From NCBI GenBank assembly GCA_017859745.1, contig JAFMML010000014.1:1-53577 (forward strand): 53,577 nt of DNA, given 5' to 3'. The DNA comes from Planctomycetota bacterium. Its GTDB lineage: Bacteria > Planctomycetota > Phycisphaerae > Phycisphaerales > SM1A02. The translations under genes were made by a program, and so were the position numbers. Shown here one piece after another: positions 1 to 53,577 of the stretch. Positions within the stretch are counted from its first letter, which is position 1; every line of letters starts with the position of its first letter. Below the pieces are notes generated by a model, which was not told the DNA's origin, ran no database searches, and saw only the letters and a list, made by a program, of their open reading frames with translations.

Positions 1-134
1 CGACGGACCTCGAGGACCGGTCGGCGTCGTCGCACGAATGGTCGTCTTCGGAGCGCCGTACCGGCCTCGGACGTTGACCATCGGTGACGGTCGGTTCAGA
101 CTTCGCGCTTGAATCCTCAGGAGCACGATTGCCC

Positions 135-533
135 ATGGCCGACGGCACCAACCCCTTCATCCTGCTCGCCCGAATCACGGTCAAGCCCGGCCAACTCGAC
201 GCCCATCTCGATCTCGCGGCCACCGTCGATGCGGCCGTCGAGGCCAGCGAACCGGGCATGCTGTTCCATAACCTCGACCAGGACAGCGTCGATCCGCACA
301 AGCTGGTCTGGACCGAGGTCTACCGGCGAAGCGACGACTTCCTCTTCCACGCCGACAACCCTCCGGTGCTGGCCTACGTCGAGCAGCATGCGCAGTCGGC
401 TCTCGACTTCGCCATCGAGATCTACGGCAACGTGTCGCAGGCGGTGATCGACCTGATCGACGAACGCGGGATTCCGCTGCGTCACTTCCCCACCACCCCG
501 GTCGGATTCGTCCGCAGCGAACGCTTCGCCTGA
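135..533 (+). CDS. ABM-fold (antibiotic biosynthesis monooxygenase-like) protein
   Basis: The 132-residue product opens with FILLARITVKPGQLDAHLD, a pattern typical of small dimeric ferredoxin-like ABM proteins, and continues with LVWTEVYRRSDDFLFH and an Ala/Glu helix. These match the strand-helix-strand order of quinol monooxygenase-type enzymes. Such proteins oxidise small quinols or act as haem or antibiotic-handling enzymes; the substrate here cannot be read. The ATG at 135 was chosen because the conserved fold begins right after it and an AGGAG lies 11 nt upstream; a longer in-frame start exists at 84. The last 35 residues extend past the usual domain. It is convergent with dprA. Confidence 0.7.
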   Translation: MADGTNPFILLARITVKPGQLDAHLDLAATVDAAVEASEPGMLFHNLDQDSVDPHKLVWTEVYRRSDDFLFHADNPPVLAYVEQHAQSALDFAIEIYGNVSQAVIDLIDERGIPLRHFPTTPVGFVRSERFA

Positions 534-567
534 GTCGACAAGAGCCCACGCTTCGGCCGCGGTCGGT

Positions 568-1908
568 TCACCCGCGCGACAGTCGACCCTCGAGACGCAA
601 CCGCACCAGACGAGCGGCCACGACGTCCGCGCCGAGGCCGGTCTCAGAGACGATCGCGTCGATCGCCGCGGCCCGATCGCTCGGCTGCGCGGTCGCGATC
701 TCGACGATGCGCCGGTCGAGGGGGTCTTCACGGCGATCGAGGCCGTCCGTCGATCGCAGCCCCTTCCGCGAGGCGTGGTCCGCCTTTGCCCGCTCGATGG
801 CACCGACGAGAAGCGATCCGACGCCCGCCAACTGCTCGCCGATCTCCGCAAGGCTCGCCACCGGCGCCGCCCAGCCCTCGCGGATCGCCTTCAGGCAGCC
901 CGCCGACTGCGGCATGTCGATTCGACCGGGCACCGCCATCGCCTCGCGGCCGTGCTCCTCGACGGCGAGCCGGGCGGTGATCAGGGCCCCGCTGCGACGG
1001 GCCGCCTCGACGACGATGACGCCGAGGGCAAGTCCCGAGACGATCCGGTTGCGGCGAGGAAAATGTCCCGGTCGGGGCTCGGTGGCGATCGGCCACTCGC
1101 TCAGGATCGCCCCGCCGCCCGCAACGATCTCGTCGAACAGACGGTCGTGCTCCGGGGGATAGCGCCGCCCGAGCCCCGAGCCGAGCACGGCGATGGTTCT
1201 TCCGCCGACGCGAAGCGCCGCCCGATGCGCCGCAGCGTCGATGCCACGAGCTCCCCCGGAGACGATCGCGACGCCACTCGCGGCGAGTCCCTCGCCGAAT
1301 CGGGCTGCGGTCTCGAGGCCGTAGGCGCTCGCACGACGCGTGCCGACGATGGCCACCACGGGCACGTTCGGTGCGCCGCCTTGCCCAAGCGCGAACAGCG
1401 CGTTCTCCGAAGGCTCGCCCTTATCGGTCGACGCGGCGGTCTCATGGCCGGCCTGCATCCACAGCAACGGAGGCGGATCCGGAATCGAGGCCAAGAGCGG
1501 CGGATAGTCCTCGGCCCCAAGCGAGACCAGCACGCCGCCGAGGTCGGTGATCCGCCGCAGTTCGCCATCGACATTCGCCCGACGAGCGGCTTGCTGCCAG
1601 TCGCGGACCGTGTCCGGCGCACGGCGGAGGAGCGCGGCGAGTTCGCCAACGGGCGCTCTCAGCATCGCTTCGCAACCGCCCGCCGCCGCGGCAAGGCGGC
1701 GGCATCGCGTGGGCCCGACCCCCGGAACCAGCAGCCAGGCCAGGCGGGCCCGCAGCTCCGGCTCCGCCGCACCACCCAACTCGCGGAGTCGGTTCGACTC
1801 GGGGGTCGGACTCCGATCAATCGGGATCCGGCCGGTCGGGCTCCGGTCGGTCGGGCTCCGGCCGGTCGAGGCCTGTCCGATCGAGCCCGCCGCAGAAGGC
1901 TGCGTCAT
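568..1908 (-). CDS. dprA: DNA-processing protein DprA (Smf)
   Basis: DprA binds incoming single-stranded DNA and loads RecA during natural transformation. The 446-residue product has the Rossmann-like core: VAIVGTRRASAYG, VSGGARGIDAAAH, a GSGLGRRYPPEH segment, RNRIVSGLALGVIVVEA and AVPGRIDMPQSAGC. An N-terminal helix-hairpin-helix-like part (LLVPGVGPTRCRRL) precedes it and a C-terminal winged helix (VVAARLVRLRLEGRL) ends it. The first ~30 residues are a low-complexity stretch of five-residue RSPT-type units made by a 15-bp DNA repeat. The start at 1908 (MTQPSAAG) is the last Met before that repeat; the frame is open to 2286 but that part looks non-coding. A start after the repeat is also possible. 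Confidence 0.9.
   Translation of the reverse strand: MTQPSAAGSIGQASTGRSPTDRSPTGRIPIDRSPTPESNRLRELGGAAEPELRARLAWLLVPGVGPTRCRRLAAAAGGCEAMLRAPVGELAALLRRAPDTVRDWQQAARRANVDGELRRITDLGGVLVSLGAEDYPPLLASIPDPPPLLWMQAGHETAASTDKGEPSENALFALGQGGAPNVPVVAIVGTRRASAYGLETAARFGEGLAASGVAIVSGGARGIDAAAHRAALRVGGRTIAVLGSGLGRRYPPEHDRLFDEIVAGGGAILSEWPIATEPRPGHFPRRNRIVSGLALGVIVVEAARRSGALITARLAVEEHGREAMAVPGRIDMPQSAGCLKAIREGWAAPVASLAEIGEQLAGVGSLLVGAIERAKADHASRKGLRSTDGLDRREDPLDRRIVEIATAQPSDRAAAIDAIVSETGLGADVVAARLVRLRLEGRLSRG
1815..1889. repeat. Five degenerate 15-bp tandem units in the dprA 5' end
   Basis: Five consecutive 15-bp units with the core (g/c)ggtcgggctcc run through the N-terminal codons of dprA. They keep the frame and encode RSPT/DRSPT-like pentapeptides. 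The two middle units differ at one position, which suggests recent slippage. Confidence 0.8.
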
Positions 1909-2338
1909 GGTCCGGTTCCGGGAAGACGGCCACCCGCGAGGCCGGCATCGCTCGACCGTAGCCGGTCTCCGAGTCACCCCTGCATGACCGTGCCGAACCG
2001 CCGCCTCGCTGACGATGGCGTCGCCGACAATCGGTCGACACCTGCCTCGGCATTGGGGTGGGTTCCCCGGCCCCCTTCGGATCCGGACGGGATTACTCTC
2101 TGTTCGAAGGCGTTCGCGGATCGCCACGACGCCTTCGCTCTCTTCTCGGCATCTCTCTCCGGAACTCGGCCCAGACGTCTCGACGTGTGGGCCGAGATTC
2201 TTTCCGGGGTCCTCTCGCCTGCACTCCGAGCGCGACGCTGCCACCGCAGTGCCATCCGCGCCGCGGCGACGCGCCGAACCGGCCATTTCTGGAGCTGCGC
2301 CCCGCGGACGTCGCCTTCGACGACCCGGGACCGATCCG
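1909..2338. other. Intergenic region between fbaB and dprA
   Basis: These 430 bases separate two leftward genes. They hold one strong inverted repeat (2165-2196) and no convincing ORF; the dprA frame runs open upstream to 2286, but that part has no recognisable protein pattern. The dprA promoter probably lies here. Confidence 0.6.
2165..2196. terminator. Hairpin, probable fbaB terminator
   Basis: CTCGGCCCA pairs perfectly with TGGGCCGAG around a loop that itself contains ACGT/ACGT. A short T-rich run (attcttt) follows on the + strand. It lies downstream of the leftward aldolase gene, so it probably limits read-through into dprA, although the U-tract faces the opposite way. Confidence 0.45.
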
Positions 2339-3415
2339 TCAGGCGATCGTCACCTCGGGGCAGAGATAGACGTCCTGGATCGCGTTCAGCAGGGCGACGC
2401 CTTCGGCCATCGGCTTCTGGAAGGCCTTGCGCCCCGAGATGAGCCCCATGCCGCCGGCCCGCTTGTTGATCACCGCGGTGCGGACCGCGTCGGCGAGGTC
2501 GTTCTTGCCGCTCGCGCCGCCGGAGTTGATGAGACCGGCCCGGCCCGCGTAGCCGTTCAGGACCTGATAGCGGCAGAGGTCGATCGGATGGTCGCTCGCG
2601 AGATCGGTGTAGATCCGCCGGTCGAACTTGCCGTAGCTCGAGTCGCCCATGTTGAGGGCCTCGTAGCCTCCGTTCAGCTCGGGCAGCTTCTGCTTGACGA
2701 TGTCCGCCTCGATGGTCGCGCCGAGATGGTTGGCCTGACCGGTGAGATCGGCGCTCGTGTGGTAGTCCTTGCCGTCCCGCTTGAACGACGGACTGCGCAG
2801 GTAGCACCAGAGCACCGTCGCCATGCCGAGCTCGTGGGCGTGGGCGAAGGCGTGGGAGATCTCCACGATCTGCCGCGAACTCTCCTCGCTGCCGAAGTAG
2901 ATGGTCGCGCCGACCGCCGTGGCGCCGAGATTCCACGCCTCCTCGACGGTGCCGTACAGAACCTGGTCGAACCGGTTCGGGCAGGTGAGCAGCTCGTTGT
3001 GGTTGATCTTGCAGATGAACGGGATGCGGTGGGCGTACTTCCGTGACACCGAACCCAGCACCCCGAAGGTCGTCGCCACCGCGTTGCAGCCGCCCTCGAT
3101 CGCGAGCTTCACGATGTTCTCGCCGTCGAAGAAGATCGGATTGGGGGCGAAGCTCGCGCCGGCGGAATGCTCGATGCCCTGATCGACCGGCAGGATCGAG
3201 ACGTAGCCGGTTCCCGCGAGTCGGCCGTGGTTCAGGATCGCCCCGAGCGAACGGATCACCTGGGGATTGCGGTCCGAGGGCATCCAGACGCGATCGATGA
3301 AGTCGCCGCCGGGAAGCTGCAGCAAGGCGCTGTCGACCTTGGCCTTGTGGCCGAGAAGGTCGGCGGCGTCGCCGCCGAGGTGACGCTCGATGGATGAGAT
3401 GAGATCGCTGGCCAT
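2339..3415 (-). CDS. fbaB: Class I fructose-bisphosphate aldolase (FbaB/DhnA type)
   Basis: This enzyme cleaves fructose 1,6-bisphosphate to two triose phosphates through a lysine Schiff base, in glycolysis or gluconeogenesis. The 358-residue product is collinear with E. coli Fba[18 protein letters not shown]-like (64-80), [58 protein letters not shown] and [17 protein letters not shown]. The Schiff-base lysine is probably K241 in ADIVKQK. The start at 3415 (MASDLIS) fits the family length; a Met 19 codons upstream is in frame but adds no similarity. It is divergent from the exchanger gene. Confidence 0.95.
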
Positions 3416-3571
3416 GGGTCGAATCGCTCCGAGGGTCCCGTCGTGTGCATCGCCGTCGGGCCCGACGGCCATCCGGGCGGCGTGTCCAGTTCGTCGGGGG
3501 AGTATCGGCAGGTCGCCGCCGTCCGCCGCACCCTCGGTCGGCGCTCGACCGGTGAAGCACGCCCCCTCCCC

Positions 3572-3577
3572 TACGAT
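3572..3577 (+). promoter_or_regulatory. -10-like TACGAT just upstream of the exchanger start
   Basis: TACGAT ends 9 nt before the proposed TTG start at 3587. No Shine-Dalgarno sequence is present. The spacing would place transcription start at or next to the start codon. Confidence 0.4.
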
Positions 3578-3586
3578 GCGGCTCCC

Positions 3587-4561
3587 TTGTGGCTCCCGCT
3601 GCTGCTTCTGACCCTCTCGCTGGTGCTGCTGACCGTCGGTGCCGAGGTCCTGGTGCGCGGTTCGAGCGCCCTCGCGCTGCGGGCCGGGGTCTCGGCGTTC
3701 TTCGTCGGCATGACCGTGGTGGGGTTCGGAACAAGCACCCCGGAACTCGCCACCAGCGTCTTCGCGGCCCTCGACGGCGCTCCGGAGATCTCGATCGGCA
3801 ACGTGGTCGGCTCGAACATCGCCAACCTGCTGCTGGTTCTCGGGGCCGTCGCCCTGCTCCGACCCGTACCGGTCATGGCGAAGTCGCTGAACGCCGAGAT
3901 CCTGCTGCTGGCCGGAGTCACCGCCCTTCCCTGGCTGGCGTTGGCGACGGGGAGCGTCATTCCCCGCTGGATGGGCATGCTGTTCGTGATCGGGCTCGTC
4001 GCGTTCATCGGGTGGAGCTACCGCGCGAGCCGCGACGAACCCGCCGCGGTGCAGGCCGAGGCTCCGACGCTTCCCGAGGGTTGGCGAGGCGGGTGGACGG
4101 TGAACATCCTGCTGACGGTCGTCGGCATCGCGATCCTCGTGGGCAGCTCGCGCCTTCTCGTGGACTCCGCGGTCGAGCTGGCGGAGCTGTGGAGCGTTCC
4201 GCCGCTCGTGATCGGCCTGACCGTCGTCGCCTTCGGCACCTCGGCACCCGAGCTGGTCACGAGTCTCGTGGCGAGCTGGCGGGGGAAGGACGATCTCGGC
4301 CTTGGCAACCTGATCGGCTCGGGCATCTTCAACGTGCTGGGCATCCTCGGCCTCACCGCGATCGTGGTGCCGGTGCCCATCGAACCGCAGGTCTTCCGCT
4401 TCGACCTCGTGGTGGCGACGATGGCGCCCCTGCTGGTCCTGCCGTTGGCTCGCTCGGGCCGGGTGATCAGCCGCACCGAAGGCGGTCTTCTGTTCGGAGC
4501 CTTCGTGCTCTACACCGTGGCGCTCTACGCCGGCTGGCCGCAGAGCCTGCTCGGCGGCTGA
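3587..4561 (+). CDS. Na+/Ca2+ (cation/Ca2+) exchanger, CaCA/YrbG-like
   Basis: This inner-membrane antiporter exchanges calcium for sodium or protons. The 324-residue product has the two inverted alpha repeats that define the family: [17 protein letters not shown] with [19 protein letters not shown] in the first half, and [18 protein letters not shown] with [19 protein letters not shown] in the second. Each half has about five hydrophobic segments, joined by a charged cytoplasmic loop near residues 142-160. The TTG at 3587 was chosen because the first membrane segment begins directly after it and a -10-like hexamer sits 9 nt upstream. An ATG at 3443 would add 48 hydrophilic residues with no family match. 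Confidence 0.88.
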
Positions 4562-4605
4562 ATCGAGTCGGCGTCGGGACGGTCGCCGGTCGAATCCCGC
4601 GCAGC

Positions 4606-4631
4606 GTCAGACCGGCGCGTCAGACCGGCGC
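4606..4631. repeat. 13-bp tandem duplication over the mnmA stop codon
   Basis: The unit gtcagaccggcgc occurs twice in tandem. The second copy contains the mnmA stop codon (minus strand, 4620-4622). An upstream cgccggtc (4584-4591) pairs with gaccggcg in the first copy, forming a possible hairpin between the convergent exchanger and mnmA genes. Confidence 0.75.
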
Positions 4632-5861
4632 GTCCAGCACCCGGTCGATCCAGGCGCCGCCGAGGACTCGTCCCTGCCGGTAGCAGACGACCGCCTGCCC
4701 CGGCGCAAGACGCTCCTCCTCCCGTGCGAACTCGACGTCCAGTCGAAGCCCGGTCTCGGTCTCGATCGTCCGCACCCGGGCGGCGGCGGCCTCGCCGTGC
4801 AGACGCCACTGCACCTCGCACTCGATCCAGTCCGCGGGCGGATCCCCGTCGAGCCAGTTGATCTCCGTCGCCTCGGCGCCTCGGCAACGCAAGGCGGCCT
4901 TCGGCCCGACGACGACTTCGTTGCGGGCCGCGTTCTTCGAGAGCACGTAGAGCGGCACCGTCGCGGCGACCCCGAGACCACGCCGCTGCCCCACGGTGAA
5001 GTGCTGGTGGCCTCGATGCTCGCCGATCGTGCGGCCGGCCTCGTCGACGAGTGCTCCCGGCCGAATCGATCCCGGCGCCCGCCGTTCGAGCAGGCCCGCG
5101 TAGTCCTGATCGGGCACGAAGCAGATCTCCTGCGAATCCGGCTTGTCGAACACCGGCAGGCCGAGGCGCGATGCCAGCTCGCGCACCGCCGGCTTCTCGA
5201 GATCGCCAAGCGGGAAGATCGTGCGGGCGAGGCGATCGGGACGGATCCCGAACAGCGCGTAGGTCTGGTCCTTTGCGAGATCGGCGCCGCGATGCAGTTC
5301 GGCGCCGGCTTCGCCCCGACGGACGACCGCGTAGTGCCCGCTGGCCACATGGGTCGCGCCGAGCGTCTCGGCATGCTCGTGCAGGCGACCGAACTTCAGC
5401 CAGTCGTTGCAACGCACGCAGGGGTTGGGCGTGCGTCCGGCCTGGTACTCGGCGACGAACTGGTCGATGATCCGCCCGAACTCCCGTCGAAAGTTCATCA
5501 CGTAGAGGGGAATGCCGAGCGTGGCCGCGACCACTCGGGCATCGGCGGCGTCGTTGACCGAGCAGCAGCCCTGCTTCCGCCGGCCTCCGGTCGCACACAT
5601 GCCGTCGTCGGGCACAAGGCCCTCGGCCTCCCCCGCCTCGCCGAGCCGCATGAAGCAGCCGATCACCTCGTGGCCCGCCTGCCGAAGCAGGGCGGCGGCC
5701 ACCGAACTGTCGACCCCACCGCTCATGGCCACCAGCACCCGGGTCGGCGGCACGCTTGCGGCAGCCAGCGTCTCCGCCGTCGCCGCCACGGGAGCGGGCT
5801 CACCCACGCCCCCCCTTGCGGGCTCTCTCGCGGCCCCATGACGTCGTGAGGATCCGGCCAT
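4620..5861 (-). CDS. mnmA: tRNA-specific 2-thiouridylase MnmA
   Basis: MnmA thiolates U34 of tRNA-Lys, tRNA-Glu and tRNA-Gln. The 413-residue product carries the PP-loop AMSGGVDSSVAAALL (about 45-59), the conserved NPCVRCNDWLKFG segment with the first catalytic cysteine, GHYAVVRR, KDQTYALFGI, the second cysteine in QEICFVPDQDY, and HFTVGQRRGLGV before the C-terminal beta-barrel. About 38 residues precede the PP-loop strand, more than usual. The ATG at 5861 is nevertheless supported by a TAGACT hexamer ending 6 nt upstream. The gene is divergent from the RNase HII-like gene, with 54 bp between the starts. Confidence 0.95.
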   Translation of the reverse strand: MAGSSRRHGAAREPARGGVGEPAPVAATAETLAAASVPPTRVLVAMSGGVDSSVAAALLRQAGHEVIGCFMRLGEAGEAEGLVPDDGMCATGGRRKQGCCSVNDAADARVVAATLGIPLYVMNFRREFGRIIDQFVAEYQAGRTPNPCVRCNDWLKFGRLHEHAETLGATHVASGHYAVVRRGEAGAELHRGADLAKDQTYALFGIRPDRLARTIFPLGDLEKPAVRELASRLGLPVFDKPDSQEICFVPDQDYAGLLERRAPGSIRPGALVDEAGRTIGEHRGHQHFTVGQRRGLGVAATVPLYVLSKNAARNEVVVGPKAALRCRGAEATEINWLDGDPPADWIECEVQWRLHGEAAAARVRTIETETGLRLDVEFAREEERLAPGQAVVCYRQGRVLGGAWIDRVLDAPV

Positions 5862-5867
5862 CGCCCG

Positions 5868-5873
5868 AGTCTA
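5868..5873 (-). promoter_or_regulatory. -10-like TAGACT for mnmA (leaderless)
   Basis: On the minus strand TAGACT is followed by six bases and then the mnmA ATG, so +1 would fall on or next to the A of the start codon. Confidence 0.5.
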
Positions 5874-5903
5874 CGGCGTGGGTCGCGCACCGGAACCCTC
5901 GGC

Positions 5904-5909
5904 TACCTT
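5904..5909 (+). promoter_or_regulatory. -10-like TACCTT for the RNase HII-like gene (leaderless)
   Basis: TACCTT is followed by six G residues and then the GTG start at 5916. Together with the mnmA element it forms a 54-bp back-to-back promoter. Confidence 0.45.
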
Positions 5910-5915
5910 GGGGGG

Positions 5916-6896
5916 GTGCTGATCTACGCGGGCATCGACGAAGCCGGCTACGGCCCCATGCTCGGGCCGCTCGCCGCGGCGGCGACGGTCTTCCGGATCT
6001 CGGACGCCGACCCCGAGGAGGGACCTCCCCAACTGTGGTCGCGCCTCGAGAAGGTCGTCGCCCGCTCGCCCGCGGATCGACGCAAGCGTCTCGCCATCGC
6101 GGACAGCAAGCGTCTGAAGGGTGCTCGCGACGGGCGTGCCCATCCCCTGCGACATCTCGAGCGGGGCGTCCTCTGCATGCTCGCCGCCGCCGACGATCGG
6201 GACATCGCCGAGTCGGACGGGGAGGCGTTCGAGCGACTCGGCATCGATCTCGCCCGACTCGAGACCCGCCCCTGGTACCGCGACCCGACGCCGCTTCCCC
6301 AGGGGGCGACCCGCGATCGCCTCGCGATCGACGCGGCACGCCTGAAGAGGGAACTGGACGCCGCCGGCATCGAGATCGTCGGGATGTTCGCCGAAGCGGT
6401 GGACGAGGAGGCCTTCAACCGCCTCTGCCGCAGTGCCGGCAAGGCCCACGTCAACTTCCACGCGGCCATGCGTCTCGTCGACCGGATCTGGACCGACCAC
6501 GGCACCGAGACGCCGCGGGTGATCGTCGATCGCCACGGGGGACGCAGCGACTACGTCGAGCCGCTGATGCGAAGCTTCCCCGACGCCGAACTCGAGGAGA
6601 TCGGCCGGACCGATCGGATCAGTCGGTATCGCCTTCGGCGGTCGGGCGGCGAGATCGTGCTGAGCTTCGAGGCCGAGAGCGAGGACCGGCACCTTCCGAC
6701 CGCTCTGGCCTCGATGACCGCGAAGCTGGTCCGGGAGTGGTCGATGGCCCGCTTCAACCGCCACTTCGCCACGATCGCCCCCGAGGTGAAGCCGACGGCC
6801 GGCTACGTCGCGGACGCCCGGCGGTGGCTCGAGGAGATCGCCCCTGAGTTCCAGCGACGCGGGGTCCGGCGGAGCGACCTCGTTCGGATCGCCTGA
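5916..6896 (+). CDS. RNase HII-like protein with a GYG motif
   Basis: The 326-residue product begins IYAGIDEAGYGPMLGPL, which aligns with the RNase HII signature GIDEAGRGPLAGP; D8 and E9 match the catalytic pair. It continues with IADSKRLKGARDG (compare DSKKLS of RNase HII), VIVDRHGGR with a further acidic residue, and ALASMTAKLVREWSMARFN (compare the AASIxAKVxRD helix). The usual GRG triad that reads the RNA-DNA junction is GYG, and the protein is about 100 residues longer than RNase HII. It therefore looks like a divergent paralogue with RNase H fold and unknown substrate. It starts with GTG. Confidence 0.75.
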   Translation: MLIYAGIDEAGYGPMLGPLAAAATVFRISDADPEEGPPQLWSRLEKVVARSPADRRKRLAIADSKRLKGARDGRAHPLRHLERGVLCMLAAADDRDIAESDGEAFERLGIDLARLETRPWYRDPTPLPQGATRDRLAIDAARLKRELDAAGIEIVGMFAEAVDEEAFNRLCRSAGKAHVNFHAAMRLVDRIWTDHGTETPRVIVDRHGGRSDYVEPLMRSFPDAELEEIGRTDRISRYRLRRSGGEIVLSFEAESEDRHLPTALASMTAKLVREWSMARFNRHFATIAPEVKPTAGYVADARRWLEEIAPEFQRRGVRRSDLVRIA

Positions 6897-6938
6897 AGTT
6901 CCCGCCCGCGCGAACCCGGAAATCCCTCCGGACGAACC

Positions 6939-6966
6939 TTGACTGCGCCACGAGGAGCGTTACCCT
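6939..6966 (+). promoter_or_regulatory. Sigma-70-type promoter TTGACT-16-TACCCT
   Basis: TTGACT (6939-6944) and TACCCT (6961-6966) are separated by 16 bp. This is the best two-part promoter found in the window. It points toward fusA. Confidence 0.5.
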
Positions 6967-6967
6967 C

Positions 6968-7132
6968 GTGGATTCTGCAATTTTTGGACCGGACCCCTTC
7001 GCCCCCTCCACCTCCAATGCCCCGCCTCCTGCGAACCCCGATGCCTCGAACGGCACCCGCCGCCCGCGCCGCCCGCGCCGGGAGCACGGCGGCCGCTTCG
7101 GCGATCGCGGCGGATCGGAGTCCTCAGGGTGA
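6968..7132 (+). CDS. Possible 54-residue Arg/Gly-rich small protein
   Basis: A GTG two bases after TACCCT opens a frame beginning VDSAIFGPDPFAPSTSN, followed by a Pro/Asn stretch, a TRRPRRPRREH basic run and GGRFGDRGGS. Codon use is GC3-rich like real genes, and the composition resembles disordered RG-rich tails of RNA-binding proteins. A +1 shift near 7128 would continue into DGGDRSGSPADADDDPD and end at 7235. The GTG lies slightly upstream of the predicted +1, so it may be non-coding leader instead. No family was recognised. Confidence 0.25.
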   Translation: MDSAIFGPDPFAPSTSNAPPPANPDASNGTRRPRRPRREHGGRFGDRGGSESSG

Positions 7133-7324
7133 TGGCGGTGATCGGAGTGGCAGCCCGGCGGATGCCGACGACGACCCCGACGTGACGGGTCGTCCGCGGG
7201 CATCGGCGGCGACCGGAGGACGCGTTCGGCGTTGACCGAACACGGCGAACGCCGGCGGAACGTGTCGGGACCTTCCCGGTCCCCGATCCCGAGACCGCCC
7301 TCACCGCCCGCCACCTGCCGCAAG

Positions 7325-7355
7325 TTCACGGCGCAACTTCACGGCGCAACTTCAC
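7325..7355. repeat. 13-bp tandem repeat upstream of fusA
   Basis: The unit ttcacggcgcaac occurs twice, followed by a partial third copy (ttcac). Confidence 0.8.
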
Positions 7356-7434
7356 AGATTGTTGACCGATTCCGGTCGAGACCGGCAGCCCAGTTGCCGA
7401 TCCCCACCTTCGACCGCTTCTCGGTCCTTGCCCC

Positions 7435-7476
7435 CAGCACTCCGATCCCAGCACTCCGATCCCAGCACTTGGATCC
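7435..7476. repeat. 14-bp tandem repeat upstream of fusA
   Basis: Three 14-bp units of cagcactccgatcc run in tandem, the third with two changes. Confidence 0.85.
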
Positions 7477-7526
7477 CGTACCGGGTCCGCATCAGGCGGG
7501 CCGTCCCCGAACCTCGAGACCGAACC

Positions 7527-9641
7527 ATGTCGACCGATCTCAACTTCGTCCGCAACATCGGCATCTGCGCCCACATCGACGCCGGCAAGACCACCGTCAC
7601 CGAGCGCATCCTCTACTACACCGGGAAGAACTACAAGATGGGCGAGGTGCATGAAGGCACCGCGACCATGGACTTCCTTTCGGAGGAGCAGGAGCGGGGC
7701 ATCACCATCCAGTCCGCCGCGACCACCTGCCCGTGGGAGCACGCCGGCAAGACCTACAAGATCAACCTGATCGACACCCCGGGCCACGTCGACTTCACCA
7801 TCGAGGTCGAGCGGTCGCTTCGCGTGCTCGACGGCGCGGTGGCGGTCTTCGACGGCAAGGAGGGCGTCGAGGCGCAGTCCGAGACCGTCTGGCGGCAGGC
7901 CGACCGCTACCGGGTCCCCCGCATCTGCCTCGTCAACAAGATGGACAAGCTCGGGGCGGACTTCGAGTTCAGCTTCGGCACGATCCGCGAGCGTCTCGGC
8001 GCGAACGCGATCGCCGTGCAGATCCCCATCGGCGCCGCCGACACCTTCGAGGGCCTCATCGACCTCGTCGGCATGCGGGCGTACTACTTCGACTCCACCG
8101 AACTCGGCTCGAAGGTCGAGGAGCGGGACATCCCCGAGAACCTCCAGGAGATGGCCGAGCTCTGGCATCACGAACTCGTCGAGAAGGCCGCCGAACTCGA
8201 CGACGACCTCATGGAGAAGTACCTCGAGGACGCGGACTCGATCACGCCCGAGATGATCAAGGCCGCCCTTCGCAAGGGCACCATCTCCCGCGAGTGCTTC
8301 CCGGTCTTCTGCGGTTCGGCGCTCAAGTACGTCGGCGTGCAGCGGATCCTCGACGGCGTCATCGACTACCTGCCCAACCCGACCCAGGTCCCCCCGGTCG
8401 AGGGCGTCGATCCCCGCGACAGCGAGACGAAGCTCAGCCGCCCCCACAACCTCGAGGCTCCATTCTCGGCGCTGGTGTTCAAGGTGGTCTCGGACTCCCA
8501 CGGCGATCTGACCTACATGCGGGTCTACTCCGGCGTCCTCGAGAAGGGCGCCCGCGTGCTGAATCCCGTCAACAACAAGCGCGAGATCGTCTCCCGCATC
8601 TTCGAGATGCACGCCAAGGACCGGCAGGCCCTCGAGAGCGCCGGCGCCGGCCAGATCGTCGCCGTCATCGGGCCGAAGAACTCGACGACCGGCGACACCC
8701 TCTGCAGCAACGACGATCCGATCGTGCTCGAGCGGATGGACTTCCCCGAGCCGGTGATCTCGATGTCGATCGAGCCCAACACCGCCGAGGACAAGAAGAA
8801 GCTCGGCGAGGCCCTCACCACGATTCGCCGCGAGGATCCCTCGTTCCGGTCCAACTACAACGACGAGACCGGCGAGACCATCATCGCGGGCATGGGCGAG
8901 TTGCACCTCGAGATCATCAAGAACAAGCTCGTCCGCGACATGAAGGTGAACGTCACCGTCGGCAAGCCGCGGGTCAGCTATCGCGAGACCATCACCGGCG
9001 CCGCCGCCGACGTGCGCGGCCTCTTCAAGAAGCAGACCGGCGGCCGCGGCCAGTTCGGCGACGCGGTGGTCAGCGTCAAGCCCTTCACCAAGGAGGAGGC
9101 CGAGGCCGAGGGTCTCAAGTTCGTCGACGGCATCTGCTTCGTCGACAAGATCACCGGCGGCGTGATTCCCCGCGAGTACATCCCCTCGGTCGAGCATGGC
9201 GTGCGGCATGCCGCCGCGAGCGGCGTTCTCGGCGGCTTCCCGATGATCAACGTCAAGGTCGAGCTGGTCTTCGGCTCCTACCACGACGTGGACTCCAGCC
9301 AGGTCGCGTTCGAGCAGGCCGGAGCGCTCGCGTTCCGGCAGGCGTGCACCAAGGCGGGGCTCGCCCTCCTCGAACCGATCATGAAGCTGACCGTGACCAC
9401 GCCCGACGAGTTCTTCGGCAACGTCTCCGGCGACATCGCGAGCCGCCGCGGCCAGATCAACGACTCGGAGATGCGAGGCAACGTCCGCGTGGTCTCCTCC
9501 GAGGTGCCGCTGTCGGAGATGTTCGGCTACACCACCACCCTTCGCAGCATGACCCAGGGCCGGGCCACCAGCACCATGGAGCCGCTCGAGTACCGCATCA
9601 TGCCGGACCGGCTCAAGGACGCGGTCCTCACCCAGGGCTGA
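7527..9641 (+). CDS. fusA: Translation elongation factor G
   Basis: EF-G is the ribosomal translocase and acts with GTP in the cytoplasm. The 704-residue length equals that of E. coli EF-G. The G domain shows GICAHIDAGKTTVTER (P-loop), the switch I segment ATMDFLSEEQERGITIQSA, DTPGHVDF and NKMDK. Domains III-V follow, including GMGELHLEII, KPRVSYRETI and a C-terminal domain ending in MPDRLKDAVLTQG. The ATG at 7527 starts the conserved MSTDLNFVRNIGICAHID; the frame is open to 7359 but that part consists of repeats. The gene stands alone rather than in a str operon and is followed by a strong terminator. Confidence 0.97.
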   Translation: MSTDLNFVRNIGICAHIDAGKTTVTERILYYTGKNYKMGEVHEGTATMDFLSEEQERGITIQSAATTCPWEHAGKTYKINLIDTPGHVDFTIEVERSLRVLDGAVAVFDGKEGVEAQSETVWRQADRYRVPRICLVNKMDKLGADFEFSFGTIRERLGANAIAVQIPIGAADTFEGLIDLVGMRAYYFDSTELGSKVEERDIPENLQEMAELWHHELVEKAAELDDDLMEKYLEDADSITPEMIKAALRKGTISRECFPVFCGSALKYVGVQRILDGVIDYLPNPTQVPPVEGVDPRDSETKLSRPHNLEAPFSALVFKVVSDSHGDLTYMRVYSGVLEKGARVLNPVNNKREIVSRIFEMHAKDRQALESAGAGQIVAVIGPKNSTTGDTLCSNDDPIVLERMDFPEPVISMSIEPNTAEDKKKLGEALTTIRREDPSFRSNYNDETGETIIAGMGELHLEIIKNKLVRDMKVNVTVGKPRVSYRETITGAAADVRGLFKKQTGGRGQFGDAVVSVKPFTKEEAEAEGLKFVDGICFVDKITGGVIPREYIPSVEHGVRHAAASGVLGGFPMINVKVELVFGSYHDVDSSQVAFEQAGALAFRQACTKAGLALLEPIMKLTVTTPDEFFGNVSGDIASRRGQINDSEMRGNVRVVSSEVPLSEMFGYTTTLRSMTQGRATSTMEPLEYRIMPDRLKDAVLTQG

Positions 9642-9666
9642 TCGCCGCTCGAATCCCGAATCCGCA

Positions 9667-9695
9667 ACGGACCGGTCCCTCGCGGGCCGGTCCGT
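9667..9695 (+). terminator. Intrinsic terminator of fusA
   Basis: ACGGACCGG pairs with CCGGTCCGT and the inner CCC/GGG extends the stem around TCGC. It is followed by ttcgtt and lies 25 nt after the fusA stop. Confidence 0.8.
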
Positions 9696-9759
9696 TTCGT
9701 TCGATGCCGACCGGACTTCGGACGGGAAGTCGGACGTGAATCGACGCATGCCGTCGCCG

Positions 9760-9765
9760 TAAGAT
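9760..9765 (+). promoter_or_regulatory. -10-like TAAGAT for the phosphatase gene (leaderless)
   Basis: TAAGAT is followed by eight bases and the ATG at 9774. There is no Shine-Dalgarno sequence. Confidence 0.5.
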
Positions 9766-9773
9766 CCCCTGCG

Positions 9774-11399
9774 ATGTCCGACCCCCCGCTCGTCGACGCC
9801 GAGGAGATCCCCGAGGAACTTCGGGATCATGGAGACCATCGGGAGTATCGCGGCGAGTTCGAACTCGATCTGGTCCGGTGGTTCCGGCGACGGTTCGCGT
9901 GGATGTGCGGGGTCTACGCGGTGCTGCAGACCTTCATCTTCGCCTCGCTGCTGGCGCTGGCGCTCTCTGGCCTTCCTGCGGAGACGGATGCCCCCACCGC
10001 ATCCGTCTCCGTCGGCGACGGCGTGACCCTCGCCCTCGGCGAGCTTGCGACCTCTCCCGACGAGGTTCCCGCAGCTTCGGATTCGCCTTCGGACTGGCGC
10101 ATCGGCACCCTCGTCGACGCGATCACCGCGGCGCTGGGCCTCGTCGCGATCGCGATCTTCGCCCTGAAGATCCGACCCCGCATCGACAACCGGATCGGGG
10201 CGCTGTCCGCCGCGACCCGACTGCTCCTGCTGCTGGGCGCCTTGATCGTGGCCGGCGAGTTCGTGAAGCGAATCGTGGCGCCGGAGATGGTGGTCTCGCC
10301 GCTCGCGTCGGTGATGCTGCTGCACTTCTCCGCGTGCCTGTTCCTGCCGTGGACTCCACGGGAGTCGGTTCGCCCGATCCTCCCGCTGCTGGTGGCCTGG
10401 GCGGGGTACCGCCTGATCGTCGGAATCGTCGCGCTGCTGGCGTCTTCCGGCCGGTTCGAATCGCTCGTGGTCACCGTCGTCGAGGTCGTGGCGAGCCCGA
10501 TGATCCTGCTTCCCGGCATGGGCCTCTGCTGGTGGCGCCTGCGGCGATACCGACGCCGCTTCGGCAGGGAGTTCACGGGTCGAAAGCTGCGGGCCCTTCG
10601 GCGGGAGATCAAGCAGGCCCGCACCATCCACGACAGTCTGTTTCCAGCCACCTTCGAAGCGGCCGACCCGATTCGCTTCGACTACGCCTACGCCCCCGCG
10701 AGCGATCTCGGCGGAGACTTCCTCCACGTCCACCGCCACGTGGACGGCGCCGTGACCATGGTGCTGCTCGACGTCACCGGACACGGCCTCTCCGCGGCGA
10801 TGACCGTGAACCGGCTCGTCGGCGAGATCGAGCGTCTGCACGCCGAGCGACCCGACACCGGTCCCGGAGAACTGCTTGCGGGCCTCAACCGCTACGTCCA
10901 TCTGACCCTCGCCCGGCACTCGCTGCTCGCCACCGCGGCCGCCGTGCTCGTCGATCCCGCACGCGGCGCCGTCCGCATCGCCAACGCCGGCCACCCGCCG
11001 GTGCTGCGGCGAAGGCGCAACGGCGTGCTGGACCACTTCGGAGCGACCGAGCCGCTGCTCGGGGCCCTGCCGTCCGAGGAGTTCGGCACCTTGGAGCACG
11101 AGTTCGAACTCGCGCCCGGCGAGACCCTGTTCGCATACACCGACGGTGCGTTCGAGGCTCGCGATCGCACCGGGCGCGAACTCGGGCTCGACGGCTTCGC
11201 ACGACTCTGCGGCGGCCAACCGGCCCCTTCCCGATGGCCGAGCCACCTGCTGCGGATCGTCGAGGGCTTCGAGGGACCGATCCGCGGCGACGACGTGCTG
11301 GTCGCGACCCTCGCCTGGACCGGCGTCGGCGTCGACCGACCGAACCCCGCGCCCCCGCGCGGCGGCACCCGAACCTTCGAGGAGGAGACCATCGCATGA
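9774..11399 (+). CDS. Membrane-bound SpoIIE/RsbU-type PP2C phosphatase
   Basis: Residues 40-260 form about six membrane segments separated by short charged loops. A juxtamembrane helix REIKQARTIHDSLFP leads into the SpoIIE-type Ser/Thr phosphatase domain (about 290-520). Metal-site motifs are visible as SDLGGDFLHV, VLLDVTGHGLSAAMT, NAGHPPVL and YTDGAFEARD. Such proteins dephosphorylate anti-anti-sigma factors in partner-switching pathways; no STAS or kinase partner gene is nearby. The membrane part has no recognisable sensor domain. The stop overlaps the ribD start (ATGA), so the two genes are translationally coupled although functionally unrelated. The start is supported by a -10-like hexamer 8 nt upstream. 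Confidence 0.9.
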   Translation: MSDPPLVDAEEIPEELRDHGDHREYRGEFELDLVRWFRRRFAWMCGVYAVLQTFIFASLLALALSGLPAETDAPTASVSVGDGVTLALGELATSPDEVPAASDSPSDWRIGTLVDAITAALGLVAIAIFALKIRPRIDNRIGALSAATRLLLLLGALIVAGEFVKRIVAPEMVVSPLASVMLLHFSACLFLPWTPRESVRPILPLLVAWAGYRLIVGIVALLASSGRFESLVVTVVEVVASPMILLPGMGLCWWRLRRYRRRFGREFTGRKLRALRREIKQARTIHDSLFPATFEAADPIRFDYAYAPASDLGGDFLHVHRHVDGAVTMVLLDVTGHGLSAAMTVNRLVGEIERLHAERPDTGPGELLAGLNRYVHLTLARHSLLATAAAVLVDPARGAVRIANAGHPPVLRRRRNGVLDHFGATEPLLGALPSEEFGTLEHEFELAPGETLFAYTDGAFEARDRTGRELGLDGFARLCGGQPAPSRWPSHLLRIVEGFEGPIRGDDVLVATLAWTGVGVDRPNPAPPRGGTRTFEEETIA

Positions 11400-12538
11400 C
11401 CGTGGATCGCGACGACCGGGATGCCGAACTTCTGCGGATGGCGGTGCGCCTCGCGCTTCGAGGCCACGGGCTGGTCGAGCCCAATCCCATGGTCGGCTGC
11501 GTCGTGCTCGACGCCTCCGGACGCATCGCGGGCCTGGGCCACCACCGTCGCGTCGGCGGGCCGCACGCGGAGATCGAGGCCCTTGCGGCCGCGGGCGAAC
11601 GGGCTCGCGGTGGAAGCCTGCTCGTCACGCTCGAGCCGTGCAACCACCAGGGCCGCACCGGGCCCTGCACCGAGGCGATCCTCGACTCGGGGATCGCCCG
11701 CATGGTCTACGGCGAACCGGATCCCAATCCCGTCGCCGGTGGAGGCGCCCGACGCCTCGCCGACGCCGGTCTCGAGGTCGTCAAGCGCGACGATCTCGAG
11801 GAGGTCAGACGCCTCAATCGTCCGTTCATGCACCGCATTCGGACCGGCCGGCCGTGGGTGGTGGCGAAGTGGGCGCAGACCCTCGACGGCAAGATCACCG
11901 GCGGCGCCGGAGACGGGCGCTGGATCTCCAGCGGACTCAGCCGTCGTCTGGTCCATCGCGAACGCGGGTGCTGCGACGCGATCCTCACCGGCATCGGCAC
12001 CGTGCTTGTCGACGATCCGCTGCTGAACGTCCGCGACGTGCCGTCGCGTCGCACACCGCTTCGGGTGGTGGTCGATGCACGCCTGCAGATTCCGCTGTCG
12101 TCCAAGCTCGTCGCCACCGCCGCCTCGCAGCCGACCCTCGTGGTCTGCGACAGCGAGGTCCGACGAAGCGATGCGGATCTCGCGGCCCAACTCGAAGCCC
12201 GCGGGGTGACCCTGCTCGACCTGCCCGCGACCGGCGGCGAACTCCCGCTTCGCACGTTGTGCGAGCGACTCTCGGCGGACTTCGGCGTCGCACGGGTGCT
12301 CGTCGAAGCCGGAGCCCGCCTGCTGGGCCGTCTGTTCCGCAATGGTCTCGTCGACGAGGCCTGGGTCTTCGTCGCGCCGCGGGTCGCCGGCGGCGACAGC
12401 GGCATGCCTGCGGTGGCCGGCGCCACCGAGGGCGGCCTCGTGGAGAGTCTGGGCCTGCGACTCGAGTCGATCCGACGCCGCGGCGACGACCTCGTGCTCG
12501 GCTACGGGGTGCCGTCCGACGCCGGGACCAGGCCGTAG
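11396..12538 (+). CDS. ribD: Bifunctional riboflavin deaminase/reductase RibD
   Basis: RibD carries out the deamination and side-chain reduction steps of riboflavin synthesis. The 380-residue product has the zinc-dependent deaminase first (PNPMVGCVVL, GGPHAEIEAL at ~55-64 and EPCNHQGRTGPC at ~80-91), supplying the His and two Cys ligands and the catalytic Glu. The reductase domain follows: VVAKWAQTLDGKI, GIGTVLVDDPLLNVR, PLRVVVDARLQIP and VEAGARLLG. The ATG overlaps the previous stop by four bases. No other rib genes are present. Its last 37 bases overlap the convergent DUF4340-like gene. Confidence 0.95.
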   Translation: MTVDRDDRDAELLRMAVRLALRGHGLVEPNPMVGCVVLDASGRIAGLGHHRRVGGPHAEIEALAAAGERARGGSLLVTLEPCNHQGRTGPCTEAILDSGIARMVYGEPDPNPVAGGGARRLADAGLEVVKRDDLEEVRRLNRPFMHRIRTGRPWVVAKWAQTLDGKITGGAGDGRWISSGLSRRLVHRERGCCDAILTGIGTVLVDDPLLNVRDVPSRRTPLRVVVDARLQIPLSSKLVATAASQPTLVVCDSEVRRSDADLAAQLEARGVTLLDLPATGGELPLRTLCERLSADFGVARVLVEAGARLLGRLFRNGLVDEAWVFVAPRVAGGDSGMPAVAGATEGGLVESLGLRLESIRRRGDDLVLGYGVPSDAGTRP

Positions 12539-13893
12539 GCGGCCGGATCGAGGTCGAGCGTGAACGACTCGGGGAAGATCCGCAGGACGTCGTCCCCGTT
12601 CTCGAGCGCCCACCGTCCCCGATCGGGCTCCCGCGCGACCCGCACGGTGTCGAGCGGGCGCCCCGAGATGTCCTCGAGAATCACCAGCGCCTCGGAGAGC
12701 TCCGCGGGGAACGGGGTGATGGAGATCTCCGGGGCGCGGGTCTCGAGCAGCGCGTCGAGCAGCGCGTTCGCCCGCGCGGCGTCGCACGGGACGGCATCGA
12801 CGACCTCGCCCCGCTCGTCGAGCGACTCGGCCACGAAGCCGTCGAGTTCGCGGCGGATTCGAAAGGCCGCGTCGCCGCGCCGGATCTCGAGCATGCCGAC
12901 CTCCTCCGGCACCGCACCGCTGCCGGTCGGATCGATCAGGCTCGCCAGCGGCCGCAACGCCGCGGCCCGCGATCCCTCCGCCAGCAGCACCACCGTCGGT
13001 CGGCCCGCGATGCGGGCGAATCGATCGGTCGAACCCGGACCGAAGAGGCTTCCGATCTCGAGGGCCTCGCGAAGCCATGAGACCTCGCCGTCCGGCGAGA
13101 CGACGCGGCGCTCCAGCACCAGGGTCTCTGCGGGCCGATCCAGCCCGTAGGTCGCGGGATCCTCGACCTCGTCGTCGAAGAACGCCGCCGCCTCGACTCG
13201 GGAGAGCGCCGCGATCCACTCGTCCATCGCGACGGCATCGAGGCGGGTTCGGAACGGCGCCGCCAGCGCCCAGCGCCGACCGGTTCGCTCGATCGCGACC
13301 GAGGGGGCGCCCACGAGTTCGATCGTGATCCGATCGATTCCCTCCTCCGGAGCGTCGAGCAGACGACGACGACGCCACGACCGAGGTTCGCCGTCGAGCA
13401 CGCGATCATGCAACGCCGCATCCACCGCGTGAGCCGACGATTCGCCGTCGCGCCTGATCCACGCCCGACCCGCGACGCCGCGTCGTCCGAGGTCCAACGC
13501 CGCCGAGCGAGGTTCCCCGTCGGTTCGCCACTCGAACGTCACTCGACCCAACGGCGGGTCGAGGCCGAGCGCCGCCGCGTCGTCGATCTCGACCTCGCGA
13601 CTCGTGCGCAGGCCCTCGGCGGCGGTCGCGTGGCGTCGCATCGAGACCGGATCCATCGGATGCTCGAAGGGCGCCGTCTGCCACCACCGGCCCTCGCGTC
13701 GCTCGAAGCGCAGCATCGTCTCGTCGGGTCGCTCGATCTCGATCGCCTCGATCCGATCGACCGGAAGTTCGCCGGCGGCGAACAACGGCCGAGGCCCCAT
13801 CGTCGCCGACACGGGCGTGCGGCCGAGCCACCACGCCACCGCGGCGAGCGCGGCGGCGGCGACCCACCATCCGATCGTCGCGCGGATGCTCAT
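12502..13893 (-). CDS. DUF4340-like membrane-anchored protein of an ABC cassette
   Basis: The 463-residue product has one N-terminal membrane anchor (IGWWVAAAALAAVAWWLG, 7-24) and an extracytoplasmic part. That part contains repeated beta modules with the pattern of DUF4340 proteins: VDRIEAIEIERPDETMLRFERREGRWW, DDAAALGLDPPLGRVTFEW and AFFDDEVEDPATYGLDRPAETL. The YGLDxP signature occurs two to three times, including a final AAYGL at the C-terminus. DUF4340 proteins usually sit behind GldF/GldG ABC genes, as here; the function is unknown. Its ATG overlaps the permease stop (ATGA), and its 3' end overlaps ribD by 37 bp. Confidence 0.8.
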   Translation of the reverse strand: MSIRATIGWWVAAAALAAVAWWLGRTPVSATMGPRPLFAAGELPVDRIEAIEIERPDETMLRFERREGRWWQTAPFEHPMDPVSMRRHATAAEGLRTSREVEIDDAAALGLDPPLGRVTFEWRTDGEPRSAALDLGRRGVAGRAWIRRDGESSAHAVDAALHDRVLDGEPRSWRRRRLLDAPEEGIDRITIELVGAPSVAIERTGRRWALAAPFRTRLDAVAMDEWIAALSRVEAAAFFDDEVEDPATYGLDRPAETLVLERRVVSPDGEVSWLREALEIGSLFGPGSTDRFARIAGRPTVVLLAEGSRAAALRPLASLIDPTGSGAVPEEVGMLEIRRGDAAFRIRRELDGFVAESLDERGEVVDAVPCDAARANALLDALLETRAPEISITPFPAELSEALVILEDISGRPLDTVRVAREPDRGRWALENGDDVLRIFPESFTLDLDPAAYGLVPASDGTP

Positions 13894-16598
13894 CGGGCCC
13901 GCTCCCGCCGTCGCCAGATCACGCCTCCGACGAGAAGGGGCAGCACGGGGAGACCGACGAGCAGTCCCGCCGTCCAGGCGGCCCGGTCGGCCGGAGCGAT
14001 GCCGGCGAGTCGTGCCACCTCGCGTCCGGGGCCGCCACCACCGACCCATTCGTCGAGGCCGGCGAGCCAGGCGATGCCGCTGCGAGCCAGTTCGCGATTG
14101 CCGGGGTTCGCGAAGGCGACCCGCTCGCCGCCGAGCGGCACCGTCCGGTCCGCCAGATTCGACAGCAGCCAACCGTTGGCGGCGACCACGAGGGCCCGCT
14201 GCACGCCGCCGTCGGGCCGGGGCCGCTCGATCGCCGCGACCACCGGACGTGCGTCGTCATCGCGCTTGGCCTCGGGCACCCGATCGATGTCGCGAAGGCG
14301 TCGCCAGTCCTCCTCGACCCATCGCGTCTCCGACGGCGCCAGTCCCAGGACCGCCGTGGCGGGGCCGTCCGCGTCCAGCGAGATCGGCACCGGATAGAAG
14401 AGCAGCAGCGCCTGATCGTCGAGCACCGCGCCGAGCGGATGCGTGGTCTCCCCTTCCGCGGCGAGGTGGGTCGCCTGCGGCTCGCGTGCCTCCTCACCCG
14501 GTGGAAGTTCGAGCAGGGTGCGGGCGGTGTCGGCGTCGACGCCGAGCCCCGCGGCGAGTTCCGCCCAGGGATCCTGCCCACCAAGCAACGGCAGCACGCT
14601 CGGTCCCACGCTCAGGAGCACCGGTCGGCCGCCCTCGATCAGTTCCCGCGTCGCGTCCAGCAGCGCCGACTCCGCCTCGTCGGGTTCGATGCTTCGCCTG
14701 GTCAACGGCGGGATCGGCACGAACACCGTCGGCCCGTCCTGCTCGGCGACGGGCAGCGCGCCGTCGGACGGCCGCCACTCCCGCACCTCGAACCGGGCGG
14801 CACGCAGTTCGTCCGCGATCGCCGCCGCCTCGCCGCCGGTGTCCTGGCGCCGCAGCATCGATCTCGGCTCGGTGTGCATCAGGATCGCCACGGGCGGCGC
14901 GGGCATGTCCAGCGAACGCACCGCCGCCACCAGCAGCTGCTCGCCTCGAAACCGCCGATCGAACCGGACGGTCTCGGCATCCGCGAAGGTCGACCGCGGC
15001 AGGATCTGCCAGCCCGGCACCACCACGGCGCCATCGGGGCCGCTCACCACCGCGGCCTCGCCGCCCGCGATCGCGGTGGCGATCTCGCCGAGCTTCGAGC
15101 GCGGAAGACGCTCGAGGCGATCCATCGAGCCCCGAAGCGACCTGGCGATGCGCGACGCACGGGGATCCCTGGGCAGTCCCGCCGCCAACTGGTCCGAGCG
15201 GGCACGGTGGTGCGCGGCGAGCGCGCTGCGCGCCGATTCGAGATCGGGAAACGGTCGTGCCGACGAGGTCTCGAGCAGCCGGCGGATCTCCTGTTCGAGA
15301 CGAGGGCCGGTGGTGGCGACCTGTTCGAGCATCGCCGACGTGGCCGCAAGCACCTCGAGCGAGGCCGCGTCCGCATCGGCGCGGGCCCGAGCCGCCGCGA
15401 GACGGCCCTTCGCTCGCGGCGATTCCTCGATGGCGAAGGCGACGAGTTCGTCGAATGCGACCATCGCCTCCTCGATCGCTTCGGTCGCGTTCCGGGATTC
15501 CTCCTCGAACCCCGCGGCGAGGCGCTCGAGCAGCGCCTCGTACGCTCCGAGATCCTCCGGACGCGTGGGATCGATCCGGCCGACCTCGATGGCGGGATTC
15601 GCTTCGGCGAAACGCCGCAGCACCTCGTCGACCTGTTCCAGCAGGGCTCGATCCCCCTGCTCCTCGACGACGAGCAGATCGATCGACCAGGGCCCCTCGA
15701 GATCGGCAAGCAGTTCCCTCGTCTCGGGAGCCAGGCTGTAGGCCCGCGTGCGGGTGAGATCGAGGCGGACCCGCAGCGCCGGCACCGAGGCGATGGCGAC
15801 GATCGCGACGCCGCAGGCGAGGACGCCGCCGACCCGAAGGGTCAGATGGGCCAGGCGTCCGAGGCGGCCGAGACCCGTGGGACTTCTTCGTTCGTCGCGT
15901 CCGAGCGAGATCGTCGCGAGCAGCAGGAAGATCGCGATCAGCACGAGGAAGTAGACCAGATCGGCGCTGTCGAAGAGACCGATCACGAAGTCGTCGAGGC
16001 GCCGCAGCGGATCGAGCGCCTCGAGCCGATCCGGCCAGGCGCCGCCGAGCCACGTCGGCAGCAGCTTCACGGCGACGACCGCGGCGAGCCACGGAAACAT
16101 CGCGCCGAGATAGGCCAGCACCTGACTGGTGCCCATGCTCGAGGCGAGGATGCCCACGGCGGCGATCGAGGCGCCCACGAGAAGCAGGCCGAGCACGCCG
16201 CAGAGGATCTCCCCCGGATCGGGACGGCCGAACAGTTCGAGCGGCACCGCCAGCACCGCGATGGGCAGCAGCATCGCCGCAAGCACCACGACGGCGGCGA
16301 TGAACTTGCCCATGACGATCGAGCCGACGCCGATGGGGGCGCTTCGCAGGATCTCGAGCGTGCCCTGCCGACGCTCCTCGGCGATGCTCCGCATGGCGAC
16401 CGCCGGAGCCAGCAGCAGCGTCGCCCATCCCAGCGCCACCAGCACCGGGCGAAGGTTCGCGATCTCCCCGTCGCGGAAGGTGACCGACAGGAACACCACC
16501 GCCGCAAGCAGGCCCGTGGCGGACATCAGCACCCACGCGAGAGGTGTCGTGAAGGCACCGAGCAGATCACGCCTGGCAATCGCGATGGCTCCACTCAC
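13890..16598 (-). CDS. Fused GldF-GldG ABC permease/auxiliary protein
   Basis: The 902-residue product fuses two parts. Residues 1-235 are an ABC-2-type permease with six membrane segments and the GldF-like EERRQGTLEILRSAPI loop. After a further membrane segment (~245-265), a large GldG-like extracytoplasmic region follows: LTRTRAYSLAPETRELLADL, LDMPAPPVAILMHTEP and helical Ala/Glu-rich stretches at 360-500. A last membrane helix (~880-898) precedes WRRRERAR. In Bacteroidetes, GldF and GldG are separate gliding and ABC components; here they are one chain. The GTG start overlaps the ATPase stop (GTGA). The substrate is unknown. Confidence 0.85.
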   Translation of the reverse strand: MSGAIAIARRDLLGAFTTPLAWVLMSATGLLAAVVFLSVTFRDGEIANLRPVLVALGWATLLLAPAVAMRSIAEERRQGTLEILRSAPIGVGSIVMGKFIAAVVVLAAMLLPIAVLAVPLELFGRPDPGEILCGVLGLLLVGASIAAVGILASSMGTSQVLAYLGAMFPWLAAVVAVKLLPTWLGGAWPDRLEALDPLRRLDDFVIGLFDSADLVYFLVLIAIFLLLATISLGRDERRSPTGLGRLGRLAHLTLRVGGVLACGVAIVAIASVPALRVRLDLTRTRAYSLAPETRELLADLEGPWSIDLLVVEEQGDRALLEQVDEVLRRFAEANPAIEVGRIDPTRPEDLGAYEALLERLAAGFEEESRNATEAIEEAMVAFDELVAFAIEESPRAKGRLAAARARADADAASLEVLAATSAMLEQVATTGPRLEQEIRRLLETSSARPFPDLESARSALAAHHRARSDQLAAGLPRDPRASRIARSLRGSMDRLERLPRSKLGEIATAIAGGEAAVVSGPDGAVVVPGWQILPRSTFADAETVRFDRRFRGEQLLVAAVRSLDMPAPPVAILMHTEPRSMLRRQDTGGEAAAIADELRAARFEVREWRPSDGALPVAEQDGPTVFVPIPPLTRRSIEPDEAESALLDATRELIEGGRPVLLSVGPSVLPLLGGQDPWAELAAGLGVDADTARTLLELPPGEEAREPQATHLAAEGETTHPLGAVLDDQALLLFYPVPISLDADGPATAVLGLAPSETRWVEEDWRRLRDIDRVPEAKRDDDARPVVAAIERPRPDGGVQRALVVAANGWLLSNLADRTVPLGGERVAFANPGNRELARSGIAWLAGLDEWVGGGGPGREVARLAGIAPADRAAWTAGLLVGLPVLPLLVGGVIWRRRERAR

Positions 16599-17551
16599 CT
16601 CGCGGGCCCTCCAGCGAAGTGGACGAAGGCGTCCTCGAGGGTGCGCCGCGGCGGTTCGATCGCCCGCACGCCCCCGCCAGCGGCGAGGATCGCCGCCGTC
16701 AGCGACTCGGGTCGAGCGCGGCCCTCGACGAATTCGATCTCGTGGGCGATCCAGACGCCCTCGGCGCCCGGAGTCTCGGCCCCGGATCCCCCCGCCGGCA
16801 CGAGTCGCGCTCCCGGAAGGCCCGCCAGCACCGCGGCAAGGCGGGCGGGCGGCAGATCGGTGACGCACCGCCACACGCCGTGACCGGCACCGGCACTTCG
16901 AAGCGACTCGATCGATCCCGCGGCGACCGACCGGCCATCCAGCACCAGGACCGCCTCGTCGCAGACCGCCTCGACCTCGGCCAAGAGGTGACTGCTGAGC
17001 AGCACGGTGCGCTCCTCCGCGAAGCTCTTGAGCAGCACGCGGAACTCGCGGACCTGAATCGGGTCGAGGCCCTCGGTCGGCTCGTCGAGCAGCAGCACCG
17101 AGGGACGCCCCAGCAGCGCCGCGGCGAGGCCGACTCGCTGTCGGAATCCGCGACTCAGGGCGCCGACGACGCGGCGTCGCACTCCGGCGAGGCCGCACGC
17201 CTCGACGACCCGATCGATCTCGGCCCGGCGGGATCCCTCGCGACCGCAGATCCGCCATCGAAAGGCCAGCAGCTCGTCCACCCGCATCTCGGGATGGCAC
17301 GGAGCCCCGTCAGGCAGATAGCCGATCCGCCGACGGGCCTCGCGAGGCGCCGCGAGCGCGTCGAGGCCGTCGATCTCGATCCTTCCCTCGTCGGGACGCA
17401 GCGATCCGACGAGCATCCGCAGCGTGGTGGTCTTTCCCGCGCCGTTGGGGCCGAGGAAGCCGCAGATCCGACCCGCCCCCACCTCGAGGGAGAGGCCGGA
17501 GACGGCTTCGACGGGACCGAATCGCTTGACGAGGTCGTGCGCGACGATCAT
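16595..17551 (-). CDS. ABC transporter ATPase (GldA-type)
   Basis: The 318-residue protein is the ATP-binding subunit for the fused permease directly downstream. It has Walker A GPNGAGKTTTLRML, the Q-loop region IGYLPDGAPCHPEM, the signature LSRGFRQRVGLAAALL, Walker B SVLLLDEPTEGLDP and the H-loop LLSSHLLAEVE. The signature has R in place of the second G of LSGG, which is common in this subfamily. A C-terminal ~90-residue accessory region follows. MIVAHDLVKRFG at 17551 is the family-type start; an in-frame ATG at 17659 lies 14 nt after a TAGACT hexamer and would add 36 residues. Confidence 0.92.
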   Translation of the reverse strand: MIVAHDLVKRFGPVEAVSGLSLEVGAGRICGFLGPNGAGKTTTLRMLVGSLRPDEGRIEIDGLDALAAPREARRRIGYLPDGAPCHPEMRVDELLAFRWRICGREGSRRAEIDRVVEACGLAGVRRRVVGALSRGFRQRVGLAAALLGRPSVLLLDEPTEGLDPIQVREFRVLLKSFAEERTVLLSSHLLAEVEAVCDEAVLVLDGRSVAAGSIESLRSAGAGHGVWRCVTDLPPARLAAVLAGLPGARLVPAGGSGAETPGAEGVWIAHEIEFVEGRARPESLTAAILAAGGGVRAIEPPRRTLEDAFVHFAGGPAR

Positions 17552-17673
17552 GGAGGACTGCGGACGCGGATGGGAGGCCGGCACCGATCCGAGAGGACCG
17601 GCCCAGGCCCGGAGATTGCCGGGGAGCCTTCCGGCGATTTCCCGGCGACTTCCCTTCATCGGGGACGCGGCGG

Positions 17674-17679
17674 AGTCTA
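17674..17679 (-). promoter_or_regulatory. -10-like TAGACT upstream of the ABC cassette
   Basis: TAGACT on the minus strand lies 122 nt before the preferred ATPase start and 14 nt before an alternative in-frame ATG at 17659. Confidence 0.4.
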
Positions 17680-17755
17680 CTCCACGTCCCTCGAGGACTC
17701 GCGAGTTCGTCCGCTCCGACGACAACCGTTGCGTGGCCGGACGCGAACCCGTCGA

Positions 17756-17761
17756 TAGACT
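17756..17761 (+). promoter_or_regulatory. -10-like TAGACT upstream of the PAS/GAF/REC gene
   Basis: TAGACT lies 53 nt before the ATG at 17815, in the 263-bp divergent region shared with the ABC cassette. Confidence 0.4.
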
Positions 17762-17814
17762 CCGCACGTGGTTCGCGACGTCGCCCCCGAGGGGGAGGAC
17801 GCACGACGACTCCG

Positions 17815-19440
17815 ATGACCGCCCCGAATCGCCCGCTGCTTCTCGTCTCGACCCTGGCCTCGCTCGACGGCCTGCCCCCGGAGGTGCGCGCCGTCCTCGA
17901 CGCGCGGTTCGAGATCGCCGAGACGGATCGCGCCGCCGGCGGTCGGATGGACGAAGGCTCGGTGCTCGAGATCGTGGGCGGCCTCGGCGAGGGTGTGGGC
18001 CTGGTGGATCCGCGCGGCGAGGTTCTGTGGATGAACGCCCGTCTTGCCGCGGTCAGTCCGGCGATGCTGCGGGCCTTTGCCGACGCCTGCGTGCAGGGCC
18101 TCGAACAACTCGCCGAGTTCGACACGGAGGAGACCACCGAGCTCGAGGCCGGCGGGCCGCATTCGGTGCGGGAGTCGCTGTCCCTCGAGGAATCCGAGTT
18201 CGAGGTGGTGGTGGCGCCCTTCACCGCAGAGGGCGGCGAACGACGCGCCATCGGCCTGCTGCTGGACGTCACCGCCAACCGACGACTGCAGAATCGCATC
18301 GAACAGGTGGATGTGGCCGGAGGAGAACTGCTCGACCTCGACACCGAGTGGGTCTCGCGACCCGTGACGGTCCGCCTGCGTCAGATCGAGGACCGGCTCG
18401 CCCGCGGCATCGAGTCGATCCTCGGCGAGGCCGCCTTCGAGGTGCGCCTCGTCGAGCCGCGCACCGGGCAGCTCGAACTGGTCATGAGCCGCGGCATCGA
18501 GCCGCTTCCCATCGGACAGCGGATGTTCGCCCGCCCCGAGGGCCACGGCATCTCCGGCCTCGTCGCATCGAGCGGCGAGGGCTACGTCTGCGGCGATGCG
18601 GCGTCCGACATCCGCTTCATGAGCGGACTCCCCGAAGCCGCCAGCAGCGTGACCGTGCCGCTGCGTCGCGGCGAACGGGTGATCGGCACCCTGAACGTCG
18701 AGAGCACCGTGCCCTGTCGCTTCGGCGAGGAGGACCGGTTCTGCCTCGAGCTGTACGGGCGCTACCTCGGCCTCGCTCTCACCATCCTCGACATGCTCGT
18801 CGTCGAGCGCTACACGACCAACCGACAGGTCGTGGAGAACATCTCCTCGGAGATCCGCGGGTCCCTCGCGGCACTCGCCGACCTCGCCGGCCGCCTCGAT
18901 CTCGGCGGCGATGCCGCCTCGGCGGGTTCGCTGCGGGAGGCCACCGCGGCCATCGAGGCCAGACTCGACACCTCCGCGGGCGGCCCCCAGTCGATCCTCG
19001 GCGCCGAGGCGTTCCTGCGCGACGCGGAGATCGAGTCGACGCTCTCCGGGCATCGCGTGCTCGTCGCCGACGACGAGCCCCAGATTCGCCAGACCATTCG
19101 CGCGGTGCTCGAGCGTTGCGGGTGCGAAGTGACCGTCTGCGAGGACGGCGCCGCGGCGATCGAGGCGATCGAGGCGACCGGCTCGGCCGCCGCAGAGCCG
19201 TTCGAGCTGGTGATCAGCGATGTCCGGATGCCCGATCGCAACGGCTACGAGGTGTTTCGGGCCGCCAAGGACGCCGCCGCGGACACGCCGGTGATCCTCA
19301 TGACCGGATTCGGCTACGACCCCCACCACTCGATCGTGCGTTCGAGCCAGGAGGGGCTGCACTGCTTCCTCTTCAAGCCGTTCCAGGTCGGGCAACTGCT
19401 CGACGAGGTCCGCAAGGCCCTCCGCGAACGCGCCACCTGA
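17815..19440 (+). CDS. PAS-like/GAF protein with a C-terminal receiver domain
   Basis: The 541-residue cytoplasmic protein has a PAS-like sensor (about 45-165, GEGVGLVDPRGEVLWMN) and a GAF domain (about 205-345, FEVRLVEPRTGQLELVMSRG to RFGEEDRFCLELYGRYLGLAL). A helical stretch (YTTNRQVVENISSEIRGSLA) resembles a kinase dimerisation helix but lacks the phospho-His. The C-terminal receiver domain (about 413-541) has acidic DDE, phospho-acceptor D469 in VISDVRMPD and the Lys in FLFKPF. There is no HATPase or output domain. It probably works as a signalling platform or adaptor for a separate kinase. It has a divergent promoter region with the ABC cassette. Confidence 0.85.
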   Translation: MTAPNRPLLLVSTLASLDGLPPEVRAVLDARFEIAETDRAAGGRMDEGSVLEIVGGLGEGVGLVDPRGEVLWMNARLAAVSPAMLRAFADACVQGLEQLAEFDTEETTELEAGGPHSVRESLSLEESEFEVVVAPFTAEGGERRAIGLLLDVTANRRLQNRIEQVDVAGGELLDLDTEWVSRPVTVRLRQIEDRLARGIESILGEAAFEVRLVEPRTGQLELVMSRGIEPLPIGQRMFARPEGHGISGLVASSGEGYVCGDAASDIRFMSGLPEAASSVTVPLRRGERVIGTLNVESTVPCRFGEEDRFCLELYGRYLGLALTILDMLVVERYTTNRQVVENISSEIRGSLAALADLAGRLDLGGDAASAGSLREATAAIEARLDTSAGGPQSILGAEAFLRDAEIESTLSGHRVLVADDEPQIRQTIRAVLERCGCEVTVCEDGAAAIEAIEATGSAAAEPFELVISDVRMPDRNGYEVFRAAKDAAADTPVILMTGFGYDPHHSIVRSSQEGLHCFLFKPFQVGQLLDEVRKALRERAT

Positions 19441-19452
19441 CGTCCGGATCGC

Positions 19453-20658
19453 TCAGGGCCGAACCGCGAAGGCGATTCGATCGTGGCCCTCGTGGTCGGG
19501 GATGATCGAGATCGACTCGAATCCCGAGGCCTCGAGTCGTTCACGGATGCGCAATCCCTGATCGAACTGGAACTCGAGCAGGATCGCGCCGCCGGGTTCG
19601 AGATGATCGCCCGCCGACTCGATGAGTCGGCCGAGCACCGCCAGGCCGTCCGGACCGCCGCGCAACGCCGTCTCCGGCTCGAACCTCACGTTCGCGGGCA
19701 CCTCGGCCCAGCGGGCGTCGTCGATGTACGGCGGATTCGCGCAGATCAGATCGAAGCGACGCCCCGCGACCGGATCGAAGAGGTCGCCCACCGCGAACTC
19801 GATCCGCTCCGAGACTCCGTGCCGTTCGGCGTTGCGGCGTGCCGTCTCGATGGCCGACGCCTGCAGATCGGTCGCAACCAGCGAGATCGAGAGGCCCCGG
19901 GACCTCGCCGAGGCGGGGTCGGCCTCGACCTCTTCGGGAGCCGGCACAAGCGGTGCGGCATGGTCGATCTCGTCGCTCGGCGCCGCGAAGGTCTGGACTT
20001 CGGCAATCGCCTCGAGCGGAATGTCCCCTGCACCTTCGATGCGGCTCGACGCGAGTTCCGCGGCGCGCGCGGCGGCACGTGCCGCGTGGACTTCGCTGCG
20101 TCGCTCCGGTGGACGCGCATCCAGTGCGAGACTGATCGCAATGCAGCCGCTTCCCGTGCCGACATCGAGAACCGACACCGCGGCGTCCGCGGAACGCGCT
20201 CGGATCCAGGACAGGGCTTCGCCGACCAGCGTCTCGGTGGCCGGACGCGGAATCAGCACCTCGGGTCCGACGTGATAGGGACGGGAGAGGAACCAGCCCT
20301 CGCCGACGAGGTGCTGGACGGGCTCGTGCCTCGCCGCACGAGCCACCAGCGCCCGCAGCGTCGCCCGCTCCTCGGCGGAGGCCGGCCGCTGCGGCTCCAT
20401 GTAGAGGCGCAGGCGATCGCACCCAAGCACCGACGAAAGCAGCAGTTCGGCGCAAACCCGAGGACTGTCCACGTTCCGCTCGTCGAGATGGTCCCGGATC
20501 CAGCGCAGCAGTTCGGCGGTCCGCCAGACCTTGCCCTCTCCCGCGGTTCGACCGGAGTCTGCGGCGGGCATCGCTTGGGGACGATCCGGTGGTGGTTCGG
20601 GAGGCATGAAGAGCGGATCCGTCTGGACGGGAGGCGGAGCGTGGAGGATCGGACGCAT
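19453..20658 (-). CDS. prmC: Release factor glutamine methyltransferase PrmC
   Basis: PrmC methylates the GGQ glutamine of release factors with SAM. The product has the N-terminal helical domain (LRWIRDHLDERNVDSPRVCAELLL, EPVQHLVGEGWFLSRPYHV) and IPRPATETLV. SAM motif I is VLDVGTGSGCIAIS, and the catalytic ANPPYI is at about 307-312. Unusually, about 75 residues rich in Ala, Glu and Pro (about 181-255) separate motif I from the ATDLQASAIE strand, where homologues have only a few residues. The start is uncertain: MRPILH at 20658 was chosen; the frame is open to 20718 and a Met at 20571 would also keep the domain. Confidence 0.88.
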   Translation of the reverse strand: MRPILHAPPPVQTDPLFMPPEPPPDRPQAMPAADSGRTAGEGKVWRTAELLRWIRDHLDERNVDSPRVCAELLLSSVLGCDRLRLYMEPQRPASAEERATLRALVARAARHEPVQHLVGEGWFLSRPYHVGPEVLIPRPATETLVGEALSWIRARSADAAVSVLDVGTGSGCIAISLALDARPPERRSEVHAARAAARAAELASSRIEGAGDIPLEAIAEVQTFAAPSDEIDHAAPLVPAPEEVEADPASARSRGLSISLVATDLQASAIETARRNAERHGVSERIEFAVGDLFDPVAGRRFDLICANPPYIDDARWAEVPANVRFEPETALRGGPDGLAVLGRLIESAGDHLEPGGAILLEFQFDQGLRIRERLEASGFESISIIPDHEGHDRIAFAVRP

Positions 20659-20797
20659 CGTGTTCGTCGGATTCACCGACGAACCTCCTCGACCCGACGA
20701 GCCGCCCTCCGCCAGCATCGTTGCGAAACGACCGTGGCGTCAACCTCGGCGCAGAACCGCGTCTTCCGCCCCGCCCGAGCGGACATGCACCTGCGGG

Positions 20798-20803
20798 TAT
20801 GAT
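20798..20803 (+). promoter_or_regulatory. -10-like TATGAT upstream of the 20846 gene
   Basis: TATGAT lies 42 nt before the ATG at 20846 and would drive the two-gene unit with the glycosyltransferase. Confidence 0.4.
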
Positions 20804-20845
20804 CCGCCAGTCCGCCCAGTTTCGCTCTCCTGCCGACGTCCCTTC

Positions 20846-21322
20846 ATGACCGCATCCCCTCCGCACCGGTTTCGCCCCCAGGACCTCCTCGAGCAGGTGC
20901 GGGCGAGAGACGTCTTCGACTCCCTGACGACGACCGAACTCGACGGGGGTGGGCAGCGGCTGGAGTGCGCCGCTCGCGACGCCGCCGAACCGGCGTTCTA
21001 CCGCCTCGACGTCGCCACCGACGGCAGCACGACCATCAGCCTCGTCACCTCGGACCGCTGGCTCAGCGAGTCGATCGAGTCCGACCTGATGCACTTCGGT
21101 GATCCCATCGAGGAACTCGTCGCCGAGGAACTGGAGGAACTCGACGGCACGCCTCCGGCCGGCGGACTCGTCGTGCGTCACTTCCGAAGCGACGACCTGC
21201 TCTACACCTTCGAGACGCCACTCCCCAAGGACGCCGACGGCGAGACCGCGGTCCTCTGGCTGCTGGCCTACGAAGCCGCCTTCCGCGAGCTCGGGGACAT
21301 GACCACCGACGACGAGGACTGA
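20846..21322 (+). CDS. Small acidic hypothetical protein ahead of the glycosyltransferase
   Basis: The 158-residue soluble acidic protein contains FYRLDVATDGSTTISLVTSDRWLSESIE, GGLVVRHFRSDDLLYTFETPLP and AVLWLLAYEAAFRELGDM. No signal peptide or membrane segment is seen. The alternating beta strands and final helix vaguely recall YbjN-type chaperone folds, but no family was recognised. The stop is 9 nt before the glycosyltransferase ATG, so the two are probably co-transcribed and may work together. The ATG at 20846 was chosen because upstream in-frame sequence is the prmC antisense. Confidence 0.75.
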   Translation: MTASPPHRFRPQDLLEQVRARDVFDSLTTTELDGGGQRLECAARDAAEPAFYRLDVATDGSTTISLVTSDRWLSESIESDLMHFGDPIEELVAEELEELDGTPPAGGLVVRHFRSDDLLYTFETPLPKDADGETAVLWLLAYEAAFRELGDMTTDDED

Positions 21323-21331
21323 TCGCCGCCC

Positions 21332-22846
21332 ATGCCTCCTCGCGTGCTGATGCTTGGTTGGGAATTCCCCCCGTTCATCACGGGTGGTCTCGGCACGGCC
21401 TGTCACGGCCTGACCAAGGCCCTCGATCGGGCCGGCGTTCCGGTGACCTTCGTCCTGCCTCGGCCGATCCCTGCCGACAGCTCCTCCCACGTCGATCTGG
21501 TCACCCCCGGCCGCCTTCCCCTGCTGCCCAACGGACCGCCGATCGAGCGGCGTCGCCGCCTCGAACCGGCGAAGGCCGCCACCGGCTCGGGTCCCGCCGA
21601 TCCCGCCGAGGCGGAGTGGTGGCGGGATCTCGAGCGGGGCCGGCTCGGGCCGTTGGTCGAGCGCCTGCAGCACGGCCGCTTCCTGCCGCTGCCGGAGTCC
21701 TTCATCGCCGCCTACACCTCGACGGCACCCAACCCGGTCTGGGATCGGATCGTCGCCGAGGGTGGGCTTTCGCGGGAACGTCTCGAATCCCTCGCCCGCA
21801 GCGGTGCGTTCGAGAGCCTTCGCGGCACCGCCGAGAACGACCTCGACATGACCCTGATGGAGCTGCTGCCCGAGGCCGGGCCGCCGGAACGCCGCCGCAG
21901 CGCCTACGGCCCCATGGCCGCCGACTACAGCGGCGACCTCGTCGCCGAAGCCGATCGCTACGCGAGGTTCTGCGTCGAGGCGACCGAGGGACTCGAGTAC
22001 GACGTCATCCACGCCCACGACTGGCTCACCTACACGGCGGGCCTCACCCTGTCGCGGATGACCGGCAAGCCGCTGGTGATCCACGTCCACGCCACCGAGT
22101 TCGATCGCTCGGGCGAGCACGTCAACCAGACCGTCTACAACATCGAGCGACGCGGCATGCACGGGGCCGACCGGGTGATCACCGTCAGCATGCTGACCCG
22201 CAACGTCGCCGTGAGCCGCTACGGCTGCGACCCGAACAAGATCGACGTGGTCTACAACGGCGTCGATCTCGAACCGACCCAGGCGGGCCTGCAGCCGATC
22301 GGGCGCCGAGACAAGATCGTCCTCTACTTCGGCCGGATCACCCACCAGAAGGGACCGGAGTACTTCATCGCCGCCGCCAAGCGGGTGCTGGAACTCGAAG
22401 ACGACGTGAAGTTCGTGGTGGCGGGATCGGGCGACCTCGCCGCCCACATGATCAGCCTCGCCGCCGAGGCCGGGATCGGCCACAAGGTCCTCTTCACCGG
22501 CTTCCTCCGCGGCAAGGACATCGCCCGGGTGTTCGCGATCGCGGATCTCTACGTGATGCCGAGCGTCTCCGAGCCGTTCGGCATCGCTCCGCTCGAGGCG
22601 ATCAGCCACAACGTGCCGGTCCTCATCAGCAAGAGCTCCGGCGTCAGCGAGGTGCTCGTCAACGCCCTGAAGGTCGACTTCTGGGATGTGGACGACATGG
22701 CCAACAAGATCGTGGCGGTGCTGCGGTATCCCCCGCTCTCGCGGACCCTCGTCGAGCACGGGCAGTTCGAGGTCCGGGGCATCACCTGGGACGGCGCCGC
22801 CGCGAAGTGCGTCGAGACCTACGAGCGGGCGATCGCGGAGAAGTGA
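21332..22846 (+). CDS. Glycogen/starch synthase-type glycosyltransferase (GT5/GT4)
   Basis: The 504-residue product has two GT-B domains. The N-terminal one starts RVLMLGWEFPPFITGGLGTACHGL with the GGLG nucleotide-sugar loop and contains YDVIHAHDWLTY. The C-terminal one has KIVLYFGRITHQKGPEYFIAA, FVVAGSGDL, VLFTGFLRGKDIARVFAIADLYVMPS and EPFGIAPLEAI with the catalytic E-x7-E-type pattern. Such enzymes extend alpha-glucans or related glycans from NDP-glucose. A low-complexity insertion (about 55-165) follows the first strands. No glgB or glgC is in the window, so the exact glycan is uncertain. Confidence 0.88.
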   Translation: MPPRVLMLGWEFPPFITGGLGTACHGLTKALDRAGVPVTFVLPRPIPADSSSHVDLVTPGRLPLLPNGPPIERRRRLEPAKAATGSGPADPAEAEWWRDLERGRLGPLVERLQHGRFLPLPESFIAAYTSTAPNPVWDRIVAEGGLSRERLESLARSGAFESLRGTAENDLDMTLMELLPEAGPPERRRSAYGPMAADYSGDLVAEADRYARFCVEATEGLEYDVIHAHDWLTYTAGLTLSRMTGKPLVIHVHATEFDRSGEHVNQTVYNIERRGMHGADRVITVSMLTRNVAVSRYGCDPNKIDVVYNGVDLEPTQAGLQPIGRRDKIVLYFGRITHQKGPEYFIAAAKRVLELEDDVKFVVAGSGDLAAHMISLAAEAGIGHKVLFTGFLRGKDIARVFAIADLYVMPSVSEPFGIAPLEAISHNVPVLISKSSGVSEVLVNALKVDFWDVDDMANKIVAVLRYPPLSRTLVEHGQFEVRGITWDGAAAKCVETYERAIAEK

Positions 22847-22924
22847 CCGGGCGACCACCCGGGGGCCGGCCCGGCGGCCGTCTCGCGGCTTCGCCGTCTC
22901 CGACGCGGGAACGGCGAGCCTCGC

Positions 22925-22930
22925 TACACT
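22925..22930 (+). promoter_or_regulatory. -10 element TACACT of tRNA-Arg
   Basis: TACACT lies 15 nt before the mature tRNA 5' end, which gives a plausible 5' leader of 8-9 nt for RNase P. No clear -35 was seen. Confidence 0.5.
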
Positions 22931-22945
22931 CCCCACCGAACCGAC

Positions 22946-23019
22946 GCGCGCGTAGCTCAATTGGATAGAGCATCGGCCTTCGAAGCCGAGGGTTGGGGGT
23001 TCGAGCCCCTCCGCGCGTG
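22946..23019 (+). tRNA. tRNA-Arg, anticodon UCG
   Basis: A full cloverleaf folds. The acceptor gcgcgcg pairs with cgcgcgt (G-U at 1-72), the D-arm is gctc/gagc, and the anticodon stem tcggc/gccga carries loop cttcgaa (anticodon TCG, codon CGA). The variable loop is gggtt, and the T-arm is ggggg/ccctc with loop ttcgagc. The discriminator is G. The 3' CCA is not encoded (gttt follows), so CCA must be added by the nucleotidyltransferase. Confidence 0.95.
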
Positions 23020-23041
23020 TTTCCCGCTCGACGGCCGGCCC

Positions 23042-25624
23042 TCAGCCGGTCCAGTGCCCGAGCACGATCGCGAGATCGATTCCGTCGACCGAGCCGCTGC
23101 CGTCGCAGTCGCCCAGCGAGGCATCGGTCCCCCAGAACGCGAGAATCAACGCGAGGTCCGTGCCGTCGACCCGGCCGTTGCCGTCGAGGTCGCCGCCGCA
23201 GTCCGACGGCGGCGCAGCGTCGTCGCAGACGTCCAGCACGCCGTTTCCATCGGCATCGAGCGTGGGATCACGCAGGATCATGCAGTCGTCGAGCCGTCCG
23301 TCGCCGTCGCAATCTCCAGCGAGCCCGTCGCTCGAGAGACGAACGTCGAAGCGCTGCAACGGCGGAAGGCACTCCGCCGCTCGTCCGGCCGCGCCGACCA
23401 CGGGGATCGTCTCCCCGTTCGGAAGCGGCAGTTCGGGATGGTCGAACGGGGCCGACTCGTCCGCGACCCGCCCGTCGGTGAGCGACTCGAGAAACGCGAC
23501 GATCGCATCGATCTGGGCCTCCGACAGGCCCAAGGAGACCATCTCCGGCGACAGGTTCTCGAGGTTCTGCTCGTGGAAGTCGCCGCCTCGGTTGTAGAAC
23601 TCGACGACCTGGCGAAGCGTCGACATCCCGCCGTGGTGCATGTACGGCCCGGTCAGTGCGACGTTTCGCAAGCCCGGCGTCTTGAACGCGCCGTGGACGG
23701 CGGTCGTCGCGCCGGGAGGCACCGGCGATGGATCCTCGACCTCGGGCATCGGCAGGCCCTGCTGCCGACGAAGAGTCCACGACAGCGGCGTCCCGTCCGC
23801 GGTCGTCGCCCCGACTCCGAGATCCTCCTCGGTCGGGCGCACCCCGAGGTTGTAGAAGCCCGCGTCGTACGCGCCGTCCGGCACCACCTCGAGGGTGCCG
23901 ACGTGCTCGTCGTCGAGCAGCAGCGCGTATCGACCGACGGGAAAGTCCACGAGCTCGAAGCGAACCCAGGTGCCGCACTGGCTCTTGTCGAGCATGTCGC
24001 GACGAACCTCGATCGAGAGGATCCCCTCGGATTCGTCCGTGTCGATCGCGATCCGCCGCACGAGATCGCATCCCGAGTCGAGTTCCGGCCACTCCTCGTC
24101 GAGCACCTCCTCGCCGTCGTCGGGATCGTCCGATCCGGACGCGAGAAGCACCAGCTCGATGTCTCCCGCGAGTGGGAAGTCCAGCGGCTGGATGGCCGGA
24201 TCTCCGTCTGCGGGATGATCCGCGAAGATCGCGCGAGAGAGATTCGCGGCCCCCATCGAGAGCATTCGTTCGATGCCGTTGGGCGCGGGCGACGGCGGAT
24301 TCCCTCCGACGGGCGCAGCGGTCACACCCATCCCGGGCCAGGTCGCCGCGCTGAAGGTGGGACTCGCATGGCACTCGATGCAGTTCGCCGCGGGCAGATC
24401 CTCGAACTGCCCTCCGTTCACGAAGAGATCGAGGCCCTCCAGCGCCAGCTCGTCGAGATGGCCGCCGCCGCCGGCAGGGAACCCGGACTCGATGAATCGG
24501 TCGTAGGGCGTGTCTTCCGAGATCAGCGTGGTCTGATACGCCTGCAACGCGAGACCGAAGAACAGCGGCATGTTGGCCTCGATCTGAGGAATGCCTGCGG
24601 GCGTCGGCTCGTCTCGACGCCATCGGGCGCGAAAGGCCTCGACGATCATCGCCCGGTAGGTCGTGTCGAGTCCGAGACCGTCGTCGGCCACGAGCGGGCC
24701 GAGCACCGAATCGTTCGAGGCCACTCGCTGCTCGGCCAGCGGACGCCGGCCCAGCAGTCCGATCGCGACATCGTGCCACGAGCGTCCCGAGCAACTCATC
24801 TCGACGCCGTTGAGAACCGGACCGACCGCCTGAGACGCGAGACCGGCGAAGTCGATCGCCACCGCCACCTGCGAGAACGACTGGCTCGCGGCATCCCACC
24901 GCCAGACGCGGGCGTCGGGATTGGTCGGACCCGCCCCGTCCACGCCGTTGAACCACGGATTGGCTCGCCCGTCCCAGAAGTTCCGGATGTTGTAGACCGC
25001 GTTGATCACGCTCGGGGGATTGCGCGAGGTCACCTGACGCACGTTCTGCCCGTCGTCGTTGAACACCGGATCGAACCGATCCTCGCACACCTCGACCGGC
25101 GGTTCGCCCGTCATCTCCTGAAAGAGGCGCCGCAGGACTCCCTGGCTGCCGGCGATGTCGTCGACGCTGCGAACCACGCCGCCGAAGCGAGACGCCGGAT
25201 CGGTGAACGAGGTCGTTGGGAAGAAGGAGGGGTCCTTCGAGCCACCGGGGCCCACTCCCCCGTCGAAGGTGCCGTTGAATCCGGGATGGACCGTGTTCAC
25301 GGTTCGAGGATCGACCCCGGCAAGTCCGTGGCAGGTCGCGCAGGCGGTCTGTCCGTCGCTTCCAACCTGGACATCCCAGAAGAGCGCCTTGCCCAAGGCG
25401 ACCGCCCAGTCCTCGTCACGAACGAAGGTGTCGATTTGCGTCGGCTCCGGAACCCACACGGAAGCGAGCGCCGGCGGATAGTCCTCCACACCACCGCGCT
25501 GCGCCGACGCGGCCGTCGACACGATCGTCGAGCCGATGAGCGCCCGCACCACGCGCGATGCGACGAACCGGGTGCGCGCAGACCTCGAGGCGCCTGGCAC
25601 ACAGACGGGCATATAGACGGGCAT
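23042..25624 (-). CDS. Secreted di-haem cytochrome c peroxidase/MauG-family protein with dockerin-like C-terminus
   Basis: The 860-residue product has a signal peptide ending near STAASA. Two c-type haem sites are present, CATCH (about 92-97) and CIECH (about 413-418), in the order of the CcpA/MauG family. KTPGLRNVALTGPYMHHGGM near residue 660 is the family C-terminal signature. Between the haem sites, ~200 residues match the longer MauG-like oxidases. The end (about 780-860) holds DxDGxGxxD calcium-type repeats and two dockerin-like units, DLDGNGRVDGTDLALILAFWG and DCDGSGSVDGIDL. The start at 25624 is supported by AGGGAG 7 nt upstream; a 12-bp duplication repeats the start codon (second Met at 25612). 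Confidence 0.88.
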   Translation of the reverse strand: MPVYMPVCVPGASRSARTRFVASRVVRALIGSTIVSTAASAQRGGVEDYPPALASVWVPEPTQIDTFVRDEDWAVALGKALFWDVQVGSDGQTACATCHGLAGVDPRTVNTVHPGFNGTFDGGVGPGGSKDPSFFPTTSFTDPASRFGGVVRSVDDIAGSQGVLRRLFQEMTGEPPVEVCEDRFDPVFNDDGQNVRQVTSRNPPSVINAVYNIRNFWDGRANPWFNGVDGAGPTNPDARVWRWDAASQSFSQVAVAIDFAGLASQAVGPVLNGVEMSCSGRSWHDVAIGLLGRRPLAEQRVASNDSVLGPLVADDGLGLDTTYRAMIVEAFRARWRRDEPTPAGIPQIEANMPLFFGLALQAYQTTLISEDTPYDRFIESGFPAGGGGHLDELALEGLDLFVNGGQFEDLPAANCIECHASPTFSAATWPGMGVTAAPVGGNPPSPAPNGIERMLSMGAANLSRAIFADHPADGDPAIQPLDFPLAGDIELVLLASGSDDPDDGEEVLDEEWPELDSGCDLVRRIAIDTDESEGILSIEVRRDMLDKSQCGTWVRFELVDFPVGRYALLLDDEHVGTLEVVPDGAYDAGFYNLGVRPTEEDLGVGATTADGTPLSWTLRRQQGLPMPEVEDPSPVPPGATTAVHGAFKTPGLRNVALTGPYMHHGGMSTLRQVVEFYNRGGDFHEQNLENLSPEMVSLGLSEAQIDAIVAFLESLTDGRVADESAPFDHPELPLPNGETIPVVGAAGRAAECLPPLQRFDVRLSSDGLAGDCDGDGRLDDCMILRDPTLDADGNGVLDVCDDAAPPSDCGGDLDGNGRVDGTDLALILAFWGTDASLGDCDGSGSVDGIDLAIVLGHWTG

Positions 25625-25626
25625 GC
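25603..25626. repeat. 12-bp tandem duplication at the peroxidase start codon
   Basis: The unit agacgggcat(at/gc) occurs twice and gives MPVYMPVC at the N-terminus, so the gene has two in-frame start codons 12 nt apart. Confidence 0.8.
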
Positions 25627-25920
25627 ATGCTCTCCCTGGCAGGCGTGATTGTTGGAACCCGCTCAACCGACTCGATTCGTTCTACGGCGTTCCAGAGGTC
25701 TCGGCCCTGACTTCCAAGACCTGAAGAATGTCGCCAGCGGCCCGACCGGAAGCAAGACCAATTTTGCGATTCGTCATGCGGACTCGAGTGCGGCGACACC
25801 CGAGCTGTCACCGATGACACCGCCACCCATCCAGAATCCGATGCGCACGGCGAACAACCCGGTCGCCCCGGGGGTTCTCGTTCGTCTGGCACTCGACTGC
25901 AGGCGGGTTCGGTCGGTGGC

Positions 25921-26928
25921 CTACGCCCGGCCGCTCCACCCGCGCAGGAACCGCCAGACGGTGAGCGCGGCGAGCCTCGCGGTGCGACCGTCTCCATCGT
26001 GCGGCGGCGAAAGCTCCACGACGTCGAGCGACGCGACTCTCGGATCGCCACCAAGCCGTTCCGCGGCGGCGAGCCAGGACTCGACCGGCAATCCCGCCGG
26101 CGAGGGCGCGCTCACCCCGGGCGCCGCACTCGCCGCCACCGCGTCGAGATCGAGCGAGGCCATGATGGAGGCGTGACGTTCGTCGGACGAGTCCCGCCAC
26201 GGTGGCAGCGCCGCCAGCGGATCCGGCCGGCCGGCGGCGTCGCGGGGCAGTTCGTCGATGAAGACGGCGGTCGCGTCCTGGGACCGCATCCACGCGAGAT
26301 GCTCCGCGGACACCGCGGACGGCTGCAGCCCCGCCACCGCGTATCCGCAACAGGACTTCGACGGATGCTCGAGCGCCTGTCGAAACGGCGAGCCGCTGTG
26401 ACCGCGCAGCACGCCGTCGATCTCGCGTAGCGGGCGCACGTCGGGATGCGCATCGATGTTCACGCTGAACACCTCCCGCCCGGCCCCCGCATGGCCAAGC
26501 AGCATGCCGTAGGCGGTCTCGTGCCCGCCGCCGAGCACCACCACGGTTCGGCCCGCCGCGGCATGCGGAGCCAGCGCCGCCCCCAGTGCCGCCTGATCCC
26601 GCTCGAGATCGCCGGACACCTCGAGGTCGCCCAGATCGCAGATCCTTCCAAGCAACGCCGCCATTTCGGGAAGACGCGGATCCGGCATCATCCGCCACAA
26701 GGCGTTCCGAATCGCGGTGGGACCGTCCGCGGCGCCGACGCGACCTCCGTTTCGACGAACCCCTTCGTCGCAGGGAAATCCCGCGATCACCAGAGTGGTC
26801 GACGCGTCGACTTCGTTCCCGAACAGATCGCCGAGGCGCCGCTCCCCCGGCTTGGCCGGTGGCAACGGGCAGTCCGGCCGGCGGAACCGGGCACGATCTC
26901 CCAGAGGATGTGCCGAAGCGTCGTTCAT
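25921..26928 (-). CDS. Ureohydrolase family protein, formimidoylglutamase-like
   Basis: The 335-residue cytoplasmic protein belongs to the arginase/agmatinase/HutG fold. Manganese ligands are visible in VVLGGGHETAYG (about 131-142), NIDAHPDVRP (about 155) and SLDLDAVAAS (about 240). PCDEGVRRNGGRVGAADGPTAIR is the HutG-type N-terminal loop. HutG hydrolyses N-formimidoyl-glutamate to glutamate in histidine degradation, but no other hut genes are nearby. The start at 26928 (MNDASAHPLG) is supported by a TATGCT hexamer ending 7 nt upstream, which argues for a leaderless message. It is divergent from the HD-GYP gene. Confidence 0.85.
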   Translation of the reverse strand: MNDASAHPLGDRARFRRPDCPLPPAKPGERRLGDLFGNEVDASTTLVIAGFPCDEGVRRNGGRVGAADGPTAIRNALWRMMPDPRLPEMAALLGRICDLGDLEVSGDLERDQAALGAALAPHAAAGRTVVVLGGGHETAYGMLLGHAGAGREVFSVNIDAHPDVRPLREIDGVLRGHSGSPFRQALEHPSKSCCGYAVAGLQPSAVSAEHLAWMRSQDATAVFIDELPRDAAGRPDPLAALPPWRDSSDERHASIMASLDLDAVAASAAPGVSAPSPAGLPVESWLAAAERLGGDPRVASLDVVELSPPHDGDGRTARLAALTVWRFLRGWSGRA

Positions 26929-26935
26929 GCCTCGC

Positions 26936-26941
26936 AGCATA
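26936..26941 (-). promoter_or_regulatory. -10-like TATGCT for the ureohydrolase gene (leaderless)
   Basis: TATGCT is followed by seven bases and the ATG at 26928. Confidence 0.5.
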
Positions 26942-26959
26942 GATCCGGCGACCCGCCGG

Positions 26960-26965
26960 TAGCAT
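26960..26965 (+). promoter_or_regulatory. -10-like TAGCAT for the HD-GYP gene (leaderless)
   Basis: TAGCAT is followed by seven bases and the ATG at 26973. It is back to back with the ureohydrolase element, 18 bp away. Confidence 0.5.
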
Positions 26966-26972
26966 CCTCGCC

Positions 26973-28634
26973 ATGCCTGCGCCCGGTCCCCGCCCTCTTG
27001 CCACGGTCCTGCTCGTCGACGACCAGGCGATGATCGGCGAGGCGGTGCGGCGGATGCTTGCCGACGACGACCGCATCGTCCTTCACGTCCGCCTCGAGGG
27101 TGCCGCCGCGCTCGAGACGGCACGACGTGTTCGGCCGACGGTCATCCTGCAGGATCTCGTGATGCCCGACGCGGACGGTCTCGATCTGCTCGAGGCCTAC
27201 CGCGCCGACGAGGCCCTCGCCGACGTGCCGGTGGTGGTGCTGAGCGCCCGGGAGGAACCCGCCACCAAGGCGGAGGCGTTCGCCCGCGGTGCGAGCGACT
27301 ATCTCGTGAAGCTTCCCGATCCCGTCGAGTTGAAGGCTCGACTGCACCATCACACCGCCGGCTTCGTCGCCGAACGGGAGCGCCGCAGCGCGTTCGTCGA
27401 GCTCGAGGCCATGGCCGGCGAGGTGCGCGAGAAGAACCGCCGCCTCGACGAGGCCAACCGGCGCCTCGCGGAGATGAACGCGGACCTCGCCGACGACGTG
27501 CGCGAGGGGCAGGCGCGGCTGGACGCGATCGCCGCGACCGGCGCCGAACTCGCCGCGATCCAGGACCTCGACCTGCTGCTCGAGCGCATCCTCGGCGACG
27601 CCGGGCGATTCGCCCGTGCCGCGGCGGGGGCGATCCTCGTCCGCGATGGCGACACCCTCGCCCTGGAGTACCGTCTCGACGAGGGGATTGCCCGCCACGA
27701 ACGGCGTCACGATCCGCTGCCGATCGCCCTCGAAGGCGTCGCCGGCCGCGCGGCGCTCACCGGCGAGGTCGTGCATCTCGCCGCCAACGGCGATCCGCAG
27801 CCGGGACGAGTCGGCGGCCACCTCATCGAAGGCTTCGTCGACTCGTCCTTCGGCTGCGTGCTGGCCCAACCGCTGCGCACCGCCACCGGCGAGGTGCTCG
27901 GAGTGCTGCTGCTCGCCGACGCCGCGGAGGGATTCCCCGAGGAGGATCGTCGACTGCTCGCCCACTTCGCGAGTCTTGCGACCGTCGCCCTCGAACGCGC
28001 ATCGCTGGTCCGTTCGATGATCCTCCGCATGATCGGCATGGCCGAATTGCGCGATCCGACCGAGACCGGCGCCCATGTCCAGCGGGTGGCGGGCTATTCG
28101 ATCGCGATCTTCACCGAGTGGGCACGACGACACGGGATGCCGTCGGCCGAGACCGAACGGCAGCGCGACCGCCTGCGGATCGCGGCGATGCTGCACGACG
28201 TCGGCAAGGTCGGCATCCCCGACGCGATCCTCAAGAAGCCCGGCCGCCTCGACGAGGCGGAGTACGCCGAGATGCAGACCCACACCCGCATCGGCGCCGA
28301 CCTGTTCACCGGCCTCCGCACCGACTTCGACGAGGCCGCACGCGAGGTCGCGCTGCGGCACCACGAGCGTTGGGACGGCGACGGCTATCCCGGCGCCGGA
28401 GATCCTCCACGGGGACTTGGCGGCGAGTCCATCCCCCTCTTCGCCCGCATCGTCGGCCTCGCCGACGTCTTCGACGCGCTGTCCTCCAAGCGCAGCTACA
28501 AGGAGTCGTGGCCGGAGTCGAAGGTCCTCGAAGTCGTTCGCGAGGAATCCGGCCGTCACTTCGATCCGGAACTCGTCGAGATCCTGCTCGATCGAATCGA
28601 CGACCTGCGGGCGGTCCGGAACCGCTTCGTCTGA
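26973..28634 (+). CDS. Response regulator REC-GAF-HD-GYP (c-di-GMP phosphodiesterase)
   Basis: The 553-residue protein has a receiver domain (about 8-125, LLVDDQAMIGE, phospho-acceptor D61 in LQDLVMPDADG, Lys in YLVKLPDP) and a coiled coil (about 130-185). A GAF domain (about 190-345) and a complete HD-GYP domain (about 350-545) follow. The HD-GYP part shows ETGAHVQRVAGYS, LHDVGKVGIPDAILKKPG, HTRIGADLF, RHHERWDGDGYPGAG and GLADVFDALSSKRSYK, so metal and GYP residues are intact. Such proteins degrade c-di-GMP upon phosphorylation. No kinase lies beside it; the divergent neighbour is a ureohydrolase. Confidence 0.93.
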   Translation: MPAPGPRPLATVLLVDDQAMIGEAVRRMLADDDRIVLHVRLEGAAALETARRVRPTVILQDLVMPDADGLDLLEAYRADEALADVPVVVLSAREEPATKAEAFARGASDYLVKLPDPVELKARLHHHTAGFVAERERRSAFVELEAMAGEVREKNRRLDEANRRLAEMNADLADDVREGQARLDAIAATGAELAAIQDLDLLLERILGDAGRFARAAAGAILVRDGDTLALEYRLDEGIARHERRHDPLPIALEGVAGRAALTGEVVHLAANGDPQPGRVGGHLIEGFVDSSFGCVLAQPLRTATGEVLGVLLLADAAEGFPEEDRRLLAHFASLATVALERASLVRSMILRMIGMAELRDPTETGAHVQRVAGYSIAIFTEWARRHGMPSAETERQRDRLRIAAMLHDVGKVGIPDAILKKPGRLDEAEYAEMQTHTRIGADLFTGLRTDFDEAAREVALRHHERWDGDGYPGAGDPPRGLGGESIPLFARIVGLADVFDALSSKRSYKESWPESKVLEVVREESGRHFDPELVEILLDRIDDLRAVRNRFV

Positions 28635-28654
28635 CCCGTCTCGAGACCCCGTCC

Positions 28655-30034
28655 ATGAAGATCGCCTTGCTTCGAATCACCGCGCTTCTGCTTGCCACGA
28701 CGTTCGCCGCCTGCTCGAACACGCCACCCGATCGTCGGGCCCTGAGCCTCGAAGTGGCGTCCTCGCTCGACGACATCAACGCCGGGCACCGCCGTCAGCT
28801 CGACGCGGCGACGCTCGCTTCGATCGAGACGCTCGAGCGCGACGCGGCCGAGGCGCGACTCGATGCGCGGGCGACGCTGGTCGATCGCTTCGACCGGGCC
28901 GCCGCCGCACCGCGTCCGGTGGTTGCGCTGATCGATCTCTGGTGGAACGCCGCGATGCTGCGGGACTCCGCCCGGGAGGGGCAGCTGCGAGAGGTCTTCG
29001 GCAGCGATGCCGACCAACTCCAGCGGACCGCCGAGGGGACCTACGACAAGATCGAGGAGCTGGCCTCGCGCTACCTCACTCAGGCCCAGCTCGCGGAGAT
29101 GCGGGACAAGATCGATCTCGCGGCGGAGAACCAGGAGATCCTCGACAAGACGCTGGCGACCTCGATCGCCACCGCGTCCACCGAACCCGGTCGTTCCGAT
29201 CAGGGCAACCTCTTCACCAACCTCATCAGCCTGCCGTTGTCGCCCTTCACCGCCGCCCGCAGCGTGGAGACCGGCGTGGCGGAGGTGGTGGTGCAGGCTC
29301 AGGAGTTCAATCGGCAGTTCAGCCGCCTTCCGGAACAGAGTCGGCGTCAGGCGCAGCGCCTGCTCGACGACTTCTACCTGTCGCCGCTCTCCCGCGCGAC
29401 CGTCGAGAACATGAACGCGATCGGCGAGGCCAGCCGAGCCCTCGCCGCCTCCGCCGAGGCGATGCCGACGCGACTTCGCGAAGAGGCCGCCGTCCTGCTG
29501 GAGGCCTCGTCGACGTCGCAGGAGCGCATCGCCACGACCGTCGCCGAGGCTCGCGCGACCGCCGCCGATGCTCGGGCGACGGTCGAGGAGGTCAATGCGG
29601 CGATCTCGAACCTCGGCGAGCAGACCGCATCCCTCGACGGCACGATCCGTGAGGCCACCGCCGCCGGCGCGTCGTGGGAGCGCACCGCCGACGCGGTCGA
29701 ACGGGTGCTTGCTGCGGTCGAGCGGATCCAGGGACCGCCGCCGCCGCCGGATGCGCCGCCGACCGAGTCGTCGTTCAGCTTCGAGCAGATCGAGGACAGC
29801 GCCGTTCGACTCGAGGCTGCCGCGGTCGAGATCCAGGGCGTCCTCGATCGGGTGATCGCCATTCTCGACGAGGGCTCCACCCGACGTGTCGAGACCCTCG
29901 CCGATCGCACGCTCAAGGAGGCGACGGCCTCGGGTGCGGAGCTCGTCGATGCGATCTTCTGGCGAAGTCTCGCCGTGGTCGGTCTCGCCGGGGCGAGCCT
30001 CGTGGCCTTCGCCGCGGTACGGCGGGGTCGCTGA
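28655..30034 (+). CDS. Lipoprotein with long coiled coil and C-terminal membrane helix
   Basis: The 459-residue product has a lipoprotein signal (LLLATTFAAC, Cys about 20). Long Ala/Glu/Arg-rich helices follow, especially about 250-345 with TTVAEARATAADARATVEEVN, a pattern seen in methyl-accepting or DUF948-like coiled coils. A Pro-rich spacer (GPPPPPDAPPTESS) comes before further helix. A final membrane segment (FWRSLAVVGLAGASLVAFAA, about 432-452) ends in RRGR. Both ends can touch a membrane. The function is unknown. It starts 20 nt after the HD-GYP stop and is probably co-transcribed, so a link to that signalling protein is possible. Confidence 0.8.
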   Translation: MKIALLRITALLLATTFAACSNTPPDRRALSLEVASSLDDINAGHRRQLDAATLASIETLERDAAEARLDARATLVDRFDRAAAAPRPVVALIDLWWNAAMLRDSAREGQLREVFGSDADQLQRTAEGTYDKIEELASRYLTQAQLAEMRDKIDLAAENQEILDKTLATSIATASTEPGRSDQGNLFTNLISLPLSPFTAARSVETGVAEVVVQAQEFNRQFSRLPEQSRRQAQRLLDDFYLSPLSRATVENMNAIGEASRALAASAEAMPTRLREEAAVLLEASSTSQERIATTVAEARATAADARATVEEVNAAISNLGEQTASLDGTIREATAAGASWERTADAVERVLAAVERIQGPPPPPDAPPTESSFSFEQIEDSAVRLEAAAVEIQGVLDRVIAILDEGSTRRVETLADRTLKEATASGAELVDAIFWRSLAVVGLAGASLVAFAAVRRGR

Positions 30035-30044
30035 CCTCCGCCGG

Positions 30045-30323
30045 TCAATCCGGGATCGGATTGGGATTCTGGACGAAGGGATCCTGGTTCGCGGACTCGT
30101 TCTGCAGCTCGTCCTCCTCGAGGGTGCCGACGTTGCTGGTGACGCCGTAGCCCTCCGGGGCGCCGGAACCCGGCCCGCCACCACCTCCGCATCCGATCGA
30201 ACCCGAGACGAACACGGCGGCGGAAAGCGCGGCCCACGGTCCAACTCCCACGACGGCATCTCGCCGTGAACCTCGCCGTGAACCTCGCCGTGAGCCTCGG
30301 CATGTGAACATCGTTCGGGTCAT
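30045..30323 (-). CDS. Small Gly/Asn-rich lipoprotein
   Basis: The 92-residue product starts MTRTMFTCRG, has a basic n-region with a GSRR repeat, a hydrophobic stretch and the lipobox VSGSIGC. A short acidic Asn/Gln-rich tail follows (EEDELQNESANQDPFVQNP). AAGGAG lies 9 nt upstream and supports the start at 30323. The GSRR repeat comes from three 12-bp DNA units at 30261-30296. The function is unknown. It is convergent with the coiled-coil lipoprotein gene, only 10 bp apart. Confidence 0.65.
   Translation of the reverse strand: MTRTMFTCRGSRRGSRRGSRRDAVVGVGPWAALSAAVFVSGSIGCGGGGGPGSGAPEGYGVTSNVGTLEEDELQNESANQDPFVQNPNPIPD
30261..30296. repeat. Three 12-bp tandem units in the lipoprotein signal region
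   Basis: The unit tcgccgtgaacc occurs three times (one change in the last) and adds GSRR units to the n-region of the signal peptide. Confidence 0.85.
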
Positions 30324-30398
30324 GATGGGACTCCTTGTTGGCGCGAGACGCCGTCCGGCGCCCGGCGGGCGAGAGTGGATCGGAGGACGTCCAACGGC

Positions 30399-30437
30399 GT
30401 CGCGTCCCCCCGTCGCGTCCCTCCGTCGCGTCCCCCC
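30399..30437. repeat. Three 13-bp tandem units in a divergent promoter region
   Basis: The unit gtcgcgtcccccc occurs three times (one change in the middle copy). It sits in the 251-bp region between the small lipoprotein and the ZIP transporter, next to a TAGCAT hexamer on the minus strand. Confidence 0.85.
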
Positions 30438-30574
30438 TTGGCAAGGATGCTACACGGCACGGTTCGCTGCGAGCGATGGCGCTTCGTCGCCCGATCCGCC
30501 GATACCCCCGCAACCGGCGAGGCACGTGCGACCGGAATCCGCCTCGCCCATCGATCCGATCCGCCGGAGCAGAC

Positions 30575-31408
30575 ATGCCCGACGACCTCTGGTTCAAGCT
30601 CGGATCCGTCGCGGTGATCCTCGCGATGGGCGTCCTCGGCGGCCTGCTGCCGTGGCGGCTCGGAGGCGGGAAGGCCGAGGCGGCGGAGGGCGGGTTCGAC
30701 CTGTTGAGCCTCGGCAACTGCTTCGCGGGCGGCGTCATCATCGCGGCCGGCTTCGTGCATCTGCTCGGCGACGCCGCCGGCGGCTTCGCGGACGCGTACC
30801 CGGACGTCGACTTCCCGTGGCCGTTCGCGATCGCCGCGGCAAGCTTCATCGCGATCCTCGGCATCGAACGGGTGGCGCCGCGCCTCGCCGAACAGGTCGA
30901 CGGCCTCGACCACGGCGGCGATCCCGAGGCGACGGTGATCTCCGCCGCCGCGAGCGGCGCCGCGTTCCCCTACCTCCTGCTGCTGACGCTCTCGATCCAC
31001 TCGGTGATCGCCGGTCTCGCCCTGGGCACCCAAGGTTCGGCGAGCGGGTTCACGATCATCCTCGTCGCCATCCTCGCCCACAAGGGTTCCGCCGCGTTCG
31101 CCCTTGGCGTCAGCATGCACCGCACCGGCATCCCCCGCCCCCGCGCGGTGCCGCTGATTCTCGCCTTTGCCGCGATGACGCCGCTGGGCGTGCTGCTCGG
31201 GGTGCTGCTGACGGCCTTCGCCACCAGCGACGCGGAGGCCCGCTTCGAGGTCTGGTTCGACGCGATCGCCGCGGGGACGTTCCTCTACATCGGAGCACTC
31301 GACATCATCCGCGAGGAGTTCATCCCGGCACGACACGGCCGACGCCGCCGCTTCCTTGCGGCGGGCACCGGCCTGCTGGTCATGACGCTCGTCGCGATCT
31401 GGACCTGA
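30575..31408 (+). CDS. ZIP-family metal transporter
   Basis: ZIP proteins import zinc or iron across the inner membrane. The 277-residue product has eight hydrophobic segments. TM4 contains LTLSIHSVIAGLALGTQG and TM5 contains LVAILAHKGSAAFALGVSM, which carry the conserved His and Gly residues (HSxxxG and HKxxxAF) of the eukaryote-like ZIP group. A variable loop between TM3 and TM4 (RLAEQVDGLDHGGDPE) has only one His. The start at 30575 (MPDDLWFKLG) is supported by GGAG 6 nt upstream. It is divergent from the small lipoprotein gene. Confidence 0.88.
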   Translation: MPDDLWFKLGSVAVILAMGVLGGLLPWRLGGGKAEAAEGGFDLLSLGNCFAGGVIIAAGFVHLLGDAAGGFADAYPDVDFPWPFAIAAASFIAILGIERVAPRLAEQVDGLDHGGDPEATVISAAASGAAFPYLLLLTLSIHSVIAGLALGTQGSASGFTIILVAILAHKGSAAFALGVSMHRTGIPRPRAVPLILAFAAMTPLGVLLGVLLTAFATSDAEARFEVWFDAIAAGTFLYIGALDIIREEFIPARHGRRRRFLAAGTGLLVMTLVAIWT

Positions 31409-31507
31409 GCACGCTCGCGACGTTGCGTACCCCGCTTCACGCGCACTCGAAGCTGGTGGCGGATGGTCAAGGGACGAGCGCGTGGTATGCGTTCCCCGAC
31501 GATCGGT

Positions 31508-32578
31508 TCACGCGTCGTCGAGAAAGCGCTCGATGCGGGCGATCACCTCGCGTGGGCGATCGCCATGCAGGGTGTGCCCGGCGCCGTCGACGATCTCGAC
31601 CACGGCGTCCGGCAGTCTCTCTTCGAAGATCGGGGCCGCCGAAGGATCGAGGATCTCGTCGGCCCCGCCCCACAGGACGAGCGTCGGTGCCACCACGCTC
31701 GCGAGGCGATCGCGGATGCCATCGAGAAGCAACGGCCCCAACGCGTCGGTGACGAGATCCTGCACCGGCTGCCGGCGTTTCAGATCCCTTGCCAACGCCC
31801 GCTTCACGAACGCGGGAATCCGCGGCGGCGTCGTGAAGTTGAGATCGATCACACGGTCGAAGTCCGCGATCGACTCGATGGCAAGGGGATTCACATCGTT
31901 CTCCGCGTCGCGCATGAACTCGTTGGTTCGCGGCGCTCGCACCCCTGCGGGACCGAGCAGCACGAGGCGACGAAGGCCCTCGGGACGTCGCGAGGCCACC
32001 GCCGTCGCCAAGGCGCCGCCCATGCTCGCACCCGCGAGGTCGAAAGGGCCATCCACGGCTCGTCCGATCCAGGCCTCGATCGCCGCCACGTAGGCGTCGA
32101 CCTCCGGACCAGGAGACCGTGCGATGACCTCAGCGAACCGAAGCGGCGGATGACCGTCCCGGCCGCGACGCAACACCATCTCGAGAGTCGGCTCGAGCAC
32201 ATGCTCCCCGAACCCGGGGAGGTCGCAGGCGATCACGCGTCGCCCGCCTCGCAGACCCCGCAACAGGATCAGCATGGTCTCCTTGCGCACACCGAGACCG
32301 TGGAGGACCAACAAGGGCGGTGCGGAACCCGACCGAGTCCGAGGCTCGGCGACGAGGCATGGCCAGCCGCCGATCGATCGTCTTCGCACGCCCGCGAGCC
32401 ACGGCCCCGCGCGCATCGCGAAGCGAAGCAGAAGATCCCCGCCCGCCTGCGATCGAAGCCAGACCAGAAGTCCGAGCGCCACGACGACCGCCGTCGCCAC
32501 CACGAGCCACCACCACGCCCCCGACGGCGCGTCCGAAGTTCCGATCAGCACTTGCAGTTCGAGGCAGGCCATCGCCAT
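31508..32578 (-). CDS. Membrane-anchored alpha/beta hydrolase
   Basis: The 356-residue product has an N-terminal membrane anchor (WWWLVVATAVVVALGLLVWL, about 20-39). An alpha/beta hydrolase domain follows, with LLVLHGLGVRKETM as the oxyanion loop, the nucleophile elbow GASMGGALA (Ser), LWGGADEILDPS for the acid and GAGHTLHGDRP with the catalytic His. The cap region lies between RLVLLGPAG and the acid loop. The substrate is unknown. It lies 71 bp downstream of metH in the same direction. The start (MAMACLE) at 32578 has a second Met two codons on; the frame is open to 32803 inside metH but that part is a shadow. Confidence 0.85.
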   Translation of the reverse strand: MAMACLELQVLIGTSDAPSGAWWWLVVATAVVVALGLLVWLRSQAGGDLLLRFAMRAGPWLAGVRRRSIGGWPCLVAEPRTRSGSAPPLLVLHGLGVRKETMLILLRGLRGGRRVIACDLPGFGEHVLEPTLEMVLRRGRDGHPPLRFAEVIARSPGPEVDAYVAAIEAWIGRAVDGPFDLAGASMGGALATAVASRRPEGLRRLVLLGPAGVRAPRTNEFMRDAENDVNPLAIESIADFDRVIDLNFTTPPRIPAFVKRALARDLKRRQPVQDLVTDALGPLLLDGIRDRLASVVAPTLVLWGGADEILDPSAAPIFEERLPDAVVEIVDGAGHTLHGDRPREVIARIERFLDDA

Positions 32579-32649
32579 GGTCCGGGGATTCTCCACGAAT
32601 CGGAAATCCGTGCCGGAGGGGGCGGGCCGAGCGGCGATCGCACCGCGTC

Positions 32650-36393
<3,744 letters not shown>

Positions 36394-37167
36394 GTACGGG
36401 GAGTCTACGAGCGCCTTGAACACCCTTCAACCGTTCATCCGGATGGACGGATGAATGCGGACCGCTGACCGGGCAACCCCTCGATCCGACACGGTTCAGA
36501 GCGCCGAATCCGGACGGTTATGCGACCCAGCGCCGGATTCGCCCGGCGGCCCGGCGGCAACCGGCCGCGGACGTCGACGCGATGTCGATCGCGTTGGGGG
36601 GGCGCCGACTGGGGATACCCACCAACGTCCCACTCCGAATGGCGAGGAGCCTTGTACACGGTTGCCGTCGATGCCCGCCGGCGACCCAGAAGATCGATGG
36701 GGACCCGCCTTCCACTGCAGAGACACCGTGCCTCGACTCCCAAACGGGATCCGCCGCGCCGGTCGGAGAACTTCGGAGGCTCCAACCGGGATCCGCTCGC
36801 CCACGAGATTGCAACGAGCTGAAGTTGTCGCCGTACCCTTGTGGGGTCCGAGCCCTCTGGGCCGAGCGCCGCCTCGCCGCGGGGCGATCGCCGGCCCTCG
36901 ACAGCGAGGCCTCCGTCGCCCGTGGTCGATGCCGCCATCCGGCCACATCCCGAACCTCGCCGTCTCCGACCCACTCCCCCGGCATCCACCATCTCCGCCC
37001 GCTCCCAACCGCGAGTGCCACCGCCTGTGACCCATCCACCCTCGACCTTCGGCCCGCAATCGACATTCGCCCCGCAGCGGCCGCACTCGCCCTCCCGCGG
37101 CTCGGACCCGTCCACCACCGCCCCGGCACCGACCGGCGGTGGTCGACACCGATGCGGCTCGCCCACC
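36394..37167. other. Intergenic region between metH and the S41 protease
   Basis: These 774 bases separate divergent genes. They hold the metH -10 element and, on the + strand, TACCCT at 36834-36839 with a GTG at 36841 in frame with the protease. The intervening frame is Pro/Ser/Arg-rich with no domain and is more likely a leader than a protein extension. No RNA gene or repeat was recognised. Confidence 0.55.
36402..36407 (-). promoter_or_regulatory. -10-like TAGACT for metH (leaderless)
   Basis: TAGACT is followed by eight bases and the metH ATG at 36393. Confidence 0.5.
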
Positions 37168-38634
<1,467 letters not shown>

Positions 38635-38705
38635 CCGATCGCTCCGGCGACCGTGCGCTCACACGGCACTCCCCACGGCGTTTCGCCCACACAAGGACCA
38701 CATTC

Positions 38706-39668
38706 ATGCAGACTCGACTTCGACGACTTCGCCCGCTCGCCGCGTGCACCCTGCTGCTCGCCGGCGCTCCCGCGTTCGCCCAGACCCCCGCCACCGCACC
38801 GAAGGCGCCGGCCTCCGCGCCCTCCACGCCAAAGGCCGCCGACGCGGAGCTTCCCACCTTCGAGGAGATCCACCAGCGCAGCCTCGAGGCGATGGGCGGC
38901 AAGGAGGCGATGGACAAGATCGAGTTCACGACGGTGACCGGCTTCATGGAGATGCCCGCCATGGGCATGAAGGGCGCCATGAAGACCCAGGTCGCGACAC
39001 CCGATCGGCAACGCACCACCATGACCCTGCCGGGCCTGGGGGACATCATGCAGGGCATGAACGGCGACGTCGGCTGGTCGATCGATCCGATGCGCGGTCC
39101 GGCGCTCACCGAGCCGAAGGAGATGGCCCAGCAGAAGACGCTCGAGGAGCTCTCCAACGGGCGCCTCGACCCCCGCGAGATCTTTCCGACGATCGAGGTG
39201 CGAAGCCTCGGCGACTTCGCGGGCCGACCCTGCTTCGAGGTCTTTCTCAAGAACGACGATCTCGAGATGACCTCGTTCTACGACGCCAAGACCTTCCTCG
39301 TCGCGGGCATGCGGATGACCATGGAGAGTCCGCTCGGGCAGATCCCGGCGGAGGTCGTGATCGGCGACTACAAGAAGCAGGGCGACCTGATGCTGCCGGG
39401 ACGGAGCACGACCCGCGTCATGGGCCAGGAGCAGGTCGTGGTCTTCGAGAGCTACTCCTTCGATCCCATCGACGACTCGGTCTTCGATCTTCCCGAGGCG
39501 ATCAAGGGACTGCTTGCGGCTCGCGAGGCGCAGAAGAATGCCGAGGGCAACGACGAAGACGGCGCCGGGGATGGCGACGCCGCCACCGACGACGCCCCTC
39601 CGGCCCGACGACCGCGACCTCGCCCGCGTCCGAAGACCGACGCCCCATCGACCGCACCGACGCCGTGA
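38706..39668 (+). CDS. Secreted LolA/LppX-like lipoprotein-binding-fold protein
   Basis: The 320-residue product has a signal peptide cleaved near APAFAQ and an Ala/Pro linker. A domain of the outer-membrane lipoprotein-sorting (LolA-like) type follows: HQRSLEAMGGKEAMDKIEFTTVTGFMEMP, GDVGWSIDPMRGP, REIFPTIEVRSLGDFAGRPCFEVFLK and SYSFDPIDDSVFDLPEAIKGL. The C-terminus is acidic then Pro/Arg-rich. Proteins of this group probably bind lipids in the periplasm. The next gene, with GTGA overlap, is a paralogue carrying the same GGK-ALD-I opening. The 71-bp gap after the S41 protease suggests one operon. Confidence 0.8.
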   Translation: MQTRLRRLRPLAACTLLLAGAPAFAQTPATAPKAPASAPSTPKAADAELPTFEEIHQRSLEAMGGKEAMDKIEFTTVTGFMEMPAMGMKGAMKTQVATPDRQRTTMTLPGLGDIMQGMNGDVGWSIDPMRGPALTEPKEMAQQKTLEELSNGRLDPREIFPTIEVRSLGDFAGRPCFEVFLKNDDLEMTSFYDAKTFLVAGMRMTMESPLGQIPAEVVIGDYKKQGDLMLPGRSTTRVMGQEQVVVFESYSFDPIDDSVFDLPEAIKGLLAAREAQKNAEGNDEDGAGDGDAATDDAPPARRPRPRPRPKTDAPSTAPTP

Positions 39669-40606
39669 GTCCACACCGTCCTCACACATTGCAGGAGTCG
39701 GTCCGAGACACGCCCCCGACGGCGCCGGCCGGCGCCTTCCTTGGACTGGCGATCGTGATCGCCACCATCGTCGGCATGCTCGTCGCCGGAGCACTTGCGT
39801 CGCCAAATCCGCCGGTCCCGTCGACGATCGCCGGCGAGACCGAGGCGGCCGACCAACGAGCGGAACCCGTCGCATCCCGCGGGGCGAAGGCGCCGCGCGG
39901 CACGCCGGAGGCCCTCGATCTGCTGACGCGCATGCGAGCGGCCCTCGGCGGGAAGGCCCTCGATGGGATCGAGGGCGTGCGGGCCTCGATGCTGGTCCGC
40001 CGGGGCGAGCGCGACGAGAACCCCGTCGAGATCGTCGTCGCCAGCAGGCCTGAACGCACCGGTCGTCCCTTCGCGGCGGTCATTCGTCAGGCCGGCGGTG
40101 GGCGTGGCGCGAGCGAGATCGGCTTCGACGGCACGCACGGCTGGATGAGCGACGGCAACGGAGGCTTCATGCCCCTCGATGCCGATCAGGCCCTCGCCAT
40201 GCTCTCGGGCGCCGACCTGCAGGCGCTGGCCCGCGACCTGCCGAGTCGCTTCGATCGGTTCGATCTCGACCCCCCCGGCGAGTTCCGGGGCAAGCGGGTG
40301 CTGTCGTTGCGGGCGGTCAGCGACGAGGATCCGCCTGGCGACTTCACCCGCGTTCATGTCGATCCTTCTACAGCGCTGCCGCTGGCGATCGAGTCCTTCG
40401 AAGCGGATGCGAATCGGCCGTTCAACGTGGCGATCTTCGATCGCTGGGAACGTCTGGACGAGGCCCGCGTGTTTCGCCGCATGACCAGCGAACGGGGCGG
40501 CGCCATCACGATCATCGACTTCGAGACGATCGCCTACGACCCGATTCCGGGGGAGGCGATCGCTTCGCCGCTGGACCGCGACGCCGCCGCCGACACGGAC
40601 GGCTGA
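39665..40606 (+). CDS. Membrane-anchored paralogue of the LolA-like protein
   Basis: The 313-residue product has one N-terminal membrane segment (FLGLAIVIATIVGMLVAGALA, about 25-45). Its domain opens LLTRMRAALGGKALDGIEGVRASM and continues with FDGTHGWMSDGNGGFMPLD, EFRGKRVLSLRAVSDEDPPGDFTRVHVDPSTALPLAI and FDRWERLDEARVFRRMTSE, the same layout as the preceding protein. The GTG start overlaps the previous stop (GTGA); a TTG at 39689 preceded by no Shine-Dalgarno is an alternative. It probably works with the preceding protein at the inner membrane. Confidence 0.78.
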   Translation: MSPHRPHTLQESVRDTPPTAPAGAFLGLAIVIATIVGMLVAGALASPNPPVPSTIAGETEAADQRAEPVASRGAKAPRGTPEALDLLTRMRAALGGKALDGIEGVRASMLVRRGERDENPVEIVVASRPERTGRPFAAVIRQAGGGRGASEIGFDGTHGWMSDGNGGFMPLDADQALAMLSGADLQALARDLPSRFDRFDLDPPGEFRGKRVLSLRAVSDEDPPGDFTRVHVDPSTALPLAIESFEADANRPFNVAIFDRWERLDEARVFRRMTSERGGAITIIDFETIAYDPIPGEAIASPLDRDAAADTDG

Positions 40607-41157
40607 GTCGACGGCACGCGATACGGCTGTGGTCGCCGTCCGACGTCCGCAGCGTCCCTCCGCCTCCCTCCGCCTCGCTTCGCTCGGCACCTGCCCCAGC
40701 CTGCTGCGCAGTCCCAGGGAGGGGTTCGTCCCTCGCGTCATCGAACCGTGATCGACCTCGGACGGCGCGGTGTGCGACTCCTCCCCCGGCGGAGCGAAGC
40801 GACGCGGAGGAGGTGGACCGCCAACGAATTGAACGGCCCGGAGGGGTCAGTGGAGGAGGAGGGGCAACGATTCAGGCCGGCGAGCAAAGACGACTTGGTG
40901 GCGACGTCGTAACCCGGTCCGCCGCGATCGCCGCCGACCCGATTCCAGGGCCACGACGCCGGCGTGCAAGGAAACCTGCGGCGAGGGGTCGTCTCCGATC
41001 TTGCCTGCGGCAGGTTCCGGAGTCATGCTTTCGTACCCGAAGTACCCAGGAAGGAATCGCCGAGCGGTGTCGGGACGGAATCTCGATCGAGGGCGAGACG
41101 ACCGCCGACCATGACCTGATCCGCGAGCGCCGGCGCACGAAGGATGGAGCACGACGC
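40607..41157. other. Intergenic region with an inverted-repeat element
   Basis: These 551 bases contain a 19-bp inverted repeat pair (40667-40685 and 40792-40810), a local CTCCTCC/GGAGGAG hairpin and a 10-bp tandem duplication (ccctccgcct). The PEP-CTERM-like frame is open through part of it from 40813 but has no protein features there. A GGAG lies 9 nt before the next ATG. Confidence 0.65.
40667..40810. repeat. MITE/REP-like inverted-repeat element
   Basis: cctccgcctcgcttcgctc (40667-40685) matches the reverse complement of 40792-40810 at 18 of 19 positions. The 144-bp interval has internal palindromic pieces, including ccagcctgctgcgcagtccc. No transposase is present and no target duplication was identified. 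Confidence 0.55.
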
Positions 41158-41925
41158 ATGACCCGCCCCGACAGAGCCACGACGTCCCAGCGCCTCGCCC
41201 GCTACGCGGCGCTCGCCCCCGCGATCGCCACACCCGCGTTCGCCGCGATCCACGGTGCCAGCGGACTCAACCACGAGATCGGCTTCGGCGGCACCGCCGG
41301 AGCCGGCGGCGTGCTCTTCCAGATCGGCGGAGAGAACGTGACGTTCAACACGCGGACCTCCGGCAGCAAGCGTCGCGTGGAGGCCTTCGTCAGCAATGCC
41401 GACTTCCGAGTCCTCGAGCTTCGGTCGCGCGCGTTCTACAACAACGGCGCTGCAACCGTCAGCCTCCGAGGCACCTGGGGCGGCGGACTGCCCGTGTCCG
41501 CCGGTGCCACCTTCAACAATCCCGGAAGGAACACCACCTCGTTCGCCGGCAACAACGGAAGATCCTTCAAGACCCTCAACCGGGGCACCCTCAACTTCTC
41601 GAACACCCGCGCGGATTGGGCGCTGCGTTTCAATTCCGCGTTCGTGAAGGATCCGCAAGACCTCGGGGACACCGGCCAGACCTGGTACCTCCTCTTCAAG
41701 TTCTGGGGCGGCGCCAACCCCAACACCTACGGCTGGATCTCGTTCGACGCGTTCGTCGATCCCGCCTCGCAGAACGACTCGATCGTGGTCACCGGATGGG
41801 GCTGGGACGACTCCGGCTCGCCGCTCGCGGCGGGCGTCGGTCCGGTCGCGGTGCCGGGCGGTGCGGGTCTGGCGGCGCTCGCGATGGGGGCGATGGGTGT
41901 GCGGAGACGCCGCAGAAGCCGCTGA
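41158..41925 (+). CDS. Secreted beta-rich protein with PEP-CTERM-like sorting tail
   Basis: The 255-residue product has a signal peptide (ALAPAIATPAFAAIHG) and a Gly/Asn/Thr-rich extracellular domain with motifs FYNNGAATVSLRGTWGGGL and YGWISFDAFVDPASQNDSIVVTGWGWDD. It ends in VPGGAGLAALAMGAMGVRRRRRSR: a short motif, a hydrophobic helix and an Arg cluster. That is the PEP-CTERM/exosortase tripartite layout, although the motif is VPGG rather than VPEP. GGAG lies 9 nt upstream and supports the ATG at 41158. The function is unknown, perhaps surface or matrix related. Confidence 0.75.
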   Translation: MTRPDRATTSQRLARYAALAPAIATPAFAAIHGASGLNHEIGFGGTAGAGGVLFQIGGENVTFNTRTSGSKRRVEAFVSNADFRVLELRSRAFYNNGAATVSLRGTWGGGLPVSAGATFNNPGRNTTSFAGNNGRSFKTLNRGTLNFSNTRADWALRFNSAFVKDPQDLGDTGQTWYLLFKFWGGANPNTYGWISFDAFVDPASQNDSIVVTGWGWDDSGSPLAAGVGPVAVPGGAGLAALAMGAMGVRRRRRSR

Positions 41926-41945
41926 CGCCAACCGACGCTGGTGCA

Positions 41946-42680
41946 TCAATCGGAAGCGTGAACCGCCGACGCGCCCCGGACGTGGGCCGCCGCCACGACC
42001 GCCGCGGTCTCGACCCGCAGCACATGCGGTGACAGCGAGACGCGCGCGACTCCGGTGGTCTTCGCCGCGGCAAGTTCGCCATCGCTGAATCCACCCTCTG
42101 GCCCGATCAGCACCCGGATCGTCGACACGGACTTCGCGATGGCGGTGCACGCATTGGCGATCGACTCGCCGTCGGGGTGGGCGATCAGAACCTGCAGGCC
42201 TTCGCGGGCGGCGCAGGCCTCGCTCACGTTCATCGGCGGGCCGAACGTCGGGAGCCATGCCCGGCGACTCTGCTTGGCGGCCTCGACGACGATCCGCTGC
42301 CAGCGGTCGGGCGGAGCCTCCCGCGGCTTCACGACCCCCCACTCGCACCGCAGCGGGATCACGTGATCGACGCCCGCCTGCGTCGCCATGTCGAGCAGGG
42401 TCGAGAGGCGGTCGCCCTTGGGAAGCGCCGTGGCGATCTCGAGACGCGGTGCGATCGCCTCGTGCGTCTCGATCGAATCGACCCTCGCTTCGACATCTCC
42501 CGAACGATCGCGAGTGCCCAGAAGCGAGGCGGTCGCGACGGTGCCGACGCCATCGAACAGCACGATCGCATCACCCGCACCGAGGCGGCGGGCTCCGGTG
42601 GCGTGCTTGGCCTCCTCCCTCGGAAGCGAAACGACACCTTCATCGGGAATCGACTCGACGAAGAACCAGGGCGTCGCCAT
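41946..42680 (-). CDS. rsmE: 16S rRNA m3U1498 methyltransferase RsmE
   Basis: RsmE methylates U1498 of 16S rRNA with SAM. The 244-residue SPOUT protein has the N-terminal PUA-like part (EEAKHATGARRLGAGDAIVLFDG) and the trefoil-knot motifs VIPLRCEWGVV, AAKQSRRAWLP, LIGPEGGFSDGEL and VSLSPHVLRVETAAVVAAAH. The start at 42680 overlaps the stop of the small upstream ORF (TGATG), so translation is probably coupled. It is the last gene of the leftward cluster and convergent with the PEP-CTERM-like gene. Confidence 0.94.
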   Translation of the reverse strand: MATPWFFVESIPDEGVVSLPREEAKHATGARRLGAGDAIVLFDGVGTVATASLLGTRDRSGDVEARVDSIETHEAIAPRLEIATALPKGDRLSTLLDMATQAGVDHVIPLRCEWGVVKPREAPPDRWQRIVVEAAKQSRRAWLPTFGPPMNVSEACAAREGLQVLIAHPDGESIANACTAIAKSVSTIRVLIGPEGGFSDGELAAAKTTGVARVSLSPHVLRVETAAVVAAAHVRGASAVHASD

Positions 42681-42877
42681 CAGGCGTCCCCCCGCGCGAG
42701 ATCGTCGCGCACCGCGTTGGGCGGCATGGGACCTTCCTGGTCGCGGACAGGGTCGCGGCCGCGGTCGAACGGTGGTCTTCGACCGCCCCGTCGCGCCTCG
42801 CGTCGCCCGCGTGGTCCGTCGCCGGTGGCGATGGTCCGGTGGGGGCGATGATTCGGAAGCGGGCAGTCGTCGCTCAT
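42680..42877 (-). CDS. Small basic 65-residue protein coupled to rsmE
   Basis: The ORF starts MSDDCPLPNHRPHRTIATGD, has an Arg/Gly-rich middle (GRREARRGGRRPPFDRGRD) and ends MPPNAVRDDLARGDA. The stop overlaps the rsmE ATG (TGATG), which favours real translation. There are no membrane or signal features; basic Arg/Gly runs suggest RNA or nucleic-acid contact. No family was recognised, and the possibility that it is only leader sequence remains. Confidence 0.45.
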   Translation of the reverse strand: MSDDCPLPNHRPHRTIATGDGPRGRREARRGGRRPPFDRGRDPVRDQEGPMPPNAVRDDLARGDA

Positions 42878-42952
42878 CGCCGGATTGTGCGGCAGCACGT
42901 CGGTCGTGACCAGTCGGACAGGTCGGACGGATCGGGCCGCCGGCGGCGCACC

Positions 42953-45514
42953 TCACCCGCCGATCGCGAGTCCGTCGGGTGGCTGCGGCAGCCCGTTCGC
43001 TCCGGGAATCGTCGTGGCCGGATCGATGTCCGAGGGCACCGGGACCGCCTGACGGATCGTGCGCGTGCCGGGAGCTTCGAGGGCCTCGCTCGCATCCACC
43101 GCGACGAAGCTCGTCAACGGCGACACCAGACCGTGCTCGAGAGCTGTGCGGCGAATGCCCTCGAGGGCCGTTTCGCCGGTCGCCAACGCCTCGCCGCGCC
43201 GGCCGACCTCGCTCATCTCGGCGATCGTGGCCCGCGCCCAGATCTTCGAGAGGGCGCGACGGTCTGCGTCGCCCGCCTCGGCCGTCGGCGGCGTGAAGGC
43301 GATCGGCACCTCGACGGCGCTCAGGCCCACCGTGCCCGACAGCACGATCTCCCTCGCCCCGTCGCCCTCCCATCGCGCCGCGATCACGATCGGGCGGCCG
43401 GGCCGCAGCGTCGGCAGCCGCGACGGCACCGCGTCGACGACGCCGGCGGCCGCGAAGTCGAAGGCGGGGTTCACGACCGCCGCGGTGCGAATCGCCTCGA
43501 TCGCCGGGGCCACCTGGCCCGAGACGCTTTCCGCCAGCAGCACCATGCCGCTGGTGCCGTCTCCGGCGCGGGCGAGTTCGTCGATCAGGAATCGGTTGGT
43601 CGAGTCCCCGATGCCGAGGCAGTGGATCTCCTGCACGCCCCGTCGATCGTGGGCGAGCTTGACGATGCGCCCCTCGTCGCCGGAGAGGCCGTCGGTCAGC
43701 ACCATCAGCACCTGCCGCCGGCCGAGGCTCTCGAGTTCGCGATCGCCGAAGAGCATCGCGTCCAAGGCCTCGAGCAGTTGCGTGCCGCCGCCGGGCGCGA
43801 CCGCGTCGCTCCATCCGGCGAGACGTCCCAGACGCTCCGGCGTCGCCGGGGCGAGTTTCTCGTCGGCGAAGCGCACGTCGTTGGCGAAGGAGGCGAGCAT
43901 CACCCGGTCGTCGGGGCCGAGCATCGACAGCAGTTCGCGCACCGCCTGCTTCGCCGCGGTCATCTTCGGGCCGTTCATCGATCCGCTGCGATCGACGAGG
44001 ATCGCGAGGTCGATCGCGGCCCGCGGCAGTTCGGCGACGGCTTCGGGCGGGTAGAGCGTCAGCAGCAGATGCCCGGCATCGGCGCCGTCGGCGTCGCGGC
44101 TGGCGACGATCGAGGCCCGCGGCGTCGCGCCGGCGACCTTCCACCGCAGCACGAAGTCGCGGTTGGGGACGGTGGTCTCCTCGGCGAGGGCGACCGTCGC
44201 CGCACGCCCGATTCCTGCGGACGCCGCGCCGTTCGCCTCCGGCCGAGACACCGTGATCGCGTGCGTGGGGCTCTCGATCTCGCCGAGTTCGATGCCCGCC
44301 CCCGCGTCGATCCCCACCGAGATCGACACCCGATGCGGTCCATCCTCGCCCTCGGGAAGGTACGGCACCACGGTGGCGTCGTCTCCGGCGGCGCCGGCGA
44401 CGGCATCGGCGAAGGGCGCCGCGACGGGAAGCACCGCATCGCTCGCCCCGCACGCGTTCCAGCGTGGGGCGACCACCAAGGGCAGCGCGAGTTCGTGATG
44501 CCCATTGGCGTAGCCGAGCGCCTCGAACCAGGTCAGCTCGACGTCGACCGGCACGTGGGGCGGCAGGTTCGCGATCTTCTCGGTGAAGACGTTCGGCCGG
44601 TCCTCGCGCAGCAGGCTCGCCGTGAATCCGGCCTCCTTCGCCTCGCGATAGATGCGCTCGGCCTCGGCGCGATCCCGAACGATTCCTCGAATGCGACGGT
44701 CGCCGACCTCGAGCACGAAGTCCGCGACGGCCGCGCGATGAGGCAGCGGAAAGACGTAGACCGCTTCGACCGCCTCGTCGAAGGTGTTCTCGAACCGTTG
44801 GATGCAGGTGGTCTCGGCGACCGGACCGCGGACCTCGACGAGGTAGTCGCTCGCCCGAAGCGGCAGCGGAATCGGGTCGCCGTCCGGAACCGGCACGCAA
44901 AGCGACCCGATGCCCGGTCGGTCCTCGAGCGACGGCGGCGAATCCGCGGCGCGATCGCGGGCGACGACCCACACCTCGTCGAACGGACCGCGGATGATCG
45001 GCACCTGCGAGGCCTGCGCTTCGGCACGGTCCGGGGCCGGGCTGCCCGCGGGGCCGTTGAACGCCTTGGCGCGGCTGTCGAGACGAAGTCCGCGAGTGTG
45101 CTCGGCGGGCGCAGCCGGTCGTCCGGCTGGCGGCGGCGGCGAACCGCTTCGCTGAAGCCCGAGACTCCCGCCCGCGACTCCACCGCCGATGCCCTCGGCT
45201 TCGACCGATGCGGCCTCGGCGACCGGAGGCAGAGCGGTGCCCCCCGATCGCGCGGACTCCGCATCGGCGTAGAAGAGGCCGAAGGAGTCCGCCGTGGTCG
45301 CGTTCCAACGCGACTGGTCCTGCAGTCCATCCTGCGACTGGTCGTCCTGTGGCGCGCGGGCCGAACCTACCGCGTCCGCCTGCGGCGCACTGGTCGCGTC
45401 GCAACCTGCCGGCAGCGTCGCCATGGCTCCCATGGCCACGATCGTCGCGGCAAGGGTTGCCAGAGGCGTGGGGCGGAAACCGACGGCGCTCGTTCTCAGT
45501 GGGTTCATCGTCAT
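42953..45514 (-). CDS. VIT and von Willebrand A domain lipoprotein
   Basis: The 853-residue product has a lipobox (MATLPAGC) and a long disordered Gly/Pro region (about 40-165). A VIT domain (about 205-330, TTCIQRFENTFDEAVEAVYVFPLPHRAAVADF, IREAKEAG-type and NVFTEKIANLPPHVPVDVELTW) is followed by a vWA domain (about 480-660). The MIDAS motif ILVDRSGSMNG, the T of GGGTQLLEAL and VLTDGLSGDE are intact, so metal-dependent protein binding is plausible. The architecture resembles inter-alpha-trypsin-inhibitor-like and marine sortase-target proteins. AGGAG lies 7 nt upstream of the ATG. It lies 86 bp downstream of the membrane protein in the sigma cluster. Confidence 0.9.
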   Translation of the reverse strand: MTMNPLRTSAVGFRPTPLATLAATIVAMGAMATLPAGCDATSAPQADAVGSARAPQDDQSQDGLQDQSRWNATTADSFGLFYADAESARSGGTALPPVAEAASVEAEGIGGGVAGGSLGLQRSGSPPPPAGRPAAPAEHTRGLRLDSRAKAFNGPAGSPAPDRAEAQASQVPIIRGPFDEVWVVARDRAADSPPSLEDRPGIGSLCVPVPDGDPIPLPLRASDYLVEVRGPVAETTCIQRFENTFDEAVEAVYVFPLPHRAAVADFVLEVGDRRIRGIVRDRAEAERIYREAKEAGFTASLLREDRPNVFTEKIANLPPHVPVDVELTWFEALGYANGHHELALPLVVAPRWNACGASDAVLPVAAPFADAVAGAAGDDATVVPYLPEGEDGPHRVSISVGIDAGAGIELGEIESPTHAITVSRPEANGAASAGIGRAATVALAEETTVPNRDFVLRWKVAGATPRASIVASRDADGADAGHLLLTLYPPEAVAELPRAAIDLAILVDRSGSMNGPKMTAAKQAVRELLSMLGPDDRVMLASFANDVRFADEKLAPATPERLGRLAGWSDAVAPGGGTQLLEALDAMLFGDRELESLGRRQVLMVLTDGLSGDEGRIVKLAHDRRGVQEIHCLGIGDSTNRFLIDELARAGDGTSGMVLLAESVSGQVAPAIEAIRTAAVVNPAFDFAAAGVVDAVPSRLPTLRPGRPIVIAARWEGDGAREIVLSGTVGLSAVEVPIAFTPPTAEAGDADRRALSKIWARATIAEMSEVGRRGEALATGETALEGIRRTALEHGLVSPLTSFVAVDASEALEAPGTRTIRQAVPVPSDIDPATTIPGANGLPQPPDGLAIGG

Positions 45515-45600
45515 GCTCCTGAAGGCCGGCGAGAGACTTCAACGCGGGCCCGATGGGGTCTTCCGTCGCGAGTTGCGGCGAGGTCGATTGGGCGTGGTGT

Positions 45601-46692
45601 TCATCGAGCCGCGCCTCGCTCGACGGCCGCGAAGCTGCCAACGGCGAGCGGCATCGGAGAGACGGCATCCGCTGCGAGCCCGCGGGCCTGAAGGCGGGCG
45701 ACGACGACGGGGCCGTCGATCGCCTTGCCACGGTCGCTGACGGCGGCAAGCACCAGGGTGCCGCGCGACAGCGCCGCGGGGTCGTAGGTGGGCGGCGAGG
45801 TGAAGCCGGCGAGACGACCGTCGCCGACCGCGACGACATCGAGACCACCGAGGTCGATCGCGACCCGCCATCCCACCAGTTCGACGGAACCGTCTGCGGG
45901 GGCCTCGATGGCGCCCGCGATGTCGTTCTCGAGTGCGAGTTCGACCTCCCAGACGGCGAACGCCGCCGCAGGATTCGCGGGAGCCTTCAGCGACACCTTG
46001 GCGGGCAACGCCTCGGGCAGTTCGATCTCCGCATCGCCGAACCCTGCGGCGATCGCCGCGATCGCGGCGGGCAGGTCCGGCGAAGCGCCTCCGGGAAGTT
46101 CGTCTCCGGCGACGACCAGGGAGGTCAACAACACCGCCAGCGACTCGGCCTGCCCGATTCGGCGGGCTGCTGCGGCCAGAGCGAGTCGCTCGTTCGTCGG
46201 AGCAAGGCCCGGAGCGGCCTCGGCCGACGCCGGCATGTCCGCCGCGGGCGAGGTCGGCCCCTGTGGGACTCGGGCCGCCATCGTGTTGGAGCCCCGAATC
46301 GGCGGAGCCGCCGGAGGCGGTGCCGTCGCCGATCGACCCGTTCGATCGCCGGCAGGCGACGCGGTTGGCGGCGTGGGCAGCAGGACGTCTCGCGTCAGCA
46401 GGAACACCAGGGCCAATCCGGCGACCGCGGCCATCGGCTGCAGGACAAGTCGAAGGCGGCGGCTCCACGGGACCGTGCGTTCGATCACGGGCCGGGACGG
46501 TCGCACCGTTCGATCGGGCTCCGGCTCGAGACCGAAGTCCTCGCGGATCTCCAGCAGCACCTGCCGATCGCGATCTGCCGGCATCGCGCCGAGGCGCTGG
46601 TCGTCGCCGGCGCGAAGCAGTCGGCCGAACTCGATCGGGGCCCGCGGCTCGCGATTCGGTCCGGACTCGGGATGCTCGTCGTGCGGTGCCAT
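45601..46692 (-). CDS. Membrane protein, possible anti-sigma partner with extracytoplasmic beta domain
   Basis: The 363-residue product has an ~80-residue charged cytoplasmic part (GRLLRAGDDQRLGAMPADRDRQVLLEIREDFG), one membrane helix (LVLQPMAAVAGLALVFLL, about 83-100), a Pro/Ala-rich linker and an extracytoplasmic domain. That domain contains AAFAVWEVELALEN, VGWRVAIDLGGLDVVAVGDGRLAGF and GPVVVARLQARGLAAD, a pattern loosely like cohesin-type beta sandwiches. The position directly after an ECF sigma gene and the topology fit an anti-sigma factor, but the zinc HxxxCxxC motif is absent and no anti-sigma domain is recognised. Confidence 0.65.
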   Translation of the reverse strand: MAPHDEHPESGPNREPRAPIEFGRLLRAGDDQRLGAMPADRDRQVLLEIREDFGLEPEPDRTVRPSRPVIERTVPWSRRLRLVLQPMAAVAGLALVFLLTRDVLLPTPPTASPAGDRTGRSATAPPPAAPPIRGSNTMAARVPQGPTSPAADMPASAEAAPGLAPTNERLALAAAARRIGQAESLAVLLTSLVVAGDELPGGASPDLPAAIAAIAAGFGDAEIELPEALPAKVSLKAPANPAAAFAVWEVELALENDIAGAIEAPADGSVELVGWRVAIDLGGLDVVAVGDGRLAGFTSPPTYDPAALSRGTLVLAAVSDRGKAIDGPVVVARLQARGLAADAVSPMPLAVGSFAAVERGAAR

Positions 46693-46782
46693 CGATCGTG
46701 AAGGCGATCGGACCCGGAGAGGTTCACGGCGATTCCGGATTTTCTCTCCGATCGCCGCCCGTCGCCACGACCGCCGCGGGAA

Positions 46783-47343
46783 TCAGATCAGGTCCGAGAG
46801 ATCCGCAAGCGTCGGATCCACGGCGAGGGTCTTCGTCGCCAACGACAGCCGGCTCTTGATGGTCCCGACGGGGACGTGCAGCACCTCGGCGATCTCCACG
46901 AGCGAGAGGCCGTCGGCGAACCGCAGATGCACCGCCTCGCGTTGACCTTCCGGCAGCTTCGCCACCGCCTCGGCGAGGCGACGACTGCGATCGAACTGTT
47001 CGTCGGCCGACTTGCCGGACGACCCCGACGGCGGGTCGATCGCGATCTCGCCGGCACCGCGAGCCCTTCGCTGCTGCTCCGCCAGCCGGATCGCGTTGTG
47101 CCGCACCACCGGGTAGAGAAAGGACTCGACCTTGCCCACCAGCACGAATCCCGGGAACTTCGTCATCCAGTAGCGGGTCGTCTCCTGCACCGCATCGGCC
47201 GCGAGGTCGCGGTCGCCGACGGTGCGATGCGCGAGGCGGAACATGAAGTCGCGGTGCCTGCGGTAGAGCGCCTCGAACGCCGCGACCTCGCCGCCATTCG
47301 CGGCGAGGACGAGCTCGCGATCGCTGCGGGGGTCGAGGGGCAG
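46783..47343 (-). CDS. ECF-type RNA polymerase sigma factor (start codon unclear)
   Basis: Region 2 reads ELVLAANGGEVAAFEALYRRHRDFMFRLAHRTVGDRDLAADAVQETTRYW and region 4 reads LPEGQREAVHLRFADGLSLVEIAEVLHVPVGTIKSRL, both typical of ECF sigma factors. The first ATG (47244) lies inside region 2 and would remove its first helix. Between that ATG and the in-frame stop at 47204-47206 side of rsmJ (47404-47406) there is no ATG, GTG or TTG; the only likely start is CTG at 47343 (LPLDPRSDRELVL). The frame begins right after the rsmJ stop. A membrane protein follows 90 bp downstream. Confidence 0.82.
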   Translation of the reverse strand: MPLDPRSDRELVLAANGGEVAAFEALYRRHRDFMFRLAHRTVGDRDLAADAVQETTRYWMTKFPGFVLVGKVESFLYPVVRHNAIRLAEQQRRARGAGEIAIDPPSGSSGKSADEQFDRSRRLAEAVAKLPEGQREAVHLRFADGLSLVEIAEVLHVPVGTIKSRLSLATKTLAVDPTLADLSDLI

Positions 47344-47403
47344 AGGGCAGCTCCGGATCGGACGGTGCGGGCGGAACGGCGGCGCAAAGGCCGGGGACGA
47401 CGG

Positions 47404-48198
47404 TCAGGGGTGTCTGATCGGCAGATACGCGTCGATCCGCAGCAACTTGGTGGCGATCGAGTGGGCGACGTCCTCGGCAAGCGGACTCGCCCAGGCGGGC
47501 CGCTTGACGATCACCCGCCTGCGAGCGATCCGCCGAGCGGGCTCGACGAGTTCCGCAGCCTGCGGATCCTCGCCTGCAAGCGCTCGCAGCATCTGCGCCG
47601 ACTTGGGCGGCAATGCCGCCTTGCCGCGTCGCTCCGCGGGGTACATGGGGTCGAGGAGCACGACGTCGACCGGTTCGATCGCACCAGCAGCGATTGCGGC
47701 CATGATCTCGCGGGCCTCCGGGATCTCGACGAGCCGAACGCGTTGGGCGACCTCGGCAAGATCGTCCCGATCGCCCGCCCCTTCCCGCGCCGCCGCGAGT
47801 CCCTCGTCGAGCAGCCACCGGATCCACGGGTTTCGCTCGCAGGCGATCACCCGCCACCCCGCCGCGGCGAGCCGCACGGCATCGGTCCCGAAGCCCGCGG
47901 TCGCGTCGAGGAGCACGCCCGGCGGAGTCCCCGCGCCCCGCACCACCGGCGACCGTCGCGCTTCGGCGACGGTCGGGCAGTCGAGTTCGACCCTGAACCC
48001 CGCGGACCGCGGCCAGCCCGGGAGCCTCGCCTGCAGCCGCCCGTCGACGACTTCAAGCCGCACCCGATGCCGGTCCTCGGGCGCGATCGCAGACTCGTCG
48101 ACGGCGACCGTCGCGCCGAACCCGACGGCGTCACGGGCGGCGGAGGTCTCTGGATCGCCGAGGAAGATCACGTCGTGCACCGGGGTATTGTGCGACAT
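47404..48198 (-). CDS. rsmJ: 16S rRNA m2G1516 methyltransferase RsmJ-like
   Basis: RsmJ methylates G1516 of 16S rRNA. The 264-residue product shows the family motifs VLLDATAGFGTDAVRLAAAG, VIACERNPWIRWLLDEGLAAA, VVLLDPMYPAERRGKAALPPK and RVIVKRPAWASPLA. The N-terminal ~60 residues (HDVIFLGDPETSAAR) match the usual RsmJ lead domain. The start MSHNTPVHD at 48198 was chosen because the recognised fold begins shortly after. The stop is followed at once by the ECF sigma frame. Confidence 0.88.
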   Translation of the reverse strand: MSHNTPVHDVIFLGDPETSAARDAVGFGATVAVDESAIAPEDRHRVRLEVVDGRLQARLPGWPRSAGFRVELDCPTVAEARRSPVVRGAGTPPGVLLDATAGFGTDAVRLAAAGWRVIACERNPWIRWLLDEGLAAAREGAGDRDDLAEVAQRVRLVEIPEAREIMAAIAAGAIEPVDVVLLDPMYPAERRGKAALPPKSAQMLRALAGEDPQAAELVEPARRIARRRVIVKRPAWASPLAEDVAHSIATKLLRIDAYLPIRHP

Positions 48199-48977
48199 CG
48201 CGGCGTCGATGGACTCGGACCGCCGTGGACCCGGTGGAATCACCGGCCGTGGCCGATCGGATACGCCGCAAGTCCCACCCGCTCCGACCCGCGGGTCCCG
48301 GACCCGATCGCGATCGAAGGCTCGTCCGGATTCGAGGCCTCGTCCGCGAAGGAGGCACCGCCGGGGCGGCGGCATGGATGCACTCGCACCGTCTGATGTC
48401 GCACTGGCGCCGGGAGACGGTCCTGCCGAGGCTCCAGCTCCGCGACGAGGAGGTCCGCGACGAGCAACTCGTCGCCGATCCGGCCACGCAGCACCCGCGG
48501 ATCGTCGAGTTCCTCGGCCTCGACTGGGACGGGGCGTGCACCCGCTTCCACGAGCCCCCGCAGAACCGTCCGCACCCTCAGCGACGACCAGGTGAACCGA
48601 CCGCTCCACACCTCGAGCGTGGCCCGATGGCAGCGCGACGAGAAGCACCTTCACGGCATCGACCGGCCCGATCCGGCCCCGACGGCGTAGGCCCCGCCTG
48701 ACGAGCTTCGCCGGACCGTCCCAACGGCAGGCCGGGTGTCACGGCGTCGTGAAGGACGACCTTGGGACGGCGGTCGTGTCGCCCGGACAGGTGACGCGCG
48801 ATCGGAATCGCTCGCGTTCGCGTCATTTCTTCCCACCAGACGGTGGCATGCGGCCGCCGCGGGGTGCACACTCAAGAGGTCTTGTTGCGGGTCCCGCCGG
48901 ATTGGTCCGCGCCGCCCCGATCCTCTCGCCACCGTCCTCGATCGACTCGCCTTGTGACGCCGGCCTGGAGCATGAAC
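48199..48977. other. Region between rsmJ and the second PEP-CTERM-like gene
   Basis: These 779 bases contain the sulfotransferase remnant (48378-48690). The remaining ~180 bases before it and ~290 bases after it show no gene, repeat or clear terminator. Confidence 0.6.
48378..48690 (+). pseudogene. Frameshifted C-terminal remnant of a sulfotransferase
   Basis: In one frame, HRLMSHWRRETVLPRLQLRDEE and LVADPATQHPRIVEFLGLDWDGACTRFHE match the end of the PAPS-dependent sulfotransferase domain (compare RLMxHWR..., EDLVADPExQxRRxLxFLGLxWDxAC). After CCCCC near 48557 the match moves by one base: RTVRTLSDDQVNRPLHTSSV and ARWQRDEKHL match the canonical VRTxSxxQVxxPxYxSSxGRW end and stop at 48688-48690. 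The N-terminal PAPS-binding part is absent. It looks like a decayed gene end, or one with a sequencing indel. Confidence 0.7.
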
Positions 48978-49817
48978 ATGTCGACCCACCCCCCGATCAC
49001 GCCCGCGCCCCTGCTCGTTTCCAACGATCCCGAACTCGCGCCGCCTCGCCCCGCGACGCGTCCGATCGTTCGGAAGCGGGGCGAGCACGCCCGTGGCGGG
49101 TCCCGCAGCCGTTCCCACGGCTGGTCCCGCAGCGGCGCCGCCGCCGCGATGCTCTTCGGCGGCACGCTCGGCGCGACCAGCTCGCTCCACGCCGGCGGCG
49201 GAAGTTTCGCCTACGGGAACATGCACTTCGGGACGGTCACCAGCCTGACCATCGACATCGATGGATCCTGGGCAGCGCCGTACGCCTCGCGCCCGATCAC
49301 CTCGGTCGACTTCACCGCGAATGCCGGTCCGTACACCTCGTTGTCGGGCAGCGTCTCTTCGTCCGCAAGCGGCAACGGATACAACTATGACGCCGATGGC
49401 GTCACCGATCTCGTGAATCCGTCCACCATCTTCGACCGCCTCAGCGCACGCACGGACTTCTACAACTGGTATCCCGTGGGTCAGGATCCCTATCCGACGA
49501 TCAAGAACGGCTTCGTCGAGTACGTGCTGAACATCACCACCGCGGTGACGATCAACCTGTACGGCGACGGAACGTTGGGTGGTGCGCTGCAGCCGGGCCT
49601 CGTGGTGACGCTCGATGGGACCTCGATCGCCACCGGCGCGACGCTCGGGGTCGGTACCCGCACGCTTCGATACACCTGGACCAACTACAGCCAAACGTCC
49701 AACCAGTTCGGCATGTATGCGGAACTCCTTGCCGTGCCCACGGCCGTGCCCGGCGGAGGATGCGTGCTGATCGCAGGCCTCGTCGGCCTCGCCTGCAGCG
49801 CTCGTCGCCGCCGCTGA
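48978..49817 (+). CDS. Secreted beta-rich protein with PEP-CTERM-like sorting tail (second)
   Basis: The 279-residue product has an N-terminal signal after a charged leader (AAAAMLFGGTLGATSSLHAGG). A Ser/Thr/Gly-rich domain follows with DIDGSWAAPYASRPITSVDF, GYNYDADGVTDLVNPS and GFVEYVLNITTAVTINLYGDGTLGG. The tail VPTAVPGGGCVLIAGLVGLACSARRRR has motif, hydrophobic helix and Arg cluster, like the protein at 41158-41925. The ATG at 48978 has GGAG 7 nt upstream; another ATG lies two codons earlier. The domain function is unknown. Confidence 0.75.
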   Translation: MSTHPPITPAPLLVSNDPELAPPRPATRPIVRKRGEHARGGSRSRSHGWSRSGAAAAMLFGGTLGATSSLHAGGGSFAYGNMHFGTVTSLTIDIDGSWAAPYASRPITSVDFTANAGPYTSLSGSVSSSASGNGYNYDADGVTDLVNPSTIFDRLSARTDFYNWYPVGQDPYPTIKNGFVEYVLNITTAVTINLYGDGTLGGALQPGLVVTLDGTSIATGATLGVGTRTLRYTWTNYSQTSNQFGMYAELLAVPTAVPGGGCVLIAGLVGLACSARRRR

Positions 49818-49850
49818 CTTCGCCGCCGAGAACGCAACTCGATCGCCTTT

Positions 49851-49880
49851 CGCCGCCACGGGCTCCAGTCCGTGGCGGCG
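49851..49880 (+). terminator. Hairpin after the second PEP-CTERM-like gene
   Basis: CGCCGCCACGG pairs perfectly with CCGTGGCGGCG around an 8-nt loop, 34 nt after the stop. There is no T-run, so it may be a factor-independent stall or mRNA-stabilising hairpin. Confidence 0.5.
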
Positions 49881-49940
49881 ATCGCATGGCGTCACGATCA
49901 CGATCCCAAGCGTGGACGAGCCCCCTTTCACGAGGTTTCG

Positions 49941-49946
49941 TAGACT
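49941..49946 (+). promoter_or_regulatory. -10-like TAGACT upstream of the cystathionine beta-synthase gene
   Basis: TAGACT lies 21 nt before the ATG at 49968, leaving a ~14-nt leader with CGGAG close to the start. Confidence 0.45.
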
Positions 49947-49967
49947 CCTCCTCTCCCGGAGTCCGCC

Positions 49968-51359
49968 ATGTCCGCCACCCGCACCGCCGCCCCCGTCTTC
50001 CACAACGTCCTCGAGATGATCGGCAACACCCCGATGCTCGAGCTTCGCAACCTCGACACCGGACCGTGTCGGCTCTTCGTCAAGATGGAGTCGATGAACC
50101 CGGGGAACTCGATCAAGGACCGCATCGCGGTCGCCATGGTCGAGCGGGCCGAGCGCGAAGGCATGCTCAAGCCCGGAGGCCGGATCATCGAGGCGACCGC
50201 AGGCAACACCGGGCTCTCGCTCGCCCTCGTCGCGAGTCAGAAGGGTTATCGCCTGACCGTGGTGGTGCCGGACAAGATGAGCGACGAGAAGATCTCCCAC
50301 CTTCGGGCGATGGGTGCCGAGATCGTGCTGACCCGGTCGGACGTTGGCAAGGGTCATCCGGAGTACTACCAGGACGTCGCGGCGCGGCTTGCGACGGAGG
50401 ATCCCGACGCCCACTTCATCAACCAGTTCGAGAATCCCGCGAACCCCCAGAGCCACTACGAGACGACCGGCCCGGAGATCTGGGAGCAGATGGACGGCCG
50501 CATCGACACCTTCGTCGCGGGTGTGGGCTCGGGCGGCACCGTGACCGGCGTCGGAAGGTTCCTCAAGGAGCGCAATCCCGCCATCGAGATCGTGCTCGCC
50601 GATCCAGAGGGCTCGATCCTCGCCGCGAAGGTCAACGAGGGCCGCGACGTGCCCGCCGGATCCTGGCTCGTCGAGGGCATCGGCGAGGACTTCGTGCCCG
50701 ACATCCTCGACCTCTCGTACGTCGACGTCGCCTACGCCATCTCCGACGGCGAGGCGTTCCACACCGCACGGGAACTGCTCCGCAAGGAAGGCGTGCTCGC
50801 GGGATCCAGCGTGGGCACCCTGCTGACCGCGGCGCTCCGCCACTGCCGGGCCCAGACCGAGCCCAAGACGGTGGTCTCCCTGATCTGCGACAACGGCGCG
50901 AAGTACCTCTCGAAGATGTTCAACGACTTCTGGATGATCGATCAGGGGTTCATCGAGCGGGAGAGCCACGGAGATCTGCGCGATCTGATCGCGCGGCGGC
51001 ACCTCGACAGGGAGGACTTCACGCTGGCTCCGAAGACCCCGATCCACCAGGCCGTGAAGCGGATGCGGATGTACGGAGTCAGCCAGATGGCCGTCGTCGA
51101 CGAGAACGACTGGCCGGTCGGCATCATCGACGAGAGCGACATCCTGCTGGCGCTGGTCTCCAACGCCGGCAGCGATCGCGAACCCGTCGAGAACTTCATG
51201 ACCACGCGTCTGGAGATGATCTCGCCGGAGGCGTCGGTGAACGACCTGATGCCGATCTTCCGGGCCGATCGCGTGGCGATGGTGGCGGACGCGAGCCACT
51301 ACTACGGGATGATCACCAAGATCGACGTGATCAACTACCTGCGAAAGCAGCTCGCGTAG
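49968..51359 (+). CDS. cbs: Cystathionine beta-synthase (PLP) with C-terminal CBS pair
   Basis: The 463-residue product has the PLP beta-family fold: NVLEMIGNTPMLEL, MESMNPGNSIKDRIA with the PLP lysine, EATAGNTGLSLALVA, the phosphate loop GVGSGGTVTGVGR and AGSSVGTLLTAAL. Two CBS motifs follow (about 350-460, VKRMRMYGVSQMAVVDENDWPVGIIDESDIL and SVNDLMPIFRADRVAMVADASHYYGMITKIDVI). This layout is that of cystathionine beta-synthase, which condenses serine and homocysteine; an O-acetylserine sulfhydrylase role cannot be excluded. It may connect with metH in homocysteine metabolism, although it is 13 kb away. Confidence 0.92.
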   Translation: MSATRTAAPVFHNVLEMIGNTPMLELRNLDTGPCRLFVKMESMNPGNSIKDRIAVAMVERAEREGMLKPGGRIIEATAGNTGLSLALVASQKGYRLTVVVPDKMSDEKISHLRAMGAEIVLTRSDVGKGHPEYYQDVAARLATEDPDAHFINQFENPANPQSHYETTGPEIWEQMDGRIDTFVAGVGSGGTVTGVGRFLKERNPAIEIVLADPEGSILAAKVNEGRDVPAGSWLVEGIGEDFVPDILDLSYVDVAYAISDGEAFHTARELLRKEGVLAGSSVGTLLTAALRHCRAQTEPKTVVSLICDNGAKYLSKMFNDFWMIDQGFIERESHGDLRDLIARRHLDREDFTLAPKTPIHQAVKRMRMYGVSQMAVVDENDWPVGIIDESDILLALVSNAGSDREPVENFMTTRLEMISPEASVNDLMPIFRADRVAMVADASHYYGMITKIDVINYLRKQLA

Positions 51360-51614
51360 CGAGGGGGGTCGGACGGGTGGGACCGGTCGGTCAGTCGAAG
51401 GCCATGCCACCGACGCGGGGTCGTGGACGATGCCGATCGTTGCGGCGGAGCGTCGTGGTCGGAGGGTGTCCTCGTCTCTTCCCTCGTCTCTGCCCTCGTC
51501 GTCCTCGGTGAACCCCCAGCTGCCGCGATCTCCTCCGATGTCGGTGGGTGTCGCCGATTGATCGCGATCGATCGGGATTGACCAACCACCCGAACGGAAC
51601 TGGAATCCCCTGGC

Positions 51615-52856
51615 TCAGGGAATCCTCTTCACCCGCAGCCCGATGTCGCTGCTCGAGTACTCCGGGCCGAAGCCGTCGCCGCGGTAGGAGGACCGCTGGA
51701 ACGTGGGAATGAAGAACCAGCTCCCGCCACGAAGCACCTGCGACTCTCCGGTCTTCGGACCGAGTGGATTGACCGACGGACTCACCTCGTAGTAGGTGGC
51801 GTCGAAGAAGTCCTCGACCCACTCCCACACGTTGCCGGACATGTCGTGGAAGCCGAGTGCGTTGCCGAGCTTCCCGCCGACCGGATGCGTCTGGAATCCG
51901 GAGTTGTCCTCGTACCACGCGATCGTGCCGACGGTCGCGTCGTCGTCGCTTCCGTTGTTGAACGCCGTCTCCGTCCCGGCCCGACAGGCGTACTCCCACT
52001 CCGCCTCCGTCGCCAGAATCAGACCCGTCACCTGCTCCCACTCCTGGATCCGGTTCCATGAGATCCGTTCGACCGGCCGATTGGGCACCTCGTTCGCGGG
52101 GACGGCGTCCGTCGCATAGGTGAAGAAGCTGGGATTGCTCCCCATGACCGCGGTCCACTGAGCCTGGGTCACCTCGTAGCGACTGAGATAGAAGGCCTCG
52201 GTCAGCGTCACTTCGTGGACGGGGTTCTCATCGGGATCGCACGGGTAGGCAAGCGACGCCGAGCAGCCCATGTCGAAGGTCCCCGGGGGCACCAGCAGCA
52301 TCTCGATCTGGGTGATGTTGTCGGTGACCCGCCACGGCAGGCCCGTGGCGAGAATCGCCTCCCGGAGCGCGGCATTGGTCACGACTGCGGGATCGGGCTC
52401 CTGCTCGACGACCGTGTACCCCTCGGGCGGCGTGTAGGTGAAGCCCTGCGTCAGCGTCACGCTGCCTGCCGAGGTGGTCACCACGACATCCGCCGGACCG
52501 GCCGTCTTGCTCGGAGGCGTCGTCGCGGTGATCGTCGTCGAATCGACGCCGACCACATCGGTGGCAGGCATCCCGCCGACCGTGACCGACTGCACGCCAC
52601 CGAGGGACTGGCCGCTGATCGTGATCGGGGTCCCGCCAGCGATCGTGCCCACGCTCGGAGCCACCATCGTGATGACGGCCGGGCAGGTCGGTCCCCACTC
52701 GGAGAGCAGGATCCCCAGATCGACGCCGTCGACGACGCCGTCGCCGTTGAGATCGCTCGGCGCACATTGCGACGAGGCCGAGGACGTCATCCCCAGACTC
52801 GCCACCAGCACTCCGAGCACGGACCATCCACGACACTGTGCGGCGTTCAGACTCAT
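51615..52856 (-). CDS. Secreted protein: dockerin-like, TIG and FGE/SUMF1-fold domains
   Basis: The 413-residue product has a signal peptide (LGVLVASLGMTSSASSQ) and one dockerin-like unit DLNGDGVVDGVDLGILLSEWG (about 34-54). An IPT/TIG domain follows (about 62-150, APSVGTIAGGTPITISGQSL, FTYTPP). The formylglycine-generating-enzyme-type fold (about 190-413) shows MLLVPPGTFDMGC, VTLTEAFYLSRYEVTQAQW, PVERISWNRIQEWE, LATEAEWEYACRAG, DMSGNVWEWVEDF and VLRGGSWFF. The two catalytic Cys of true FGE (in the GGS...C....C region) are missing: the region reads GGSWFFIPTFQRSSYRGDG. It is therefore probably a non-catalytic or differently acting member. GGAG lies 10 nt upstream of the ATG. Confidence 0.85.
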   Translation of the reverse strand: MSLNAAQCRGWSVLGVLVASLGMTSSASSQCAPSDLNGDGVVDGVDLGILLSEWGPTCPAVITMVAPSVGTIAGGTPITISGQSLGGVQSVTVGGMPATDVVGVDSTTITATTPPSKTAGPADVVVTTSAGSVTLTQGFTYTPPEGYTVVEQEPDPAVVTNAALREAILATGLPWRVTDNITQIEMLLVPPGTFDMGCSASLAYPCDPDENPVHEVTLTEAFYLSRYEVTQAQWTAVMGSNPSFFTYATDAVPANEVPNRPVERISWNRIQEWEQVTGLILATEAEWEYACRAGTETAFNNGSDDDATVGTIAWYEDNSGFQTHPVGGKLGNALGFHDMSGNVWEWVEDFFDATYYEVSPSVNPLGPKTGESQVLRGGSWFFIPTFQRSSYRGDGFGPEYSSSDIGLRVKRIP

Positions 52857-53577
52857 GACGTTCGATCTCCAATTCAGCGCGACTAAGGTCGGCGCGACTA
52901 AGGACGGAAGGAAAGAGTGCAACAGATCCCGACCAGACGACAGACGCATCTCGCCGCGGCCTGCTTGGCCGACGTGCTCCGCCGCGTTGGGCACTCGAGA
53001 TCTGGACCTCGCGGTGGTGATTACCAGACCCCAACGAATCAAAGTTGTCGTCAATTCGGGGAACGTCCAACGCGGTGTCAGAAGATTTACGCTGCGCACA
53101 TCGCCGGCGGCATTCGTCGAGCGCGGTTGACGGCGTCGCGGTCATGGAGAGTCCCCCGATCCAGCGAGCGATCGGGCGCACCCTCGAATCGGAACCACTT
53201 GCTTGTGATTCACTCGTACTTCACCCGAACGGGTGGCGCGCTCGAGGCGGGAGGTCTGTTGCGGGCGAGCGAAGCGGTGATCGGGACGCGGGTCGCCCGC
53301 ACTGCCCTCTCCGACCCGGGGTCGCCGCCCTCCAACACTCCATTCCTCCACGACTCCCCCCACGGAAGTCCAGGCGTCCACCACGACTCCTGGGCCTCGA
53401 CCCACTTGCCATTGAGAATCGGTCGCAATATCGTTCGCCTTGGAGGGGCGGAAGGGCCGCTCTCCGGTTTCCCACGTCGTGCCATCAGGCCCGTGTTCCA
53501 AACCCAGGCACGGCGAGATCGTCGAGACGCCCCCTTGACCACTCCGACCACCACCCCCCCCCGAGTGCCCCTGTCGG
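52857..53577. other. Right-end region without a recognised gene
   Basis: These 721 bases carry the promoter region of the FGE-fold gene, a 15-bp-spaced duplication at 52877-52903, and several weak ORFs with no recognisable domain. Because the window ends here, part of a gene could continue to the right. Confidence 0.5.
52877..52903. repeat. 12-bp duplication in the FGE-fold gene leader
   Basis: gcgcgactaagg occurs twice, 15 bp apart, 21 nt upstream of the ATG at 52856 (minus strand). Confidence 0.8.

Follow-up and report, generated by a model that had tools for sequence, protein, structure and literature searches.

TAnnnT hexamers close to start codons as candidate -10-only promoters of leaderless genes in a Phycisphaerales genome

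The stretch of DNA analysed here (the window) comprises 53,577 nucleotides and is one whole contig (C6) of a 3.24-Mb draft genome from the Phycisphaerales (Planctomycetota), which consists of 147 contigs and has a GC content of about 69%. A preliminary description of the window claimed that at least seven of its genes, on both strands, carry a TAnnnT hexamer 6 to 9 nt before the start codon, and that two short divergent intervals hold two such elements apiece. Each of the seven hexamers named there is found at its claimed spacing, and both intervals are borne out:

3572..3577, plus strand: TACGAT, predicted -10 of a Na/Ca-exchanger family gene, 9 nt before the TTG at 3587
5862..5915 (54 bp), mnmA/RNase HII-like interval: a back-to-back pair of predicted -10-only promoters with 30 bp between the hexamers
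5868..5873, minus strand: TAGACT, predicted -10 of mnmA, 6 nt before the ATG at 5861
5904..5909, plus strand: TACCTT, predicted -10 of an RNase HII-like gene, 6 nt before the GTG at 5916
9760..9765, plus strand: TAAGAT, predicted -10 of a SpoIIE-phosphatase gene, 8 nt before the ATG at 9774
26929..26972 (44 bp), ureohydrolase/HD-GYP interval: a back-to-back pair of predicted -10-only promoters with 18 bp between the hexamers
26936..26941, minus strand: TATGCT, predicted -10 of a ureohydrolase gene, 7 nt before the ATG at 26928
26960..26965, plus strand: TAGCAT, predicted -10 of an HD-GYP gene, 7 nt before the ATG at 26973
36402..36407, minus strand: TAGACT, predicted -10 of metH, 8 nt before the ATG at 36393

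Pfam supports the tRNA methyl transferase (mnmA), RNase HII, SpoIIE and Na/Ca exchanger domains; the names ureohydrolase, HD-GYP and metH are taken from the preliminary description. The RNase HII-like protein (5916-6896) matches Pfam RNase_HII weakly (E 3.9e-8, best stretch residues 5-27) and, judging from its sequence, belongs to a divergent RNase HII family. Its relatives are found in 105 of 119 genomes drawn across the phylum.

Start codons were picked by a gene finder that uses coding statistics and the start codon only and makes no use of the letters upstream. Its seed requires GC3 > GC1 > GC2, a rule that was switched off where GC was 56% or lower. From the window's own genome (labelled G000; other G numbers denote further genomes and L numbers loci) a sample of 585,263 bases, the window included, was run through the finder and gave 426 genes. 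We write d for the number of nucleotides that separate the hexamer from the start codon. A scan of the window over all near-equal candidate starts returned exactly the seven sites listed above and no eighth. Seven of 35 genes corresponds to a P of about 2e-5 at the mean control rate (2.5% of genes), and of 4e-4 at the highest control rate (controls ranged from 3 to 16 of 406 genes). For two of the seven genes the coding-only finder chose a start other than the hexamer-bearing one, namely 5789 for mnmA and 3443 for the exchanger.

The test named in the preliminary description, a scan for TAnnnT at -6 to -9 against controls, gave a sharp peak in the G000 sample. With coding-only starts for 322 genes, the hexamer occurs at d=6, 7, 8 and 9 in 20, 8, 3 and 9 cases, at d=0-5 in none, and at other positions in 0-4 cases each. 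Among genes in a promoter context (contig-edge and operon-internal genes removed), 40 of 309 carry it, against a mean of 4.0 over nine control windows, and of the 22 with TA at -12, 20 have the T that makes it a full TAnnnT. When near-equal start candidates are allowed, the count at d=6-9 is 64 of 406 genes, while seven other windows on the same 406 genes give 3, 12, 7, 11, 16, 12 and 10. The signal is specific to TAnnnT: seven permuted motifs have no comparable peak, the nearest being TnnnAT with 47 sites against 21-45 elsewhere. Hexamer genes also start with ATG more often than other genes do (56/64 against 250/342; P 0.017).

Could this peak have arisen by chance, or from the way starts are called in a high-GC genome? 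The motif has few letters and was picked once the sequence had been inspected, and in-frame TAA or TAG triplets can bias start calls. An artefact of stop codons was rejected, since the non-stop TAC and TAT versions of the hexamer peak as well as the TAA and TAG versions do. The signal also persists when gene calls are left aside: the whole G000 genome contains 184 copies of TAnnnT-N6-ATG and 21 of TAnnnT-N15-ATG, the single control spacing, which keeps the same codon register. The lack of genome-wide enrichment that the preliminary description named as a refuting outcome was therefore not observed. A reversed-pattern control, which in G000 gives 80 (N6) and 71 (N15), was set aside on account of its different codon content. 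With the conservation of the hexamer across genera, described below, we regard chance or artefact as barely credible.

The distribution of the 64 sites follows gene context. Hexamers precede 39 of 136 divergent genes and only 3 of 83 genes with gaps below 25 bp, which we treat as operon-internal (P 1e-6). The remaining classes are 15/137 for same-strand gaps of at least 60 bp, 6/36 for gaps of 25-59 bp and 1/14 at contig edges. The hexamers therefore occur at the first genes of transcription units and hardly within operons. They account for 64 of the 406 genes and, within the divergent class, for 39 of 136, so that a large share of the promoters in this genome look different.

As the preliminary description had it, Shine-Dalgarno (SD) sequences are missing at hexamer genes and commoner inside operons. 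SD-like sequences were found at none of the 64 hexamer genes and at 79 of the 342 others, a count that is partly mechanical because the hexamer occupies the SD position; genes with gaps below 25 bp have them in 25 of 83 cases, with a control of 5. Of 61 family genomes, 45 contain the exact anti-SD pattern of 16S, both same-genus relatives among them; in G000 it had no match.

The lack of SD-like sequences would also suit a different explanation, in which TAnnnT is a translation signal at the RNA level (A/U-rich, S1-binding or structure-breaking) within a longer leader. One planctomycete has been included in an earlier study, which suggested leaderless and/or S1-dependent initiation and, in the part drawn on here, leaves both readings open for it (PMC5397173). 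We consider an RNA signal unlikely. A translation signal would be needed by operon-internal genes too, so the near-absence of the hexamer there (3/83) speaks against it. Moreover, the pattern is one of T1, A2 and T6 rather than a general A/T preference, and at 0-5 nt the signal is zero.

In a classical two-part sigma-70 promoter the -35 element (TTGaca) lies 16-19 bp before the -10. Searches for its first letters, TTG, at spacers of 16, 17, 18 and 19 found 1, 1, 0 and 1 of the 64 G000 sites and 2, 1, 3 and 2 of 109 pooled mnmA/RNase HII-like sites; nor did looking for it as TTGA, TTG.C and TTGAC bring out a -35 at the 64 G000 sites. The classical form was rejected on these counts, no -35 being visible at 16-19 bp. 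An extended -10 carries TGn ahead of the hexamer. At our sites G at -2 from the hexamer is raised, with a frequency of 0.56 (109 pooled sites) and 0.45 (G000), and T at -3 has one of 0.18 and 0.16, which hints at an extended -10 minus its T.

In the G000 sample the gaps of divergent pairs with an element on both sides are 41, 44, 54, 78, 152 and 242 bp, as against 56-293 bp for pairs with one element (n=21) and 101-586 bp for pairs with none (n=27).

Conservation of the hexamer was followed at the mnmA/RNase HII-like pair. The RNase HII-like gene is carried by 97 of 101 same-family genomes. A search with its protein gave 190 relatives in named genomes; 80 of these were retained, and almost all come from Phycisphaerales, Phycisphaerae or Planctomycetota. 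We collected 110 loci and obtained a start in 108 (L046 and L085 gave none), leaving 84 distinct ones. In these the start codon lies 3-7 codons, mostly five, ahead of an invariant GIDEAGYGP, and this motif so close to the N-terminus fixes the start. TAnnnT lies 6-9 nt before it in 70 of the 84 distinct loci. After thinning to below 60% upstream identity the hexamer is found in 58 of 65 loci and an SD-like sequence in 1 of 65. All these loci share ancestry, and the counts of conservation given here are not counts of independent events.

The remaining 14 of the 84 distinct loci have no TAnnnT. Eight of them (L006, L010, L011, L013, L015, L019, L020 and L059) share TGTCG-N25-TGGCACAAC, which ends six nt before the RNase HII-like start; L016 has a variant. 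The exact pattern TGTCG-N25-TGGCACAAC-N6-start occurs once each in G062, G067, G083 and G099 and twice in G033, and is absent from the other five genomes searched. With one or two copies per genome it resembles a single conserved site rather than a general class of promoter.

In the divergent neighbour, mnmA, a candidate start follows TAnnnT at a distance of 6-8 nt in 35 of 43 distinct loci, compared with 0-9 loci in eight shifted windows. This count repeats, at d=6-8 and with the shifted windows, the rule used for counting pairs, which prefers hexamer-bearing mnmA starts and allows d=5-10. By the pair rule, 36 of 42 distinct pairs have both elements, one has the mnmA element only and five the RNase HII-like element only; the window's own pair (L081) is wrongly counted among the five, for no other reason than that its mnmA start lies 132 nt from the motif where the script allowed 130 nt. 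Pairs with both elements have 33 to 252 bp between their start codons, and in the shortest (L038 and L047) 7 bp remain between the hexamers. A shared or overlapping -10 on the two strands, as in a symmetric bidirectional promoter, was not seen in the window or in its relatives. In five loci (L022, L026, L027, L040 and L097) a conserved stretch, TGTGGGRAATCTG, lies between the two start codons and is perhaps a regulator site.

The mnmA start deserves a closer look, since it raises the question of whether the hexamers are promoters while many true translation starts lie further downstream, behind ordinary leaders. In the window the hexamer-bearing mnmA start is 44 codons (132 nt) before the SGGVDS motif, against 18-57 nt in those relatives that have the hexamer at their start, and the coding-only finder did pick a later start. 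The RNase HII-like gene, however, has no room for such a shift, with its start mostly five codons before GIDEAGYGP, and the starts of metH and the exchanger are conserved in relatives. For metH, 10 of 12 family relatives examined have an ATG at the same codon and 9 of 12 have the hexamer before the orthologous or an adjacent ATG; in the same-genus L268, TAGACT lies 11 nt upstream. Of 12 metH loci from outside the family, 4 show the hexamer at one candidate start or another, and three of these belong to one genus. The exchanger TTG is matched at the same codon by GTG in L317 and by ATG in L318 and L319. Of these three loci only L317 has the hexamer, which L318, for example, does not carry; over 24 exchanger loci it is found at some candidate start in 10, a weak signal. 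Taken as a general explanation, downstream starts behind ordinary leaders are in our view very unlikely.

How widely is the hexamer used? We compared the N6 and N15 counts in 80 chosen genomes: 49 from the family (G000 included, mostly one per genus), 9 from other families of the order and 22 from elsewhere in the phylum. N6 exceeds N15 at P < 1e-4 in 41/49, 8/9 and 12/22 of these respectively, and the N6/N15 ratio is at least 1.5 in 37/49, 7/9 and 10/22. G000 has the highest ratio, 8.8, while the family median is 2.2 and its lowest value 1.1. Distant genomes with an excess are G127 (4.8), G154 (2.9), G118 (2.7) and G152 and G200 (both 2.6), so that leaderless expression may be scattered through the phylum; G111, G157, G103, G120, G161, G171, G209 and G217 are flat (1.0-1.1).

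Gene-based samples at d=5-9 gave 23 sites in G009 (3.5 expected) and 14 in G177 (5.7 expected). G195, from the same order, is borderline, with 9 sites at d=5-9 (3.6 expected) and 4 of 103 genes at d=6-9 (control 3.1). Samples from the low-GC genomes G157, G188, G148 and G207 had no excess, and TAnnnT tests poorly at 39-45% GC. A 200-kb sample of G156 (64% GC) likewise had none (4/106, control 4.3), while its genome-wide count has a small excess (634 against 507). Overall, the mode is frequent yet uneven across the phylum, with its greatest strength around the window's genus. The commonest spacing is 5 nt in G009 (L186-L195; 8 sites, with a further 7 at 8 nt) and in G195 (L196-L205; 5 sites), and 6-7 nt in G000. 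It may therefore be that the spacing between TAnnnT and the start differs between genera.

The reading we prefer, with a probability of roughly 0.86, is that the TAnnnT hexamers are -10-only promoters whose transcripts would begin at or next to the start codon and be leaderless. The housekeeping RNA polymerase (sigma-70 type) would use TAnnnT as its -10 element, with no recognisable -35 to accompany it. Transcription usually starts about 7 nt past the -10 hexamer. Where the hexamer ends 6 nt before the start codon, the predicted transcription start is the first base of that codon, and an mRNA beginning there is leaderless; at 7-9 nt the leader would measure at most about 3 nt. The ribosome would then bind the 5'-terminal start codon directly, while other genes in the same genome keep their SD sequences. 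The counts establish the position, the specificity, the promoter context, the lack of SD sequences and the conservation of the hexamer; promoter activity, the exact transcript end and the mode of translation are what we infer.

The mnmA/RNase HII-like (54 bp) and ureohydrolase/HD-GYP (44 bp) intervals would then each hold two such promoters back to back, and in intervals this short polymerases would probably be unable to sit on both sides simultaneously. A bolder proposal builds on this. Leaderless expression might have a so far unreported stronghold in the Phycisphaerales and some other lineages of the Planctomycetota, with -10-only promoters allowing divergent start codons as little as 33 bp apart. 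The mnmA/RNase HII-like pair might be a conserved either/or gate, where a polymerase on one leaderless promoter blocks the other and so couples tRNA thiolation to the removal of ribonucleotides from DNA. We offer this as speculation, and as it stands it is rather doubtful.

If the preferred reading is correct, leaderless expression, so far mainly a matter of Actinobacteria and Deinococcus-Thermus, would extend to an order of the Planctomycetota known largely from metagenomes. The hexamer could be used to correct start calls in these genomes, for example those of the RNase HII-like gene, mnmA and metH. How initiation is chosen could be studied well in genomes where SD and leaderless genes coexist, and at very short divergent intervals. 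Other planctomycete families, where the signal varies from high (G127) to flat (G103, G111, G157 and G161), offer a comparison for timing the origin or loss of the mode.

Among the titles and abstracts listed from the open-licence literature we found no description of leaderless promoters in Phycisphaerales, which is no proof that none exists. The architecture itself, an adjacent -10 with a leaderless transcript, is already known from mycobacteria and Deinococcus; it is the lineage for which that literature gave us no report. Zheng et al. (2011, PMC3160421) describe a TANNNT (TA-like) signal as a mark by which leaderless genes of high-GC bacteria are recognised. Ours has the same consensus and position, about 12 bp before the start as counted from the first T; both are the high-GC form, with a middle that is little informative, and in both SD and leaderless genes stand side by side. 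The signal of Zheng et al. covers Actinobacteria, Deinococcus-Thermus and others, and their main text does not include planctomycetes or Phycisphaera. In Deinococcus-Thermus reporters show that -10 boxes beside ORFs drive leaderless genes (PMC12340547). There too the -10 lies a few bp before the ORF, the mRNA is leaderless and the -35 is dispensable; it is another phylum, and what reporters established there is predicted from sequence here. Figure S7 of that article covers bacterial phyla, among which Planctomycetota may be included. Mycobacterium tuberculosis is likewise high in GC, with extensive leaderless transcription, and its start sites have been mapped (PMC3898074) where ours are predicted. 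Judged by the loci compared, the mnmA/RNase HII-like back-to-back pair is unusually conserved. Bidirectional promoters of Escherichia coli, in the portion of that work drawn on here, have a pseudo-symmetric sequence (PMC12825309); the Phycisphaerales pairs, unlike these, have separate hexamers at least 7 bp apart, and both of their transcripts are predicted to be leaderless.
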